DNA from: Acidobacteriota bacterium
GTDB lineage: Bacteria; Acidobacteriota; Thermoanaerobaculia; Multivoradales; Multivoraceae
NCBI GenBank assembly: GCA_003388555.1
Contig: QQVD01000034.1
Coordinates: 124,001-188,000 of the forward strand
DNA: 64,000 nt
Reading direction: 5' to 3'
The notes beneath the pieces were generated by a model that did not search any database, was not told the DNA's origin, and saw only the letters and a list, made by a program, of their open reading frames with translations. The position numbers and the translations under genes were made by a program. Shown here piece by piece: positions 1 to 64,000 of the stretch; the first letter of the stretch is position 1, and each line of letters begins with the position of its first letter.

Positions 1-451
1 GCGTCGCGCCGATGTAGAAGGTGGGGTGGGCCTCGAGCGGCGGGTAGAAGGTGTAGAGCACCGTGCTGGTGCCCGAGAGGATCGCCAGCGTCGTCATCAC
101 GGTGCCGAAGACGGCGGTCCAGAACGAGACCCAGCCGAGGGTCTCCCACTCGAGGCCGCCGAAGGCGCGGCGCATCAGTAGGTAGCCGAGGCCCATGATG
201 AAGAAGGTGGTGAAGACCAGCGCCATCAGCACCCCGTGGGCGGTGACCGAGAGGTAGTAGACCGCCGGCGAGGAGAACCACACCGGCAGGTCGGCGCGCG
301 CCAGCGCCTGCATCACCGCCATCAACGCACCGAGGCCGAAGGCGGCGATCGCGACGGCGAAGTTGCAGCTCGCCAGCCGCCTCGAAGCGAGCAGATCGAG
401 GGCGTCGCGGTCCGCCGCGAAGGCGCCGAGCACCGGGCTCGCCACGCTCAC
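1..451 (-). CDS. cbaA: ba3-type cytochrome c oxidase subunit I (N-terminal part)
   Basis: This is the N-terminal ~150 residues of the catalytic haem-copper subunit of a terminal oxidase; the rest lies beyond the left edge. The GTG start at 451 overlaps the subunit II stop (GTGA), so the two are translationally coupled. Visible features are hydrophobic helices and the segment VTAHGVLMALVFTTFF, where the His is the expected haem ligand of helix II in the B-type (ba3) family. The downstream histidines for CuB and haem a3 are outside the window. Gene order IIa-II-I matches the ba3 operon known from Thermus. It would reduce O2 at the cytoplasmic membrane using cytochrome c as donor. Assignment to the ba3 class is inferred from order and the helix II sequence. 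Confidence 0.85.
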   Translation of the reverse strand, partial: MSVASPVLGAFAADRDALDLLASRRLASCNFAVAIAAFGLGALMAVMQALARADLPVWFSSPAVYYLSVTAHGVLMALVFTTFFIMGLGYLLMRRAFGGLEWETLGWVSFWTAVFGTVMTTLAILSGTSTVLYTFYPPLEAHPTFYIGAT

Positions 452-924
452 CGCGCCTCCTCCACGATCAGCTTGCCGGACATCAAATGGTGGGAGAGGC
501 CGCAGTACTCGTTGCACACCACGAGGTGCTCACCCGGTTCCGGGAAGGTCAACGAGAACTCGCTCACGTAGCCGGGCGCCACCATCACGTTGGCGTTGGT
601 GCCCACCACCTGGAAGCCGTGCAGCACGTCGGGAGAGGTCACCCGGAAGGTGACCTTCTCGCCGGCGGGGACGCGGATCACGCTGGGCTCGAAGCGGAAC
701 ATCTCGGCGACCACGACGACCGTCGTCTCACCACCCGGGCCCCGGTGTACGCCGGGCGCCGCGAACTCCCCCTGGATCCGCACCTGGAGCGGGTCGATCG
801 TCTCGACCTCGCCCGGTGGATGCACCGCCTGGGTCGCGGCCGAGAAGGCGACCACGGCCAGGAACAGGGCGATCATCGCGCTCGCCGCCCACATCCAGAT
901 GCGTTCGTAGAGATCGACGTGCAT
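448..924 (-). CDS. cbaB: ba3-type cytochrome c oxidase subunit II (CuA subunit)
   Basis: The 158-residue protein carries the CuA electron-entry site. It has one N-terminal transmembrane helix (about residues 9-32) and a periplasmic cupredoxin domain. The CuA ligands are visible as a His in SPDVLHGFQ and the cluster CNEYCGLSHHLM, the C-x3-C-x3-H-x2-M pattern of CuA centres. The single helix and short length fit ba3-type subunit II rather than the two-helix aa3 type. It lies 27 bp after the subunit IIa gene and overlaps the subunit I gene by 4 bp. Confidence 0.93.
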   Translation of the reverse strand: MHVDLYERIWMWAASAMIALFLAVVAFSAATQAVHPPGEVETIDPLQVRIQGEFAAPGVHRGPGGETTVVVVAEMFRFEPSVIRVPAGEKVTFRVTSPDVLHGFQVVGTNANVMVAPGYVSEFSLTFPEPGEHLVVCNEYCGLSHHLMSGKLIVEEAR

Positions 925-951
925 GACGCGCTTGCCGTCTGACGACGCCCC

Positions 952-1140
952 TCAGTGGGTCGGTGCGCCGCGGGCGATGAACAGGAAGACGTAGATGGCG
1001 AACCACCCCAGCGCGAAGAGCAGGCCGTAGACGAGCACGATGGCCAGCGTGCCGACGGGGTGCTCGGGGAGCTCGTGGGGCGCCGCGCGGTAGGCGGTCT
1101 CGGTGGAGCCGCTGCTGTCGTCGGGATCGGTGGCCGACAT
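952..1140 (-). CDS. Cytochrome c oxidase subunit IIa-like small membrane protein
   Basis: A 62-residue protein with a polar N-terminal half and one transmembrane helix near residues 30-56 (TLAIVLVYGLLFALGWFAIY). The ATG at 1140 was chosen because CAGGAGTT sits about 10 nt upstream. Position and size match subunit IIa of ba3 oxidases, a single-helix accessory subunit that supplies the helix missing from subunit II. It would be the first gene of the oxidase operon on the minus strand. The family is short and variable, so the assignment leans on context. Confidence 0.75.
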   Translation of the reverse strand: MSATDPDDSSGSTETAYRAAPHELPEHPVGTLAIVLVYGLLFALGWFAIYVFLFIARGAPTH

Positions 1141-1575
1141 CGTGGTCGTGGCAACTCCTGGTCGGTGTCGAAGTGATATCTGGCAAGCCTGCGTGAGCTC
1201 GTCGAACAGGGCCATCGTGGAAATCCACGAGGAGACCCGAAGGGCGGATCCACGAAGGCCCCGGCGTTTCAGGTATAGCCTCCGCCGCACTCCACCACGC
1301 CAGCGGAGCTCGACCGCGGGTACAACCTGGTGCGTCGTTGGCCTACACGCCGGCGTGCGCCCGTCCGACGCCACGTCGGAGAGCCTCTTTCGTAGACTGG
1401 GGCCAGCAGCGTCGCGGCGTGCACGGGGGCGAATGCCGCGGCACCGCGACCCGTGTGTCCGCTCGCTCTTGCGTCACCCGGTCGTGGCCATCACCTCTTC
1501 GAGATTTCGAGCCGACGAGCTCAGAGACATCCCGTGCAGCGACAGTCGACGGACCAAGAAGACTCTCGGTCACTC
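1141..1575. other. Divergent intergenic region, oxidase operon / membrane protein
   Basis: This 435-bp stretch separates the oxidase operon (minus) from the double-CxxC membrane protein (plus). Open frames run through it but show no recognisable domain. A GTG at 1453 could extend the plus-strand gene by 41 low-complexity residues; I judged this non-coding. I see no convincing promoter, hairpin or RNA, though both divergent promoters must lie here. Confidence 0.5.
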
Positions 1576-2457
1576 GTGTCCGACGCCGCCGAGCCGTCCG
1601 AAGGCTGGCTCGCCGCTGCCGGTGGGCGTTGGGCCCGGACCGTCGCGCGGATCGTCGGAGACCCCGAGTCGAATCCGCTGGAGGTGCGCTTTCTCAACGG
1701 CGTCAGCCTGATCGCCTTTCTCGCCACGGCCGTCATGGTCACCGTGAATCTCCTGCTGATCGAGCAGCCCTGGCTCGACGTCACTCTCGCGGCGCTCGCT
1801 TCTGCGTGCTCCGGAGTGACCTACTGGCTGTCTCGCCATCACGGCCTCGGACAGCGCCTCGCGACGCCCTTCTACGTCGTCCTCCTGGGGCTGGTTTCCG
1901 CCTCCTGGTTCAGCAACGAGGGGTTGGTGGGCAGCGCCACCTACGTCTTCTTCACCCTGCTCGTCGGTGGTGTCGTCCTGTTGCCCCATCGCGGGCGGCT
2001 GCTGTGGGTGGGACTGTCGCTGGCGATGGCGGGAGCCCTGATCGTGGTGCACCGCCGCTGGCCCGAGCTGCTCTTCCACTACCAGACGCCGGGCCATCGC
2101 TTCCTCGACGTCTCGGTGTACCTGGTCCTGTGCCTGGCGATCGTCTCCGCGATCGTCCTGACGCTGCACCGCGAGCACGAACGCGAGCGCCAGCGCAGCG
2201 CCGACCTCTACGCTCGCGCCAGCGCCGAGAACCGGAAGCTGCAGGAGGCGCTGGCCAAGATCCACGTGCTCGAGGGCCTGCTGCCGATCTGTGCCCACTG
2301 CAAGAGCATCCAGGATTCCCAGGGCCGATGGCGCGAGATGGAGATCTACCTCGCCGATCGTGGCGCGGTGCGCCTCTCGCACGGTATCTGCGGCCAGTGC
2401 AACCGTGAGTTCTACTCGGAGTTCCTCGACGACGAGGACTCGGGAGCTTTGTCGTGA
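1576..2457 (+). CDS. Polytopic membrane protein with C-terminal double-CxxC module
   Basis: A 293-residue protein of unknown function. About five or six hydrophobic helices fill residues ~35-190, followed by a short charged coiled-coil-like stretch (HREHERERQRSADLYARA) and a cytoplasmic tail with Cys239/Cys242 (LLPICAHCKSIQD) and Cys272/Cys275 (SHGICGQC). The tail resembles a small cysteine module found at the ends of many bacterial sensor and response-regulator proteins (PIC..CK.IRD..G.W...E.Y...H..CP.C), whose role is not known to me; four cysteines suggest Zn or another metal. The GTG at 1576 gives a compact N-terminus; GTG 1453 is the alternative. Its stop overlaps the start of a close paralogue (GTGA). 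Confidence 0.6.
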   Translation: MSDAAEPSEGWLAAAGGRWARTVARIVGDPESNPLEVRFLNGVSLIAFLATAVMVTVNLLLIEQPWLDVTLAALASACSGVTYWLSRHHGLGQRLATPFYVVLLGLVSASWFSNEGLVGSATYVFFTLLVGGVVLLPHRGRLLWVGLSLAMAGALIVVHRRWPELLFHYQTPGHRFLDVSVYLVLCLAIVSAIVLTLHREHERERQRSADLYARASAENRKLQEALAKIHVLEGLLPICAHCKSIQDSQGRWREMEIYLADRGAVRLSHGICGQCNREFYSEFLDDEDSGALS

Positions 2458-3323
2458 CCGTGGCATCACCTCGAGGCGACGGCGCGCTCGGAGGCTCCTC
2501 CCCTGAGCGCCGTAGCGCGGGCGGCCTGTTCGAGTGGCTGATCGGATCCGTCGAGGACACAGCGATCGAGGCGCGTCTGCTCAACGCGGTGACCCTGGCC
2601 AGCTGGATCGCGTCGCTCGCCATGCTCGCCGCCAACATCCTGCTCGGCAATCCTCTCCTGCAGTGGGTGCTGGCGGGCGTCGCGGCGGTCGCCTGCGCGG
2701 CGATCTACATCGGGTCGCGCGTCTACGGGCGCAGCGAGCTGCGCTTCCACTTCTGCGTCCTGGCGTTCGTCCTCACGGTGATCGCGTGGTTCTCCAACCA
2801 GGGCTCTGCGGGGGGCGCCACGTGGCTCTTCTTCGTCCTGGTCACCGGCTCCACCGGACTGCTGCGTGGGCTTCAGAGACGGCTCTTCCCGGTCGCCATC
2901 GGGATCGCCGTGGCCGCGCTGCTGGCGCTGGAGCGACTGCGACCCGATCTGCTCATCGCGTACGAGTCGGCACAGCAGCGGTCCGACGACCTGGCGACGA
3001 TGTTCCCACTGTCGCTGGTGGTCACCACGGTGATCGTCTACTTCATCGCCGCCGGTTACCACAACGAGCGTCAGCGGCGTCAGCGCTACTACGACTCACT
3101 GCGGCAGGACAACGCCCGGCTCGAGCAGGCGCTGCGCGAGATCGGCGTGCTCGAGGGCCTGCTGCCGATCTGTTCCCACTGCAAGAGCATCCGCGACAAG
3201 GACGGCAACTGGCAGGGTCCGGAGGTCTACCTGCGCGGCAGCGCCCCGCTCGAGCTCTCGCACCGCATCTGCCCGCGATGTCACGAGCGACACTTCGCCG
3301 GCTCCCCCCCGACGTTCCCCTGA
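2454..3323 (+). CDS. Paralogue: polytopic membrane protein with double-CxxC module
   Basis: A 289-residue tandem paralogue of the preceding gene with the same plan: transmembrane helices at about residues 40-205 (including VIAWFSNQGSAGGATWLFF, matching SASWFSNEGLVGSATYVFF upstream), a charged linker, then C240/C243 (ICSHCKSIRDKDGNW) and C273/C276 (HRICPRCH). Translation starts at a GTG overlapping the previous stop, so the two are probably made together. No enzymatic domain is seen. A sensory or redox/metal-responsive role is a guess from the company such cysteine tails keep in other proteins. Confidence 0.6.
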   Translation: MTVASPRGDGALGGSSPERRSAGGLFEWLIGSVEDTAIEARLLNAVTLASWIASLAMLAANILLGNPLLQWVLAGVAAVACAAIYIGSRVYGRSELRFHFCVLAFVLTVIAWFSNQGSAGGATWLFFVLVTGSTGLLRGLQRRLFPVAIGIAVAALLALERLRPDLLIAYESAQQRSDDLATMFPLSLVVTTVIVYFIAAGYHNERQRRQRYYDSLRQDNARLEQALREIGVLEGLLPICSHCKSIRDKDGNWQGPEVYLRGSAPLELSHRICPRCHERHFAGSPPTFP

Positions 3324-3405
3324 CGGCGCCGGGACGCAGCGACGGGGTGCACGGAGCCCCAGCGCCGCCGCGGCGGGCGGCGTAGCCACCGGGCTCGCTC
3401 CCGGC

Positions 3406-5013
<1,608 letters not shown>

Positions 5014-5460
5014 CCTGTGCCTCCGCTGCCAGCCGCCCGGCTGACGCCGGTCTGTGCTTGGGGACCCCTCGCGGCTTCGCGACTCGGCCGCACCGACCTT
5101 GGACTCGCGAGCCCGTTGCGAGGCGGCGAAGAGCCCGCAGGCCTCCGCGGCTGTGTCACCTGGCGGGCGAGAAGAGGGATCGTGGCGCGCAGTCTAGACC
5201 AAGCCTGGCCACCGCCGTGGAGGAGTGGTCGGACCGGCGTTGCGTCGCCGTCGCCAAGAGAATAGAATCAAGAGATTCTGAAGTCTTGGCGCCAAGCCAA
5301 GAACTGCCGCGTCCCGCGTCGACCGCGATCGACCTTGCAAGGGACGCGTCGCCTGCGACGCTGCGGTCCCGCCGCGAACCGTGCCCGTCGTACGAACGAT
5401 CCACCACCCGCGTTTCGCCCGGGATCCGAACAGCCCCCGGACCCTTCCTGGCGCTCAACC
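5014..5460. other. Divergent intergenic region, AbgT / histidine kinase
   Basis: A 447-bp region between divergently transcribed genes. An AT-richer island at about 5255-5300 contains a perfect 12-bp palindrome (listed separately). Open frames crossing it are GC shadows without domains. The kinase start was placed at GTG 5461, leaving this as leader and promoter DNA. Confidence 0.45.
5285..5296. promoter_or_regulatory. 12-bp perfect palindrome, possible operator
   Basis: CTTGGCGCCAAG reads the same on both strands and is followed by a further partial repeat (CCAAGAAC). It lies in the AT-richer part of the divergent intergenic region, where a dimeric regulator could act. No cognate regulator gene is nearby, and a chance palindrome is possible. 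Confidence 0.25.
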
Positions 5461-7335
5461 GTGTCCACCACAGACCACCGCGTGATCTCCGCTCGCCCGA
5501 CCTCGGGCCACGACGCCGCCGTCGTCTCCGACGGCTCGCTCGACCTGTGGCGCCGAAGGGTGCTCGACGGTCTCACCTGGATCCTGGTGGTGGTCATCGC
5601 CGGTCCCGTGCTGCTCGTCGTGACGTCGTGGATTCGGGTCGGGCGGGTGGCTCCGGCGCTCGCGCTGGTGGCCGTGTGGGCGGCGATCGCGGTGGTGGCA
5701 GTCGGCCGGCGCATGCAGTACCGGTTGCGCGCCTGGTTGCTGCTTGCCCTGCTGATCGCCGCCACCCAGGTGGGGATCGCCACCGCCGGAGTGACCTCGG
5801 GTATCGGCACGCTGCTGGCGATGACCGCGGCCTTTGGCGCTCTCCTGCTCGGCCTGCGAGCGGCGCTGGTCGGTCTGGTCCTGCAGCTGATCGGCTGTGC
5901 CGTGCTGGGACTGCTGATGGTGCAAGGAGCGCTGCCGCTGCCACCGATGGAGCTGGCACTCGGCCACCAGGTTGCCGAGTGGGCGCGCAAGATGGCGGTG
6001 GCCGGAGGTCTGTCGCTGCTGATCGCGGTGGCGTTCTCGCTCCTGCTCGAGAAGCTGACGGTCAGCCTGCGCCGAGCCGAGGACCTGGTCGAGGAGCTGC
6101 AGGACCAGATCGCCGTGCGCGAGCGCGAGGCGTCGGCGCGCGTCGTCGCCGAGGAGCGCCTGTGGCAGGCGCAGAAGCGGGAGCTGCTCGGCCAGATGGC
6201 CGCCAGCCTGGCGCACGAGATCAACAACACCCTGACCGTGGTCCGGGCCAACGCCGAGTTCCTGCGGCGCGACCTGGAGGTGGCGCCGGAGGTCACCTAC
6301 CGGGACCTGGCGGCGCACGCCAGGGAGATCGAGGTGGCGGCCAGCGCCGCCTCGCGTGAGACCCGCCAACTGTTGACCCTCGGACGGCACGAGGCCAGCG
6401 AGGTCGAGATCACCGACCCCTGTGCCGAGCTGCGAGCGGCCGAGGTGGTGATCCGTCGGCTGATGCGCGACGACATCGAGGTCGAGCTGCGGGTGGGCGA
6501 GCGGGTTCCGAGCGTCGAGGTCGACCGACGACAGCTGCGCCAGGCGATCCTCAACCTGGCGATGAACGCGCGCGATGCGATGCCCCGGGGCGGCCGACTC
6601 ACCCTGAGCGTGAGCAGCGAGGAGATCGGCTCCGGCGTCCGGCGTCACGATGGGCGGGCGCTGCCCGGTCGCTGCGTCAGCCTCTGCGTCGAAGACGATG
6701 GCATCGGGATCGCTCCCGAGCTGCGCGATCGGATCTTCGAGCCGTTCTTCACCTCCAAGGACAGCAGCCGTGGATCGGGGCTCGGCCTGAGCTTCGTGCG
6801 CAGCTTCGTCGAGCGCGCCGGCGGCCTCGTCCTGCTCGACTCCGAGCCGGGACGGGGCTCGCGTTTTCGCATCGTCCTGCCGCCCGCGGTCGGCGCAGAG
6901 GTGCGTCGGGATCCGGCAGAGGACAGCTGGGTCCATCATCTCGAGCGCGGTAGCGAACGTGTACTGGTGGTCGACGACCACGACCAGGTCCGCCACATCC
7001 TCGAAGCGGTGCTGCGTCGCGCCGGCTACCAGGTTCGCTCGGTGGCGAGCGGAGAGGAGGCGTTGCCGCTGCTCGATACCGAGCCCGGCTTCGACCTCCT
7101 GCTCACCGACTCGGTGATGCCCGGGATGCGCGGTGAGGAGCTGGCGGAACACTACCTGCGGAACTGCCCGCACGGCCGCGTGGTGGTGTGCTCCGGCCAC
7201 GTCGGAGATCCGGCGGTCCAGGAGCTGCGCGAGCGCCGTGGTTTCGGCTTCCTGCGCAAGCCGTTCACACCGCTCGAAGTCACCAGGTCGGTGCGCCGAG
7301 CACTCGACCGGTTGAGCGCTGGAGCCGCTTCGTGA
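5461..7335 (+). CDS. Membrane hybrid histidine kinase with C-terminal receiver
   Basis: A 624-residue two-component sensor. Residues ~25-200 form about six transmembrane helices of no named family, followed by a coiled-coil linker (LRRAEDLVEELQDQIAVRERE). The dimerisation helix contains the phosphoacceptor His252 in SLAHEINNTLTV, then a HATPase_c domain with N box (NLAMNARDAMPRGG), G1 (EDDGIGIAPE), F box (EPFFTSK) and G2 (GSGLGLSFV). A receiver domain closes the protein: acidic pair in RVLVVDDHDQ, phosphoacceptor Asp550 in LLLTDSVMPGM and Lys in FLRKPFTP. No DNA-binding output is present, so a phosphorelay partner must lie elsewhere. Start GTG 5461 is chosen over an unstructured upstream extension. 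The stop overlaps the next kinase (GTGA). Confidence 0.9.
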   Translation: MSTTDHRVISARPTSGHDAAVVSDGSLDLWRRRVLDGLTWILVVVIAGPVLLVVTSWIRVGRVAPALALVAVWAAIAVVAVGRRMQYRLRAWLLLALLIAATQVGIATAGVTSGIGTLLAMTAAFGALLLGLRAALVGLVLQLIGCAVLGLLMVQGALPLPPMELALGHQVAEWARKMAVAGGLSLLIAVAFSLLLEKLTVSLRRAEDLVEELQDQIAVREREASARVVAEERLWQAQKRELLGQMAASLAHEINNTLTVVRANAEFLRRDLEVAPEVTYRDLAAHAREIEVAASAASRETRQLLTLGRHEASEVEITDPCAELRAAEVVIRRLMRDDIEVELRVGERVPSVEVDRRQLRQAILNLAMNARDAMPRGGRLTLSVSSEEIGSGVRRHDGRALPGRCVSLCVEDDGIGIAPELRDRIFEPFFTSKDSSRGSGLGLSFVRSFVERAGGLVLLDSEPGRGSRFRIVLPPAVGAEVRRDPAEDSWVHHLERGSERVLVVDDHDQVRHILEAVLRRAGYQVRSVASGEEALPLLDTEPGFDLLLTDSVMPGMRGEELAEHYLRNCPHGRVVVCSGHVGDPAVQELRERRGFGFLRKPFTPLEVTRSVRRALDRLSAGAAS

Positions 7336-9314
7336 CGACCTCGACTGCGTCGACTCTGCCGATCGATCTCTGGCGCCGGCGGGCGCTGGATGGGCTGAGC
7401 TGGATGGTCGTGGCGGTGGCCACCCTGCCGGTGCTGATGGTCTCGCGCGACTACGAGCGGGTCGGCAGCTTGCCGATGACGGCGACGCTGCTGATCCTCT
7501 TCGCCGTGACGGTTGCCATCGCGGCGGGTCGAGCGGCGCCATACCGCGTACGCGCCTGGGGCCTGCTCGCCGTGGTCGTCGCCGCCACCCAGCTGGCCAT
7601 CGCCTCGGCCGGCTTCAACTCCGGCGTCGGCGCGCTGTTCGCGCTCAGCGCCGGCCTCGCGGCGCTCCTGCTCGGCTGGCGCTCGGCAGTCGTCGTCCTG
7701 CTCTTCCAGGGTGTCGGATGCCTCGTCGTGGCCTGGCTCTACCGGACTGCTCAGCTGCCGCCGCCGCCGCAGGTGTTCGCGAGCGGCGACGACCCTGGCA
7801 CGTGGCTGCGCAAGTACGCGGTGGTGACCAGCCTCTCGCTGGTGGTGGCGGCGACGATCAGCTACCTGCTCGATCGCCTGCAGAAGAGCGTCGACACCGC
7901 CGAGACCCTGATCGACGAGCTGCGCGACCAGATCGCCGCGCGGCAGGTGGAGGCGGAGGCACGAGCCGCCGCCGAAGGGCAGCTCTGGCAGGCGCAGAAG
8001 CACGAGCTGGTGGGTCAGCTCGCCGCTGGTCTGGCGCACGACATCAACAACACCCTGACGGTGATCCTGGCCAACGTCGAGCTGATGCGGCTCGACCTCG
8101 AGGAGCAAGGTTTCGCAGGCGGCTCGGACCTGCAGCGCTACGCCAGCGAAGTCGAGACCGCCGCGCTCACCGCCTCCACGGAGACCCGGCGTCTGCTCGG
8201 CCTCGGCCGTCGCGAGCCTCTGCAGCTGCGTCTTCTCGATCCGGCGGAGGAGCTCGAGGACGTGGCGCGCCGGCTGGCGCCCCTGCTGCCGGAGAACGTT
8301 CTCCTCGAGCTCGAGGTGGAGCGTGACCTGCCGCCCTTCGAGGCGGACCGCGATCAGCTGCGCCAGGTGCTGCTCAATCTGGCGGTCAACGCTCGCGACG
8401 CGATGCCCGAGGGTGGTCGTCTGTCGCTCGTCTCTCGCCGGATCGCCGCGAAGGAGGGCAGACGGGCGATCGACGGCAGCGAGATGCTCGGCGAGATGAT
8501 CTGCCTCGAGGTGCGCGACACGGGGAGCGGCATCCCCGCCGACCTCCAGGAGCGCATCTTCGAGCCCTTCTTCACCTCGAAGTCCGAGTCCCGCGGTTCC
8601 GGGCTCGGGCTCAGTCTGGTGCGCAGCTTCGTTCAGCGTGCCGGCGCGACGCTCGAGCTCGACAGCACACCCGGTGCCGGCTCCACCTTCCGCATCGTGC
8701 TGCGCCCGGGGCGTCCGGCCACCTCGGCCGCGGCACACGTCGACACCAGCGGCAGTCGACGGGGCGGGAAAGGGCAGGAGGCGACGAGGAAAGGCGCCGT
8801 CGGCGGCGTCGGCTCGTCCGACGGAGCGGCAGCGGAAGAGGACTCGGCGACGATGCCTCCTCGGCGCGACGACGGCGCACTCCCCGTCGGCCCGGCCGCG
8901 ACGGAGCCGGGGCTGGGCGAGAGGATCCTCGTGGTCGACGACGACGAGCGCATCCGGAGCCTGATCGTGCAAGTGCTGCGGCGGGCCGGCTACGAGGTGG
9001 TCGAGGCGGCCAGCGGCGAGGAGGCTCTGGCGATCCTCGATCGCGGTAACCGGGCCTTCGATCTCCTCTGCACCGATGCCGTGATGCCGGGCATGAGCGG
9101 CGAGGAGCTGGCGCGGCAGTATGCGCAGCGATACCCCGGGGGGCGCGTCCTGGTGTGCTCCGGTTACGTGCGCTCGGCGAGCCTGCGCCGACTCCTCGGT
9201 CGTCGGCACTACGGCTTCCTCGCCAAGCCCTTCACGCCCGGCGAGCTCGTCGAAGCGGTCCGTCGCAAGCTCCAGCAGCCGACTCCGGTCAGGGTCGCCG
9301 CGGGCCCCAGCTGA
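7332..9314 (+). CDS. Membrane hybrid histidine kinase, tandem paralogue
   Basis: A 660-residue paralogue of the preceding kinase with the same order: N-terminal helices opening with LPIDLWRRRALDGLSWM, a coiled coil, phosphoacceptor His236 in GLAHDINNTLTV, HATPase_c (NLAVNARDAMPEGG, DTGSGIPADL, EPFFTSK, GSGLGLSLV) and a receiver with Asp582 in LLCTDAVMPGMSGEE and Lys in FLAKPFTP. It differs by a Glu-to-Asp change after the H-box His and by a long polar low-complexity linker of about 70 residues between kinase and receiver. GTG 7332 overlaps the upstream stop, implying a local duplication and coupled expression. Confidence 0.9.
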   Translation: MTTSTASTLPIDLWRRRALDGLSWMVVAVATLPVLMVSRDYERVGSLPMTATLLILFAVTVAIAAGRAAPYRVRAWGLLAVVVAATQLAIASAGFNSGVGALFALSAGLAALLLGWRSAVVVLLFQGVGCLVVAWLYRTAQLPPPPQVFASGDDPGTWLRKYAVVTSLSLVVAATISYLLDRLQKSVDTAETLIDELRDQIAARQVEAEARAAAEGQLWQAQKHELVGQLAAGLAHDINNTLTVILANVELMRLDLEEQGFAGGSDLQRYASEVETAALTASTETRRLLGLGRREPLQLRLLDPAEELEDVARRLAPLLPENVLLELEVERDLPPFEADRDQLRQVLLNLAVNARDAMPEGGRLSLVSRRIAAKEGRRAIDGSEMLGEMICLEVRDTGSGIPADLQERIFEPFFTSKSESRGSGLGLSLVRSFVQRAGATLELDSTPGAGSTFRIVLRPGRPATSAAAHVDTSGSRRGGKGQEATRKGAVGGVGSSDGAAAEEDSATMPPRRDDGALPVGPAATEPGLGERILVVDDDERIRSLIVQVLRRAGYEVVEAASGEEALAILDRGNRAFDLLCTDAVMPGMSGEELARQYAQRYPGGRVLVCSGYVRSASLRRLLGRRHYGFLAKPFTPGELVEAVRRKLQQPTPVRVAAGPS

Positions 9315-9396
9315 GTCGCCGCGAGGAATCGCAGGCCTCGGCGCTGCCGCCGATGTCGAGACCCTCGCCCCGCGGTGCTGCTCAGCTCGGCCGCGC

Positions 9397-10371
9397 TCAG
9401 CCGGCGACGGGGATCTCGGCGGTCGGCGAGACCCCTAGCAGCTGGCGTCGGGCCTCCCGGTACTCGCGGCCCAGCCGCTCGATCAGCTGAGCTGCCGGCA
9501 CCACCTGCTTGACCGCCCCGATCCCCTGGCCGCTGCCCCAGATCTCGGACCACGACTTGGGCTTCGAGGAGCCGGAGCCGAAGCTCATCTTCGAAGGGTC
9601 CGCCTCGGGGAGATCGTCGGGATCGAGTCCGGCACGGGCGATCGAGGGCTTGAGGTAGTTGCCGTGAACGCCGGTGAAGAAGCTCGAGTAGACGATGTCG
9701 GCCGAGGTGCTGTCGACCACCATCTGCTTGTACTCGGCGACAGCGTTCGCTTCCTCGGTGGCGATGAACGCCGAGCCGATGTAGGCGAGGTCGGCGCCCA
9801 TCGCCTGCGCCGCCAGGATCGAACGACCGTTGGCGATCGAACCGGAGAGCAGCAGCGGTCCCTGCCACCACTCGCGGATCTCCTGCACCAGGGCGAACGG
9901 CGATGTCGAGCCGGCGTGTCCTCCCGCTCCGGCCGCCACCGCGATCAGGCCGTCGGCTCCCTTCTCGATCGCCTTGCGGGCGAAGCGGTCGTCGATGACG
10001 TCGTGGAACACCAGTCCGCCGTAGGAGTGCACCGCGTCGTTCACCTCGGGGCGGGCGCCGAGCGATGTGATGAGGATCGGCACGCGGTACTTCACGCACA
10101 GCTCGAGGTCGTGCTCGAGGCGGGCGTTGGAGCGGTGCACGATCTGGTTCACCGCGAACGGTGCGCACTCCGGCCGCTCGCCGATCTCCTCGCTGAGCTC
10201 GGCGAGCCATTCGTCGAGCAGCGATTCCGGTCGGGCGTTGAGGGCCGGAAAGGAGCCGATGATCCCGGCGCGGCACTGGGCCTTGACCAGGGCCGGGTTG
10301 GACAGGATGAACATCGGCGCCCCGACGGCCGGCAGGCGCAGGCGGCTGGCGAGGGATTCCGGCAGCGACAT
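9397..10371 (-). CDS. Nitronate monooxygenase family FMN enzyme
   Basis: A 324-residue TIM-barrel flavoprotein of the nitronate monooxygenase / 2-nitropropane dioxygenase family. Diagnostic segments are the N-terminal LPAVGAPMFILSNPALV, the phosphate-binding GLIAVAAGAGGHAG with the active-site His region, LLLSGSIANGRSILAAQAMGADLAYIGSAF, and the C-terminal WGSGQGIGAV. The reaction would be oxidative denitrification of alkyl nitronates, although many homologues have other substrates. It is a single gene, with a TetR-type palindrome about 110 bp upstream of its start. Confidence 0.88.
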   Translation of the reverse strand: MSLPESLASRLRLPAVGAPMFILSNPALVKAQCRAGIIGSFPALNARPESLLDEWLAELSEEIGERPECAPFAVNQIVHRSNARLEHDLELCVKYRVPILITSLGARPEVNDAVHSYGGLVFHDVIDDRFARKAIEKGADGLIAVAAGAGGHAGSTSPFALVQEIREWWQGPLLLSGSIANGRSILAAQAMGADLAYIGSAFIATEEANAVAEYKQMVVDSTSADIVYSSFFTGVHGNYLKPSIARAGLDPDDLPEADPSKMSFGSGSSKPKSWSEIWGSGQGIGAVKQVVPAAQLIERLGREYREARRQLLGVSPTAEIPVAG

Positions 10372-10481
10372 CGGGACCTCCTTTGCGGTCTTGGCGCCCT
10401 TCTCCGGACCCTTCCGGACGCTCCTCCAGCCTTCTCCGGGCGCTGGGATGTGTCGGGCGCGGCCTGCGAGGCTAGCACACG

Positions 10482-10495
10482 ACCGACCGGTCGGT
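10482..10495. promoter_or_regulatory. 14-bp palindrome, TetR-type operator candidate
   Basis: ACCGACCGGTCGGT is perfectly self-complementary and, on the minus strand, sits in TACCTACCGACCGGTCGGTC, the look of many TetR-family operators. It lies upstream of the nitronate monooxygenase gene and beyond the csbD terminator, so it most likely controls the former. No TetR gene occurs in the window. Confidence 0.5.
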
Positions 10496-10509
10496 AGGTA
10501 GCGCGGGAC

Positions 10510-10546
10510 GAAAAAAGAGGCGGGGCCGTTCGAATGGGCCCCGCCT
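10510..10546 (-). terminator. Intrinsic terminator of csbD
   Basis: Arms 10518-10527 (AGGCGGGGCC) and 10537-10546 (GGCCCCGCCT) form a perfect 10-bp stem with a 9-nt loop. Read on the minus strand the hairpin is followed by TCTTTTTT, a classic Rho-independent terminator 80 bp downstream of the csbD-like stop codon. Confidence 0.9.
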
Positions 10547-10626
10547 GATCCCCTCAGGGAGCTCCTCCCATGAGCTCTGAGAATCGGTGGCCGTCCGCGG
10601 TGCGCGGTCGGCCGTGGAGAGAGCGA

Positions 10627-10848
10627 TCAGCGCAGACCGTGCCGCTTCTCCCACTTGCGGACCTGCTCCTGCGCCTCGGCGCGGGCGATCCCGTAGCGCT
10701 GCTGGATGCGGCCGATCAACTGATCCTGGCGGCCCTCGATCTGGTCGAGGTCGTCGTTGGTCAGCTCGCCCCATTCCTGCTGGGCCTTGCCCTTCAGCTC
10801 GGTCCATTTGCCCTTCAGCCAGGACTCGTTCATCGCCACATTGCTCAT
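10627..10848 (-). CDS. CsbD-family stress protein
   Basis: A 73-residue hydrophilic protein with the CsbD signature: ESWLKGKWTELKGKAQQEWGELTNDDLDQIEGR and the ending QVRKWEKRH. CsbD-like proteins are small general-stress proteins without known biochemical activity. The ATG at 10848 was preferred over 10863 because AGAGGTGA lies just upstream. It is monocistronic and ends in a strong intrinsic terminator, which fits an abundant stress-induced transcript. The 233 bp upstream to the DUF3604 stop hold no other gene that I can support. Confidence 0.9.
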   Translation of the reverse strand: MSNVAMNESWLKGKWTELKGKAQQEWGELTNDDLDQIEGRQDQLIGRIQQRYGIARAEAQEQVRKWEKRHGLR

Positions 10849-11096
10849 CGGTTCACCTCTCATGGAAATTCGTCGTCCGTCGGCGGAGCCCCCGACTCCG
10901 GGCCCGGCGATTCGCGGGCCACAGAACGGTAGAGCAGGTCGCGTGCCAGGGAGCCGAGACGCCGCAACTCCGCCTCAAATGGACTCGAGAGGGCCATCCG
11001 GCCGCTTTCGGCCATCGCCGGCAATGGCAACTTTTCCTCCTTCCGCGGAGGTTCTGGCCGGTCCGCGAAGGCGCGGTCAGCCGCTGGGCGGGGTGC

Positions 11097-13013
11097 TCAG
11101 CGCAGCGGTGTCACCCAGATCGGCGACGACCAGGCGCGCTCCTGGATCGTTGCCGCGAGCTCTTCACGCGGCGGCACCCCGGCGCGTACCGCATCCCAGG
11201 TGGACCAACGACAGGTCGGGTTCTCGAGCACCCGCACGTAGTAGAGGGCCTGCTGCGAAGGATCCCAGCTGGGGTCCTCCCAGACCGTGCTCAGCTCGGC
11301 GGCGCCGAGGCCGGAGGAGATCGAGCAGTCGGTGAGATCGACGCTGGCGCCGTTGTCGGGACAGCGGTGACTCGCGTCCGGAGCGCCTCCGTCGGAGCAC
11401 GCGACGTCGAAGACCTGCTCACGCCCCGCACCGCCGTCGACCCAGCCCTTGATCACCTGCAGGCGCTGCAGCGGCGCGCTGTCGGGGTCGCGCATCGCCC
11501 AGACCAGGAAACGTGGCGGCCGGTCGCGCTCGGCGAGCAGGTCGCCGCCCATCGGCACGCCGCCGGCGTAGGCCCTGGCGATCATCTCCGGATCCTCGAG
11601 CAGCTCGGCGCTGATGCCGGCGCCAGCGAAGAAGCGCACCCGGATGCGAGGGCCGGAGGTGCCGAAGGTCTCCTTGCGACGCAGGGCGGCATAGAGCGAA
11701 TCGCGGGTGTTCTCCTCGGCCCAGACGCCCGCCAGGCCGGCGGCGCTCCACTGGTCGTAGTAGGCGGTGGTGTACTCGTTGCCTTCCGGCCCCGGCTCGT
11801 CGAGCGGCACGCTGCCGCGCTCCTGGGGCGTGTCGTCGTTGATGCCGACCTTGGAGTGGTAGTCGTCCTCTTCGGGGGTGCCGCCGGCGTTGTGGGAGTC
11901 GGTCGCGGCGACGATGCCGAACTGGAACGGGTTGAATCCCGCCTCCTGCTGCAGCTCGATGCCGTGGACCAGCGCCTCGCGCACGTAGCTGCCCTGTGGC
12001 TGGCTCGGCAGGGTCGTCGCGATGCGCAAGGTCATGATCTCGAAGTCCGCCCACTCGTCGTTCGGCGACAGCAGCGGGTGGGTGTCGGAGGTCCCCTTCA
12101 CCTGTGAGATCTCGACCAGCGGCTCGTTGCGCATGCGCTGTGCGGCGTAGTCGGCGTCGAGGTCGGAGCCGTCGGTCTTCGCCAGCTGGAACATCGAGCC
12201 GTTGCTGCCGTTCGAGTTGTGCGGTATCGCCAGCGACTCGAAGCCAGCATCGCGCTGGGCGTCCATCCAGTCCCACAGGTCCTCGGGGTCGCGCGAGTCG
12301 ATCGAGCTGAACGGCAGCCGCGGCGCCTGCGCCCCGCGGAAGATCACGTTGCGGTGCAGGTTGCCGCGCTCTTCGGTGGAGGCGGTGTACTCGTAGCCGA
12401 TGAACGCGGTGAAACGGCCCGGGTCGTCGTGCCGGTTGGCGGCCTCGACCACGGCGTTCCAGGCGTCGAGACGGGCCTGCTCGGTGTCGTACCGGCCGAA
12501 CTCGTCGGCGAGCAGGGCGGCGACGGCGCGCTCGAAGCGCTGGCGCGACTCCAGGCCGGTCTCGCCCCGCAGCTCGCGCGCCAGCTCGACCTCGTAGAGC
12601 GGATCGCCGGGGGTGTCCATCGCCGCCATGACGCCCATGTACATCGCGTGGTCGGTGACCGCCTGGAAGTCGAGCGCGCCGCTCTGCAGCTGGATCTGGA
12701 AGCCGCCGGGGTGGTCGATCGCCTCACCCTTGGCGAAGCGGTACGAGTCGTCCGGAGTCCCCCGCACGCCGAAGATGTAGGCGTCGAAGGAGTACTTCGT
12801 GTGCACGTGCAGCTCGCCGAAGTAGGCGTTGCGCTCGGGGTTGGGAGCCGGCCTGTCGCTCACCGCGGAGCCGGCTTCACCGGCCGCGTCCTCGCGCTCA
12901 CGCGGAGAGCACGAGGCGAGGGCGAGCAGAACCATCGCCAGCAGGACGGTCAGGCACACGGAGCCGGGCCGGCTCCTCGCGTTGCGGGAACGGATCGAGC
13001 AGCCTCGGGACAT
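11097..13013 (-). CDS. DUF3604 family lipoprotein
   Basis: A 638-residue exported protein. The N-terminus has a basic stretch, a hydrophobic core and the lipobox LALASC, so it is probably anchored as a lipoprotein after the Cys. The body matches DUF3604: YFGELHVHTKYSFDAY at the start, AVTDHAMYMG, IPHNSNGSNGSMF, SQVKGTSDTHP and IVAATDSHNAGG. The HVH, DH and DSH motifs resemble metal-binding motifs of PHP-type phosphoesterases, but no reaction is established for the family. GGAGG lies 9 nt before the ATG. It is divergent from the Wzm/Wzt exporter genes. Confidence 0.88.
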   Translation of the reverse strand: MSRGCSIRSRNARSRPGSVCLTVLLAMVLLALASCSPREREDAAGEAGSAVSDRPAPNPERNAYFGELHVHTKYSFDAYIFGVRGTPDDSYRFAKGEAIDHPGGFQIQLQSGALDFQAVTDHAMYMGVMAAMDTPGDPLYEVELARELRGETGLESRQRFERAVAALLADEFGRYDTEQARLDAWNAVVEAANRHDDPGRFTAFIGYEYTASTEERGNLHRNVIFRGAQAPRLPFSSIDSRDPEDLWDWMDAQRDAGFESLAIPHNSNGSNGSMFQLAKTDGSDLDADYAAQRMRNEPLVEISQVKGTSDTHPLLSPNDEWADFEIMTLRIATTLPSQPQGSYVREALVHGIELQQEAGFNPFQFGIVAATDSHNAGGTPEEDDYHSKVGINDDTPQERGSVPLDEPGPEGNEYTTAYYDQWSAAGLAGVWAEENTRDSLYAALRRKETFGTSGPRIRVRFFAGAGISAELLEDPEMIARAYAGGVPMGGDLLAERDRPPRFLVWAMRDPDSAPLQRLQVIKGWVDGGAGREQVFDVACSDGGAPDASHRCPDNGASVDLTDCSISSGLGAAELSTVWEDPSWDPSQQALYYVRVLENPTCRWSTWDAVRAGVPPREELAATIQERAWSSPIWVTPLR

Positions 13014-13085
13014 GTTCTGGGACCTCCGCCGTCAGCGTAGCAGCGATGACGGAGTCGCTCTCGGGTCTCGTAAGCTCCGGTCGCC

Positions 13086-13856
13086 GTGGCCTCACCCCTG
13101 TTCATCCTCCGCCAGATGGTCCAGCGCGACTTCAAGAGCCGCTACGCGGGCTCCGCCGGGGGCGCGCTCTGGTCCCTGGTGCAGCCGCTGTGGACGCTGC
13201 TGCTGCTGAGCTGGATCTTCTCGGTGATCATCAAGTTCGACCTCTCGGGCGAGCTGACCCAGAACTTCGCCGTCTACCTGTTCGGCGGCCTCATCCCCTG
13301 GATGGCCGTCAACGAGGGCGTGCAGCGGGCAGCCACCTGCGTCGTCGACAACGGCGGTCTGGTCACCAAGCTGCGCTTCCCGGCCGAGCTGCTGGTCGCC
13401 TCGGTGGTGATCAGCGCGCTCATCCAGAGCGCCATCGCGGCGCTGATCTACGGCGTCGTGCTCGCGTTCACCGGCGAGCTCGACCTCGCCGCCGTCTGGT
13501 TGCTGGCCCTCGCTCTTCCGCTCCAGCTCGGGCTCACGACCGGTCTCGGCCTCTTCGCCGCCGCGGTGCACGTCTACTTCCGCGACGCGGTGCAGGTCTT
13601 CACCATGCTCCTCAACGGCTGGTTCTACTTCACCCCGATCGTCTTCCCGCTGGCGGTGCTGCCGGGGCGCCTGCGCGAGGCGCTCGAGCTCAACCCCCTG
13701 ACCCCGCTCGTCGGCCTCTACCGTGGGGCCTTCCTCGGTGGTGCCCTCGGACCGCCGGCGAAGCTGCTGCCCCTGGTGATCGCGGCCGCTGTCGCTCTGC
13801 TCGTCGGTGTGACCCTCTTCCGTCGCCTCGAGGGCGACTTCGCGGACGAGCTGTGA
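13086..13856 (+). CDS. wzm: ABC transporter permease, polysaccharide export type (Wzm-like)
   Basis: A 256-residue ABC-2 type permease with six predicted helices. The N-terminal RQMVQRDFKSRYAGSAGGAL and LWSLVQPLWTLLLLSWIFS are typical of O-antigen and teichoic-acid exporters, as is GWFYFTPIVFPL. With the following ATPase it would move a lipid-linked polysaccharide across the inner membrane. Start GTG 13086 gives a normal family length, and the stop overlaps the ATPase start (GTGA). No glycosyltransferase cluster is adjacent, so the exported glycan is unknown. Confidence 0.88.
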   Translation: MASPLFILRQMVQRDFKSRYAGSAGGALWSLVQPLWTLLLLSWIFSVIIKFDLSGELTQNFAVYLFGGLIPWMAVNEGVQRAATCVVDNGGLVTKLRFPAELLVASVVISALIQSAIAALIYGVVLAFTGELDLAAVWLLALALPLQLGLTTGLGLFAAAVHVYFRDAVQVFTMLLNGWFYFTPIVFPLAVLPGRLREALELNPLTPLVGLYRGAFLGGALGPPAKLLPLVIAAAVALLVGVTLFRRLEGDFADEL

Positions 13857-15235
13857 GCGAGCCGTCGGTGGAGGAGTCGCGGGCCCCGCTCGCAGCCGCA
13901 GGAGCGAGTGCCGGAGGGGTCGATCTGGCGGTGCGGGTGCACCAGCTCGGCAAGGTCTACCGGGTCTATCCGAGACCGCTCGACCGGGTCGTCGAGTGGA
14001 TCACCCGCCGACGCCGGCACCGGCCGTTCCCGGCGCTCGAGGGGGTCAGCTTCGAGCTTCCACGCGGCGAGAGCCTCGGCATCGTCGGCGAGAACGGAGC
14101 CGGCAAGAGCACGCTGCTGAAGATCCTGTCGGGGATCTCGCGGCCGACCACCGGCAGCGTCGAGGTGCGCGGCCGCGTCGCCTCGATCCTCGAGCTCGGC
14201 TCCGGCTTCCACCCCGAGTTCTCGGGCCGCGACAACGTGCGCATCAACGCGGCGCTGCTGGGCCTGGGCGCCGCCCAGGTCGATGCGGCGATGCCCGACA
14301 TCGTCGCCTTCAGCGAGCTCGGCGACTTCGTCGACCGCCCGGTCAAGGTGTACTCGACGGGCATGACGATGCGGCTCGCCTTCTCGATCGCGACCCAGGT
14401 CGATCCCGAGGTGCTGATCGTCGACGAGGCGCTGTCGGTGGGCGACGGCTACTTCCAGAAGAAGTGCATGGACCGCATGGTCGAGCTCGTCGACGCCGGC
14501 ACCACCCTGCTCTTCTGCACCCACGCGATGTACTACCTGACCTCGTTCTGCCACCGCGCCCTGTGGCTGCGCGAGGGCCGCGTCGAGGCCGCCGGTGCGG
14601 CGCGCGACGTGGTGGCGCGCTACGAGCGCTTCCTGCAGCGCAAGAGCCGCTCCCTGACCGAGGACGTTTCGTCGGCGCCGTCGGAGCAGGGCTCAGCGGA
14701 GCCGCCGGGCGTCCGGGAACCCGCAGCCGACGCGGCGGTGGAGTCTCGAACGACGAAGGCCTCGGTCGAGTCTCTCGAGCGCTCCGGCAAGGCGGGCCGT
14801 ATCGCCGAGGTGCGCCTGCTCGAGGCGCCGGCGTCCGGCGACGACGGTCGGTCGAGGGATCGGCTCGCGGTCGAGGTGGAGATCGAAGCCGCGGAGGAGT
14901 CGACCCCGTTCCAGCTGGCGCTCGGTCTCGACCGCACCGACGGCACCCAGATCCTCTCGGTCAGCACCCACCGCCGACACCGCCCCTGCGACCGCCGCGA
15001 CGGTCAGCCCACCGCCTTCGGCCCGCTGCGAGGGCGAGTCCACTACACGGTGCGGGCGCGGATCGCGCCGCTGCCGCTGCAGCAGGGCGACTACACCCTC
15101 TACGTCTTCCTGCTCGACGAGGCCGGACTGCACGTCTGGGATCAGCGCATCGTGCCGTCGGCCTTCTCACTCGACCCGGTCGAGTACCGCATCGGCTTGC
15201 TCGACGTCGGCTGCACGTTCGAGAGCCTCGACTGA
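13853..15235 (+). CDS. wzt: ABC transporter ATPase with C-terminal glycan-binding domain (Wzt-like)
   Basis: A 460-residue ATPase partner of the permease. Walker A is GENGAGKST, the signature loop YSTGMTMRLAF and Walker B VLIVDEALSVGDG. After the nucleotide-binding domain (about residues 20-265) comes a polar low-complexity linker rich in Ser, Glu and Pro, then a beta-rich C-terminal domain (about 305-460) in the place where Wzt proteins carry the domain that recognises the non-reducing end of the polysaccharide. This makes the export system of the type that reads a terminal chain modification. Start is GTG 13853, coupled to the permease. Confidence 0.87.
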   Translation: MSEPSVEESRAPLAAAGASAGGVDLAVRVHQLGKVYRVYPRPLDRVVEWITRRRRHRPFPALEGVSFELPRGESLGIVGENGAGKSTLLKILSGISRPTTGSVEVRGRVASILELGSGFHPEFSGRDNVRINAALLGLGAAQVDAAMPDIVAFSELGDFVDRPVKVYSTGMTMRLAFSIATQVDPEVLIVDEALSVGDGYFQKKCMDRMVELVDAGTTLLFCTHAMYYLTSFCHRALWLREGRVEAAGAARDVVARYERFLQRKSRSLTEDVSSAPSEQGSAEPPGVREPAADAAVESRTTKASVESLERSGKAGRIAEVRLLEAPASGDDGRSRDRLAVEVEIEAAEESTPFQLALGLDRTDGTQILSVSTHRRHRPCDRRDGQPTAFGPLRGRVHYTVRARIAPLPLQQGDYTLYVFLLDEAGLHVWDQRIVPSAFSLDPVEYRIGLLDVGCTFESLD

Positions 15236-15286
15236 GGCTTCGCCCGGCCGCTCCTCGCTGCCGAGTGCTCCCGTCGGGAAGCGAGC

Positions 15287-17734
15287 TCAGTCGCCGCCGA
15301 ACCTCTTCTCGCTGGTGGTGTTCGCAGCGATCTCTTCCTCTTCGAACAGGATCGGGCGCCACTGCTTTTCGGAGAAAAGCTTCGTCTGATCGCGGAAGTG
15401 CTCCGATTCGGGGTCGCCCGACTGACCGTAGGTGAGGAAGGCCTTCGCCCGTGGTCCTTCGTCGGTGTAGGCGAGGGCCATCAGGAAGCTCGAGCCGTGC
15501 ACCACGGGATATCCCTCGGTGGTCAGGAAGCGCGATCCGTCGACCTGCTCGCCGAGTTCCAGCGGCTCGAGGGTCGTCGAGTTGCGCCCACCCTGCTGCA
15601 TGTTCATCACCCCCTCGTAGGCGCCGTGCCCACCGTGCACCGGCAGGCGCGCGGGCAGCTTCGAGGGCGCGTACTGGAGCTCGCCGAGGGTGACGTCGAG
15701 CGGATGGCCGGCACTGCGCAGCACCTCGACCGCCTGCGCCAGGTGGCGCAGCGCCAGGCCCTCGTCGGCGAGGCCGCGTGGCGTGTCGACCGGGTCCTCG
15801 GGGTCGAAGGGCACCTCGAACAGCCGACCGGCGCCGTCCAGGTCGGCCGGCTCGTACTGTCCGATCCACTCGCGGAAGAGCACCGCGCCGCTGGCGTCGG
15901 TGTCGAAGCGGTCGTTCCACCGCTCGAGCACCGAGCAGGCCTCGCCGAGCGCCACCGCACCGCCGCGTCCCTGGGCGGTCGGCGTCGCGCTGCACGCGGC
16001 CAGCAGCTCGGGCTTGAGCAGCTCGGCGGTGTAGCTGCGGTTCGACAGCAGGGCCGAAGCCATCTCGTCGAGGGAGAACTTGTCGTCCTCACCGTTGGGA
16101 TCGTCGGGCGAACGCCCCGAGAGGGTCAGGTCGTTGTTGCGCGTGCGCAGCGAGCGCTGGGTGTCCTGCTCGCCGTGCAGCGGCGAGTAGTCGCCCTCCA
16201 GCAGCGCCGAGCTGTTGGCCATCCAGAAGCTGTCGTTGGCGTTGAAGACGTAGTCGCGACGAGCCAGCTGGGGCATCTCGGCGAACGCAACGACGCCTGG
16301 ATCGCGGGCCTCGGGATCGGTCTGCCACTCGAAGCGGGGATCGTTGCCTGGCAGCACCACGACGCCGCGCTGCGCCATGCCAGCGATCAGCGGATCGTTC
16401 TGGCGCAGCTCCTGCCAGCTGGCGAGCGCCGCGTCGCTGAGCAGCGGCGTCGAAGAGCTGTCGACGTACCAGGCGGTACCGTCGGCGCTCGCCGCGATGG
16501 TGTTCACCCAGGGCATGCCCTGATGCTCGGCGTGAGCCGCCTGGAACTGCTCGAGGCTCCCGGCGCGGCCCATCGCCAGCCACTGCGCCCTGCCCTCGTC
16601 GTTGAGCTCGTTGGCGTCACGCAGCGCCAGCACGGTGCTCTCGGTCCAGCCGACGCCGGGGAAGGAGACGATCGGACCGTGGTGGCTGAACCACACCGTG
16701 TGCTGCTGGCTCGACACTTCACCGTTCTCGCCGCGCACCTCGATGTCGACGGTGCGCGAGGTCATCTCACGCTCCTCGCCGTCGTAGCGGTAGCGGGTCG
16801 GCTGGCCAGGCACCAACTCCAGCGCGTAGAGGGTGTAGCGAACGCCGGCGGAGACGGTGTGGGTCCAGGCGACGGCGCGATTGAAGCCGATGGCGACGCC
16901 GGGGATGCCGATCAGGCCGACGCCGTAGACGTCGAGCTCGCCGGGGATCGTCAGGTGCTTCTCCCAGAATCGGTTCGAGCCCACCCAGGGGTAGTGGGGG
17001 TTCGCGATCAGCATGCCGCGTCCGGTCACGGAGAGGTCGCCTCCGATGGCCCAGCCATTGCTCGCGCCGAGGTCGCGGATCCCGGGTCCGGTGTCGGAGC
17101 CGCCCGTGTGCATCGCCGCCTGTGCGCCGCCGGCCGTCGGCGCCCCGTCGTCGCCCTCGTCGGCGCCTGCCGGCGGGGTGGCGGTGGCGATCATGCTGTC
17201 GAAGCGGGTGGAGACGAGGGTCACCAGGCGGTGGTAGGCGGCCAGGTCCTGGACCGTGATCGGCTGCACCCACTCGGCGCCGCGGCACCAGCCGGGGACC
17301 CGGTCGCGCCCGGTTTCCTCGAGATAGCGGTTGTAGCCCGCCACGTAGCCCTCGTACCACTGCCGGAACTCGTCGCTCTGCTGCTCGAGCTCGTCGCCGG
17401 CGCCCTGGTGCACCCGTAGCGCCTTCATGCCGATGTCGCTGTGCAGGTGCTCGTCCTGCTCGCCGGCGCCGAACCAGCGGGCGCGCTCGCCGCGCGCCTC
17501 GATCACCTGATCGGCGAGAGAGCACAGGTGATCCTGTGCCTGGGCATAGCCCTCGCCGAAGCCCAGGCCTCGCAGATCGCCTGCTTCGATGTGGGCGACG
17601 CCGAAGTCGGTGCGACGGATGCGCGCCTCCGGGTCGCCTTCGCCCTCGGGCTCAGGTGAGGCGCAGGCCGAGGCCAGGAGGGCCAGGGCGCCGAGGAAGA
17701 GCGAGCGGGGAGAAGTTGAGAGGGTGGAACGCAC
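15287..17734 (-). CDS. Penicillin acylase / acyl-homoserine-lactone acylase family Ntn-hydrolase
   Basis: An 815-residue exported Ntn-hydrolase precursor. The GTG at 17734 is preceded by AGGAGG and gives a signal peptide ending in the lipobox LLASAC, so it is probably a lipoprotein. The alpha chain covers roughly residues 30-224; the nucleophile is Ser225 in LGASNGWAIGG, which becomes the N-terminus of the beta chain after self-cleavage. Family segments include IANPHYPWVGSNRFWEKHL and the oxyanion Asn region FNANDSFWMANSSA. Members cleave amide bonds in penicillins, acyl-homoserine lactones or aculeacin; the substrate here cannot be told from sequence. It is convergent with wzt. Confidence 0.88.
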   Translation of the reverse strand: MRSTLSTSPRSLFLGALALLASACASPEPEGEGDPEARIRRTDFGVAHIEAGDLRGLGFGEGYAQAQDHLCSLADQVIEARGERARWFGAGEQDEHLHSDIGMKALRVHQGAGDELEQQSDEFRQWYEGYVAGYNRYLEETGRDRVPGWCRGAEWVQPITVQDLAAYHRLVTLVSTRFDSMIATATPPAGADEGDDGAPTAGGAQAAMHTGGSDTGPGIRDLGASNGWAIGGDLSVTGRGMLIANPHYPWVGSNRFWEKHLTIPGELDVYGVGLIGIPGVAIGFNRAVAWTHTVSAGVRYTLYALELVPGQPTRYRYDGEEREMTSRTVDIEVRGENGEVSSQQHTVWFSHHGPIVSFPGVGWTESTVLALRDANELNDEGRAQWLAMGRAGSLEQFQAAHAEHQGMPWVNTIAASADGTAWYVDSSSTPLLSDAALASWQELRQNDPLIAGMAQRGVVVLPGNDPRFEWQTDPEARDPGVVAFAEMPQLARRDYVFNANDSFWMANSSALLEGDYSPLHGEQDTQRSLRTRNNDLTLSGRSPDDPNGEDDKFSLDEMASALLSNRSYTAELLKPELLAACSATPTAQGRGGAVALGEACSVLERWNDRFDTDASGAVLFREWIGQYEPADLDGAGRLFEVPFDPEDPVDTPRGLADEGLALRHLAQAVEVLRSAGHPLDVTLGELQYAPSKLPARLPVHGGHGAYEGVMNMQQGGRNSTTLEPLELGEQVDGSRFLTTEGYPVVHGSSFLMALAYTDEGPRAKAFLTYGQSGDPESEHFRDQTKLFSEKQWRPILFEEEEIAANTTSEKRFGGD

Positions 17735-17867
17735 GGGCTGCCTCCTGTCGGATGGTGGGCCGGGGCCCACCAGTCTAAGCCGTCCACCGATCCGGCGCGA
17801 TCCGGCTCCCATCCAGCGCCTGCGTCCACGTCCTCGGTGCCGCCTCCAGCAGCGGCCGCGGATCGCC

Positions 17868-18824
17868 TCAGCCGGAGGAGCGCACCGTCAGCACCGGCAC
17901 CGGCGAGCTCTGCACCGTGCGCTCGGCGACGCTGCCGAGCACCAGGTGGCCGAGGCCGGAGCGACCGTGGGTGCCGAGCACCAGCAGGTCGACCGGCGGC
18001 AGACCACGCTGGCGCGCCGTGGTGGCGAAGTCGACGATCGCCGTCGGGGGATAGCCCTCGAGGGCGGCGACGGCGATCTCGGTGTCCTCGGCGAGGCGTC
18101 CACCGAGCTGCTCGGCGAGCCGCTGCAGCTCCCGCTCGGATCCCCGCCGGGCCTGCGCCAGCAGGTCGGTCTGGGTGGGCATGGCCGCGTACGGGACCTC
18201 GAGATAGGGGCTGGCGTAGACGTTGAGGAGAGTGAGGCGGGAGGGCGCCGGCAGCAGGTGCAGGGCGCCGTCCAGAGCGGCCGCGGCGGCCTGCGAGAAG
18301 TCGGTGGCGAACACGACGTGCAGATCCCCACCGGAAGGTGAAATCGCCTCGTCCCGTGGCGCGGCTCCCGACGGCACCGTGAGCACCGGGCTGGCGCAGT
18401 GCTGGATCACGGCGCGCGCGGTCGAGCCGAGCAGCAGCTTGTCGAGACCGCGCAGGCCGCGGGTGCCGACGACCACGAGGTCGCTCTCCAGCTCTTCGGC
18501 GAGCTCGACGATCCCGCGCCACGGTACTCCGTCGACGAGTTTCGTCGACACCCGAGGCAGGTCGCCGAAGCGCCCGGCGTAGGTCGCCAGGTGCTCCTTG
18601 GCCGAACGGGTCGCGTTGGCATGCGCCTTGGCGCGGGGGTCGTCGAAGTAGAAGACGCTGTCGACCAGACCGTCGACGCAGTGGCCGACGGTCAGCTCGG
18701 CCGAGGAGTGTCGGCAGAGGGCCAGGGTCCACTCCGCGGCGGCTTCGGCGGCGCGGCTGAAGTCGGTGGCCAGGAGCACGCGGCTCGCGTCACCTTCCGT
18801 GTGGCTGTCTGAGGTGCTCTCCAT
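17868..18824 (-). CDS. Tandem universal stress protein (two UspA domains)
   Basis: A 318-residue protein made of two UspA domains, about residues 13-150 and 168-317. Each begins with the strand-loop VLLATDFSRAA or VVFATDFSQAA and ends with a nucleotide-binding glycine loop (VVGTRGLRGLDKLLLGSTA and VLGTHGRSGLGHLVLGSVA, G-x2-G-x9-G-S/T type), so both may bind ATP. GGAGG precedes the ATG by 7 nt. It is divergent from the acyl-CoA dehydrogenase operon across 277 bp that should contain both promoters; I recognise no operator there. Confidence 0.92.
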   Translation of the reverse strand: MESTSDSHTEGDASRVLLATDFSRAAEAAAEWTLALCRHSSAELTVGHCVDGLVDSVFYFDDPRAKAHANATRSAKEHLATYAGRFGDLPRVSTKLVDGVPWRGIVELAEELESDLVVVGTRGLRGLDKLLLGSTARAVIQHCASPVLTVPSGAAPRDEAISPSGGDLHVVFATDFSQAAAAALDGALHLLPAPSRLTLLNVYASPYLEVPYAAMPTQTDLLAQARRGSERELQRLAEQLGGRLAEDTEIAVAALEGYPPTAIVDFATTARQRGLPPVDLLVLGTHGRSGLGHLVLGSVAERTVQSSPVPVLTVRSSG

Positions 18825-19101
18825 GACTGGACCTCCAATGAGAAGCGCGGCGCCGAGCCGCCGGCTGGTGTCTCGTGAGACTAGCCTCGGTTCGATGTCG
18901 GCGCCGCCCGCGGGATGTCGAACCGACCCCTCGGCTTTCCACGATCACGGCCACCTGCACGGCCACCTGCGCGGTCGTCCGCGGCGGGTCGCTGGCCCGC
19001 CCCCGGCCGAGCCGAGCGTACTGGTTTTGCTACCCTCGCCGCCGCCGAGCGGGAGTCGTGTCGACGACGATGAGACACCGGTGACAGCGAGGAGAGGGCC
19101 G

Positions 19102-20283
19102 ATGAGCGAGCTCGAGACGTTTCGCGAAGAGGTGCGGCAGTGGCTCGAGGCGAACGCTCCGCAGGCGCTGCGCGGCAGGCGCAACGATCCGGCCGCGGTG
19201 CCCTGGGGTGGGAGGAATCCCCGCTACGCCTACCCGGAGAGCGCCGACTGGCTCGAGAGGATGGCGGGCCGTGGCTGGACCGCTCCCACCTGGCCGAAGG
19301 AGTACGGCGGTGGCGGCCTGAGCCGAGAGCACGAGCGGGTGCTGCACCAGGAGCTGGCGCGCCTCGAGCTGCCGCCCGGCCTCACCGGCTTCGGGCTCAG
19401 CATGATCGGACCGACGCTGCTCCAGTACGGCACCGAGGAGCAGAAGCGGGAACACCTGCCCAAGATCACCGGCGGCAAGATCCGATGGTGCCAGGGCTAC
19501 TCGGAGCCCGACTCCGGCTCCGACCTCGCCTCGCTGCAGACCGCCGCGGTGCGCGATGGCGACGAGTTCGTGATCAACGGGCAGAAGATCTGGACCTCGG
19601 GCGCCGACCTCGCCGACTGGATCTTCATGCTGGTGCGGACCGACTCGAGCGGCAAGAAGCAGGCCGGCATCACCTTCATCCTCGTCGACATGGACGACCC
19701 GGGAGTCGAGGTGCGGCCGATCCGTCTGATCAGCGGTGCCTCGCCGTTCTGTGAGACCTTCTTCCGCGACGTACGGGCGCCGGTCGGCAACGTCATCGGC
19801 GAGCCAGGCGACGGCTGGACCGTGGCCAAGGCCCTGCTCGGTCACGAGCGCAGCATGATCGGCGGCATGGCGGCACCGCGCGTGTCGCTGCCCGAGCTGG
19901 CGGCGGAGTACCTGGGCCGCGACGAGCAGGGCCGGATCGCCGACCCCGTGCTGCGCCACCGCGTCGCCCAAAGCGAGATGGACGCGCTCTCGTTCCAGCT
20001 CACCGTGCAGCGCAACGCCGACTCCCTCGCCGCCGGTCACCAGCCTGGCCCCGAGAGCTCGATGTTCAAGTACTACGGCACCGAGCTGAACATGCGCCGC
20101 GAGCAGTTGATGCTGTCGATCCGGGATCAGCAGGCGCTGGGCTGGGAGGGCGACGGCTACAGCGAGGAGGAGCTGCTGCAGACGCGCGCCTGGCTGCGCT
20201 CGCGCGCCAACAGCATCGAAGGCGGCACTTCCGAGATCCAGCTCAACATCATCTCGAAGCGGGTGCTCGGCCTTCCCGGCTGA
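19102..20283 (+). CDS. Acyl-CoA dehydrogenase, large-subunit type
   Basis: A 393-residue flavoprotein of the acyl-CoA dehydrogenase family: helical N-terminal domain, FAD-binding middle domain (WCQGYSEPDSGSDLASL and IWTSGADLADW) and C-terminal helical domain ending in SIEGGTSEIQLNIISKRVLG. ATG 19102 has GAGGAGAGGG just upstream and is preferred to GTG 19081. The next gene is a second, diverged acyl-CoA dehydrogenase, a pairing known for heteromeric enzymes acting on bulky or dicarboxylic acyl-CoAs (steroid side chains, pimeloyl-CoA). A heterotetramer is inferred from that. Confidence 0.92.
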   Translation: MSELETFREEVRQWLEANAPQALRGRRNDPAAVPWGGRNPRYAYPESADWLERMAGRGWTAPTWPKEYGGGGLSREHERVLHQELARLELPPGLTGFGLSMIGPTLLQYGTEEQKREHLPKITGGKIRWCQGYSEPDSGSDLASLQTAAVRDGDEFVINGQKIWTSGADLADWIFMLVRTDSSGKKQAGITFILVDMDDPGVEVRPIRLISGASPFCETFFRDVRAPVGNVIGEPGDGWTVAKALLGHERSMIGGMAAPRVSLPELAAEYLGRDEQGRIADPVLRHRVAQSEMDALSFQLTVQRNADSLAAGHQPGPESSMFKYYGTELNMRREQLMLSIRDQQALGWEGDGYSEEELLQTRAWLRSRANSIEGGTSEIQLNIISKRVLGLPG

Positions 20284-20336
20284 GGCGATCCGCAGACCCG
20301 CTGCCCGCAACCACCCCGAGACCGACGGAGACCGCG

Positions 20337-21506
20337 ATGAAGCTCGTCCTCGATCCGGCGCAGGCGATGCTCGCCAAGACCGCCGCCGACTTCGCCGCCA
20401 AGCAGCAGCCGGTGGAGCGTCTGCGTGCCCTGCGCGACGCGCGCGACGAGTTGGGGTACACACCTTCCGTGTGGTCGGCGATGGCCGACCTGGGCTGGAC
20501 CGGCATCCCCTTCCGAGAGGACGACGGGGGGCTCGGCATGGGCATGGCCGAGGTGGTGCTGATCACCGAGTCGCTGGGCCGTGGACTGGCGCCCGAGCCC
20601 TACCTCTCGGCGGTGGTGCTCGCCGGCGGCCTGGTCTCGGCGCTCGGCAGCGAAGCGCAACGCGCTGCCTGGCTCGCGCCGACGATCGACGGCTCGAAGC
20701 GACTGGCGCTGGCGCAGCACGACGAAGGCACACGCTTCGACCCGGCGACCTGCCTCTCGTCCGCGGTGTCCGACGGCGACGGTTGGCGGCTGTCCGGCCG
20801 CAAGGCGCACGTGATCGACGGATTCGCCGCCGACGCCTACGTCGTCGTGGCGCGCACCTCCGGCGAGCAGCACGATCGAGACGGGATCTCCCTCTTCCTG
20901 GTGCCGGCCGATCGCGCGGGGGTCGAGGTGACCCGCCAGTGGAGGGTCGACTCGCGCAACGCGGCGCAGGTGCACTTCGCCGACGTCGCGTTGAGCCGAG
21001 ACGATCTGCTCGGCGAGCTCGGCGAGGGGCTGCAGCCGCTCGAGGAGGCGATCGACCGCGCCACGGTGGCGCTCTGCGGCGAGATGCTGGGGCTGATGCG
21101 CGAGGCGTTCGAGCGCACCATCGAGTACCTCAAGACCCGCCAGCAGTTCGGGGTGGCGATCGGCAGCTTCCAGGCGCTGCAGCACCGCGCCGCCGAGCAG
21201 TTCGTCGAGATCGAGCTGTGCAAGTCGGTGGTGATGGCCGCGGCGCGCAGCCTGGACGAGGTCGGCGGCGAGGGCGGCGAACCAGAGCGCCGCTCCCGGG
21301 CCGTCGCCCAGGTGAGCAACGCCAAGGCGCGTTGCTCGGACGCGGTGATCCTGGTCACCAACGAGGCGCTGCAGATGCACGGCGGTGTCGGCATGACCGA
21401 CGAGTACGACATCGGCCTGTTCATGAAGCGCGCCCGCGTCTGTGAGCTGACCTTCGGCGACGCCGCCTTCCACCGCGATCGCTTCGCCGCGGCGAGGGGG
21501 TTCTGA
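20337..21506 (+). CDS. Acyl-CoA dehydrogenase, small-subunit type
   Basis: A 389-residue acyl-CoA dehydrogenase homologue, more diverged than its neighbour. Visible features are GIPFREDDGGLGMGMAEVVL in the N-terminal domain, a middle domain with KAHVIDGFAADAYVV, the helical domain with EYLKTRQQFGVAIGSFQALQH and the C-terminal QMHGGVGMTDEYDIGLFMKRA. It lies 53 bp after the first dehydrogenase and probably forms the second subunit of the same enzyme. Its TGA overlaps the next ATG (TGATG). Confidence 0.9.
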   Translation: MKLVLDPAQAMLAKTAADFAAKQQPVERLRALRDARDELGYTPSVWSAMADLGWTGIPFREDDGGLGMGMAEVVLITESLGRGLAPEPYLSAVVLAGGLVSALGSEAQRAAWLAPTIDGSKRLALAQHDEGTRFDPATCLSSAVSDGDGWRLSGRKAHVIDGFAADAYVVVARTSGEQHDRDGISLFLVPADRAGVEVTRQWRVDSRNAAQVHFADVALSRDDLLGELGEGLQPLEEAIDRATVALCGEMLGLMREAFERTIEYLKTRQQFGVAIGSFQALQHRAAEQFVEIELCKSVVMAAARSLDEVGGEGGEPERRSRAVAQVSNAKARCSDAVILVTNEALQMHGGVGMTDEYDIGLFMKRARVCELTFGDAAFHRDRFAAARGF

Positions 21507-21841
21507 TGTCCGCCGCTGGTGGCGACGACGCAGGTCGGCCGCGGCGAGAGGGCGAGCCCGAGGTGGTCTTCTCCACCGCCGACCCCAACGAGGCGCTGCT
21601 GGTGAAGAGCCTGCTCGAGGGCAGCGGCATCGAGGCGGTTCTGCTCGACGAGCACTTCTCCCGCCTCGAATCGCCGCTCGCCTTCGTGATCGGCGGCGTC
21701 AAGGTGCTGGTGCCCGGCGATCAGGTCGCGCGCGCCCGCGAGGCGCTCGAGGAGTACCGCGTCGAGGCCGACCAGGACCCGGTGCGCGGCCGCAACTCGC
21801 CGCTCGACGCCACCGACTGGCACCCGGGCGACGACGAGTAG
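21506..21841 (+). CDS. DUF2007 domain protein (putative signal-transducing protein)
   Basis: A 111-residue soluble protein. Residues ~20-85 match the DUF2007 fold: VVFSTADPNEALLVKSLLEGSGIEAVLLDE followed by GGVKVLVPGDQVARAREALEEY. The family resembles small PII-like ferredoxin folds, with no established role. It is translationally coupled to the second acyl-CoA dehydrogenase, so it is the last gene of that operon. Confidence 0.8.
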   Translation: MSAAGGDDAGRPRREGEPEVVFSTADPNEALLVKSLLEGSGIEAVLLDEHFSRLESPLAFVIGGVKVLVPGDQVARAREALEEYRVEADQDPVRGRNSPLDATDWHPGDDE

Positions 21842-21855
21842 CGACCGGGCGCGGC

Positions 21856-21881
21856 GCGAGGCGACCGGGGTGGCGCCTCGC
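21856..21881. terminator. Hairpin between convergent genes
   Basis: Arms GCGAGGCG (21856-21863) and CGCCTCGC (21874-21881) make a perfect 8-bp GC stem with a 10-nt loop. It lies between the DUF2007 stop and the subtilase stop. There is no U-tract on either side, so function as a bidirectional terminator is only suggested by position. Confidence 0.35.
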
Positions 21882-21942
21882 CGGAGGGTTCGTGCAGTCG
21901 TCCTCGATCGCGCCCCGCGCTGGAGCTGATCGAGGTTCCGGG

Positions 21943-23466
21943 TCAGGGCACGGTGGCCGACCAGCGCGTCGTGTCGGTGGTCTCGAAGCCGTCGCCGAAC
22001 AGGCGCAGGGCCGCGACGACGTCGAGGAAGCCGTTGCCGTACAGGTTGTTCGGAACCGGCGGTGGCATGGGTCCGGGCACCGGGCAGTCGTTGCCGACGT
22101 TCAGGCGCGGGAAGGCGGAGCGATGGAGCACCTCGCGGGTCGCCACGACCTGACCGCGCAGCTCGGGGCGGGCCTGCCAGATCAGGGCCACCGCCCCGGT
22201 CACGTGTGGCGTCGCCATCGAGGTGCCGGTGAGCAGGCCGAACCCGCCGCCGGGGAACGAGGACTGGATGTCGGTGCCTGGCGCCACCAGATGTGGGCGG
22301 ATGCCGGAGCCGTCGATGTTGGGTCCACGGCTGCTGTAGTCGCCGAGCGCGGCGTGGCGGTCGGTGGGATCGGTGCCGCCGATCGCGATGAGGTTGGCGT
22401 AGGTCGCCGGATCGAAGACGGATCCGCAGGTCGGACCGGCGTTGCCCGCCCCCGCGGCGGCGAAGATGCCGGCGCTCTCGAGGTTGGCGAAGGCGGTCTG
22501 CAGGCCGCAGAAGGGACAGATGTAGGAGTGGTTGGTGACGTCCGGCGCCAGGTCGGGATCGGGGTTCTGGCCGGCCAGGTCCGTCGGTGCGAGGAAGAAC
22601 TGCAGACAGGTGAGGATGGTCGCGGCGCTGGCGCCGGGGCCGAGGCCTCGGCAGTGGATCCACTCGGCACCGATGGCGACGCCGAAGACCGAGCTGTCCG
22701 TGCTGCCCACCGCGGTGCCGGTGACGTGGGTGCCGTGCCCGTTGCTGTCGACCGGTGTCAGGCTGCCGTCGCTGCTCGGGTCGAGCCAGTTGTAGTCGTG
22801 CACGCCGTTCGAGCCGCGATACTTCTCCGTCAGCCCGGGGTGCTGGTGGTCGGCGCCGCTGTCGAGCACGCCGACCACGAGGCCGGCGCCGGTGATGCCC
22901 AGATCGTGCAGCTGGTCGGCGCCGATGGCGTGCACGTTCCAGCGCACGATCCCGCGGCTCGCCTCCTCGGGATCTCCGGATCCGGGCGCCGCGGCGTAGC
23001 CGGGCAGGGCATCCGGGAGGAAGGCGGGGCGCACCGGCTCGAGTCGCGCCACGTCGCCGCGAGCGGCGAGCTCGTCGAGATCGGCGAGGGAGATGGAGCG
23101 CCCCGACGGCGCTTCGACCAGGAGTTGATTGATGACGAAGTAGCTGCTGACCTCGAGGCCTCGATCCGTCAGTAGCCCCTGGAGCGGGGCCTGGGTGCGC
23201 TCGGCCGTGGCGCGCAGGGTCTCGAAGACGTAGCGGGCCTTGAGCCGCTTCTCGGAGAGAGCTGCGGCAGCCGAGAGATCGGCCTGCTCGGCGAGCACCA
23301 CGAAGAAGCGATCGAGGCTGCCCGCCCGCGCACTGTCGCGCAGCTCGGGATCGATCTTGTCGCCCGGACCCTGTGCGGCGCCCGGGGCGATGGTGGTGAA
23401 GGACAGGATCAGGACGAGGGCAAGAAGCGGGACCGAACCACGACGCGGAACGGCGCTGGGCGACAA
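21943..23466 (-). CDS. Secreted subtilisin-family serine protease (S8)
   Basis: A 507-residue secreted protease precursor. TTG 23466 is preceded by AAGGGAG and gives a signal peptide with a hydrophobic core VPLLALVLILSF and cleavage near APGAAQ. A pro-region like inhibitor I9 covers about residues 40-150. The catalytic triad is Asp202 (GVLDSGADHQ), His244 (NGHGTHVTG) and Ser416 (GTSMATPHV), with the oxyanion Asn in AGAGNAGP. The extreme C-terminus DGFETTDTTRWSATVP recurs in the LamG protein at 60794 and looks like a shared tail. A longer reading frame upstream of the TTG is not protein-like. Confidence 0.88.
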   Translation of the reverse strand: MSPSAVPRRGSVPLLALVLILSFTTIAPGAAQGPGDKIDPELRDSARAGSLDRFFVVLAEQADLSAAAALSEKRLKARYVFETLRATAERTQAPLQGLLTDRGLEVSSYFVINQLLVEAPSGRSISLADLDELAARGDVARLEPVRPAFLPDALPGYAAAPGSGDPEEASRGIVRWNVHAIGADQLHDLGITGAGLVVGVLDSGADHQHPGLTEKYRGSNGVHDYNWLDPSSDGSLTPVDSNGHGTHVTGTAVGSTDSSVFGVAIGAEWIHCRGLGPGASAATILTCLQFFLAPTDLAGQNPDPDLAPDVTNHSYICPFCGLQTAFANLESAGIFAAAGAGNAGPTCGSVFDPATYANLIAIGGTDPTDRHAALGDYSSRGPNIDGSGIRPHLVAPGTDIQSSFPGGGFGLLTGTSMATPHVTGAVALIWQARPELRGQVVATREVLHRSAFPRLNVGNDCPVPGPMPPPVPNNLYGNGFLDVVAALRLFGDGFETTDTTRWSATVP

Positions 23467-23642
23467 GATGCAGGCTCCCTTGGAAGACAACGAAGCAACG
23501 CTCTGGAAAGCAGAGCGCGGGAAGCTAGCACGCGCGCCTCGGGGCACGGAAGAGGGACGTTCAGGGGCACCTGAGCGATCCGAGGCGACCAGCGCCGCCG
23601 CCGTCGGGTCGCGCCGTGGGGCTTGCAGGCGCCGACCGGTCG

Positions 23643-23996
23643 TTACCGGGCGGGGGCCGTCACCCCAGTGCTGCCCGAGCCCTCGCGATCGAACTGCATC
23701 AGCTCGATCGGGGCGCCGTCGACCTCGATGAAGGCGACGGTGAGGCCCTTCGAGGGGGAGTTGGGTTCGATGATCACCTTCTGCCCGGCGAGCGCCGCCT
23801 CCAGGTCGTCGACCTCGAACGCGGCGTGTGCCGTGGTCTTCACCAGTTTGGGGTAGGGCGCGTCGTCCCAGAAGCGCATCCACTGGATGCCGAACAGAGT
23901 CCTCTCGTGATCCGAGACGGTCATCCGCAGCTGAGGCAGGTCGATCTCACCGGCGAAACGCCGACGCGTCGGGATGCCGAGGTGGTGGAACTTCAT
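23643..23996 (-). CDS. VOC (glyoxalase-fold) family protein
   Basis: A 117-residue single VOC-fold protein. It begins MKFHHLGIPT and includes HAAFEVDDLEAALAGQKVI and the end of the second module, VAFIEVDGAPIELMQFD, where His and Glu are likely metal ligands. VOC proteins include glyoxalases, dioxygenases and antibiotic-binding proteins; the size fits a small homodimeric enzyme or binding protein, and the substrate is unknown. It lies 82 bp downstream of the selenoprotein gene on the same strand and may be co-transcribed. Confidence 0.8.
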   Translation of the reverse strand: MKFHHLGIPTRRRFAGEIDLPQLRMTVSDHERTLFGIQWMRFWDDAPYPKLVKTTAHAAFEVDDLEAALAGQKVIIEPNSPSKGLTVAFIEVDGAPIELMQFDREGSGSTGVTAPAR

Positions 23997-24078
23997 GGCC
24001 GTTTGCGACGCCGCGACCGTCGCCAGGCCGAGTCGCCCGAGCCGCCTGACGCTGCCGGGGGCCTGTCGGTCCTCGTGG

Positions 24079-24744
24079 CTACGCCTGCCGGCGCTCCTTC
24101 CAGGCGTCGAGGAAGCTCTTGGCCATCGCCGCGTGGCGCTTGATCTCGTGGCGCGACTCGGCGTGCTCGATGCGCTGCGCCAGCGCGATGGCGCCGAAGC
24201 GGTTGCCGTTCATCAGTGGCACGAAGGCCTGCGGCGAGAAGGCCCCGGAGAGGGCGTCGGAGTCCTCGTCCGGAATCGCGACCTGTGGCGACCATGGCGC
24301 TGGGACGTCGATCGCCGGCAGGTCCTCGGACTCGAGGTCCTCGAGCACGTCGTCGTCGTGCACCCGGTCGGCGAAGTCACGACTGGTCTCGCGCACGAGC
24401 TCGCGGCCTCGTGGAGAGATCACCAGCAGCGCCGGTAGCGCGATGCCGCCGCGCTCGTCGGCGTTCCACAGTTCGAGCGGCTGCAGCACCGCCTCGCCGC
24501 CAGGATCGGTGGCGACCTTGAACGGCAGCCTCCAGCGCCGCGCCAGGGCGGCGCTACGCTCGGGCGAGTCGACCGAGAGGGCGACGATCTCGGCGCCGGC
24601 GCGGGCGATGCGCTTCTCCTGATTCGCCAGCCGGACCAGCTGGCCACAACAGTAGGGTCACCAGTCGCCGCGGAAGGTGACCAGGAGGACGGCGGCGTCG
24701 GTGTCGCCGCGCCGTTCGGCCAGAACGCGCTGCAGGGCCTGCAT
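24079..24744 (-). CDS. Peroxiredoxin-like selenoprotein (TGA read as selenocysteine)
   Basis: A 221-residue thioredoxin-fold protein only visible if the in-frame TGA at 24658-24660 is read as selenocysteine. Residues 1-28 lead to FRGDW, then Sec29, then PYC (U-P-Y-C), matching the RGxWCPYC active site of peroxiredoxin-like (AhpC/TSA) proteins, with Sec replacing the peroxidatic Cys and Cys32 as partner. The frame continues without a stop: CGQLVRLANQEKRIARAGAE, VALSVDSPERSAALARRW, GGIALPALLVISPRGREL. There is no internal ATG or GTG between the TGA and codon 86, so the downstream part cannot easily be a separate gene. A SECIS-like hairpin follows the TGA. Likely role: selenium-dependent thiol peroxidase or reductase in the cytoplasm. 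A nonsense mutation or base error is the alternative. Standard callers would annotate only the 136-residue remnant 24079-24489. Confidence 0.82.
24626..24644 (-). promoter_or_regulatory. Bacterial SECIS-like hairpin
   Basis: On the minus strand, 16 nt from the start of the TGA, GCCAGC and GCTGGC pair perfectly (24639-24644 with 24626-24631). The enclosed loop UGGUCCG can close by a U-G pair to leave GGUCC. In E. coli fdhF the SelB-binding loop contains GGUC at nearly the same distance (its GGU occupies nt 22-24 counted from the U of UGA; here nt 24-26). This is the structure expected for SelB-directed selenocysteine insertion. Confidence 0.72.
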
Positions 24745-24823
24745 CGGCTCACAGTAGCAGAGGCCTGCATGCCGCCGTCGGGATGGCCGCGGCGCACTGA
24801 CGTAGAGTGCTAGCCCTTCCGCC

Positions 24824-26083
24824 ATGAACCGCGCCATCGTCTTCGTCCTCGTCACCGTCCTGGTCGATGTGATCGGCCTCGGGATCATCATCCCGGTGAT
24901 GCCGGTGCTGATCCAGGAGCTGACCGGCGAGGGGCTCGATCGGGCCGCGATCTACGGCGGCTGGCTGCTCTTCCTCTACGCCCTGCTGCAGTTCTTCTTC
25001 GCGCCGATCCTCGGCGGCCTGAGCGACCGCTTCGGCAGGCGGCCGGTGCTGCTCCTGTCGCTGTTCGCCTTCGGAATCGACTATGCGCTGATGGGCCTGG
25101 CGCCCAGCCTCGGCTGGCTCTTCCTGGGACGCGCCATCGCCGGCGCGGCAGGCGCCAGCGTGACCACCGCCAACGCCTACATCGCCGACGTCACGCCGGC
25201 CGAGAAACGGGCGGCGAACTTCGGCCTGATCGGCGCCGCCTGGGGGGTCGGCTTCGTCATCGGTCCGGTGCTCGGGGGCTTGCTCGGCGAGCTCGGTCCG
25301 CGGGTGCCGTTCTTCGCCTCGGCGGCACTGGCGCTGGCCAACGTCGCCTACGGCTTCTTCGTCCTGCCCGAGACCCTGCCGCCCGAGAAGCGGCGACGCT
25401 TCGACTGGAGGCGGGCCAACCCGGTGGGCTCGCTGGTGCGCATGGCGAGCCATCCCGTCCTCGGCTCGCTGATCGGCGTCCTGGTGCTCTACCAGATCGC
25501 CCACGATGCGAATCCCAGCACCTGGAGCTACTACACGATGGAGCGGTTCGGCTGGAGCGAGCGCGACGTCGGGCTCTCGCTGGGAGTCGTCGGCCTGTCG
25601 ATCTCGGTGGTCTACGGGGCGCTGGTCGGGCCGATCGTCCGCCGTCTCGGTGAGCAGCGCACGGTGGTCTTCGGTCTGCTCCTGATGGCCACCGGCTTCT
25701 TCGGCTACTCGCTGGCCACCCGCAGCTGGATGATGATCGCCTTCATCTTCCCGTTCGCGCTCGGTTGCGTGGCGATGCCGGCGCTGCGCGGGATGATGGC
25801 CAATCGCGTCGAGGCCGACGAGCAGGGCGAGCTGCAGGGGGCTCTCACCAGCCTCGCCAGCCTGACCGCGATCGGGGCGCCGCTGCTGATGACCCGGCTC
25901 TTCGGCGTCTTTGCCGCCGACGACGCGCCGATCTACTTCCCCGGCATGGCCTTCTTCGTCGCCGGTGCGCTGCTGGTCGGCGCCAGCCTCTGGTTCCTGC
26001 GCGCCCGGGCGCGACTCCCGGCGCCGGTGACCCCCGCGGCCGACATCGTCGCCGAGGGAGCCGGTCCGGCGGCGACGCTCTGA
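24824..26083 (+). CDS. MFS transporter, TetA/tetracycline-efflux-like
   Basis: A 419-residue 12-helix major facilitator. The start [20 protein letters not shown] and motif [19 protein letters not shown] are typical of the Tet/Mdr proton-antiport drug exporters (DHA1). Motif C is visible as [16 protein letters not shown]. In this family the substrate can be tetracycline or many other compounds, and chromosomal copies like this one need not give resistance. It is divergent from the selenoprotein gene, the two starts being only 79 bp apart. Confidence 0.9.
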
Positions 26084-26141
26084 TCCCGGCGGCGCTGACC
26101 CCGGCGGCGGCGAGCGGAGCGAGAAGGCCGGAGCCCCGGTC

Positions 26142-28610
26142 TCAGTCGGCGCGCAGCGCCTCGGTGGGATGCACCCGACCTGCGCGCAGTGCAGCCGCCG
26201 AGGTCGCCACGGTGCAGATCCCGACCAGCACGAGGGCCACGACGCCGAAGGTCAGCGGGTCCAGCGCCGCCACGCCGAAGAGCAGCGAGCTCATCGCGCG
26301 GCTGACCAGCGCCGACAGCACCAGTCCGGCGACGGTGCCGCCGACCGCGATGCGCAGACCGTAGCGCGTCACCAGTCCGCGCACGTCGCGCCTCGAGGCG
26401 CCCAGCGCGAGGCGGACTCCGAACTCCTTGCGTCGCTGCGCCACGACGTAAGCGATCACGCCGTAGACGCCCACGGCTCCGATCGCCAAGGCGATGACCG
26501 CGGCGAGCAGCAGCATCACCATGGCGAACTCCGAGCGCGCCATGGAAGCCCGATGCAGATCGGCCATGGTGCCCGGAGAGGCGAGGGGGAGGTTGGGATT
26601 GTGCTTCCACACCGCTTCCTGCACCGCGGCGAGCAGATCGGGATCGTCGGCTCGCGGAGTGCGCAGGGCGAAGGCGAGCGACCGCTGGACCAGCGGGTCC
26701 TCACCCCAGAAGCCGCTCATCACCGCCGGCCAGTAGATCGTCGGCACGGTGTCCTCGGCGGGACCGTCGTCGTGGATCGAGCCGACGACGCCGACGATCT
26801 CGCGCCAAGCCAGATCTCCCTCCCCGAGCCCGTCGGAGATACGGCGGCCGAGCGCCGCCTGCGCGGAGCCCCAGTGCTCGACGGCGAAATCCTCGGTGAC
26901 CACGGCCACCAGGAGGCGCTGCTCGAGGTCGTCCCACGTCAGCGTCCGTCCTGCCCGCAGGGTGTTGCCCATCGTCTCGTGATAGCCGGGGAAGACGAAC
27001 TTGTAGCGCCGCACCGGCGGCATCGACCCGGGCTCGACCGGGAAGTCCTCGACCATCAGCGCGTCGTTGCTGTTCGTGTCGTCCATGGTGAGCGACGTGG
27101 TCGCACCGACCGACGCCACTCCCGGCAGACCGGCCAGCTCCTCCTGAATCGTGCGCAGCAGGCGGTAGGCCTCGATCTCGTCCTCCACCTCGGCGCTGGG
27201 AACGGCGACGCGGAAGGTGTAGATCGACTCCGGATCGGTGAATCCCGGCTCGACGTCGCGCAGCTCGACGAAGCTGCGCAGCAGCAGACCCGAGCCGACC
27301 AGCAGCACCAGGCCGGTGGCGACCTGCGCCCCGACGAGCGCCGCGCGCAGCGGGCTGCGGCCGCTCCCGGCGCCGCCGCGTCCACCCTCCTTGAGGGCGC
27401 CCACCATGCGGCCGTGCCGCAGCACCTTCGGATTCAGCGCCGGTCCGAGCCCGAAGAGCAGGCCGCCGAGCAGGGAGATGCCGAGGGCGAAGAGCAGCAC
27501 GAGGGGATCGATGGTGATCGAGTCGAGACGCGGCAGGCTAGTCGGCTCGAGCGAACGCAGCAGCTCGAGCAGCAGCCAGGCGAGGGGCAGGGCCAGCATG
27601 CCTCCGAGCAGACCGAGAGTGACGCTCTCGCCGAGCAGCTCACGCGCCAGACGCCAACGCCCGGCTCCCAGCGCGCCGCGCACCGCGAGCTCGCGCTGGC
27701 GGGTCTCGGCGCGCACCAGGAAGAGGTTCGCGACGTTGGCGCAGGCGATCAGCAGCACCATGCCCACGGCGGCGAAGAGGATCCACAGCGTCTGGGAGAT
27801 GTTGCCGATCAGATCCTCGCTGAGAGGCCGCACGGCTCCGGCGAATCCAGCCTGCTCCAGCATCTGCAGCGAGATCGGTCCGGGGTACCGCTCCGTGGCG
27901 AGCGGCAGGAGACGGTCGATCTGGGCGTTCGCGTCGTCCACCGTGAAGCCCGGCGCCAGACGGCCGATGCCGATGTAGTTGAACATCCCGAGTCGCAGGT
28001 CGGTGCGATCGATCTTCAGTGGCAGCACCAGATCGACCCGGCGATCGAGGAAATCGAAGCCAGCGGGCAGCACGCCGACGATCTCGCGCGAGGTGCCGTT
28101 GATGCGCATCGTCTCGCCGAGCACGTCGCTGCGCCCGCCGAAGCGGCGCTGCCAGGTGCTGTGGGTGAGCAGCACCACGTCGGGAGTATCGGGCAGGTCG
28201 TCCTCGGCGGTGGTCAGGCGTCCCAGCACCGGCTCCACCCGCAGCAGCGGCAACACCGTCGAGGTGAAGGTGAGGGCCGGCACCTCCTCGGCCCGCGTTC
28301 CGCCGGTGAGAGCGACCCGACGGCTGTTCCACATGCCGACCGATTCGAACGCTTCAGCCTCGTCGAGGTAGAGCTGGTCGAGCGATGCCGACTGGTTGAG
28401 GACCTCGAAGTCGAGGCCGGGTGCGGTGTGCCAGACGCCGACCAGTCGATCCGGCTCGTCGTACGGCAGCGGCTCGAGCAGCACCGCGCGCACCACCGAG
28501 AAGACCGCGACGTTGGCGGCGATGCCGAGAGCCAGGGTGAGCGTCGCGGTGACGCTGAAGGACGGCGACAGCCGTAGGCGACGGAGCACGGTGCGCAGTG
28601 GACGGATCAT
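26142..28610 (-). CDS. ADOP: acidobacterial duplicated orphan permease (MacB/FtsX-like)
   Basis: An 822-residue permease with a duplicated MacB/FtsX plan. It starts with the ADOP-typical LRRLRLSPSFSVTATLTLALG and NVAVFSVVRAVLLEPLPY, followed by a periplasmic core, a first FtsX block around residues 270-400 (LLIACANVANLFLVRAETRQ), a second periplasmic core and a second FtsX block at about 690-815 (VGVYGVIAYVVAQRRKEFGV, LGASRRDV). No ATPase gene is adjacent, hence orphan. Such permeases occur in many copies in Acidobacteria; they are thought to work with MacB-type ATPases in export or mechanotransmission, but roles are unproven. Confidence 0.93.
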   Translation of the reverse strand: MIRPLRTVLRRLRLSPSFSVTATLTLALGIAANVAVFSVVRAVLLEPLPYDEPDRLVGVWHTAPGLDFEVLNQSASLDQLYLDEAEAFESVGMWNSRRVALTGGTRAEEVPALTFTSTVLPLLRVEPVLGRLTTAEDDLPDTPDVVLLTHSTWQRRFGGRSDVLGETMRINGTSREIVGVLPAGFDFLDRRVDLVLPLKIDRTDLRLGMFNYIGIGRLAPGFTVDDANAQIDRLLPLATERYPGPISLQMLEQAGFAGAVRPLSEDLIGNISQTLWILFAAVGMVLLIACANVANLFLVRAETRQRELAVRGALGAGRWRLARELLGESVTLGLLGGMLALPLAWLLLELLRSLEPTSLPRLDSITIDPLVLLFALGISLLGGLLFGLGPALNPKVLRHGRMVGALKEGGRGGAGSGRSPLRAALVGAQVATGLVLLVGSGLLLRSFVELRDVEPGFTDPESIYTFRVAVPSAEVEDEIEAYRLLRTIQEELAGLPGVASVGATTSLTMDDTNSNDALMVEDFPVEPGSMPPVRRYKFVFPGYHETMGNTLRAGRTLTWDDLEQRLLVAVVTEDFAVEHWGSAQAALGRRISDGLGEGDLAWREIVGVVGSIHDDGPAEDTVPTIYWPAVMSGFWGEDPLVQRSLAFALRTPRADDPDLLAAVQEAVWKHNPNLPLASPGTMADLHRASMARSEFAMVMLLLAAVIALAIGAVGVYGVIAYVVAQRRKEFGVRLALGASRRDVRGLVTRYGLRIAVGGTVAGLVLSALVSRAMSSLLFGVAALDPLTFGVVALVLVGICTVATSAAALRAGRVHPTEALRAD

Positions 28611-28795
28611 CGGGCTGGCTCTCGGACCGGTTGGGAGGTCGACTCGACGGGGCTTCCAAGGGCTCGAAGGGCTCCGAACCGAGGCGGCTACGTTTGAATA
28701 GACGTGGGGGAACCTGGGCGGGTTTCAGCCGCCGAGCGGGGCTCGGCTACGCTGTCGGTAGATCGCGGCAACTCGGCATTGGAGGAACGGCGGAG

Positions 28796-29335
28796 ATGGG
28801 GAGAGCAGAGGTCGAAGCGTCGCCGACGGAGCGGCTCGGCGCGGTCAGCCGCCCGGCCGCGGCGTTCCTGGTCGCGGTCACCTCGTCGTTTGCCGCGTGT
28901 ATCGCGCCCACCGCGCTCGAAGCGGCCGCCGCGGCCGAGGAGACCGCCAGTCGAAGCGAGGCGCTGCTCGACACGTCGACCTCGTGGAACGGGGGCCCCA
29001 TCGCCTTTCCGGACGGCGCGGCGAGGGTGATCAGCTCGCGGGTCGAGCTCGACGAGGGAGCGAGCACGCCCTGGCACTGCCACACCGTGCCGATGTTCGC
29101 CTACGTCGTCGCGGGCACGGTCGAGGTGCACACCGTGGCCGGCGAGCGCCGGCGCTTCGCGGCGGGCGAGTCGATGGCCGAGGTGGTGCGCACCTGGCAC
29201 CGGGGCCGGTCGGTGGACGGGCCGGTCGAGATCGTCGTCTTCTTCGCCGCCAGCGAAGGCGTCGAGCCGACCATCGTCGCCGAGTCAGGCGAGGCTCCCG
29301 ACGCGCGGACCCCGTGCGCCGCCTCGGCGCCTTGA
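28796..29335 (+). CDS. Exported cupin-domain protein
   Basis: A 179-residue protein with an N-terminal signal-like hydrophobic segment (FLVAVTSSFAAC, possibly a lipobox) and a C-terminal cupin barrel at about residues 75-165. The metal-binding cupin motif is seen in STPWHCHTVPMFAYVVAGTVEVHT and the second motif in FAAGESMAEVVRTWHRGRSV. ATG 28796 has GGAGGA upstream. Its ligand is unknown; such exported cupins often bind small acids or act as isomerases. Confidence 0.78.
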   Translation: MGRAEVEASPTERLGAVSRPAAAFLVAVTSSFAACIAPTALEAAAAAEETASRSEALLDTSTSWNGGPIAFPDGAARVISSRVELDEGASTPWHCHTVPMFAYVVAGTVEVHTVAGERRRFAAGESMAEVVRTWHRGRSVDGPVEIVVFFAASEGVEPTIVAESGEAPDARTPCAASAP

Positions 29336-29350
29336 CGAGGCCGGTCCGCT

Positions 29351-30163
29351 TCAGCGCGGCAACGACTCGAGCAGGCTCTGGCGCAGCTGCGGCTCGAGCG
29401 CGTCGGCGCGGCGCAGCTGCTGGCGTGCCTCGTCGAGCAGTCCGGCCTCGACCAGCACGACGGCCCGCGCCAGCTGATTGCGGGCGTCGTCGACCGGCGG
29501 CAGACGCCCCAGTCGGCGCTCCAGCTCGGCGATCTCGGTCTCGGTGAGGACGCGGAGCCGTGCTTCCGGCGACAGGCGGGCGTCGCCGGAATCCGGCGCC
29601 TCGCCCGAGCCACTCTGCAGCACCCGCCAGCTCAGCACACGTCCACGCTCGAGTGGCGCCCGAGGACGCCAGGACGACTCCGTGAGAGGTCCGGAGCTGG
29701 CGAGCTGGCGACCGCTGACCGGGTCCGACACCAGCACCTCGAACAGCTGAGGAAGCTCGTCCAAAGCGCCGCTGTCGCCGATCGGGTCGAGACCTCGCGA
29801 CCAGCGCAGTACCGGGGTCTGCTCGCGCACCGCGGTGAGCGAGGGCGACAGGTCGTGCGGCAGGGAGACCGGTTCGATGGCCGAGATCGCGCTCGGCTCG
29901 ACCGCATTCGAGTCGGTGGGCTCGGGGCGCAGGTCGGTGAGAGCCGGCGGCAGGTTGAACCGCTGCAGCTCGCGGGCGGCGTTCACCGCCTGTGCAAGGG
30001 CCGCCGGCAGCGCAGTGGCGGTGCGTTCGTCGAGCGGCTTCCAGGGGGCGACGAGCTTGGTGCCGAGGAGCGCGGTCACCGCCGGCGTCGCCACCACCAG
30101 AAACGCCGCCAGCAGCAGCCGACGGCGTCCGCGGTGCGCCCGGTCCCTGGGTTCCTCCACCAT
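29351..30163 (-). CDS. Hypothetical membrane-anchored protein
   Basis: A 270-residue protein I do not recognise. An N-terminal basic stretch and one helix (RRRLLLAAFLVVATPAVTALL) suggest a signal anchor with the rest in the periplasm. The middle (about 95-175) contains beta-like segments FEVLVSDPVSGRQLAS and RGRVLSWRVLQ, as in carbohydrate-binding or FHA-like sandwich folds. The C-terminal ~70 residues are helical with a TPR-like feel (ARAVVLVEAGLLDEARQQLRRADALEP). ATG 30163 is preferred because the upstream extension overlaps the divergent gene's promoter region. Confidence 0.55.
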   Translation of the reverse strand: MVEEPRDRAHRGRRRLLLAAFLVVATPAVTALLGTKLVAPWKPLDERTATALPAALAQAVNAARELQRFNLPPALTDLRPEPTDSNAVEPSAISAIEPVSLPHDLSPSLTAVREQTPVLRWSRGLDPIGDSGALDELPQLFEVLVSDPVSGRQLASSGPLTESSWRPRAPLERGRVLSWRVLQSGSGEAPDSGDARLSPEARLRVLTETEIAELERRLGRLPPVDDARNQLARAVVLVEAGLLDEARQQLRRADALEPQLRQSLLESLPR

Positions 30164-30241
30164 GCGCGCTAGCCTACCGGTCCCCGCCGGTCCGGCCCGG
30201 ACACGAATGGACCGACGATCGAGATCCACGGCAGGAACCAG

Positions 30242-31300
30242 ATGACATCGAACCAGAGCCAGGGAGCACAGCCGCCGTCCGGCGGCCGGACGACCTCCCG
30301 ATCGTCGAACCAGAGGCGCACCGGCCGAGCGGGCCGCAGCGCGAGGGTGCTGTCCGGCTGCGCCCTGTCGGCGACGGCGGTGCCGGCGGGATCACTGGTC
30401 GGCGGCTTGGTCGCCACCCGCGTCCTGACGACCACCGACATGGGATGGGATCAGCTCGCCGACGCGCTCGGCGGCATGATGGTCGGGGCGCTCGCCGGCG
30501 CGGTCGTGGCCGGTGCCGGTATCGCCGCCCTCGACCGGCGACGGCGCTGGCTGGCCAGCGTCGGTGCGCTCCTGGTCGCTGCGGCGGCACTGCTGGGTCT
30601 ACGTCTCCTGCCGCCGAACGTGGCCACCGCACGCCCGGCCACCGTCGTCGACGTGCCGCCGTTCGAGCCGGCGCTGACGCTGATCCTGTTCGCCGAGAGC
30701 CCGGAGGTCTGGGTCGACGCCGCCAGCCCACTGGGCGAAGCGCCATGGCGCCGCTTCGAGGTGCGCAGCGAGAACTGGAGCGCTTTCTGGGAGACCTACG
30801 GGTCGCCGTTCGACGGCGCGGCGGGCCGGGAATCCGGGAGCTCCTGCGCCGCCTCCCTGCTCGAGGTCGTGCCCGCTGCCGGGGATCAGAGGATGCTGTC
30901 AGACGCTTCCCGCGGCCGGCTCGATCGTCTGGCCGAGGTGCTCGACGTGCTGCCTCATGACCTGGAGCAGCGTTGCGCGGCACACGGTACTGCCGATGGC
31001 GCGATCGACGCGCCTTCGTCCGGGCCGCCGTCGCCGGGCGGGCTGCAGCTGCGCTGGAGCGTCGGTGGGCAGGGTGCCGGGGCGGTCGTCACGCCGGCCT
31101 GCCAGGAAGCCGTGGCTCCGTTGGCGGAGCTGTTCTCGGAGCTCGTACGGCTGCAGCAGGAGCTCGATGCCACCTGCGAGCAGGCGGTCGGCCTGGCGGC
31201 GTTTCAGTCGCCGACCGGCGCCGGGTCCCGACGGGTGGTGGTCGACCGGGCCCAGCGCAGTCCAGCCACCAGCGCCTCGGCGGCAGCGTCGGGACCGTAG
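30242..31300 (+). CDS. Hypothetical protein with N-terminal transmembrane helices
   Basis: A 352-residue protein without recognised domains. After a polar ~35-residue N-terminus come three hydrophobic segments (about 37-62, 72-96 and 103-121), then a long soluble region with little low-complexity bias. AGGA lies 8 nt before the ATG. It is divergent from the preceding hypothetical gene (78 bp apart), which also has a periplasmic domain, so they may act together. The last 97 bp overlap the end of the oppositely oriented glycosyltransferase gene; the tail beyond about residue 320 is probably unconstrained. Confidence 0.5.
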   Translation: MTSNQSQGAQPPSGGRTTSRSSNQRRTGRAGRSARVLSGCALSATAVPAGSLVGGLVATRVLTTTDMGWDQLADALGGMMVGALAGAVVAGAGIAALDRRRRWLASVGALLVAAAALLGLRLLPPNVATARPATVVDVPPFEPALTLILFAESPEVWVDAASPLGEAPWRRFEVRSENWSAFWETYGSPFDGAAGRESGSSCAASLLEVVPAAGDQRMLSDASRGRLDRLAEVLDVLPHDLEQRCAAHGTADGAIDAPSSGPPSPGGLQLRWSVGGQGAGAVVTPACQEAVAPLAELFSELVRLQQELDATCEQAVGLAAFQSPTGAGSRRVVVDRAQRSPATSASAAASGP

Positions 31301-32340
31301 TCGGCGGCCACCGCCAGCCCGGCGTCGCGGCGACTGCGCCAGTGCTGCGGATCGCGCAGCAGGCGAGCGGCCTCGCGCGCGAAGCCGGCCTCGTCGTCGT
31401 GGGGAAGAAGGGCCGCAGCCGGGGCGGCGAACTCACGGAAGCTGGGGATGTCCGAGGCCACGACCGGCACGCCGCTGGCGAACGCCTCGAGCACCGGCAG
31501 GCCGAATCCCTCCACCGGCCAGGACGGGGCGAGCAGCAGGTCGCAGCCGCGCAGCAGCTCGGGCACCTCCGACGGTCGCAGGTGGTGGTGGAACTCACTC
31601 GACGGCTCGAGCTTCCGCTCGGCGTCGCACAGTGGCCACTGCGAGAGGCGAACCACCTGGCACTCGAGCCCCTCGCGGCGCAGTCGGCGGACCGCGGCCA
31701 GCGCCACGTCGACGCCCTTGAGGTAGAACTCCCAGGCGCCCGTGATCAGGATCCGCGCCGGAGAGGTTGGTCGCTCGCGGCGGGGCAGGAGCGGCCGGAA
31801 GGCTGGGTCCACCGGCTGCCGGATGCGGCGTGCCGGGCGCCGGAAACGCTCCTCGATCAGCCGGGTGAGGTGCTCGCTCACCGTCAGCGCCGGCAGCGGC
31901 AGGCGGTAGGCCTGATCGATGAGTGGGTGCTCGCCGCGGTTGTGGCTCAGCGCTCCCTCGAACCCCTGGCAGAGGTGCACCGCGGTCGCGCCGCGAGCGC
32001 TGGCGGCGTCGCGCGCCGGCGCCAGCGTGGTGTAGAAGGTGCCGACGTAGAGGTCGGCCGCCGGCAGGTGCTCGGCCTCGAGGGCAGGCAGCTCGAGGTA
32101 GTCGGCGCCGAGCGAATACCAGGAGGGAGCGGGCGCCGGCGCCGCGACGACGACCCGATGTCCGCGACCCCGGAGCAGGTCGGCGAGCTGCAGCACGACC
32201 TTGACGCCGCCGAAGAGCTCCACCCCCGCGAGCACGAACACCACCCGCAGCCGCGACTCGTCGTCGGCGCCGGCCTCCGTCGGCCCCGAACCCGCGCCGG
32301 ACGGCCCGTCGCCCGGGAGAGGTGCGCCAGCAGGTCTCAT
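31204..32340 (-). CDS. GT4-family glycosyltransferase
   Basis: A 378-residue GT-B fold glycosyltransferase. The N-terminal domain opens with VVFVLAGVELFGGVKVVLQL (donor/acceptor loop G-G-x-x) and the C-terminal domain has ILITGAWEFYLKGVDVALAA and the retaining-GT4 motif EGFGLPVLEAFASG, with the E-x7-E pair that binds the sugar nucleotide. It acts at the cytoplasmic side of the membrane; sugar and acceptor are unknown. ATG 32340 starts a ~30-residue low-complexity leader. It is divergent from the methyltransferase gene. Confidence 0.87.
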   Translation of the reverse strand: MRPAGAPLPGDGPSGAGSGPTEAGADDESRLRVVFVLAGVELFGGVKVVLQLADLLRGRGHRVVVAAPAPAPSWYSLGADYLELPALEAEHLPAADLYVGTFYTTLAPARDAASARGATAVHLCQGFEGALSHNRGEHPLIDQAYRLPLPALTVSEHLTRLIEERFRRPARRIRQPVDPAFRPLLPRRERPTSPARILITGAWEFYLKGVDVALAAVRRLRREGLECQVVRLSQWPLCDAERKLEPSSEFHHHLRPSEVPELLRGCDLLLAPSWPVEGFGLPVLEAFASGVPVVASDIPSFREFAAPAAALLPHDDEAGFAREAARLLRDPQHWRSRRDAGLAVAADYGPDAAAEALVAGLRWARSTTTRRDPAPVGD

Positions 32341-32425
32341 CGGCGCATCATAGGCTGACGGCGCCGAGCGCCCCGTCAAGGGGCGGACGACGAACGGCGG
32401 TCCTGGACCGGCGGTGAGGAGAAGG

Positions 32426-33337
32426 ATGCGCAGGGAGGTGGTGCGACGATCCGGACGTCCGGCCCCGCCCGGGGTCGACGAGCGTGAGCTGCGTCGCCGA
32501 TTCGAGGTCGAACGCCGTCTGGCCAAGCGCCTGCGGCTCGCTCCTGCGACCGATCGCGCCCGGCTCTACGGCGAGGTCTACGACGAGTACTACCGTGAGA
32601 TCGGCGCCACTCGCGAGGCCGGCGATCCGGAGGTGACCAGGCTGCAGCGCCGGCTGCTCGCCCCGCTCCTCGAGCGGCGTACGCGCTTCCTGGAGATCGG
32701 TGCCGGCGACGCAGCACTGGCTCGCTCGCTCGTCGGCGAGGTGGCTTCGGTGACGGTGATCGAGGCCTCCGAGGGGGCGGTCGGCGGCGAGCGGCTGGGG
32801 ATCGACTGGTGCTGGCTGTCGCCGTCGGAAGCGCCGCATCGCCTGGAGCCGCAGAGCGTCGACCTGGCGTTCAGCAGCCACTTCGCGGAGCACCTCCATC
32901 CCGACGACCTGGCGGATCATCTGCGCGACGTGCACCGCTGGTGCGCCCCCGGTGGCAGCTACGTGATGGTCACTCCCAACCGCCTCTTCGGGCCACACGA
33001 CGTCTCGGGCTACTTCAGCCACCAGGCGCAGGGCTTCCATCTCCGCGAGTACACCCACCGCGAGCTCGCGGCCGCCTTCGCGCAGGCCGGATGGCGGGAT
33101 CTCTCGACCCTCTCCGGAGGTCCGCTGTCGCGGCCGCGGAGACTAGCCCCCGTGCTCCTGGCCGAGCGCCTGCTCGAAGCGATCCTGGCGATGGCACCGG
33201 TCGCCGCTCGCGACTGGCTGCTCGAATCGTCGCCGTGGGCTGCGCGGCGTCCCTTCCGACCGCTGGAGCAGGTCGTGCTGCTGGCGCGCCGGTCGGGCCC
33301 GGACGGCGCTCCGCCGGCGCCGCAGACGCCCGGTTGA
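32426..33337 (+). CDS. Class I SAM-dependent methyltransferase
   Basis: A 303-residue methyltransferase. Motif I is FLEIGAGDAALARSL, the acidic end of strand 2 is VTVIEASEG, motif IV is VDLAFSSHFAEHLHPDD and the later strand AGYVMVTPN-like region is GGSYVMVTPNRLFGP, typical of Methyltransf_11/23 enzymes that act on lipids, sugars or quinones. ATG 32426 follows GAGGAGAAGG. The neighbouring glycosyltransferase suggests a glycan-related substrate. Its TGA stop lies inside the TTGACA box of the his-trp promoter. Confidence 0.82.
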   Translation: MRREVVRRSGRPAPPGVDERELRRRFEVERRLAKRLRLAPATDRARLYGEVYDEYYREIGATREAGDPEVTRLQRRLLAPLLERRTRFLEIGAGDAALARSLVGEVASVTVIEASEGAVGGERLGIDWCWLSPSEAPHRLEPQSVDLAFSSHFAEHLHPDDLADHLRDVHRWCAPGGSYVMVTPNRLFGPHDVSGYFSHQAQGFHLREYTHRELAAAFAQAGWRDLSTLSGGPLSRPRRLAPVLLAERLLEAILAMAPVAARDWLLESSPWAARRPFRPLEQVVLLARRSGPDGAPPAPQTPG

Positions 33338-33363
33338 CAGCCCGGAGGGGCGGTTGCTGTAAT
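33334..33363 (+). promoter_or_regulatory. Sigma70-type promoter of the his-trp supraoperon
   Basis: TTGACA at 33334-33339 and TGTAAT at 33358-33363 are separated by 18 bp; the -35 box is consensus and the -10 has one mismatch to TATAAT. Transcription would start near 33370, giving a ~280-nt leader before aroDE. It overlaps the stop codon of the upstream methyltransferase gene, so this operon is separate from it. Confidence 0.72.
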
Positions 33364-33476
33364 CGGCCGGTGGACGGCCGCGGCAACGCCGCGCCGGTTC
33401 TCGAGCGTCGGTGACGGGCCGCCCGCGGGCAGCGACACCGAACGGAGAACAGAACCGCCTCACCCGACCCACTCCG

Positions 33477-33554
33477 ATGAGCTCCTTCGCCACAGCGCCT
33501 CGCGTCCAGCCGATCCCGGGCTGGTGGCTGCGCGTGCACCATCACACCACCTGA
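33477..33554 (+). CDS. His/Trp leader peptide of the supraoperon
   Basis: A 25-codon open frame ATG...TGA in the operon leader whose second half reads PGWWLRVHHHTT: two consecutive Trp codons (33522-33527) and three consecutive His codons (33537-33545), just before the stop at 33552-33554. These are exactly the end products of the downstream genes. By analogy with the enteric trp and his leaders, the ribosome would stall here when either charged tRNA is scarce. There is no good Shine-Dalgarno next to the ATG; an in-frame GTG at 33411 is an alternative start. It is too short for ordinary gene callers. Confidence 0.78.
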   Translation: MSSFATAPRVQPIPGWWLRVHHHTT

Positions 33555-33590
33555 GCTCAGGGCGGTTGCCCTGGGCCCACGGCCGGGGCA
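33555..33590 (+). promoter_or_regulatory. Attenuator: mutually exclusive hairpins A and B
   Basis: Hairpin A starts at the base after the leader stop codon: 33555-33563 pairs with 33568-33576 (9 bp, one U-G; core CAGGGC-GGTT-GCCCTG). Hairpin B uses the 3' arm of A: 33567-33571 pairs with 33586-33590 and 33574-33577 with 33581-33584, loop CAC. A and B cannot coexist. B also occupies GGCCG (33581-33585), which can otherwise pair with CGGCC (33612-33616) in the 5' arm region of the terminator (candidate antiterminator C). Thus A favours C and read-through, while B favours termination. A ribosome resting on the leader stop codon would cover the 5' arm of A; one stalled at Trp or His codons would not. 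Confidence 0.68.
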
Positions 33591-33612
33591 GGGATCCGAG
33601 CGCAGCACGAGC

Positions 33613-33649
33613 GGCCTCCTTCCTCGACCGGAACGGAGGCCTTCTTCTT
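33613..33649 (+). terminator. Attenuator terminator that also hides the aroDE Shine-Dalgarno
   Basis: GGCCTCC (33613-33619) pairs with GGAGGCC (33635-33641), extended by TTCC/GGAA across a one-base bulge, with loop TCGACC, followed by TTCTTCTT. This is an intrinsic terminator directly before the first structural gene. The 3' arm contains GGAGG at 33635-33639, 8 nt before the TTG start of aroDE, so the hairpin would block translation initiation as well as end transcription. Confidence 0.75.
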
Positions 33650-35252
33650 GTCGTTCGAGAGCGCGGAAAGCGCCCACACCGATCTCGTCGCCACCCTCGG
33701 CGACCTCGCCCAGCTGGAGATGCTCGACCAGCTGCCGCGAGGCGCTGCCTCCTGGCTCGAGGTGCGCGCGGATCTGGTCGGCGACGTCGACGTGGCGACG
33801 CTGCGCGACCGCTTCCCCGGCGAGCTGCTGTACACCCTGCGCAGCCGCGCCGAGGGTGGCGCCGGAGAGAACGACCCGGCACTGCGCCGCTCCCGCCTGG
33901 AGCGCGCCGCCGAGCATTACGACCTGGTCGACTTCGAGATCGACCGTGACGTCGATGCCGCCCACGCCGTCCCGGTGTCGAGGCGCCTGCTCTCCTGGCA
34001 CGACGATCCGGGCAGCTCGACATCGAGCGAGGAGCTGACCCGGCAGCTGGCCCGGGTCGACGAGGTCGAGGCCCGTTTCCGCAAGCTGGTCACCGCCGCC
34101 CGGGAGCCGGTGGACGGTCTCGTCCCGCTCGAGCTGCTGACCCGCGAGAGACGCCGCGACCTGACCTGCTTCGCGCTCGGCGACTCGGCGGCGTGGACGC
34201 GCCTGGTGGCGCCGCGACTGGGCTCGGTGTTCGTCTTCGGCAGCCTCGGCGACTCGGTGGCGCCAGGACAGTTCACCGCTCTGCAGCTGGTCGGCGACTA
34301 CGGCCTCCCCGAGCTGCCGCCGGTGGATGCCTTCTACGGCATCGTCGGCGATCCGGTCGCCGCGAGTCTCTCGCCGCGCATCCACAACGGCGCCTACCGC
34401 GACCTCGGTCTGCGGGCCTTCTACCTGCCGTTCCGGGCGCCGGCCTTCGGTGACTTCTGGCTCGAGGTCGTCGAATCCGACCTGTTCGACTGGCTCGGTG
34501 CGCCGCTGCGCGCCCTCAGCGTCACGGCGCCCCACAAGAAGTCCGCCCTGGCCGTGGCCGGCGCCAGCTCGCCGCGCGCTCAGCACATCGACAGCGCCAA
34601 CACCCTGGTGCTCCGCGAGGGGGTGTGGGAGGCCGAGTCGACCGATCCCGAGGGCGTCTCCTACGCCGTCGCGCGCCGCCGGCCGGGAGGCGGTTCGCGG
34701 CGCGGAGAGACCCCGCCCGCTGCCCTGGTCAGCGGCGCCGGAGGCGCCGGGCGCGCCGCCGTCGTCGGCCTGCAGGCGATCGGCTACGACGTGACGCTGA
34801 GCAATCGCAGCGTCGATCGAGGCGAGCAGGTCGGGCGCCGCCTCGGCGCCCAGTTCCTGCCCCCGTCGGCGGTGCGGGAGTCGGACTACGAGGTCCTGGT
34901 CAACGCCACCTCGCTCGGGCGATCGCCGTCCGATCGCCTGCCGCTGCGTCCGGAGCGCTGCCGCGATTCGGCCCTCGTCGTCGACATGGTGTACGGCGCC
35001 GAGCCGACCGCCCTCGAGCGCGCCTGCGACGAAGCCGGCATCGAGTCGGTCGGCGGCCGCGAAGTGCTGCTCATGCAGGCGGTGGAGCAGTTCCGCCGCA
35101 TGACCGGCGTCGAGCTGCCGCTGGCATCGGCCGCCGAGCGCCTGGGGCTGTCGATCTCCGCCGACGCCGCGGCGCTGCGCCGACAGGTCGCCGCTGCCGC
35201 CGGAGAGGGCGCCGGCGAGCGCCACACTGACGGGGAGGGATCCCGCCGATGA
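33648..35252 (+). CDS. aroDE: Bifunctional 3-dehydroquinate dehydratase / shikimate dehydrogenase
   Basis: A 534-residue fusion catalysing steps 3 and 4 of the shikimate pathway. Residues ~10-225 are a type I dehydroquinase with the catalytic His in LLSWHDDPG, the Schiff-base Lys in EARFRKLVTAA and the C-terminal VAPGQF. Residues ~230-515 are shikimate dehydrogenase: SLSPRIHN, the catalytic Lys in VTAPHKKSAL, NTLV, the NADP loop VSGAGGAGRAA and NATSLG. This fusion order is that of plants and some bacteria. Start TTG 33648 has GGAGG 8 nt upstream. It feeds chorismate synthesis, hence the trp genes downstream; other aro genes are not in the window. The stop overlaps hisZ (ATGA). Confidence 0.92.
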   Translation: MSFESAESAHTDLVATLGDLAQLEMLDQLPRGAASWLEVRADLVGDVDVATLRDRFPGELLYTLRSRAEGGAGENDPALRRSRLERAAEHYDLVDFEIDRDVDAAHAVPVSRRLLSWHDDPGSSTSSEELTRQLARVDEVEARFRKLVTAAREPVDGLVPLELLTRERRRDLTCFALGDSAAWTRLVAPRLGSVFVFGSLGDSVAPGQFTALQLVGDYGLPELPPVDAFYGIVGDPVAASLSPRIHNGAYRDLGLRAFYLPFRAPAFGDFWLEVVESDLFDWLGAPLRALSVTAPHKKSALAVAGASSPRAQHIDSANTLVLREGVWEAESTDPEGVSYAVARRRPGGGSRRGETPPAALVSGAGGAGRAAVVGLQAIGYDVTLSNRSVDRGEQVGRRLGAQFLPPSAVRESDYEVLVNATSLGRSPSDRLPLRPERCRDSALVVDMVYGAEPTALERACDEAGIESVGGREVLLMQAVEQFRRMTGVELPLASAAERLGLSISADAAALRRQVAAAAGEGAGERHTDGEGSRR

Positions 35253-36331
35253 GGGTTCGAGCCGGGCTGCCGCGTGGGGTTTCCGCGGTCTTCTTCGACG
35301 AGGCGCGCCGCCGCCGCCAGATGGAGTGGCGACTCAGTCGTGCCCTCGAGCAGCAGGGCTTCGACGAGGTGATCCTGCCGATCCTCGACTACTACGCCCC
35401 CTACGAGACGCTCCTGGCGGAGGCCGAGAAGGAGCGCCTCTACCGCTTCGTCGATCGCGGCGGTCAGATGCTCGCCCTGCGCAGCGACTTCACGCCGCTG
35501 CTCGCCCGTCTGCTCGCCCAGCGTCTCGACCCGGCAGCGCTCTCGACGGCTCCGATGCGCCTGTTCTACCGCGGCGACGTCGTACGCCACCAGGAGACCG
35601 GGCCGAACCGCCTGCGCGAGACCTCACAGCTCGGCGCCGAGCTGATCGCCGCGCCCGGCGCCCTGGCCGACGCCGCGCTGCTCGAGATCCTGCTCGAGGT
35701 CGCCCTGGGGCTGATCGAGGCCGAGCTGCCGGCAGCGTCCGGCGGTGGCAGCGCGGCTTCCGGCAGCGTCGCCGAGGTGGTGCTCGGCTACGCCGGGGCG
35801 CTGACCTGCCTGGTCGCCGACTGCGAGCGCCGGGACGAGCTCTCCGCCAGCGTGGCGCGGCGGGATCGCCAGGCCATCCGCGAGATCGGTGGCGCCCGGC
35901 GCGACGTCCTGCTCGAGATCGTCGAAGACGGTCTACCGGCAGACCTCGAGGCGCTCGGAGCGGCGGCGGCCGGCCTGCGCGAGGTGGTGTCGGTGGCCGA
36001 TCTCTTCCGCCAGCGGGCCGAGGGTCGCGGCGTCGCGTTCAGCGTCGACCTGGCCGAGTTCCTGCCCCAGGGACCCCAGGGACAGGGCGGCACCGGATTG
36101 CACCACGAGTACTACGACGGCCCGGTGTTCCGGATCTACCTGCCCGGCGCCGCCGAACCGCTCGCCAGCGGCGGTCGCTACGACGCGCTGTTCGCGGCGC
36201 TGGGAGCCGACGTCGTCGCGGCGGGATTCTCACTCGGGCTCGACCAGCTGCTCGACGTCAGCACCAACGGGGTGCAGCAGCGCGAGGCGACGGCGGAGAC
36301 CGCTTCGGGCGACGTGGAGGAGAGCCGGTGA
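35249..36331 (+). CDS. hisZ: ATP phosphoribosyltransferase regulatory subunit
   Basis: A 360-residue paralogue of histidyl-tRNA synthetase catalytic core that lacks aminoacylation function and regulates short-form HisG. Class II features remain: the motif 2 region LFYRGDVVRHQETGPNRLRE and the C-terminal glycine-rich strand LASGGRYDALFAALG. The anticodon-binding domain is absent, as in HisZ. It immediately precedes a short HisG, the expected partner in the hetero-octamer that is feedback-inhibited by histidine. Overlaps aroDE and hisG by 4 nt. Confidence 0.9.
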   Translation: MRVRAGLPRGVSAVFFDEARRRRQMEWRLSRALEQQGFDEVILPILDYYAPYETLLAEAEKERLYRFVDRGGQMLALRSDFTPLLARLLAQRLDPAALSTAPMRLFYRGDVVRHQETGPNRLRETSQLGAELIAAPGALADAALLEILLEVALGLIEAELPAASGGGSAASGSVAEVVLGYAGALTCLVADCERRDELSASVARRDRQAIREIGGARRDVLLEIVEDGLPADLEALGAAAAGLREVVSVADLFRQRAEGRGVAFSVDLAEFLPQGPQGQGGTGLHHEYYDGPVFRIYLPGAAEPLASGGRYDALFAALGADVVAAGFSLGLDQLLDVSTNGVQQREATAETASGDVEESR

Positions 36332-36948
36332 TCCGTCTGGCGTTGCCCAAGGGCCGCAATCTCGACCCGACCCTCGACGGTCTGCGCGCCGCCGGTCTCG
36401 AGCTGTCGGGGCTCAACGGCCGCCGCCTGCGCCAGGCCTTCCCTGGCGAAGGCGTCGAGGTGCTGCTGCTCAAGGACTGGGATCTGCCGCTCTACGTGGA
36501 GCAGGGCATCGCCGACTGCGGCGTGGTCGGCACCGACGTGCTCGAGGAGATGGGCAGCGATCTGCTGGTGCCGCTGCGCTTCACCTCCGGTCGCTGCCGC
36601 ATGTCGCTGATCGGTCCGCGACCGGAGCCGCCGCAGCCGGGTGACCAGATCCGCGTCGCCACCAAGTACCCACGCTGGAGCGAGCGGCTCCTACGCTCGA
36701 GGCCCTGGGGAGTGGAGATCTTCAAGCTCTCCGGCTCGGTCGAGCTCGGCCCGCTGCTGGCCCTCTCGGAGGTGGCGGTCGACATCGTGCAGACCGGGAC
36801 CACGATCCGCGAGCACAAGCTGCACGAGATCGAGGTGCTGGCGGAGATCGCGCCTTCGCTGGTCGTCAACCGGGCGTCGTACCAGCGCCACCGCACGGCG
36901 CTGAACGGGCTCTTCCGTCGACTCGAGGCGGCAGGGGTGGTGGGATGA
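36328..36948 (+). CDS. hisG: ATP phosphoribosyltransferase, short form
   Basis: A 206-residue HisG(S) catalytic subunit, which joins PRPP and ATP in the first step of histidine synthesis. It starts IRLALPKGRNLDPTL and carries the PRPP loop VDIVQTGTTIREHKL. The C-terminal ACT-like regulatory domain of long HisG is missing, so it depends on HisZ. GTG 36328 overlaps the hisZ stop and gives the normal short-form length. Confidence 0.93.
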   Translation: MIRLALPKGRNLDPTLDGLRAAGLELSGLNGRRLRQAFPGEGVEVLLLKDWDLPLYVEQGIADCGVVGTDVLEEMGSDLLVPLRFTSGRCRMSLIGPRPEPPQPGDQIRVATKYPRWSERLLRSRPWGVEIFKLSGSVELGPLLALSEVAVDIVQTGTTIREHKLHEIEVLAEIAPSLVVNRASYQRHRTALNGLFRRLEAAGVVG

Positions 36949-39488
36949 CGACCTCACCGGACAGCGGCCGCGGCGCCTCGGCGCCGACGCTGCGGACCTC
37001 GCCGGCGTCTCCGCTGCTGCGCGTCCTCGAGCTCGGCGAGGAGGCGGCGACGGCGGTGCTGCAGCGGCTCGATCGGCGCGGCGACTACACGCTGGCGGGA
37101 GAGACCCTCGAGGGCGCCCGCGCCATCGTCGACGCGGTGCGTGCCGGCGGCGACGCAGCGCTGGTCGAGCACGTGCGTCGCTTCGACGGCGACGCCGGCG
37201 CGGCCCGCGCCGCCCACCTGCGCCTCGACGTTGGCTCGGTCGACGCCGCGGGCGCGCAGGTCGAGGACGCCGAGCTCCCGGCCGAGCTCCGCGCCGCCGT
37301 CGATCGCGCGATCGCCGCGGTCGAGCGCTTCTACGCGCCGCAGGTGCCGCGCAGCCACCGCGAGGTCGACGATGGCGTCCGTCTCGAGGAGCGGGTGCTT
37401 CCCTTTCGCCGCGTCGGCCTCTACGTGCCGGGAGGGCGTTTCCCCTATCCCTCGACGGTGATCATGTCGGCGGTCCCGGCGCGACTCGCCGGGGTCGAGG
37501 AGATCGTCGTCGCCACACCGCCGGGCGCCTACCGGGACAGCGCCGCGCTGCGCGCCGTGTGCCGCCGGGCCGGGGTCACGGAAGTCTGGGGCATGGGCGG
37601 CGCCCACGCGGTGGCGGCGCTCGCCTACGGCACAGAGACGGTGCGCCCGGTCGACTTCATCGCCGGTCCGGGCAACGCCTGGGTGACCGCCGCCAAGCGC
37701 CTGGTGTCGCGCGACGTCGGCATCGACAAGGAGGCCGGCCCTTCTGAGGTGGTGATCGTCGCCGACGAGAGCGCGCCGGCCGACGTCATCGCCGCCGATC
37801 TGCTCGCTCAGGCCGAGCACGACCCGCAGGCGGCGGCGGTGCTGATCACGACGTCGCGGCGGCTGGCCGTGGCGGTGGCGGCCGAGGTCGAGCGTCAGCT
37901 CGGGTCGCTGCCCACCCGCGACACCGCGGCGGCGTCGCTCTCCGGGCTCAGCTGCGCGCTGGTCGCGGCGGACTGGGAGCAGGCGCTGACCGTGGCCGAG
38001 CGCATCGCACCCGAGCACCTGCAGCTCATCGGTCCGGACGCCGAGGCGCTCGAGGACCGCATCCGCTGCAGCGGCGCGGTGTTCGTCGGCGCCGCGACGC
38101 CGACCGTCTTCGGCGACTATCTCGCCGGGCCGTCGCACGTGCTGCCGACCGGCGGCGCCGCTCGCCACGCCTCGGGCCTCGGACCGCTCGACTTCGTGCG
38201 CCGCCAGCACCACGCTGCCTTCAGCGCCGCGGCGGCCGCCGTCGCCGCTCCGCTGGCCGCCGCCTTCGCCCGCCAGGAGGGTCTCGAGGCGCACGCACGC
38301 TCGGCGTCCCTGCGCGCCGACTCCGGCACCTCCGCCGAGGCCGATCGCGAAGGCGCATCGCCGGCGCGGTTCGTGCGACCAGAGCTGCGCGATCTGCACG
38401 AGTACTCGCTGCACCAGACGCCGTTCGTGCACAAGCTCGACCAGAACGAGGTGCCATGGGACCTGCCGGCCCGGCTCAAGCGACAGGCGAGCGAGCGGCT
38501 GCTGTCGCGCAACTGGGCGCACTACCCCGATTTCCACGGCGAACGCCTGCGCACCCTGCTTGGCGAGCGTCACCGGTGGCCGCGCGAAGGCGTGCTGGTC
38601 GGCAACGGCTCCAACGAGCTGCTCGGCATCACCCTCGATGCGGTCGTCGGCCCCGGCACCGAGGTGCTGGCGGCGCTGCCGACCTTCGGCCTCTACGAGA
38701 TGTTCGTGCGCCGCGCCGGCGGCTCCGCCCGCTTCCTGCCGCCGCGGAGCGACCTGGCCCTGCCGTTCGAGGAGATGTGCGCCGAGCTCGAACGGGATCC
38801 GACGCGGCCGCTCATCCTGTGCACCCCCAACAACCCGACCGGCGCGGCGCTGGCGCCGCAGCAGGTCGACGAGCTGGCGAGGCGCATCCGGGCGCCGCTG
38901 CTGCTCGACGGCGCCTACGCCGAGTTCTCCAGCCACGACTACCGTCCGCTGCTGCGCCGCCACCGCCACCTGGTGCTCTTCGGCACCTTCTCCAAGGCGT
39001 GGTCCCTCGCCGGCCTGCGCCTCGGCTACCTGCTCGCCGACCCGGAGCTGGTGCGCGAGCTGATCAAGATCAAGCTGCCGTACAACCTCGGTCACGCGGC
39101 CGCGACCATCGGCGAGCTGGTGCTCGAGCAGCCCCGCTGGGGCGAGCGCTGCGTGCGCCTGATCGTCGGGTTGCGCGAGAAGTGGCGGCGGATGCTGACC
39201 GAGGCGGGGCTCGAGGTGTTCCCTTCGCAGGGCAACTTCCTGCTGCTGCGGCACCGGCGCATGGAGGAGATCCGCCTGGCGCTCGCCGAGCGCGGCATCC
39301 TGATCCGCAAGATGAGCCACTACCCGGGGCTCGCCGGCTGCGCCCGTCTCGGTATCGGCTCGGGGCGGGCGCTGCGCGACACGCGCGCCGCGCTGACCGA
39401 GATCCTGGCCTCGCTGCCGCCCGAGCCGCCGGCCGGCCCGGCCGCATCAGGCGCCGCGACCGGCGATCACGAGGAGAGAGACGCATGA
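36945..39488 (+). CDS. hisDC: Histidinol dehydrogenase / histidinol-phosphate aminotransferase fusion
   Basis: An 847-residue fusion of two histidine-pathway enzymes in a single frame. Residues ~25-445 are HisD: GLYVPGGRFPYPSTVIM, GAHAVAALAYGTETV, FIAGPGNAWVTAAKR, DKEAGPSEVV, and the Zn/catalytic region LLAQAEHDPQA and ERIAPEHLQL. A polar linker (~445-475) leads to HisC (~475-830), an aspartate-aminotransferase fold with KLDQNEVPWDLP, GNGSNELLG, TPNNPTG and the PLP Lys in FSKAWSLAGLRLGYL. The last step (oxidation of histidinol) and the transamination two steps earlier are thus on one chain. The join was checked: the frame is open from 36945 to 39488. Overlaps hisG and hisB by 4 nt. Confidence 0.9.
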   Translation: MTTSPDSGRGASAPTLRTSPASPLLRVLELGEEAATAVLQRLDRRGDYTLAGETLEGARAIVDAVRAGGDAALVEHVRRFDGDAGAARAAHLRLDVGSVDAAGAQVEDAELPAELRAAVDRAIAAVERFYAPQVPRSHREVDDGVRLEERVLPFRRVGLYVPGGRFPYPSTVIMSAVPARLAGVEEIVVATPPGAYRDSAALRAVCRRAGVTEVWGMGGAHAVAALAYGTETVRPVDFIAGPGNAWVTAAKRLVSRDVGIDKEAGPSEVVIVADESAPADVIAADLLAQAEHDPQAAAVLITTSRRLAVAVAAEVERQLGSLPTRDTAAASLSGLSCALVAADWEQALTVAERIAPEHLQLIGPDAEALEDRIRCSGAVFVGAATPTVFGDYLAGPSHVLPTGGAARHASGLGPLDFVRRQHHAAFSAAAAAVAAPLAAAFARQEGLEAHARSASLRADSGTSAEADREGASPARFVRPELRDLHEYSLHQTPFVHKLDQNEVPWDLPARLKRQASERLLSRNWAHYPDFHGERLRTLLGERHRWPREGVLVGNGSNELLGITLDAVVGPGTEVLAALPTFGLYEMFVRRAGGSARFLPPRSDLALPFEEMCAELERDPTRPLILCTPNNPTGAALAPQQVDELARRIRAPLLLDGAYAEFSSHDYRPLLRRHRHLVLFGTFSKAWSLAGLRLGYLLADPELVRELIKIKLPYNLGHAAATIGELVLEQPRWGERCVRLIVGLREKWRRMLTEAGLEVFPSQGNFLLLRHRRMEEIRLALAERGILIRKMSHYPGLAGCARLGIGSGRALRDTRAALTEILASLPPEPPAGPAASGAATGDHEERDA

Positions 39489-40147
39489 GCACCAGCAGCG
39501 ACCTGCCGGCGCCGGCAGCCCCGGCCACAGAGACCGAGTCGCGCCGCGGCTCGGTGAGCCGTGAGACCTCGGAGACCCGCGTCGAGGCCGAGTTGAGCCT
39601 CGATCCGCCAGCCGGCGGTCTGCAGCGTCAGATCGAGGCGCCGAACGGCTTCTTCGCCCACATGCTCGATGCGTTGACCCGTCACGCCGGCTTCGGTTGC
39701 CGCATCGTCGCCGACGGCGACACCCACGTCGACCTGCACCACACCGTCGAGGACGTCGGCATCGCCCTCGGCGAGGCGCTGCGCCAGGCCCTCGGCGAGC
39801 GCGCCGGCATCGCCCGATTCGGCACCGCCTACGCGCCGCTCGACGAGGCGCTGGCGCGGGCGGTGGTCGACCTCTCGGGACGGGGCTTCCTGGTCCTCGA
39901 GATGGAGGATGCCCTGCGCCGCAGCTGGGTGACGCGCGACTTCCCGATGACCCTGGTCGAGGACTTCCTGCATGCCTTCGCCGACCGCGGCCGCCTCACC
40001 TTGCACGTCGACGTGCTGCGGGCGCGCAACGGTCACCACGCCGCCGAGGCGGCGTTCAAGGCGGTGGCGTTGGCGCTGCGCCAGGCGGTGGCTCGGCGGC
40101 CGGGCGAGCTCGGGGTGCCGAGCACCAAGGGGACGCTTTCCCGATGA
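39485..40147 (+). CDS. hisB: Imidazoleglycerol-phosphate dehydratase
   Basis: A 220-residue monofunctional IGPD that dehydrates imidazoleglycerol phosphate to imidazoleacetol phosphate. After a ~25-residue polar leader come the repeated Mn-binding motifs: GFFAHMLDALTRHAGF, DLHHTVEDVGIALGEAL and RNGHHAAEAAFKAVALAL. The N-terminal histidinol-phosphatase domain of enteric HisB is absent. No other HisN or PHP phosphatase is found in the operon, so that step must be encoded elsewhere. ATG 39485 overlaps hisDC. Confidence 0.93.
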   Translation: MSTSSDLPAPAAPATETESRRGSVSRETSETRVEAELSLDPPAGGLQRQIEAPNGFFAHMLDALTRHAGFGCRIVADGDTHVDLHHTVEDVGIALGEALRQALGERAGIARFGTAYAPLDEALARAVVDLSGRGFLVLEMEDALRRSWVTRDFPMTLVEDFLHAFADRGRLTLHVDVLRARNGHHAAEAAFKAVALALRQAVARRPGELGVPSTKGTLSR

Positions 40148-40884
40148 GCGAGCGCAGGGTGTCCAGCGGCCCCGAGGTGGCGCGCGATGACGCGGTCGAC
40201 GTCGCCGCGGCGGGGCGCGGATCGGCGAGCGTGCAGATCGTCGACCTCGGCGTCGGCAACCTCGGCAACCTCCAGCGCGCCGTCGCGGTGTGCGGTTGGC
40301 GCGCCGCCATCACCACCGACCCGGGGGCGGTGCAGAGCGCCCGTGCCGTGCTGCTGCCGGGAGTCGGCGCCTTCCGGCCGCCGCGCGAGGCGCTGCGCGG
40401 CGAGCTCGAACGGGCACTGCGCCAGGCGCTGGCCGACGGTGCCTGGCTGCTCGGCATCTGCGTCGGCTTCCAGCTGCTCTACGAGGGCAGCGAGGAGTTC
40501 GGCGACTGCGACGGGCTGGCGCTGCTGCGCGGCACGGTGCGGCGACTGCCGGAGTCGGTGCCGCTGCCGCACATCGGATGGAACGCCCTGCGGGCTCAGG
40601 ACTGGAGCCATCCCCTGCTCGCCGGAGTGGCGCCGGGTGCGCACGCCTACTTCGTGCACAGCTTCGCTGCCGACGCCGCCACCGACGAGGAGATCGTCGC
40701 CACCTGCCTGCACGGCCGCGAGTTCCCGGCGATCGCCGGACGCGGACGGGTCTTCGGCACCCAGTTCCATCCCGAGAAGAGCGGCGAGGCGGTGGGGTTG
40801 CGGGTGCTGACCAACTTCCTGCGTCTCGCCGGCGCCGACGACGCGCACGCCGGGCGGGAGAGAGCCGAGGTGACCTCCCGATGA
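40144..40884 (+). CDS. hisH: Imidazole glycerol phosphate synthase, glutaminase subunit
   Basis: A 246-residue class I glutamine amidotransferase that delivers ammonia to HisF. Seen are VQIVDLGVGNLGNLQRAV, the nucleophile Cys in LGICVGFQLLYEGSEE, and the His/Glu pair in VFGTQFHPEKSG. A 30-residue N-terminal extension of low complexity precedes the domain. It overlaps hisB and hisA by 4 nt. Confidence 0.93.
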   Translation: MSERRVSSGPEVARDDAVDVAAAGRGSASVQIVDLGVGNLGNLQRAVAVCGWRAAITTDPGAVQSARAVLLPGVGAFRPPREALRGELERALRQALADGAWLLGICVGFQLLYEGSEEFGDCDGLALLRGTVRRLPESVPLPHIGWNALRAQDWSHPLLAGVAPGAHAYFVHSFAADAATDEEIVATCLHGREFPAIAGRGRVFGTQFHPEKSGEAVGLRVLTNFLRLAGADDAHAGRERAEVTSR

Positions 40885-41642
40885 GCGCTCTGCGAGAGTC
40901 CTCGTCCATCGAGCTGCTGCCGGCGATCGACCTGCGCGGTGGCCGCGTCGTGCGCCTGCGCCGCGGCGACGACGAGCAGCGCACCACCTACACCGAGGCG
41001 CCCGGCGACGTGCTGCGCCGCTATCGCGATGCCGGCATCGCGCGCGTGCACGTGGTCGACCTCGACGCCGCCTTCGGTGAGAAGCCCCAGCGGGCGCTGA
41101 TCGAGCGTTTGATCGCGACCCCGGAGGCGCCTTCGATCCAGCTCGGCGGCGGCCTCCGCGAGGAGGCGGACATCGAGTGGGCGCTGTCGGCCGGCGTCGA
41201 GCGGATCGTCGTCACCTCGATGATCGTGCGCCGCTGGGAGCTCTTCCGCGAGGTCGCCACGAGGTGGCCGCGCCGGGTGGTCGCCGCCCTCGACGTCGAC
41301 GGAGGCGAGCTGCGCACCGCCGGCTGGACCGAGAGCGCCGACCTGCCGCTCGAGGAGGTGTGCAGGAGGCTGCAGCCGCTGCCGCTCGCCGCGGTCCTGG
41401 TCACCGACATCTCACGCGACGGCATGGGCAGCGGTCCGAACTTCGATCTGGCGCGCTACCTGGCACGCGCCGTCGGCGTCCCCGGAATCCTCTCGGGCGG
41501 CGTGGCGACGCTCGGCGACCTGCGCCGGGCGGCGACGATCCCCGAGCTCTCGGCGGTGATCGTCGGCCGCGCCCTCTACGACGGCCAGGTGACGCTCGAG
41601 GACGCGCTGCTGGCGTGCCGCGGCGCCGAGGTGTCCCAGTGA
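40881..41642 (+). CDS. hisA: ProFAR isomerase
   Basis: A 253-residue (beta-alpha)8 barrel that opens the ribose ring of ProFAR to PRFAR. The catalytic Asp pair is in [19 protein letters not shown] and [15 protein letters not shown], with phosphate loops QLGGGLREE and [12 protein letters not shown]. Since a separate trpF lies downstream, this is an ordinary HisA rather than a dual-function PriA. Overlaps hisH and hisF by 4 nt. Confidence 0.93.
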
Positions 41643-42499
41643 ACGTGGGCAGGCGCGGCGCCGAGGGACCCGCCCGGTCGTCGACCGGGCTGACCCACCG
41701 CATCATCCCCTGCCTCGACGTCGCCGGCGGCCGGGTGGTCAAGGGGGTGCGCTTCAAGGACCTCACCGAGCACGGCGACCCGGCCGAGGCGGCGCGCCGC
41801 TACGCCGAACAGGGTGCCGACGAGATCGTCTTCCTCGACATCTCCGCCGCCCACGAGCGGCGCGACACCCAGCTCGACTGGGTGCGGCGCACCGCCGAGC
41901 AGGTGTTCGTGCCGCTCTCGGTCGGTGGCGGCGTGCGCGGCGTCGAGGACGCCCGCAACCTGCTGCTCGCCGGCGCCGACAAGGTCGGCATCAACACCGC
42001 GGCGGTGGCGCGGCCGCAGGTGCTCACCGAGCTCGCCGAGCGCTTCGGTTCGCAGTGCGTGGTGATCTCGATCGACGCCCGCCGGATCGCCGAGGGCGAG
42101 AGCGCGGGCGACCCACGTTGGGAGGTGGTCACCCACGGCGGCCGCAGCGAGACAGGCCGGGACGCGATCGAGTGGGTCGGCGAGTGCGTCGAGCGGGGAG
42201 CCGGCGAGATCCTGCTGACCAGCATCGACGGCGACGGCACCCAGCAGGGGTACGACCTCGAGCTGATCCGCCGGGTCTGCCGCGAAGTCCCGGTACCGGT
42301 GATCGCGTCCGGCGGGGTCGGCACCCTCGAGCACCTGGCCGAGGGCCTCGAGGCCGGCGCCGCGGCGGTGCTGGCGGCGTCGATCTTCCACCACGGCACC
42401 CACACCGTCGAAGAGGCCAAGCGCCACCTCGCGGGCCGCTTCCCGATGCGGCTGGACGACGTCGGATCGACTGGCGGCGCGGCGGAGGACGCGAGATGA
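41639..42499 (+). CDS. hisF: Imidazole glycerol phosphate synthase, cyclase subunit
   Basis: A 286-residue barrel that forms imidazoleglycerol phosphate and AICAR using ammonia from HisH. The catalytic Asp residues are in [19 protein letters not shown] and [17 protein letters not shown], with [13 protein letters not shown] and [12 protein letters not shown] for the phosphates. GTG 41639 overlaps the hisA stop and adds about 20 non-conserved residues before the barrel. Confidence 0.94.
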
Positions 42500-43206
42500 G
42501 CGACGCCGGAGCGATCCGTAGCGAGACGGAGCTCGAGCTCGATCTGGAGGGCCTGCGCTTCGACGACCGTGGCCTGCTGCCGGTGGTGGTGCAGCACGCC
42601 GTCACCGGGCGGGTCCTGATGGTCGCCTGGGCCGACCGCGAGGCGCTCGAGAAGACGCTCGCGACCGGACGTGCGCATTTCTTCTCGCGCTCGCGCCAGC
42701 AGCTCTGGCGCAAGGGAGAGACCTCCGGCAACGAGCTGCGGGTGGTCGGGCTGCGGGCCGATTGCGATGCCGACACGCTGCTGCTCAAGGCCCGGCCGCT
42801 GGGGCCGACCTGCCATCTCGGCACCACCTCGTGCTTCGAGCCCGATCCCTGCGCGCTCGAGCTCGGCTGGCTCGCCGCGGTCCTAGGGCAGCGCGCCGGG
42901 CAGCCGCCGGAGGAGAGCTACACCGCGCGTCTGCTGCAGCGCGGCGTCGACCGGGTGGCGCAGAAGGTCGGCGAGGAGGCCACCGAGACGGTGGTCGCGG
43001 CGCTGCGCGCCGACAGCGAGAGCAGGCTGGGGAGCGACGGCCTCGAGGCTGCACGCGATGCGCTGGTCGGCGAGAGTGCCGACCTGCTCTACCACCTGCT
43101 GGTGCTGCTGCAGAGTCAACGCGTCGACCTCTCGGAGGTCGCCGCCGAGCTCGAGCGCCGCCACCATGGCGGCCACCGCGACGAGGCGGAAGGAGGAGAG
43201 CGATGA
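42496..43206 (+). CDS. hisIE: Phosphoribosyl-AMP cyclohydrolase / phosphoribosyl-ATP diphosphatase
   Basis: A 236-residue bifunctional enzyme for steps 2 and 3. HisI covers about residues 15-125 with [33 protein letters not shown] and Zn/Mg ligands in [12 protein letters not shown] and [12 protein letters not shown]. HisE covers about 138-225 with [14 protein letters not shown] and [14 protein letters not shown]. This is the last his gene; its stop overlaps the trpE start, so the his and trp halves are physically joined. Confidence 0.94.
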
Positions 43207-44704
43207 ACGTCGTCGCGGCGCGTCCGGGCGGGATGCCCGACGCCGGAGCCGGAACGGTGCGGGCGATGCCCCACCTGCGCGAGTTCCTTGCCGACGAGCT
43301 GACGCCGCTGGCGATCTACCGCAAGCTGCGCGATCGCTCGCCCTACCGCTTCCTGCTCGAGAGCGTCTCGAGTGGTGGCCAGGTCTCGCGCTGGTCGTTC
43401 CTCGGCGGCCGGCCGAGCGAGGTCTACTTCCTGTTCCCCGACCGCGTCGAGGTGGAGGGCCCGGACGGTGAGCGCGTCGCCCTCGAGGGGCGCCCGCTCG
43501 CGGTGCTGCGTCAGCGGCTGGAGCGCATCCGCGCCGAGCCGCTGCAGGTCGGGCGCGGCGAGGTGCCGTTCACCGGCGGCTTCGTCGGCTACTTCGGTTG
43601 GGACCTCGTGCGCATGCTCGAGCGCCTCGGCGAGCGGCCCCCCGATCCGTTCGGCCTGCCGGTGGCGATGCTGGCGCGCTACGACGCGCTGGTCGTCTTC
43701 GACCACGTGCGCCAGCGCATGATGGCGATCTCGAACGAGGTCGAGGGCGAGATCGATCGCGCCGCCGCGTTCGAGCGGCTCGAGGAGATGACCGCGGTGC
43801 TGCAGCAGGTCGGCAGCAGTCAGGCGCTGGCGCTGCCCGACGGGGTCGAGATCGCCGCCGAGGTCGGGCCGCCGTCACTCTCGGCGGAGCAGTACCGTGA
43901 CGCGGTCTCGCGCGCCAAGCAGTACATCCGCGCCGGCGACATCTTCCAGGTGGTGCTGGCGCGGCGCTGGGAGATCGAGCGCAGCCTCGATCCTCTGCTC
44001 CTGTACCGCGCCCTGCGCACGGTGAACCCTTCGCCCTACATGGTGCTGGTCGAGTCGCCCGAGGTGTCGCTGGTCGGCGGCTCGCCCGAGATGCTGGTGC
44101 GCGCCAAGGGCGACCGCTTCGGCATCCGGCCGATCGCCGGCACCCGCCCACGCGGCGCCACCGCCGCCGACGACGCGCGTCTGGCGCGCGAGATGCTCGC
44201 CGATCCGAAGGAGCGCGCCGAGCACGTCATGCTCGTCGACCTCGGTCGCAACGACCTCGGTAGGGTGTCGGCGCCGGATCAGGTCGAGGTGCCGACGTTC
44301 ATGGAGATCGAGTACTACTCTCACGTCATGCACATCGTCTCCAGCGTCGAGGCTCGGCGCGGTCCGGGCCGCACTGCGCTCGATGCGCTCTTCGCCACCT
44401 TCCCGGCCGGTACCCTCTCCGGGGCGCCGAAGATCCGCGCCATGCAGATCATCGACGAGCTCGAGCCGGAGGCGCGTGGGGTGTACGGTGGGGCCGTCGG
44501 CTACCTGTCCTACACCGGCGACCTCGACACCTGCATCGCGATCCGCACCCTGGTGGTCGAGCCGGGCCGCACCACGGTGACCGCAGGCGCCGGCCTGGTC
44601 GCCGATTCCGATCCGTACCGCGAGGAGGAGGAGACGCGCAACAAGGCGGCGGCGCTGCTCCATGCGGTGGCGCTGGCGGCGGAGATGCAGCGGAGGGGAG
44701 CCGA

Positions 44705-44708
<4 letters not shown>
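43203..44708 (+). CDS. trpE: Anthranilate synthase component I
   Basis: A 501-residue chorismate-utilising enzyme that makes anthranilate with ammonia from TrpG. The N-terminal feedback site for tryptophan is present as RFLLESVSSGG (the LLES motif). The chorismate-binding domain has QYIRAGDIFQVVLARRW, PIAGTRPRGAT, LVDLGRNDLGRV and GTLSGAPKIRAMQII. It starts within the hisIE stop (ATGA) and overlaps trpG likewise, so subunits I and II are made in step. Confidence 0.95.
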
Positions 44709-45462
<754 letters not shown>

Positions 45463-45466
<4 letters not shown>

Positions 45467-46572
45467 GCGCGCCGGCGGAGGGCGAGCGGCTCGAGCCTCG
45501 GCGTAGCCTCGAGCAGCTGATCAAGCGCAACAACCTCGGTCGCGAGCGCACCGAGGAGCTGTTCGGCCGGTTGATGGACGGCGAGCTGAACGAGGTCGAG
45601 AAGGCGGCACTGCTGGTCGCCCTCGCCTGCAAGGGGGAGACGCCCGAGGAGATCGCAGGGGCGGCGACGGCGATGCGCCGTCGCGCGGTGCGCATCCCGC
45701 ACGGTCTCGAGGGAGTGATCGACACCTGCGGCACCGGCGGCGACGGCAGCGGCTCGTTCAACGTCTCGACCGCTGCCGCGCTGGTGGCCGCGGCGGCAGG
45801 CGCCAGGGTGGCCAAGCACGGCAACCGCTCGATCTCCAGCCGATCCGGCTCCGCCGACGTGCTGGCGGAGCTCGGCGTCACCATCGAGCTGCCGCCCGAG
45901 GAGCTCGGTGCCGCGCTCCACGACGTCGGCATCTCGTTCCTGTTCGCGCCGCGCATGCACCCGGCGATGCGCGAGGTGATGCCGGTGCGCCAGCAGCTCG
46001 GCGTGCGCACCCTGTTCAACGTGCTCGGGCCGCTGACCAACCCGGCCGGCGCCAGGCGACAGCTGATCGGCGTCTACTCGCACCGGCTGGTGGCGCCGAT
46101 CGGTCAGGTGCTGCTCGAGCTGGGCAGCGAGCACGCGCTGGTTGTGCACGGCTCGGACGGGCTCGACGAGCTGACCACCACCGGCGTCAGCTTCGTCGCC
46201 GAGGTCAAGGACGGCGACGTCGAGCTCTACGACCTGCGTCCCGAGGCCTTCGGTATCGAGCGCGCCGCCCCCGCCGCGCTGCAGGGCGGCTCGCCGGCGG
46301 AGAACGCCGAGCGGATGCGTCGGCTGCTCGCCGGCGAGGCCGGGCCCCTGGCCGACATCACGGCACTCAACGCCGGCGCCGCCCTCTACGTCGGCGCGGT
46401 GTGCGACTCGCTCGAGCAGGGCATCGAGCTGGCGCGCCAGCAGCTCCGCAGCGGCGCCGCGGCGCGCAAGCTCGAGGAGCTGGTGGCGTTCGGTCAGGCG
46501 GCGCGGCGCCGCGCGGAGGCAACCGGGGGCGTCGACGACTCCGCCGGCGCGAAGGGGGAGGCGCCGAGGTGA
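45463..46572 (+). CDS. trpD: Anthranilate phosphoribosyltransferase
   Basis: A 369-residue enzyme transferring phosphoribose from PRPP to anthranilate. Conserved segments are the PRPP/Mg loop DTCGTGGDGSGSFNVSTAAA, KHGNRSISSRSGSADVLAELG, FNVLGPLTNPAGA and VVHGSDGLDELTTTG. GTG 45463 overlaps the trpG stop and gives a ~25-residue polar start before the helical domain. Confidence 0.95.
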
Positions 46573-47426
46573 GCGTCTGCCTCGATCCCGGGCTCCAGGG
46601 CGGCGCGGTGGCCGACGTCCTGGTGCGCATCGTCGAGCGCCGTCGCCGGCGTCTGCGCGAAGAGCCCCGTCACAGCGTCCGGCTCGAGGGCGCGGGCAGC
46701 GCTCCGCCCGACTTCGCTGCCGCGCTGCGCGCCGCCCGCAGCGGCTCCGCGAGCGCGATCATCGCCGAGGTCAAGATGGGCTCGCCCAAGCTCGGCGACC
46801 TGCGGGGACGGATCGACCCCGAGCGCCAGGCCCGCATCTACCGCGACGCCGGTGCGGCGGCGCTCTCGGTGGTGGTCGAGCCCGATCACTTCCATGGCAG
46901 CTACGAGCTGCTGCGCCGCTGCGTGATCGAGAGCGGGCTGCCGGCGATCGCCAAGGACTTCGTCGTCGACGAACGTCAGCTCGACGCCGCCGCCGAGGCC
47001 GGAGCCTCGGCGGCGCTCCTGATCGCCGCGCTCTACGAGCGCGACGAGCTCAGCCGTCTCGCCGACGAGGTGCGCCGGCGCGGTATGGCTCCGCTGATCG
47101 AGACCCACTCGGGCAGCGACGTGGCGAAGCTGCGAGGGGACGACGCTTGGGAGCTGGTCGGGGTCAACAACCGCGATCTGCGCACCTTCGCCGTCGACCT
47201 GCGGCACTCGATCGATCTGCTGCCCGATCTGCCTGCCGGTGCGCTGCGCGTCGCCGAGAGCGGCATCGCTGGCCGCCGGCAGGTCGAGCAGCTCGAGTCA
47301 GCGGGTTTCGACGCCTTCCTGGTCGGCGAGTCGCTGCTGCTGGCCGAGGATCCGGCCGCCCAGCTGCGTCTGCTGCGCGGTGTGTCCGGAGCAGCGTCGG
47401 AAGGCTCCAGCGAGGGGCGCTCGTGA
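46569..47426 (+). CDS. trpC: Indole-3-glycerol phosphate synthase
   Basis: A 285-residue barrel that closes the indole ring. Catalytic and binding segments are IIAEVKMGSPKLGDL (general-acid Lys; the family usually reads K-R/K-x-S-P-S), FHGSYELLR, AIAKDFVVDERQL with the second Lys, LIETHSG, VGVNNRDLRTF and VAESGI. GTG 46569 overlaps the trpD stop. It is not fused to trpF. Confidence 0.93.
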   Translation: MSVCLDPGLQGGAVADVLVRIVERRRRRLREEPRHSVRLEGAGSAPPDFAAALRAARSGSASAIIAEVKMGSPKLGDLRGRIDPERQARIYRDAGAAALSVVVEPDHFHGSYELLRRCVIESGLPAIAKDFVVDERQLDAAAEAGASAALLIAALYERDELSRLADEVRRRGMAPLIETHSGSDVAKLRGDDAWELVGVNNRDLRTFAVDLRHSIDLLPDLPAGALRVAESGIAGRRQVEQLESAGFDAFLVGESLLLAEDPAAQLRLLRGVSGAASEGSSEGRS

Positions 47427-48115
47427 GCTCGTCGGCCGCCGCCGTCGGCCGGGCCGTGCGGGTGCCGGGAAGGCCGCGGGTGAAGATCTGCGGCGTCACC
47501 ACGGTCGAGGACGCGCTGACCAGCTGCGCCCTGGGAGCCGACCTGCTGGGGCTCAACTTCTATCCCCCGTCGCCGCGCTGCCTCGACCTCGAGACGGCCG
47601 GGCGGATCGCCGCCGCGGTGCGCCGCGAGCATCCCGAGGTGCTCCTGGTGGCGGTGGTGGTCGACCTCGGGGACGAGGAGCTGCGGCGCATCGAGCGCGA
47701 GGTCGGCGTCGACCTGGTGCAGTTCCACGGCGACGAGCCGGCGGCGCAGGTCGCGGCCTGGGCGCCGCGCGCCATCCGCGCCCTGCGCCTCGGCGCCGGG
47801 GCGACACGCGCGGAGCTCGCCGCATGGAGTCACTGCTGGGGTGTCCTCATCGACGCCCCGCACGCGGTGCTCCGCGGCGGCACCGGAGAGACCTGGGACT
47901 TCGGCGCGGTGCGCACGCTGGCCGGAGAGGCTCGGCTGCTCCTGGCCGGAGGACTGCGGCCCGACAACGTCGCCGCTGCGGTGGCCGCGGTGCCCGGAGC
48001 CTGGGCCATCGACCTGTGCTCCGGGGTCGAGGCATCGCCCGGGCGCAAGGATCCGGATCGGCTGGCGGCACTCTTCGAAGCCCTGTCGCCTGCATCCTCC
48101 GGGCGGACCGCCTGA
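47423..48115 (+). CDS. trpF: Phosphoribosylanthranilate isomerase
   Basis: A 230-residue barrel performing the Amadori rearrangement of phosphoribosylanthranilate. The catalytic Cys is in RVKICGVTTVEDAL and the Asp in WGVLIDAPH; VQFHGDEPAAQV, LLLAGGLRPDNV and IDLCSGVEASPGRKD are also typical. GTG 47423 overlaps trpC. Sixty non-coding bases separate it from trpB, the only clear gap in the operon. Confidence 0.93.
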   Translation: MSSSAAAVGRAVRVPGRPRVKICGVTTVEDALTSCALGADLLGLNFYPPSPRCLDLETAGRIAAAVRREHPEVLLVAVVVDLGDEELRRIEREVGVDLVQFHGDEPAAQVAAWAPRAIRALRLGAGATRAELAAWSHCWGVLIDAPHAVLRGGTGETWDFGAVRTLAGEARLLLAGGLRPDNVAAAVAAVPGAWAIDLCSGVEASPGRKDPDRLAALFEALSPASSGRTA

Positions 48116-48175
48116 CCGCGGCCTGCAGCGGCTCGACGCTTTCACCGACAGATTCCGAGAACGAGGACCGAGCGC

Positions 48176-49423
48176 ATGGCGAAACCGAGACTCAGCACCT
48201 CCTACCCCGACGAGCGCGGCTACTTCGGCCCCTACGGCGGCCGCTTCGTCGCCGAGACCCTGATGGGGCCGATCGAGGAGCTCGAGAGGGCCTACCGCAA
48301 GGCGCAGAAGAGCAGGCAGTTCCGCCGCGAGCTCGAGCAGCTGCTGAAGGACTACTGCGGCCGCCCCACGCCGCTCTACCACGCCCGCCGGCTCAGCGAG
48401 GAGCTCGGCGGAGCGCAGATCTACCTCAAGCGTGAGGACCTGCTGCACACCGGGGCACACAAGATCAACAACGCTCTCGGTCAGGCGCTGCTGACCCGCC
48501 GCATGGGCAAGCCGCGGGTGATCGCGGAGACCGGCGCCGGTCAGCACGGAGTGGCCACCGCAACGGCCGCGGCGCTGCTCGGCCTCGAGTGTGTCGTCTA
48601 CATGGGCACCGAGGACATGGAGCGCCAGCGTCTCAACGTCTACCGGATGCGCCTGCTCGGCGCCGAGGTGGTCGGTGTCGACTCCGGATCGCGCACCCTC
48701 AAGGACGCCATCAACGAGGCGCTGCGCGACTGGGTCACCAACGTCGAGACGACCCACTACATCCTCGGCTCGGTGCTCGGTCCGCACCCGTTCCCGGCGA
48801 TGGTGCGTGACTTCCACAGCGTCATCGGCGAGGAGGCGCGTCGCCAGCTGCGCGAGCAGACCGGCCGCTGGGAGCCCGACGTCGCCATCGCCTGCGTCGG
48901 TGGCGGCAGCAACTCGATCGGTCTCTTCCGCGCCTTCCTCGACTCTCGCAAGGTTCGGCTCATCGGCGTCGAGGCGGGTGGCAGCGGCGGCGGGCTGGGT
49001 GAGCACGCGGCCCGCTTCGAGGGCGGCTCGCTCGGTGTGCTGCAGGGCACCCGCACTCTGGTGCTGCAGGACCAGGCCGGCCAGGTGGCGCCGACGGCCT
49101 CGGTCTCGGCGGGCCTCGACTACCCGGCGATCGGTCCGGAGCACGTCTTCCTGTACGAGCGCGGTCGCATCGAGTTCACCAGCGCCGACGACGCCAGGGC
49201 GGTCGAGGCCTTTCACCGGCTCGCGCACACCGAGGGCATCCTGCCGGCGCTCGAGACGGCGCACGCCATCGCCGAGGTGCTAGAGCTGGCGCCGCGCCTG
49301 GGCAGGAAGCAGATCGTCCTGGTCAACCTCTCGGGGCGCGGCGACAAGGACGTCGAGTCGGTGATGGCCTGGGACCGGCGACACGGCGAACAGGCCGCCG
49401 AAGACCAGGAGGACCCGTCGTGA
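48176..49423 (+). CDS. trpB: Tryptophan synthase beta chain
   Basis: A 415-residue PLP enzyme joining indole and serine. It begins [20 protein letters not shown]; the PLP Lys is in [15 protein letters not shown], the phosphate loop is [10 protein letters not shown] and the C-terminal signature NLSGRGDKD. Its sequence is of the canonical TrpB1 type that pairs with TrpA. It has its own ribosome site region (CGAGGACCGAGCGC before the ATG) rather than an overlap with trpF. The stop overlaps trpA (GTGA). Confidence 0.96.
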
Positions 49424-50256
49424 GCCCGCCACTGCTGGGGTCGAAGAAGCGCACCCCGATCGCGTCGGCCCTGCGCCGGGCGAAGAAGGGCCGCCGCGCG
49501 GCGTTCATCCCCTACATCACTGCCGGCGACCCCCATCTCGATGCCACCCCGCGGCTCGTCGAAGCGCTCGAGGAGGCCGGCGCCGACATCGTCGAGCTCG
49601 GCGTTCCGTTCTCCGATCCGATGGCCGACGGCCCGGTCAACCAGCGCGCGGCGTACCGGGCGCTGCAGGCCGGTACCACCCTGTCGGGGATCCTCGACCA
49701 GCTGACCGCCCGTCGCGACCGGATCCGGGTGCCGATCGTGCTCTTCACCTATCTGAATCCGATCGTCGCCATGGGCGTCGACGAATTCGTCGAGCGCGCC
49801 GCGCACGCCGGCGTCGCCGGCGTCCTGTGCGTCGACGCCCCGCCGGAGGAGATCGAGCACGACCTGGTCGCCGAGCTGCGCCGTCGCGGCATCGATCCGA
49901 TCTTCCTGCTCGCGCCGACTTCGTCGCGCGAGCGGATCAAGCGAGTCGCGAAGCTCGCCTCGGGCTTCGTCTACTACGTCTCGCGCCTCGGCATCACCGG
50001 CGAGCAGGCGGCCCTGGCACCGCAGCTGATCTCCGAGGTCAAGCGCCTACGCCGCCGGGTCGGCGTGCCGGTGGCCGTCGGCTTCGGGATCTCCACAGCG
50101 GAACAGGTGCAGGCCGTCGGCGAGGTCGCCGACGGTGTCGTCGTCGGCAGCGCCCTGGTGCGGGTGGTCGAGGAGGGCGCCGAGGCCGGTCTGTCGACGG
50201 CGGAGATCGCCGAGCGGCTCGGTGCGCGTGCGGCGGAGCTTCTGAGCAACCGGTAA
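49420..50256 (+). CDS. trpA: Tryptophan synthase alpha chain
   Basis: A 278-residue barrel that releases indole from indole-3-glycerol phosphate. The catalytic Glu is in [18 protein letters not shown] and the Asp in the same loop region; [20 protein letters not shown]-like [13 protein letters not shown] and VAVGFGIS complete the active site. It is the last gene of the supraoperon. I see no strong terminator in the 67 bp before the next gene, so read-through into the methyltransferase is possible. Confidence 0.95.
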
Positions 50257-50323
50257 CCTGGCCCTGCGTCCCGATGCCGATCGCCGCCTCGTCGCGGCGC
50301 AGGATCGGTGGAGCTGAGCGACC

Positions 50324-51133
50324 GTGCCCGATCTCGATTGGAACCAGGCCACCTGGTCGAGCGACGCCAACTGGCGCGATCACGGCGAAGAGTGGTCGGC
50401 CCACTGGGGTGGCACCGAGGCGCTCTGGCGCGAGGTGATCGCGCCGCGCATCGCGCCCCTGCTCCCGGCCCGTCGGGCGGTCGAGATCGCCCCCGGGCAC
50501 GGGCGCTGCACCGAGTGGCTGCGGCGATCCTGCGACAGCCTCGTCGGCATCGACCTCAATCCCGAGTGCGTCGCGGCGTGTCGTAGCCGATTCGACGGCG
50601 AGCAGGGCCTCGAGTTCCGCGTCAACGACGGCCGCAGCCTGCCCGGTGTCGAGGACGCCAGCGTCGACCTGGTGTTCTCCTTCGATTCGCTGGTGCACGT
50701 CGACCGCGAGGCGCTGAGCTCCTATCTGCGAGAGGTCGCCCGGGTCCTGGCGCCCGGCGGCGCCGCCTTCCTGCACCACTCGAACCTCGGCAGCCACCGG
50801 CGGTTGTGCGCGCTGTCGCGGCGCCTCACCGGCCCTCCGGTGCCCTACCGCCTCGGTCGCTGGCTGCGGCGCAACCTGCTGATCAACCCTGCCTGGCGCG
50901 CCGAGGACGTCAGCTGGAGGACGGTGCGACGCGATGCCGCGGCCGCCGGTCTGGTCTGCGTGTCGCAGGAGCTGGTCAACTGGGAGAACCGGGCGCGGCT
51001 GGTCGACTGCTTCAGCGTGCTGCGTCGCGCGCCCGACGTCGACATCGGCCAGGCGCTCCCCGAGCCGATCGCCAACCGGGGCTTCATGCGGCAGGCGCGC
51101 CAGATCCGTGCCCGGTCGCTGGGCAGCGGTTGA
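50324..51133 (+). CDS. Class I SAM-dependent methyltransferase
   Basis: A 269-residue methyltransferase. Motif I is AVEIAPGHGRCTEWL, strand 2 ends in LVGIDLNPECVAAC, motif IV is VDLVFSFDSLVHVDREAL, followed by VLAPGGAAFLHHSNL. The C-terminal part is basic and aromatic. GTG 50324 was chosen for start. It lies just after trpA and before the cobalamin riboswitch; substrate unknown. Confidence 0.8.
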   Translation: MPDLDWNQATWSSDANWRDHGEEWSAHWGGTEALWREVIAPRIAPLLPARRAVEIAPGHGRCTEWLRRSCDSLVGIDLNPECVAACRSRFDGEQGLEFRVNDGRSLPGVEDASVDLVFSFDSLVHVDREALSSYLREVARVLAPGGAAFLHHSNLGSHRRLCALSRRLTGPPVPYRLGRWLRRNLLINPAWRAEDVSWRTVRRDAAAAGLVCVSQELVNWENRARLVDCFSVLRRAPDVDIGQALPEPIANRGFMRQARQIRARSLGSG

Positions 51134-51238
51134 GGAGCTCGGACAGCTCTGCCCGGATCGGACGCGAATCACCCTGCCGATCACCCTGAAGGCTGCCGAC
51201 TGGCCAGTCGCCTGCCGGTCGCTGCTAACGTCGCACGT

Positions 51239-51438
51239 GGGACGGTGGCGCCAACGCCGAAGAGGGAAGCCGGTGGGAATCCGGCACGGCTCCCGCCACT
51301 GTGACCGGGGACACGCTCGTCCCGGGACGCCGCTCGCGTGAGGCGGCGAGTCCGAGCCACTGGCGCAACGGGGCATCGCTCCAGCCGGGAAGGCGACGAG
51401 GTCGTGGAGGATCCGGAAGTCAGGAGACCTGCCGTCCC
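51239..51438 (+). ncRNA. Cobalamin riboswitch
   Basis: The region holds the conserved cobalamin aptamer elements in order: P1 5' arm GGGACGG (51239-51245), GGGAAGCCGGTGGGAATCCG, the B12 box core with GCCACTGTGACC beginning at 51295, the 3' consensus AGTCAGGAGACCTGCC, and the P1 3' arm CCGTCCC (51432-51438), which is perfectly complementary to the 5' arm. It precedes a BtuB-like receptor. After it, GAAGC and GCTTC (51446-51450 and 51456-51460) present the Shine-Dalgarno GGGAG in a small hairpin loop, so control is probably at translation. Confidence 0.93.
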
Positions 51439-51463
51439 TCAGACAGAAGCGGGAGGCTTCGAC

Positions 51464-53404
51464 ATGCAGAGGGAAACGATCCGTCTCCTCGGCGGTCGGC
51501 GTGCGGCAGGCTGCACGGCGATCCTGGTATTCACTTCGATGACTCTCTCGGCGGCATCGACGGCGTCGCCCCGGGACGCGTCGACCGAGAGCACGCAAGC
51601 GTCCGACCCGTCACCGGCGGCTCCGAGCGACGGCGCGGCGAGCGCGGTATTGCTCGACCGGGTCACGGTCACCGCGACCGGCGAGCGTCGCGAGGCCGAC
51701 GAGGTACCCCTCGCGGTCTCGGTGATCACGCGAGGGGAGATCGAGCGGTCCGGCGAAGAGTCGGTCGCCGACCTGTTGCGTAGGCTGCCCGGCACGATCT
51801 CCCTGCGCAGCGGCGACGAAGGCGGAGCGGGCTCGCTCTTCCTACGCGGCACCGAGTCCGACCACGTGCTGGCCCTGTTCGACGGCGTGCGCCTCAACTC
51901 GCCCTACTTCGGAGGCTACGACTGGTCGCTGATGCCGACCGCCGGAGTGGAGCAGATCGAGGTGGCGCGTGGGCCCTTCTCGGCCCTCTGGGGCGCCGAC
52001 GCGATCGGCGGCGTGGTCAACGTGATCCCGCAGCGGGCCGAGCCGGGCACGCGGCTGAGGCTGGTCGGTGAAGCGGGCGACGACGACTGGCTGCGGCTCG
52101 AAGGCCTGCTCGGCTGGGGCGACGACCAGTGGGACCTGCTCGCCTCGTACTTCGATCGCGAGGGCAGCGGCACGCTGCCCAACAGCGACTTCTCCAACCG
52201 CCAGGTCCTCGTCGACGGCGGCTACCGCTGGGGCGACGGGAATCGCGCCGCGGCCCTCTACCAGGATCTCGATTCGGTCCTCGGCATCCCGTTCTCGAGC
52301 CCCCTGAACCTGACCCCGAACCGGCGCCAGAGCTCGCAGCAGAGGCTCGTGTCGACGCCGCTCTCGTTCCAGTTCGGGCGCTCCTGGGCCTTCGAGCTGA
52401 CGCCGTCCCTGGTCGAACGCACGCTCGTCTTCCGCGATCCGGACGATCCGGGCGGCTTCACCGCGTCGGACACCTTCGCCGACACCGCCCAGGTGCGCCT
52501 GGCCAGTCATCACGATCTTGGGAGAGGTGGACGACACGAGCTGTCCTGGGGCGGCGAGTGGCGCCGCGACGAGGTCGACGCCGGCAGCTCGTTCGGCATC
52601 GACCTGTCGGGGCAGCGTTCCTCGGTCAGCGGCCTGTTCGCCCAGGACGTGTGGCAGGTGTCGCAGCGACTGACGGTGATCGTCGGGGCCCGTTGGGACG
52701 AGGCCGACGAGTGGGGATCGGAGCTCTCACCGCGCCTGGCGCTCGGCCTGCGGCTCAGCGATGCGGTCGAGCTCCGCGGCAGCTACGGCGAGGCGTTCCG
52801 GCAGCCGTCGATCGGCGAGCTGTACTTCCCGTTCTCGGGCAACCCGGAGCTCGACGCCGAGAGGTCGCGCTCGTTCGAGGTGGGTCTACTCTCGTCGTTC
52901 GGAGGCCAGCGACTGGAAGTGGCGGCGTTCTCGACCGAGACCACGGGTCTGATCGACTTCGACTTCGCCAGCTTCTCCTTCGCCAACCTCGAACGGGCGG
53001 AGGTCCGTGGCGTCGAGGCGAGCTGGGCCGCACCGGTGTCGGGGCGTCTGCTTTCGACCTTGCAGGCGACCTGGCTCGACAGCGAGGACCAGGACGGACT
53101 CGAGCTGCTGCGCCGCCCCGAGTGGAGCGGCGGCTGGATCCTCGGCGGACGGCTCGGGAGGCGCTGGCGGGCAGACCTCGCTGTGCTCTACGTCGGCGAG
53201 CGGCGCGACGTCGACGCGGTGACGTTCGGGCGAACGGAACTGGGGGGTCACGTGACCTCCGACCTGACGATCGGTTTCGAGCTCCTGCCGGGGCTCGAGC
53301 TCGACCTGAGGGCGCTGAACGCGCTCGACCGCGACTACCAGGAAGTCGATGGCTATCCGGCGCCTGGACGACGGCTCGTCGCCGGTGTGCGCTGGTCGCG
53401 TTGA
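51464..53404 (+). CDS. btuB: TonB-dependent vitamin B12 receptor (BtuB-like)
   Basis: A 646-residue outer-membrane receptor. A signal peptide (about 1-32) is followed by a polar linker, the plug domain with TonB-box-like VLLDRVTVTATGERREADEV, LLRRLPGTISLRSG, SLFLRGTESDHVLALFDGVR and ARGPFSALWGADAIGGVVNV, and a beta-barrel with GSYGEAFRQPSIGELYFPFS and a terminal RRLVAGVRWSR. GGGAGG precedes ATG 51464. Control by the cobalamin riboswitch supports cobalamin or a corrinoid as ligand. No btuCDF genes follow. Confidence 0.9.
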   Translation: MQRETIRLLGGRRAAGCTAILVFTSMTLSAASTASPRDASTESTQASDPSPAAPSDGAASAVLLDRVTVTATGERREADEVPLAVSVITRGEIERSGEESVADLLRRLPGTISLRSGDEGGAGSLFLRGTESDHVLALFDGVRLNSPYFGGYDWSLMPTAGVEQIEVARGPFSALWGADAIGGVVNVIPQRAEPGTRLRLVGEAGDDDWLRLEGLLGWGDDQWDLLASYFDREGSGTLPNSDFSNRQVLVDGGYRWGDGNRAAALYQDLDSVLGIPFSSPLNLTPNRRQSSQQRLVSTPLSFQFGRSWAFELTPSLVERTLVFRDPDDPGGFTASDTFADTAQVRLASHHDLGRGGRHELSWGGEWRRDEVDAGSSFGIDLSGQRSSVSGLFAQDVWQVSQRLTVIVGARWDEADEWGSELSPRLALGLRLSDAVELRGSYGEAFRQPSIGELYFPFSGNPELDAERSRSFEVGLLSSFGGQRLEVAAFSTETTGLIDFDFASFSFANLERAEVRGVEASWAAPVSGRLLSTLQATWLDSEDQDGLELLRRPEWSGGWILGGRLGRRWRADLAVLYVGERRDVDAVTFGRTELGGHVTSDLTIGFELLPGLELDLRALNALDRDYQEVDGYPAPGRRLVAGVRWSR

Positions 53405-53430
53405 ACCCGCCGCCTTCCTGATCGATCGGC

Positions 53431-53456
53431 CGCGTGCCCGTCTCCGCGGGCACGCG
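53431..53456. terminator. Hairpin between convergent btuB and arsS-like genes
   Basis: CGCGTGCCC (53431-53439) pairs perfectly with GGGCACGCG (53448-53456), a 9-bp stem with an 8-nt loop. It lies 27 bp after the btuB stop and 41 bp before the end of the convergent gene. No U-tract follows, so it is a probable but not certain bidirectional terminator. Confidence 0.45.
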
Positions 53457-53496
53457 CCATCCGCCCATCGCCGGAGAGCTCGCTCCGTCCGGCTCC

Positions 53497-54513
53497 TCAG
53501 GCCAGGCTGCCGCCGCAGCTGCTGCCGGCGCCTGCGGTGCAGCCGTAGCAGTGGTCGCCGGTGACGATGCGGCGACCGGCGAGATCCTCGGCGCTGACGT
53601 CCCACAGGCGCAGGTGCTCAGGATCGGCCATGTCGAGGTCGAGCGCGCGGTTGAAGTCGCAGTCGGACAGCCGGCCCTGCGAGTCGACGTGGATCTGGTG
53701 GCGGCACATCAGTCCCTCGACGGTCGAGGGGTTGAACGCGGTGACCAGCAGGTCGAGGTACTGCTCGAGCTGGCCGGCGCGCTCGAGGTCGGCGCGCCAA
53801 CGCTTGATCGGCATGTTGGTGATCGTCCACAGCTGGTCGAAGACGAGACCGAAACGCTCCTTGAGCTCGCGTCGGTAGTCTTCCTGCAGGCTCGCCTCGG
53901 GTGGCGGCAGGTGCGGGCCGTTCGGGTTGTAGACCAGGTTGAGCGGCAGCTCGGGGTCGCTGCCGTAGCCGACCTCGTTGAGCCGGCGCAGCCCCTCGAC
54001 CGAGGCGTCGTAGGCGCCGCGTCCACGCTGGTGGTTGACGTTGTCCTCGAGGTAGCAGGGCATCGAGGCCACCACCTCGACACGGTGCTCGGCGAGGAAG
54101 GCGGGGATCCAGTCGTAGGTGGCGCCGGTGCGGCGGTCCCGATGCACGATGATCGTGGGGTTGCAGCGGTCCATCACGTGCAGGCCGCGCTGCCGGGCTC
54201 CACGCACCAGATCGCGGAAATGGGGGTTCATCTCGGCCGAGCCGCCGGTGATGTCGACCGTGCGCACTCCGGGGTTCTCGTCGAGCCACGAGAGGATCCG
54301 CTGCACCGTCTCGCGGCTCATGTTCTCGTGGCCGCCGAGACGCTTCGGTCCCGACTCGACGTGACAGTGCCGGCAGGCGAGGTTGCACACCAGGCCGATG
54401 TTGATCTGCAGCGTCGTCAGCTCGGCCGCGGCGCGCAGGACGTCGCCGGTGTGCTGCTCGACGGTGCGGTGGAAGGCGCGTTCGGGGAGGACGGGAAGCG
54501 GTAGGGCGGTCAT
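53497..54513 (-). CDS. arsS: Radical SAM protein, arsenosugar-biosynthesis ArsS-like
   Basis: A 338-residue radical SAM enzyme. The 4Fe-4S site is C-x3-C-x2-C in GLVCNLACRHCHVESGPKR, followed by VDITGGSAEMNPHF. The C-terminal half has the ArsS/DUF3641 features LNLVYNPNGPHLPP, TITNMPIKRW, GLMCRHQIHVDSQG, CDFN and the cysteine-rich end HCYGCTAGAGSSCGG. ArsS builds 5'-deoxy-5'-dimethylarsinoyl-adenosine from dimethylarsenite. Usually arsM is nearby; here none of the adjacent methyltransferases is clearly ArsM, so the function may differ. Confidence 0.83.
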   Translation of the reverse strand: MTALPLPVLPERAFHRTVEQHTGDVLRAAAELTTLQINIGLVCNLACRHCHVESGPKRLGGHENMSRETVQRILSWLDENPGVRTVDITGGSAEMNPHFRDLVRGARQRGLHVMDRCNPTIIVHRDRRTGATYDWIPAFLAEHRVEVVASMPCYLEDNVNHQRGRGAYDASVEGLRRLNEVGYGSDPELPLNLVYNPNGPHLPPPEASLQEDYRRELKERFGLVFDQLWTITNMPIKRWRADLERAGQLEQYLDLLVTAFNPSTVEGLMCRHQIHVDSQGRLSDCDFNRALDLDMADPEHLRLWDVSAEDLAGRRIVTGDHCYGCTAGAGSSCGGSLA

Positions 54514-54622
54514 CTTGGAGCTCGAGCTCGTGGTCGGATCGTAGCCGGGGAGAGGACCGCCCGGGGTGTGCGCGGCCGGGATCCTCGGGGGCCGCCTCGG
54601 TGCACCGGGTGCCCATGAGACG

Positions 54623-54660
54623 ACAAAGCCCCCGGCAGGACGTCGGCCTGCACGGGGGCT
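54623..54660 (-). terminator. Intrinsic terminator of the IPTL-anchored protein gene
   Basis: AGCCCCCG (54627-54634) pairs with CGGGGGCT (54653-54660), extended by GCAGG/CCTGC across a one-base bulge. On the minus strand the hairpin is followed by TTTGT. It lies about 67 bp beyond the stop codon at 54728. Confidence 0.75.
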
Positions 54661-54727
54661 TACGGAACCGGTCAGCCTGCGGATGCTTCGACCGTCAGCC
54701 GGTCGGCCGCGGGCACTGACGACCTGG

Positions 54728-55426
54728 TCAGCTGCGCAGCTTGAGCACCGCGATCGCCGCCAGCACGCTGCCGAGCAGCAGCAGGCCCCAGGTCGAGGCG
54801 GTGGGGATCTCGAGGATGTTCACCTGCGGTGCCACGGTGAGGGTGATGTCGTCGACCGAGTAGTTGGTGACGCCGCCGCCGGCGTTGACGCTGACGAACT
54901 CGATGGTGTGCACACCGCCGTCGGCGTAGGCACTGATGTCGACGCTCGCCGGCACGTAGGTCACGATGCCGCGGTCGGTCTCACACGCGTCGCTCCATAC
55001 CTCGTTGCCATCGACCTCGACCGCCAGCGAGTCGCCGTCGGTGCCGCAGGTGCCGAGCCAGAAGTAGAAGTCGAGCTGGGCGGTGGAGTTGTCGGAGATC
55101 TGCACCGCCTGCGAGACGCTGCCGACCTCGGGCGACGAGGTGCCGCCGAACCAGGCCCACCAGAGCCCGGTGCGGGGACCTGCGGTGCCTCCGCCGTTGC
55201 CGCACCCGGCCTCGGTGCAGAGGGGGCTGCCGAAGTTGGTCGAGGCCTCGGTCCAGGACGGGCTGGGCGAGCCGGCCTCGAACGAGCCGTCCTCGATCAT
55301 GTCGACGGGGATGCCGCGCGGGCCGGGCGGCGGGACGACCACGGCGCTCGCCGGGTCGCGGTGCTGCGCCGCGACGGCGCCGGCGAGGCAGAGGGTGACG
55401 ATGCAGGCGATCGAAGCGGTGCGCAT
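54728..55426 (-). CDS. Secreted protein with IPTL-type C-terminal sorting segment
   Basis: A 232-residue exported protein. It has a signal peptide (ACIVTLCLAGAVAAQ), a beta-sandwich-like body (about 40-195) with DGSFEAGSPSPSWTEAS, GLWWAWFGGTSS and DDITLTV, then the C-terminal EIPTASTWGLLLLG, a transmembrane helix and a basic end (LKLRS). That tail resembles IPTL-CTERM segments (IPTLSxWGL, helix, basic cluster), thought to be recognised by an exosortase/archaeosortase-like enzyme for cell-envelope sorting. AGGAGAG precedes ATG 55426. No sortase gene is in the window. The body likely binds ligand or matrix material; function unknown. Confidence 0.75.
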   Translation of the reverse strand: MRTASIACIVTLCLAGAVAAQHRDPASAVVVPPPGPRGIPVDMIEDGSFEAGSPSPSWTEASTNFGSPLCTEAGCGNGGGTAGPRTGLWWAWFGGTSSPEVGSVSQAVQISDNSTAQLDFYFWLGTCGTDGDSLAVEVDGNEVWSDACETDRGIVTYVPASVDISAYADGGVHTIEFVSVNAGGGVTNYSVDDITLTVAPQVNILEIPTASTWGLLLLGSVLAAIAVLKLRS

Positions 55427-55682
55427 GAAGTCTCTCCTGGGAGGGGCCGAGACGGGAGTTCGTTCGGCGGTGCCCGATGGGTCCCCGTTGGGCTGCCGGT
55501 CACAGGTGGAGCATGCGTGCCACATCCACTCCACCGCGACCGCTCAGCGCTCGGGGCGGCGCGAAGGTTAGCCGATGCCGAGCCTGCTCCGCCAGAGCAC
55601 CAAACGGCGCCGGGTGTCGACGCCGCCGCGCCCGCATGGCTCGGCTTTTCGTTCGGCCTGCACCAGCCACTAGACTGGCGCG

Positions 55683-56612
55683 ATGGCCGAGCCTGTCGCT
55701 CCGCGTGCTGCCGCGCCCCCGCCGCAGCCGCCTCCCCTCGCCGACTGCTTCTTCTACCACTCCGTCGAGCTTCCCGGATCGGGTCGGCAGACCGGCCAGT
55801 GGGACCTCGAGCCGCACCTGAAGGAGTACTGGGCGGGGGTGCGTTTCGGCGCGCAGCAGGTGCTGGAGATCGGTCCGGCGAGTGGATACCTGACCTCGGA
55901 GCTGGAGCGTCGCGGCGCCCGGGTGACGGCTTTGGAGCTCGCCGCCGGCGAGATGTGGGACGTGGTGCCGTTCGCGGGCTGGGCCGAGAGCGCTCAAGCG
56001 GAGTTCGTGGCGGCCCGCGGTCGCCTGCAGCGCCGCCTGCTGGCGAGCTTCTGGCGCACCCACGCCGAGCTCGAGCTGTCGGCGCGCCTCTTCCTCGGCA
56101 GCGTCTATCGGTTGTCCGACGCTCTCGGCGAGTTCGACATCGCCACCGTCTGCGCCGTCCTGCTGCATCTGCGCGATCCCCTCTCTGCCCTCGAGCAGGT
56201 GGCCTCACGGACGCGCGAGCGCGTGGTCGTCACCGAGGCGATCCCCGGTGAGATCCTGCCCGAGCGGTGCGTCGAGGCACTGATCGCGGCGAACCGCTCG
56301 GGTGACGGTGCCGAGCTGCGCAACGAAGTGGCTCGACTCGATCCGGGAGATCTCCGCGACCCCGGCGCCCTGCTCCTGCGCCCGGATGCGAAGACCCTGA
56401 GCCCGAAGGAGACCTGGTGGTCGCTCACGCCCCGGCTGGTCGCGGCCTGGCTGGGGGTGCTCGGGTTCGAGGTCGAGGCGCAGCGCCTCTTCGTGCTCGA
56501 GCACGACTCCACCTACGCCTTCCACAAGCCGCCGGGGCACCAGGACCGACGCACCTTCCATCCCTACTTCTCGCTGTCGGCGCGGCGCATGCCGTCCGTG
56601 GCGGAGGGCTGA
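55683..56612 (+). CDS. SAM-dependent methyltransferase
   Basis: A 309-residue methyltransferase. Motif I reads VLEIGPASGYLTSELERRGA, strand 2 ends in VTALEL, and motif IV is FDIATVCAVLLHLRDPLSAL, followed by VVVTEAIPG. The N-terminal PPLADCFFYHSVELPG and the later YAFHKPPGH-like C-terminus resemble DUF1698/CmoB-like and sugar or peptide methyltransferases. It has a proline-rich 18-residue start. Single gene; substrate unknown. The 256 bp before it hold promoters for two divergent genes, with nothing else recognisable. Confidence 0.78.
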   Translation: MAEPVAPRAAAPPPQPPPLADCFFYHSVELPGSGRQTGQWDLEPHLKEYWAGVRFGAQQVLEIGPASGYLTSELERRGARVTALELAAGEMWDVVPFAGWAESAQAEFVAARGRLQRRLLASFWRTHAELELSARLFLGSVYRLSDALGEFDIATVCAVLLHLRDPLSALEQVASRTRERVVVTEAIPGEILPERCVEALIAANRSGDGAELRNEVARLDPGDLRDPGALLLRPDAKTLSPKETWWSLTPRLVAAWLGVLGFEVEAQRLFVLEHDSTYAFHKPPGHQDRRTFHPYFSLSARRMPSVAEG

Positions 56613-56717
56613 GTCCGGCGATCCGCTGGCGGTCGGCGATGGGGCCACCGGCCCGTCGCCGATCCCGGCCAGCCAGTGCACCGGCGAGTGGAGCGTCGGG
56701 TGGCGAGCTGACTCCGG

Positions 56718-57020
56718 TCAGGCGTTGCGCTCGCGGATCGCCGCAACCAACTCCTCCTTGTGCATCGAGCTGCGGCCTTCGATGTCGAGCTCCGCGGCGC
56801 GGTTGCGCAGCTCCGGCACGGTGCGCTCCTCGAGAGGGCTGTTGGGGTTGCCGGTGCCCTGGGTGGTCACGTTGTCGGTGCGGCCCTCCTCGCGGCGAGT
56901 CTTGTTCACGGTGCGCGCGGCGATCTCCTCGGCGCGCTCCTCGGACTTGCCGTCCTCTCGCAGCGACTGCTTGATGTGCTCGTACTGTCTTTCGTCCTTG
57001 TCGCTCCAGCTCTTCGGCAT
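56718..57020 (-). CDS. Small Rho-N domain protein
   Basis: A 100-residue hydrophilic protein. The N-terminal part MPKSWSDKDERQYEHIKQSL and EERAEEIAARTVNKTRREEG is typical of a small family often annotated as Rho termination factor-like; the C-terminal ~35 residues (ERTVPELRNRAAELDIEGRS, then MHKEELVAAI) form a SAP/Rho-N helix-loop-helix that may bind nucleic acid. AAAGGAGAAG sits just before the ATG, one of the strongest ribosome sites in the window, suggesting high expression. Role unproven; stress or plasmid-like functions have been suggested for homologues. Confidence 0.8.
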   Translation of the reverse strand: MPKSWSDKDERQYEHIKQSLREDGKSEERAEEIAARTVNKTRREEGRTDNVTTQGTGNPNSPLEERTVPELRNRAAELDIEGRSSMHKEELVAAIRERNA

Positions 57021-57229
57021 CTTCTTCTCCTTTCGGTCGATCGTGTTGCGTCGTCCTCTGCGGTCGGTAGCGGCCCTCAGACGCAGGAAACGCCGCCGGC
57101 CCGGCGATTCGTCCGAATCGTCTGGGGCTCGGCGGCGCTGCCGTACCGCTCACTCAGCGGCCATGGCAGTGGTCTTCACTGCGGCACGGCGAGGGAGCGA
57201 GGGAACTCCGTGGACAGGAGACCCGCAGG

Positions 57230-58018
57230 TCAGCTGTCCTGAGCGCTGCGGATCACCTTGGCGTGGATGAAGGTGCCGCCACGGTGGAAGTCCACCGCGA
57301 CCTGCTTGCCCATCTCGAGCTCGGTGACGGTCTCGGTCTGCGGCAGCAGGCGGACCACCCGCGGTCCGACCACGGTGTCGAGCACGATGGCGCTCTCCTT
57401 CACCTCGGTGATGGTGCCCATCAGGGTGTAGGCGTTGGGCCCCGGACCCGGCTTGGAGCGGGTCGAGAGGGCGGCATTCTGCACCGCACGGGGATCGTCG
57501 GTCTCCGGCGCGTCGCGACGCCAGTCCTTGGATCGCTCAGCGCTCTGCGAGTGCTTCTGGGAGCGATCCATCGCCATCTTCTCGTTCGCCTCGACATCCA
57601 CGGGGTGGATTCCGAAGCCGTGCACGATCAGCCAGCTGGCACCGTCGACTCCGGTGATGAAGTCGTTCGGGTCGTACCAGACCTGAACCCGGTTGCCGGT
57701 CAGGATGTCATCGGCGAACTCGGTGGTCTCGGGGATCACGAAGGTCATCGTGCCTTCGTCGTGGGTGCGCAGGGTGAACGTCGGATGGTCGACGGTGGTG
57801 ACGTAGCCGAGGGCGCGCTCGTCGTCCTCGTCGATCGAGTTGCGCCAGTGATCGGACAGCTCGATGTGCCACTCGTCCTGCTTCTCGGCCTTCTCGTCCT
57901 TGTCGGTCGGCGTCGTCGCGAAGGCCGGAACGGCGGCGACGAGGAATGCGCCGAGCACCGTGGCGAGGGCGCTCGTGTATCGGTGTCTGCGGGATTTCGA
58001 TTGCAGTCTCTTCTTCAT
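57230..58018 (-). CDS. Secreted protein of unknown function
   Basis: A 262-residue exported protein. The signal peptide is clear: MKKRLQSKSRRHRYTSALAT followed by VLGAFLVAAVPAFA. The mature part begins with a charged Lys/Glu stretch and has two beta-barrel-like repeats, about 90-150 (GYVTTVDHPTFTLRTHDEGT, GNRVQVWYD) and 205-260 (MGTITEVKESAIVLDTVVG, GKQVAVDFHRGG), each resembling the OB-like DUF5666 fold. A histidine/glutamate-rich helix lies between. No enzyme motif is seen. The 278 bp upstream to the next gene contain nothing I can name. Confidence 0.65.
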   Translation of the reverse strand: MKKRLQSKSRRHRYTSALATVLGAFLVAAVPAFATTPTDKDEKAEKQDEWHIELSDHWRNSIDEDDERALGYVTTVDHPTFTLRTHDEGTMTFVIPETTEFADDILTGNRVQVWYDPNDFITGVDGASWLIVHGFGIHPVDVEANEKMAMDRSQKHSQSAERSKDWRRDAPETDDPRAVQNAALSTRSKPGPGPNAYTLMGTITEVKESAIVLDTVVGPRVVRLLPQTETVTELEMGKQVAVDFHRGGTFIHAKVIRSAQDS

Positions 58019-58296
58019 CGTCTTCTCGGGATCTCCTCTCTGGAGTTTCTCGGATCGTCTCTCGAATCGCCCGTTGGCCGCTGGCGGAAGAATCTCCGTC
58101 GTGTGGCGGCGGCAGGGCAAGGTGCGGTTATAGAGGTGCAACGGGAGTGCCAGTACCGATCGCTCGCAGAGAGCCACGGATGGCGCGGTTCTGGGCCACA
58201 CTCCGGGCTGCCCCGGTGGAGCCAGGGTTGCGCTGCCATCGGATCCCGACGGGTAGATCTGACCACCGGATCCGAAGTGATTGCGGGGCAGGAGGC

Positions 58297-59388
58297 TCAG
58301 GACGCCGGAGCGCGCTCGGAGAGGAGGTCCAGGGTCTCGAAGAAGGCTTCGATCTCGGACCTGTGGTGCTCTCCCATCAGGCAGATCTGGATGAGGTTGC
58401 GGTGGCGCAGATACTCGGACCGGTAGCTGAGATGCAGGCCACGGCGGGCGAGCGCGTCGCCCAGCTCGAGGGAGGCCGTGCCCTGTGGCAGCTCCACCGT
58501 GGTGACCGCCGGCGAGCTCGCGGCCAACGGCGTCAGGGGGGTGAGACCGCGCCGCTCGAGAGCGTCGTGGATCGAGGCCGCGAGCTCCCGGGTCGCCTGC
58601 CAACGGGGCTCGACGGTGCAACGGCCGCCGGACTGGAAGCGCGACAGGGCCGCTTCCAAAGCGCCGACCAGGTTGCTGGACTGCGTGAAGGGCACCGTTG
58701 GCGACTGCGCGTGGGCGCCGAGATCGAGAGAGCGCGGTAGCCGAGAGTCGGACCCGATCGGGCGCGAGTGGAAGACCATGGCCAGGCCGGCGAAGGAAGC
58801 GAGCGCCTTACCGCTCACCGCCGTGGCGAAGGCGATTCCCGAGAGATCGATCGGCACCGCTCCCACCGAGCTGATGCAGTCGAGCACGAGATCGGCGTGA
58901 TGACTCTCGGCGAGACGCCGCAGCGGGTCGAGGTCGTGCAGCCTGCCGGTCGAGGTCTCGCAGTGCACACTCCAGATCCAGCGGATCTCGGGGTGCTCCT
59001 CGAGCAGGCGTCGGGCAGTCACGAAGTCGTGGTCGCTCCCCCATCTGGCCTGCGCTTCGTGGAACTCCAGGCCGGCCCGTCGGGCGTGGTCGCAGAGTCT
59101 GTGGCCGAACTCGCCAGCGTGGAGGACGAGCCCGATCTCGCCCCGCAGCGCCAGCTGTGCCGCCACCGTGTCGTTGGCCGCGGTGCCCGAACCGACGAAC
59201 ACCTGCACGTTCGCAGCTCCGGTGAGCTTGCACAGGATCCGGCGACAACGCTCGAGGCGGTCGACGAACTCGGGGCTGCGGTGCGAGATGGGTGCTTCGC
59301 CCATGGCGCGCCGCACGCTTGGATGAAGCAGGGGCGGACCGGGGAGCAGGGACACGCCTCCAGCCCTTGTCGAGAGGGGAGGCGTCAT
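58297..59388 (-). CDS. Class V aminotransferase
   Basis: A 363-residue PLP enzyme of the alanine-glyoxylate / serine-pyruvate aminotransferase group. It starts with GGVSLLPGPPLLHPSVRRAM and HRSPEFVDRLERCR; VFVGSGTAANDTVAAQ binds the cofactor phosphate, VHCETSTGRLHDL and LVLDCISSVGAVPIDL hold the PLP-ring Asp, and the Schiff-base Lys is in ATAVSGKALASFAGLAMV. ATG 59388 overlaps the stop of the upstream GNAT gene (ATGA), so the two enzymes are made together and probably act on one substrate. Confidence 0.85.
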   Translation of the reverse strand: MTPPLSTRAGGVSLLPGPPLLHPSVRRAMGEAPISHRSPEFVDRLERCRRILCKLTGAANVQVFVGSGTAANDTVAAQLALRGEIGLVLHAGEFGHRLCDHARRAGLEFHEAQARWGSDHDFVTARRLLEEHPEIRWIWSVHCETSTGRLHDLDPLRRLAESHHADLVLDCISSVGAVPIDLSGIAFATAVSGKALASFAGLAMVFHSRPIGSDSRLPRSLDLGAHAQSPTVPFTQSSNLVGALEAALSRFQSGGRCTVEPRWQATRELAASIHDALERRGLTPLTPLAASSPAVTTVELPQGTASLELGDALARRGLHLSYRSEYLRHRNLIQICLMGEHHRSEIEAFFETLDLLSERAPAS

Positions 59389-60053
59389 CGCAGCCGCCTC
59401 GGCGCCCCGCCCGGGCGCCCGCGCTGTCGGCGGTTTCGTCTCGCCGCGAGGCGCAGTGCGCCCGGATCCAGGCGGTTCCAGTCCACCAACATGGCGGTGT
59501 AGGGCACGCTGGGAGTGCCGATCGGTGGGCCGAAGGGCTCGAAGCCCAGGTGGCGGTAGAGCCACGTCTGTGAGCCGTGGGCCGAGATGACGCCGCCCTC
59601 GATGCCGCGCTCTCGAGCCGTCTCGATGAGCTCCGCGAGGAGCAGGCCGAACACGGCGCCCCCGCGGCTGCGTGGATCGACGGCCAGCAGGCGGACTTCG
59701 CAGAGACCCTCGGTCGCGGGCAGGAAGTGCTCGAGCGGCGCGCCCAGCTTCTCCTCGACCGAGAAGGGCCGGCACTGCGAGATGGCGACCATGCCGACGA
59801 GGTGCTGGCCCTTCAGCGCGATCAGGCAGGTGCTGTGCTCGAGCCGCCGATCGACCAGACGCCGGTCCTCACGCGGCGGGTGTTGGGGGATCTCGGCGGT
59901 GAAGATCCGGTGGTTGAGGCGGTGGATGCGCTCGAAGTCGGCCTCGCTCTCGGCGATGCGCACGCAGAGCTGGTCCCGTTCCCCGGCATGCGCAGTCAAC
60001 GCCAGGCGGTCGGTCGTTGGAGAGGTGCGATCTCGCGCCTCCGGCACCTTCAT
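59385..60053 (-). CDS. GNAT-family acyltransferase
   Basis: A 222-residue GNAT-fold protein. Residues ~28-195 carry the domain: LCVRIAESEADFERIHRLNH, LVGMVAISQCRPFSVEEKLG, the CoA region CEVRLLAVDPRSRGGAVFGL and GVISAHGSQTWLYRHLGFEPFG. The shape and the F..R..F.T-like start recall N-acyl amino acid synthase-type GNATs. ATG 60053 has AGGAGG 7 nt upstream; the reading frame extends further upstream only through the tandem repeat and is not coding there. Coupled to the aminotransferase gene. Confidence 0.82.
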   Translation of the reverse strand: MKVPEARDRTSPTTDRLALTAHAGERDQLCVRIAESEADFERIHRLNHRIFTAEIPQHPPREDRRLVDRRLEHSTCLIALKGQHLVGMVAISQCRPFSVEEKLGAPLEHFLPATEGLCEVRLLAVDPRSRGGAVFGLLLAELIETARERGIEGGVISAHGSQTWLYRHLGFEPFGPPIGTPSVPYTAMLVDWNRLDPGALRLAARRNRRQRGRPGGAPRRLR

Positions 60054-60148
60054 GCTCGGGCCTCCTGTGTCCCCGGGATCGTACTGCCCCGCCGCGGCTG
60101 GCGGTCTCCGCTGCCGCTCGCCAGCCAACCGATGCAACGGGCAGTCCT

Positions 60149-60800
60149 CCACGCCGTGAGCCAGCCAGCTTCGCGCAGGTTCGGCGGACCTGAGCCATGG
60201 TCCTGCGATCTGCTCGAGAATCGGCGAGCTGAGGTGCGGAGGCCTCGGCGCAGAGCCAGCCGGCTTCGGGCAGGTTCGGCGGACCTGAGCCATGGTCCTG
60301 CGATCTGCTCGAGAATCGGCGAGCTGAGGTGCGGACGCCTCGGCGCAGAGCCAGCCGGCTTCGGGCAGGTTCGGCGGACCGCTGGGCGGTCCCGCAATCT
60401 GCTCGAGAAGTGGCGAGCTGAGGCGTGGAGGCCTCGGCGCACCGACAGCCGGCTTCGCGCAGGTTCGGCGGACCGCTGGGCGGTCCGGCGATCTGCTCGA
60501 GAAGTGGCGAGCTGAGGCGTGGAGGCCTCGGCGCACCGACAGCCAGCTTCGGGCAGGTTCGGCGGACCGCTGGGCGGTCCTGCAATCTGCTCGAGAAGCG
60601 GCGAGCTGAGGTGCGGAGGCCTGGGCGCACAGCCAGCCAGCTTCGCGCAGGTTCGGCGGACCGCTGGGCGGTCCTGCGATCTGCTCGAGAAGTGGCGAGC
60701 TGAGGCGTGGAGGCCTCGGCGCACAGCCAGCCAGCTTCGCGCAGGTTCGGCGGACCGCTGGGCGGTCCGGCGATCTGCTCGAGAAGTGGCGAGCTAAGGC
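60149..60800. repeat. Seven-copy ~94-bp intergenic tandem repeat
   Basis: The marker CAGGTTCGGCGGACC recurs at 60176, 60271, 60366, 60460, 60554, 60648 and 60742, giving periods of 95, 95, 94, 94, 94 and 94 bp. Each unit contains an inverted repeat: GGACCGCTGGGCGGTCC in copies 3-7 and GGACC...GGTCC with a different centre in copies 1-2, so the stem is kept while the loop changes. A second short palindromic part is CTCGAGAAGTGGCGAG. The period is not a multiple of three, so the long open frames through it shift frame every unit and are not proteins. It lies between the GNAT start and the end of the LamG gene and so may be in the GNAT leader. Confidence 0.92.
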
Positions 60801-61837
60801 GTGGAGGCACTCCACGCCGCAAGATCGCCAGCTTCGAAACCGTCGGCAAAGATCAGATCCACCAGCCCGACGATCGGCGCGGTGTTCGCCGGATCGACCG
60901 CTGCACTCACCCACTCGCCGTTGCCGGCCACGCCGGCGCGCAGGTCGCCGTCCGGAGAGCCGGCGACGCTGCCGTCCGAGACGACGACGCCAGAGCCCTC
61001 CTCGAGGCGGTACATGCCGACCAGCCCGGGCGACGACGGCTCGACCAGGCGATCCCAGGTCTGGGCGATCTGCGAGGCGCTACGCGCGGTGGACCAGAGG
61101 CGCAGCTCGTCGAAGTAGCCGGCGTACGACGGATAGGCAGGGCCGGCGTCGTGCTTCTCCGCCGCGACGACGAGGTACCAGCCGTAGGGAGTCAGCTGGC
61201 CGGTGCCGCAGTTGCCGGTGACCGGCACGCCGGCGTCGGGGTAGCTGAGATCCTCGAACGAGGTCGGCGAGCTGGTGAAGTCGAGCTGCCCGTCGACGTA
61301 GATCCGCTTGCGGCCGTCCGAGGCGTCACGCACCACCGCGACGTGGTGCCAGGTGTCGTCGAGCACCAGCTCGCTGCCTTCGATGGTGTTCGAGAAGTCG
61401 CCGCCGCCGTCGCCGGTGTCGGTTCCGAAGGCGACCCGGCCTCCGCGGATGCTGACTCCGAAGGCGCGAGCGGTGCCGCACCAGACGTCGCGGTCGAGGA
61501 GGATGTTGCCGTCGATCCAGCTGTAGTCGAAGCTCTCGACGTCGCCGCCGAGACCCGTGCTCTGGTTGTCTTCGAGTCGGCCACGCATCCACCATTCGAT
61601 GGTGAAGTCGCCGTCGCCGACGTCGATCGGTGTGTTGCCGCCGGTGCCCGGCTGGTTGTCGTCGACCGGCAGCAGGATGCGATCCTGCTGGCCGGGAGGG
61701 CCGACGCCGGGGCCGTGGAAGCGCAGGGCGTGCGCGGACGTCTGCGCCGCGCCCGGTCCGACGGAGAGAGCCGGCAGCGAAGCCAGCCAGATCAGCGAGG
61801 CCAGGACGCTCGCCCGCCGGGCTGTGGGGTGTTGCAC
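60794..61837 (-). CDS. Secreted LamG/concanavalin-like protein
   Basis: A 347-residue secreted protein. GTG 61837 gives a signal peptide with core VLASLIWLASLPALS and cleavage near PGAAQ; GTG 61879 is an alternative. The body (about 40-270) is a LamG-type jelly roll: DFTIEWWMRG, DTWHHVAVVRDASDGRKRIY, VDGQLDF and GYFDELRLWSTARSASQIAQ. Such domains bind glycans or protein ligands in a Ca-dependent way. The C-terminus IFADGFEAGDLAAWSASTP matches the tail of the subtilase at 21943. The stop end abuts the tandem repeat. Confidence 0.83.
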   Translation of the reverse strand: MQHPTARRASVLASLIWLASLPALSVGPGAAQTSAHALRFHGPGVGPPGQQDRILLPVDDNQPGTGGNTPIDVGDGDFTIEWWMRGRLEDNQSTGLGGDVESFDYSWIDGNILLDRDVWCGTARAFGVSIRGGRVAFGTDTGDGGGDFSNTIEGSELVLDDTWHHVAVVRDASDGRKRIYVDGQLDFTSSPTSFEDLSYPDAGVPVTGNCGTGQLTPYGWYLVVAAEKHDAGPAYPSYAGYFDELRLWSTARSASQIAQTWDRLVEPSSPGLVGMYRLEEGSGVVVSDGSVAGSPDGDLRAGVAGNGEWVSAAVDPANTAPIVGLVDLIFADGFEAGDLAAWSASTP

Positions 61838-61912
61838 GACTCTCTCAGTGGCCCCGGAGCACAGGTCGAGAGGCCTCACGACGTCCAGATCTGCCAGCGC
61901 CTGCAGCGCAGG

Positions 61913-62512
61913 TCAGCGGCGCTCTTCGGCTGGCGGCGGCGCAGAGGCTCCGCGGGTGGCGATGCATTCGATCTCCACCGCGGCGCCCAGCGCCAACCGC
62001 GGTGAGTTGGTCGTGGTGCGGGCCGGTGGCGCGTCGCCGAAGAACTCCAGCCAGACCGTGTTCATGGCCGCGAAGTCGTCCATGTCGGCGAGGAAGACGC
62101 TGCACTTGGCGACATGCCCGAGGCTCGAGCCGGCCGCCTCGAGGATCCGCTGCACGTTGAGCAGCGTCTGCCGGGTCTGCGCCGCGACACCACCTGGCAC
62201 CAGCTCGAGCGAGCCCGGTGCGGTGCCGAGGGTGCCGGAGACGAAGACGAGCTCGCCGGCGGGCGCGATCGTGACGTGGGAGAAGGCCGGCAGGCGTCCG
62301 AGCTCCTCGACGTTGATGCGCTCCGGCTGCTGCGCGGCTCCCGCCCGGGACGGCGAGAGCGTGGTGAACGCGGCGAGGATGGCGAGGGCCGCGACGACGA
62401 GCCTGCGCCGTCGAGCGGTCGATGCCGCGGCGCGCCGCTTGGAAGGAGTAGCGGCGAGGGTGGCCGAGGGAAGCACTCTCGGGTCGACCGGACGGCGGCG
62501 AGGCAGTGGCAT
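61913..62512 (-). CDS. RidA-family protein with N-terminal signal sequence
   Basis: A 199-residue protein whose last ~135 residues are a RidA/YjgF domain: FSHVTIAPAGELVFVSGTLG, VAAQTRQTLLNVQRILEAAGSS-like core, HVAKCSVFLADMDDFAAMN, and the C-terminal RLALGAAVEIECIATRG where the conserved Arg would bind carboxylates. Cytoplasmic RidA deaminates reactive enamines. Here a basic N-terminus plus helix (RRRRLVVAALAILAAFTTLS) ending SRAGAAQ suggests export, which is unusual. GTG 62476 is an alternative start. It follows the hydrolase divergently. Confidence 0.82.
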   Translation of the reverse strand: MPLPRRRPVDPRVLPSATLAATPSKRRAAASTARRRRLVVAALAILAAFTTLSPSRAGAAQQPERINVEELGRLPAFSHVTIAPAGELVFVSGTLGTAPGSLELVPGGVAAQTRQTLLNVQRILEAAGSSLGHVAKCSVFLADMDDFAAMNTVWLEFFGDAPPARTTTNSPRLALGAAVEIECIATRGASAPPPAEERR

Positions 62513-62639
62513 GCAGGGATCCTACTCTCCGCCATGGCGCGGGTTCGCGGGAACGGGGAACCTCCTTGGCGGGTCCGATGTGCGAAGCTCGATCTCGCCG
62601 CCGCTGCAACGACAACGACTTCCGACCAGCTGAATCGTC

Positions 62640-64000
62640 TTGACCGGTCTCAGGCCGCATCGCAGGGCTCGCCGCAGGACGTCGCTCTCGTGCTTCGCGC
62701 GGGTGCTGCTGCCGCTCTCGTTCGCCGCGGCCTGCGCCGCGCAACCGCTCGAATTCCCCGAGCTCGCGGCTGACGTGCCGGTCGGTGAGGGACGCGTGCA
62801 GCCGTGCCTGGAAGAGCTTCCCGGCGAGATCGTCTGCGGCCGCTTCCGGGTCTGGGAGGATCGTGCCGCCAGGCGGGGGCGCACTCTCGACCTGGCCTTC
62901 GTGCGTGCCCGGGCGACCAGCACCGCCGGGCGCCAGCCCGACGCGGTGACCTTCCTGTTCGGGGGACCGGGATCGTCGGTGCTGGAACAGGCGGCCGGCG
63001 TGGTCCAGGGATTCGCCGGGCTGCGCGAACGCCGGGATCTGCTGCTGGTCGACCTGCGCGGAGTGGGCTTCTCGGCGCCGCTCGACTGCGACGTGCCCTA
63101 TCCGGGCGGCGTCGCGTCGCGCTTCGGCACCCTCTTCCCGGCCGACCACCTCGCGGCCTGCCGAGCCGAGTTGGCGCAGCGCGCCGACCTCTCGCTCTAT
63201 ACGTCGAACCACACCATGGACGACCTCGACCAGCTACGAGCCTGGCTCGGCATTCCGCAGCTGAACTTCTGGGCGGGTTCCTACGGCGTGCGCGAGGTGC
63301 AGGTGTTCGCGCGGCGTCACCCGGAGGCGATCCGCAGCGCCGTGCTCGACGGCGCCAGCCCGATCACCGAGGTCTCCTACGTCACCCACGCGCGCGGCCT
63401 GCAGGACGCGCTCGACCGCATCGAGGCGCTCTGTGCGAGCCAGTCCGGGTGCGCCCGCGACTACCCGGACCTGTCGGCCCGCATCGATCGCCTCTTCGCC
63501 CGGCTGCGCGAGAGCCCGATCGAGCTGGAGATCGGAGGAGCGGCGGTGCGCTTCGGCGCCGGGGATCTCGGCTACGCGCTACGGGGACTGCTCTATCGCC
63601 GCGGCGGCGAGGTGCCCTGGATGGTCTCGCGCGCCGAGGCGGGAGAGTGGCGCCCGCTGGTCGACTACTACCTGCAGCGCCAGGGGTGGGTCGGCGAGCC
63701 GGGCGGAGCGACCGGCATGCACCTCTCGGTGCTCTGTGCCGAGGACATCGCCCCGGTCACCGACGCCGAGGTCGCCGAGCAGACTGCCGGAACGTTCCTC
63801 GGCCCGCATCTGATCGACACCTACCGCCGCGCCTGCGACGCCTGGCCCCACGCCGAGCTGCCGGCCGACTTCTGGCAGCCGGTGCGCAGCCCGGTGCCGG
63901 CGCTGATCCTCTCCGGCGAGCACGATCCGGTGACGCCGCCGTCGCGGGGCGCGGCGCTGGCGGCGCTGATGCCGAACAGCCTGCACGTGGTGGTGCCGGG
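62640..64000 (+). CDS. Alpha/beta hydrolase, tripeptidyl aminopeptidase-like (C-terminally cut)
   Basis: An open frame of at least 453 codons running off the window. TTG 62640 is the only start giving a full basic n-region and hydrophobic core (VLLPLSFAAACAAQ, possibly a lipobox), so it is probably exported. The hydrolase fold shows the oxyanion segment VTFLFGGPGSS, DLRGVGFSAPLDC, the nucleophile Ser in FWAGSYGVREVQVFARRHPE, and a C-terminal TAP-like part VPALILSGEHDPVTPPSRGA holding the catalytic Asp. The catalytic His lies beyond the edge. The family includes proline iminopeptidase and secreted tripeptidyl aminopeptidases. Confidence 0.82.
   Translation, partial: MTGLRPHRRARRRTSLSCFARVLLPLSFAAACAAQPLEFPELAADVPVGEGRVQPCLEELPGEIVCGRFRVWEDRAARRGRTLDLAFVRARATSTAGRQPDAVTFLFGGPGSSVLEQAAGVVQGFAGLRERRDLLLVDLRGVGFSAPLDCDVPYPGGVASRFGTLFPADHLAACRAELAQRADLSLYTSNHTMDDLDQLRAWLGIPQLNFWAGSYGVREVQVFARRHPEAIRSAVLDGASPITEVSYVTHARGLQDALDRIEALCASQSGCARDYPDLSARIDRLFARLRESPIELEIGGAAVRFGAGDLGYALRGLLYRRGGEVPWMVSRAEAGEWRPLVDYYLQRQGWVGEPGGATGMHLSVLCAEDIAPVTDAEVAEQTAGTFLGPHLIDTYRRACDAWPHAELPADFWQPVRSPVPALILSGEHDPVTPPSRGAALAALMPNSLHVVVP

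Follow-up and report, generated by a model that had tools for sequence, protein, structure and literature searches.

A probable peroxiredoxin-like UxxC selenoprotein with a helical C-terminal extension in an Acidobacteriota genome

A gene on the minus strand of a 64,000-nucleotide stretch of an Acidobacteriota contig (the window) is, judged from its sequence, almost certainly a genuine bacterial selenoprotein gene, in which the UGA at codon 29 would be read as selenocysteine (Sec) through SelB and a hairpin. Its product is very probably a Sec-containing redox protein. The reading frame begins at ATG 24744 and ends at a TAG stop at 24081-24079, and UGA 29 is the sole stop within the 221 codons. 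The UGA is found in the context AVLLVTFRGDW-U-PYCCGQLVRLANQ and forms the motif RGDW-U-PYCC. An earlier sequence-only reading had placed the gene at 24079-24744 with an in-frame TGA in RGDW-U-PYC; these coordinates are exact and the motif is present at codon 29, and only the strand had to be added. That reading had also expected ordinary gene calling to shorten the gene, which proved correct, since the standard ORF listing contains in this frame only a 136-aa piece that starts at GTG 24489. Standard annotation would thus cut short a redox gene that has many UGA-containing relatives (26 alignment rows). Inspection by eye revealed no ribosome-binding site before ATG 24744. The weight given to the UGA comes from four lines of evidence: a TGA that is kept in two orthologues, the alignment of Cys with the UGA, the comparison of the hairpin in Sec and Cys forms, and the presence of Sec machinery in the genome. 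In the proposed mechanism, SelB, bound to the hairpin just past codon 29, would bring Sec-tRNA to the UGA, and the ribosome would continue to the TAG and produce a 221-residue protein that features a thioredoxin-fold AhpC/TSA domain followed by a helical tail. The features of the gene are listed in Table 1.

Table 1. Positions in the window of the selenoprotein gene and its features
Feature	Position	Strand	Evidence
Selenoprotein reading frame, 221 residues and TAG stop, one in-frame UGA	24079..24744	-	ORF reading; two full-length orthologues
UGA codon 29, predicted Sec	24658..24660	-	TGA at same column in both orthologues; Cys in 5/5 tail-bearing Cys homologues
Cys32, partner of Sec29 in UxxC	24649..24651	-	Invariant in 8/8 rows
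SECIS-like hairpin, 19 nt, 8 bp with GUC loop; GGUC at 24637-24634	24626..24644	-	Folding and comparison
AhpC-TSA (PF00578) thioredoxin-fold domain, residues 17-113	24406..24696	-	54.8 bits, cut-off 26; predicted model
C-terminal extension, approximately residues 140-221: poorly predicted linker and two long helices	24082..24327	-	Alignment; AlphaFold2 model

Matches to the protein at E 0.001 or better were found in 68 of 98 related genomes, mostly partial and to other AhpC/TSA genes. Besides the window's own, the only near-full-length matches are from genomes G002 (63% identity) and G026 (56% identity), and both of these orthologues carry TGA at the same codon as UGA 29, which makes a sequencing error or a fresh mutation very unlikely. 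Within the order, a profile search at E 1e-20 matched 3 of 72 genomes. A second profile, built with the Cys homologues included, had matches at E 1e-25 in 43 of the 396 genomes sampled from the phylum. These 396 are an even draw from a larger group, with at most seven candidates scored per genome, and in this search only the window's genome, G002, and G026 have a match that extends past position 179 of the 244 model positions, into the helical tail. A scan of viral contigs found no relative. The three orthologues are identical at 25 consecutive positions around the UGA (residues 18-42), and most of their nucleotide differences are at third codon positions, in the 11 codons compared on the 5' side of the UGA as well as in the 109 on the 3' side. 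In the 3' part the three orthologue pairs differ at codon positions 1/2/3 by 24/22/62, 28/21/62, and 39/18/64, so that, at the sequence level, coding constraint persists downstream of the UGA. These results bear on the idea of a decayed gene or a sequencing error, with the UGA either a real stop or a Cys codon that was read wrongly. A single stop that interrupts a frame usually points to such an event, and the genome is a 74-contig assembly. However, the presence of this TGA in two further genomes of the order at these identities, the third-position bias of the differences on both sides of the UGA, and the third positions that are frozen over the hairpin (see below) make this explanation highly improbable.

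Relatives with Cys in place of Sec were found in a scan of GTDB genome contigs, which located relatives at 89 places; the best 80 of these were kept. The frames of 13 of the 80 kept loci, in addition to the two orthologues (L051 and L052), were read for the C-terminal extension, which is present in five Cys forms and was not seen in the other eight loci. The five are L053-L056, from Rubrobacter and Rubrobacteraceae metagenome-assembled genomes, and L069, from an uncultured actinobacterium, and they share 26-31% identity with the protein. Their frames are continuous and all five have a Cys aligned to U29, as a comparison with Cys homologues at position 29, proposed by the sequence-only reading, would have it. 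Since GDWCPYC was one of the two patterns used, the scan is biased towards Cys forms, and the ratio of Sec to Cys in it is not a fair estimate. SelA was detected in three of the five genomes with a tail-bearing Cys form (G098 with L053, G101 with L056, and G102 with L069), thus Cys in these proteins is not simply forced by the absence of Sec. With tail-bearing Cys forms in Rubrobacteraceae and Sec forms in this order, the contribution of Sec to one enzyme can be compared cleanly. The continuity of the five Cys frames also argues against two short products, one ending at codon 29 as a regulatory stop and one made by a restart downstream, for example at GTG 24489. The 136-aa ORF from this GTG does exist, but a product started at that codon would be without the half of the domain that holds the active site, including the stretch that is identical in the three orthologues, and such an arrangement is the least probable of those considered. 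On the strength of the TGA conservation, the third-position bias, and the continuous Cys homologues, the pseudogene, sequencing error, and restart explanations were rejected. A code change in which UGA encodes Trp was set aside as well, as the genome has a tRNA-Sec gene and the homologues carry Cys at this position.

The sequence-only reading had described a hairpin with GGUC 3' of the UGA, and this element is present in a form that agrees with published limits. Bacterial SECIS elements are described as having a loop of 3-9 nt, a stem of 4-16 bp, a G in the first two loop positions, a spacing of 16-37 nt, and a minimum free energy of -7.5 or lower (PMC13188914, Fig. 2 legend). The hairpin at 24626-24644 has the GUC loop of 3 nt with G first, 8 bp, a UGA-to-loop spacing of 21 nt, and a folding energy of -12.4 kcal/mol; an alternative fold has 6 bp and the loop UGGUCCG. 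Taken alone the hairpin is not significant (z of -1.10, with 28 of 200 shuffles folding as well), 9.7% of synonymous variants fold as well as this gene's hairpin, and the SECIS rule by itself is weak, as it is passed by 201 of the 1022 TGAs in the window (19.7%), UGA 29 included. The Rfam SECIS_1 model gave no match here and none in 14 control genomes either, so this result is uninformative, and a search of 23700-25100 with all of Rfam, allowing E values up to 10, produced four matches, none of which reaches its gathering score.

Comparison among relatives is more informative. A motif search of loci L010-L039 and L051-L130 yielded 28 W-U-P-x-C rows, which become 26 after the removal of two duplicate contigs, and 83 W-C-P-x-C rows. 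The agreement of the 26 rows at the UGA codon is by selection, given that the motif was used to choose them. Most of the 83 Cys rows belong to distant organisms, and they too were chosen by motif, regardless of whether a gene is annotated at the site. The SECIS rule, applied with four constraints, is passed by 20 of the 26 UGA rows (six fail) vs 2 of the 83 Cys rows, and the mean folding energy is -11.6 kcal/mol in the 28 UGA rows vs -5.2 kcal/mol in the Cys rows. Relative to synonymous variants the mean z is -0.95 for the UGA rows (n = 26) and 0.05 for the Cys rows (n = 83), with a Mann-Whitney p of 2.8e-7 for rows that are not independent; single rows that beat 95% of their own synonymous variants number 1 of 26 and 2 of 83, respectively. 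The helix also covaries. The covariation score in the 26 UGA rows is 0.308, compared with at most 0.128 for slid helices, and it was reached by 0 of 500 shuffles, counts that are not probabilities since the rows are related. In the fixed helix 76% of the cells of the 26-row alignment are paired, and the column pairs 18-34 and 19-33 show exchanges between G-C and C-G. Two of the five covariation measures do not rise above the shuffles (two-sided-change pairs, 198 of 500; further pair types, 284 of 500), the pair 17-35 is formed in only 3 of the 26 UGA rows, and RNAalifold alone retains four pairs of the helix. Additionally, among identically coded residues, the third positions are alike in the three orthologues in 6 of 8 codons over the hairpin (codons +4 to +11), vs 2 of 10 upstream (codons -11 to -1) and 11 of 50 in codons +12 to +109, or 13 of 60 pooled (Fisher p = 0.005, codons +1 to +3 left out). 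With a covarying SECIS helix inside coding sequence, these sequences are well suited to testing selenoprotein finders.

The genome of the window (6.8 Mb, 74 contigs, 98.76% complete) encodes the machinery that Sec insertion would use. Profile searches found SelA with 329.8 bits (cut-off 22.8), SelB with 315.4 bits (cut-off 242.25) over model positions 2-581 of 581, and SelD with 228.3 bits (cut-off 125). A tRNA-Sec gene with the anticodon tca was recognised by both Rfam and ARAGORN, with 70.1 bits vs a cut-off of 47. Weaker matches below the cut-off were also obtained (10 of 11 for tRNA-Sec, 10 of 11 for SelB, and 2 of 3 for SelD), and the control genomes behave alike; among the 14 control genomes tRNA-Sec was over the cut-off in five, and SelB, SelD, and SelA in two each. 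The full set of selA, selB, selD, and tRNA-Sec (tca) that the sequence-only reading had implied is therefore in the genome, and with both selB and selC found its selenoprotein claim stands. SelA is over the cut-off in 66 of the 72 genomes of the order, with a match in 28 of 28 genera, and Sec use looks near-universal in the order when judged by SelA alone, SelB and tRNA-Sec having been searched within the order in the window's genome only. No paper on Sec use in this order was found in the open-access literature, which is a weak absence; for the phylum, Sec use is already published, an Acidobacteriota genome with three known selenoprotein genes being listed in PMC12013277.

In addition to the AhpC-TSA match, the protein passes the cut-off of Redoxin (PF08534) with 32.9 bits vs 26.6; the AhpC-TSA score is the higher of the two. 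The AlphaFold2 model, built from eight rows, features a thioredoxin-fold core and has a mean pLDDT of 79.9 and a pTM of 0.78 (the mean pLDDT of the other four models is 68 to 71). All Pfam and NCBIfam matches end at residue 114 or earlier and leave a tail of approximately 80 residues uncovered, in which helices are predicted at residues 171-191 and 195-220 and the linker at 159-167 is poorly predicted. Among the relatives inspected, this tail is common to the Cys homologues of Rubrobacteraceae and of one actinobacterium. At the other end, the N-terminal segment VGxxxPxFEL of the Cys homologues is absent and the protein starts 17 residues before the first strand. The Rubrobacteraceae and actinobacterial homologues therefore resemble the protein in GDWCPYC and in the C-terminal extension and differ from it by Cys in place of Sec and by a longer N-terminus.

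Prx-like thiol:disulfide oxidoreductase selenoproteins with PF00578 and UxxC are a known group (PMC13188914, Table 1; PMC1088965), and from its sequence the protein joins this group, with a putative activity. It shares the AhpC/TSA domain (PF00578), UxxC rather than TxxU with an in-frame UGA, a bacterial SECIS after the UGA, aligned Cys homologues, and a host with Sec machinery, and it is unlike the members as described in these sources in its short N-terminus and its helical C-terminal extension of approximately 80 residues. The Redoxin family selenoprotein (PF08534; PMC13188914, Table 1) also features UxxC, and this likeness was drawn by motif and domain score. The SelL-related redox protein NF040769 matches residues 17-82 with 20.8 bits vs a cut-off of 120, and the protein is not a member. 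As a further member of a known selenoprotein group the gene is real but rather unremarkable, and the helical tail is its unusual part. It might be, at somewhat less than an even chance, that the gene, together with the orthologues in G002 and G026, founds a separate selenoprotein subfamily, in which a Prx-like UxxC domain lost its N-terminal segment and carries a helical-hairpin tail, with the Cys counterpart surviving in Rubrobacteraceae, in an order where the Sec trait looks near-universal by SelA alone. A search of the open-access literature found no paper on the tail-bearing form, again a weak absence.

There are two ways to assign the chemistry of Sec29 and Cys32. In sequence alignments UPYC is matched to CPHC of ResA and to SPVC of peroxiredoxin Q. 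Used as a single sequence, the protein finds its best PDB match in a ResA CPHC variant (3c71), which has no Sec and matches only residues 19-114; in this match U29 falls on the first Cys of the CxxC. The alignment with Aeropyrum peroxiredoxin Q places U29 on the Ser of SPVC and Cys32 on the Cys of that motif, which we take to be the peroxidatic Cys of true peroxiredoxins. This alignment would suit a selenoprotein in which Cys32 attacks peroxide and Sec29 is the resolving residue, as would the Foldseek results, in which the best 50 of 1072 matches are mostly peroxiredoxins and the ResA variant is at rank 42. Such an assignment is unlikely, however, as the best PDB match puts U29 on the first Cys and as Sec occupies the position where true peroxiredoxins (TxxC/TxxU) have Thr or Ser three residues before the peroxidatic Cys or Sec. 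In UxxC proteins, moreover, it is normally Sec that attacks. Because the UGA takes the place of the first Cys in CxxC, where true peroxiredoxins have Ser or Thr, peroxidase activity is not implied. The term peroxiredoxin-like used in the sequence-only reading thus holds as a fold label and not beyond, as U29 replaces the first Cys of a thioredoxin-type CxxC. A thiol-disulfide-type Sec/Cys cycle is most likely. In this cycle Sec29 would most likely be the nucleophile that attacks a disulfide, peroxide, or similar substrate, Cys32 would close a selenenyl-sulfide, and a thioredoxin-type reductant would reopen it. The tail may serve in docking or dimerisation.

A Pfam scan covered eight ORFs in the gene neighbourhoods, three in the window, three near the G002 copy, and two near the G026 copy, and no clear conserved gene context emerged among them. 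In the window a divergent MFS transporter (24824-26083, plus strand) adjoins the gene, a 117-aa downstream ORF has no Pfam match at E 1e-5, and a subtilase (PF00082, 139 bits; 21943-23544 as scanned, minus strand) is about 0.5 kb away. The ORFs near the G002 copy are GGDEF, beta-lactamase-fold, and sulfatase proteins, and those near the G026 copy include DUF6503/DUF1838, with a subtilase about 2 kb away. The occurrence of a subtilase near both the window gene and the G026 copy is perhaps a coincidence.

The genome of the window has 14 AhpC-TSA places, four of which, this gene among them, have an in-frame TGA. Two further AhpC/TSA frames in this genome, L133 (G000:C21) and L134 (G000:C31), feature RGHW-U-PYC and RGGW-U-PFC. 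A ResA-like frame, the fourth of these places (L164:1501-1836, minus strand; G000:C6:196805-197140), has an in-frame TGA in WASW-U-GC and is likely a selenoprotein; it resembles the NCBIfam WAxxUGC type by motif only.
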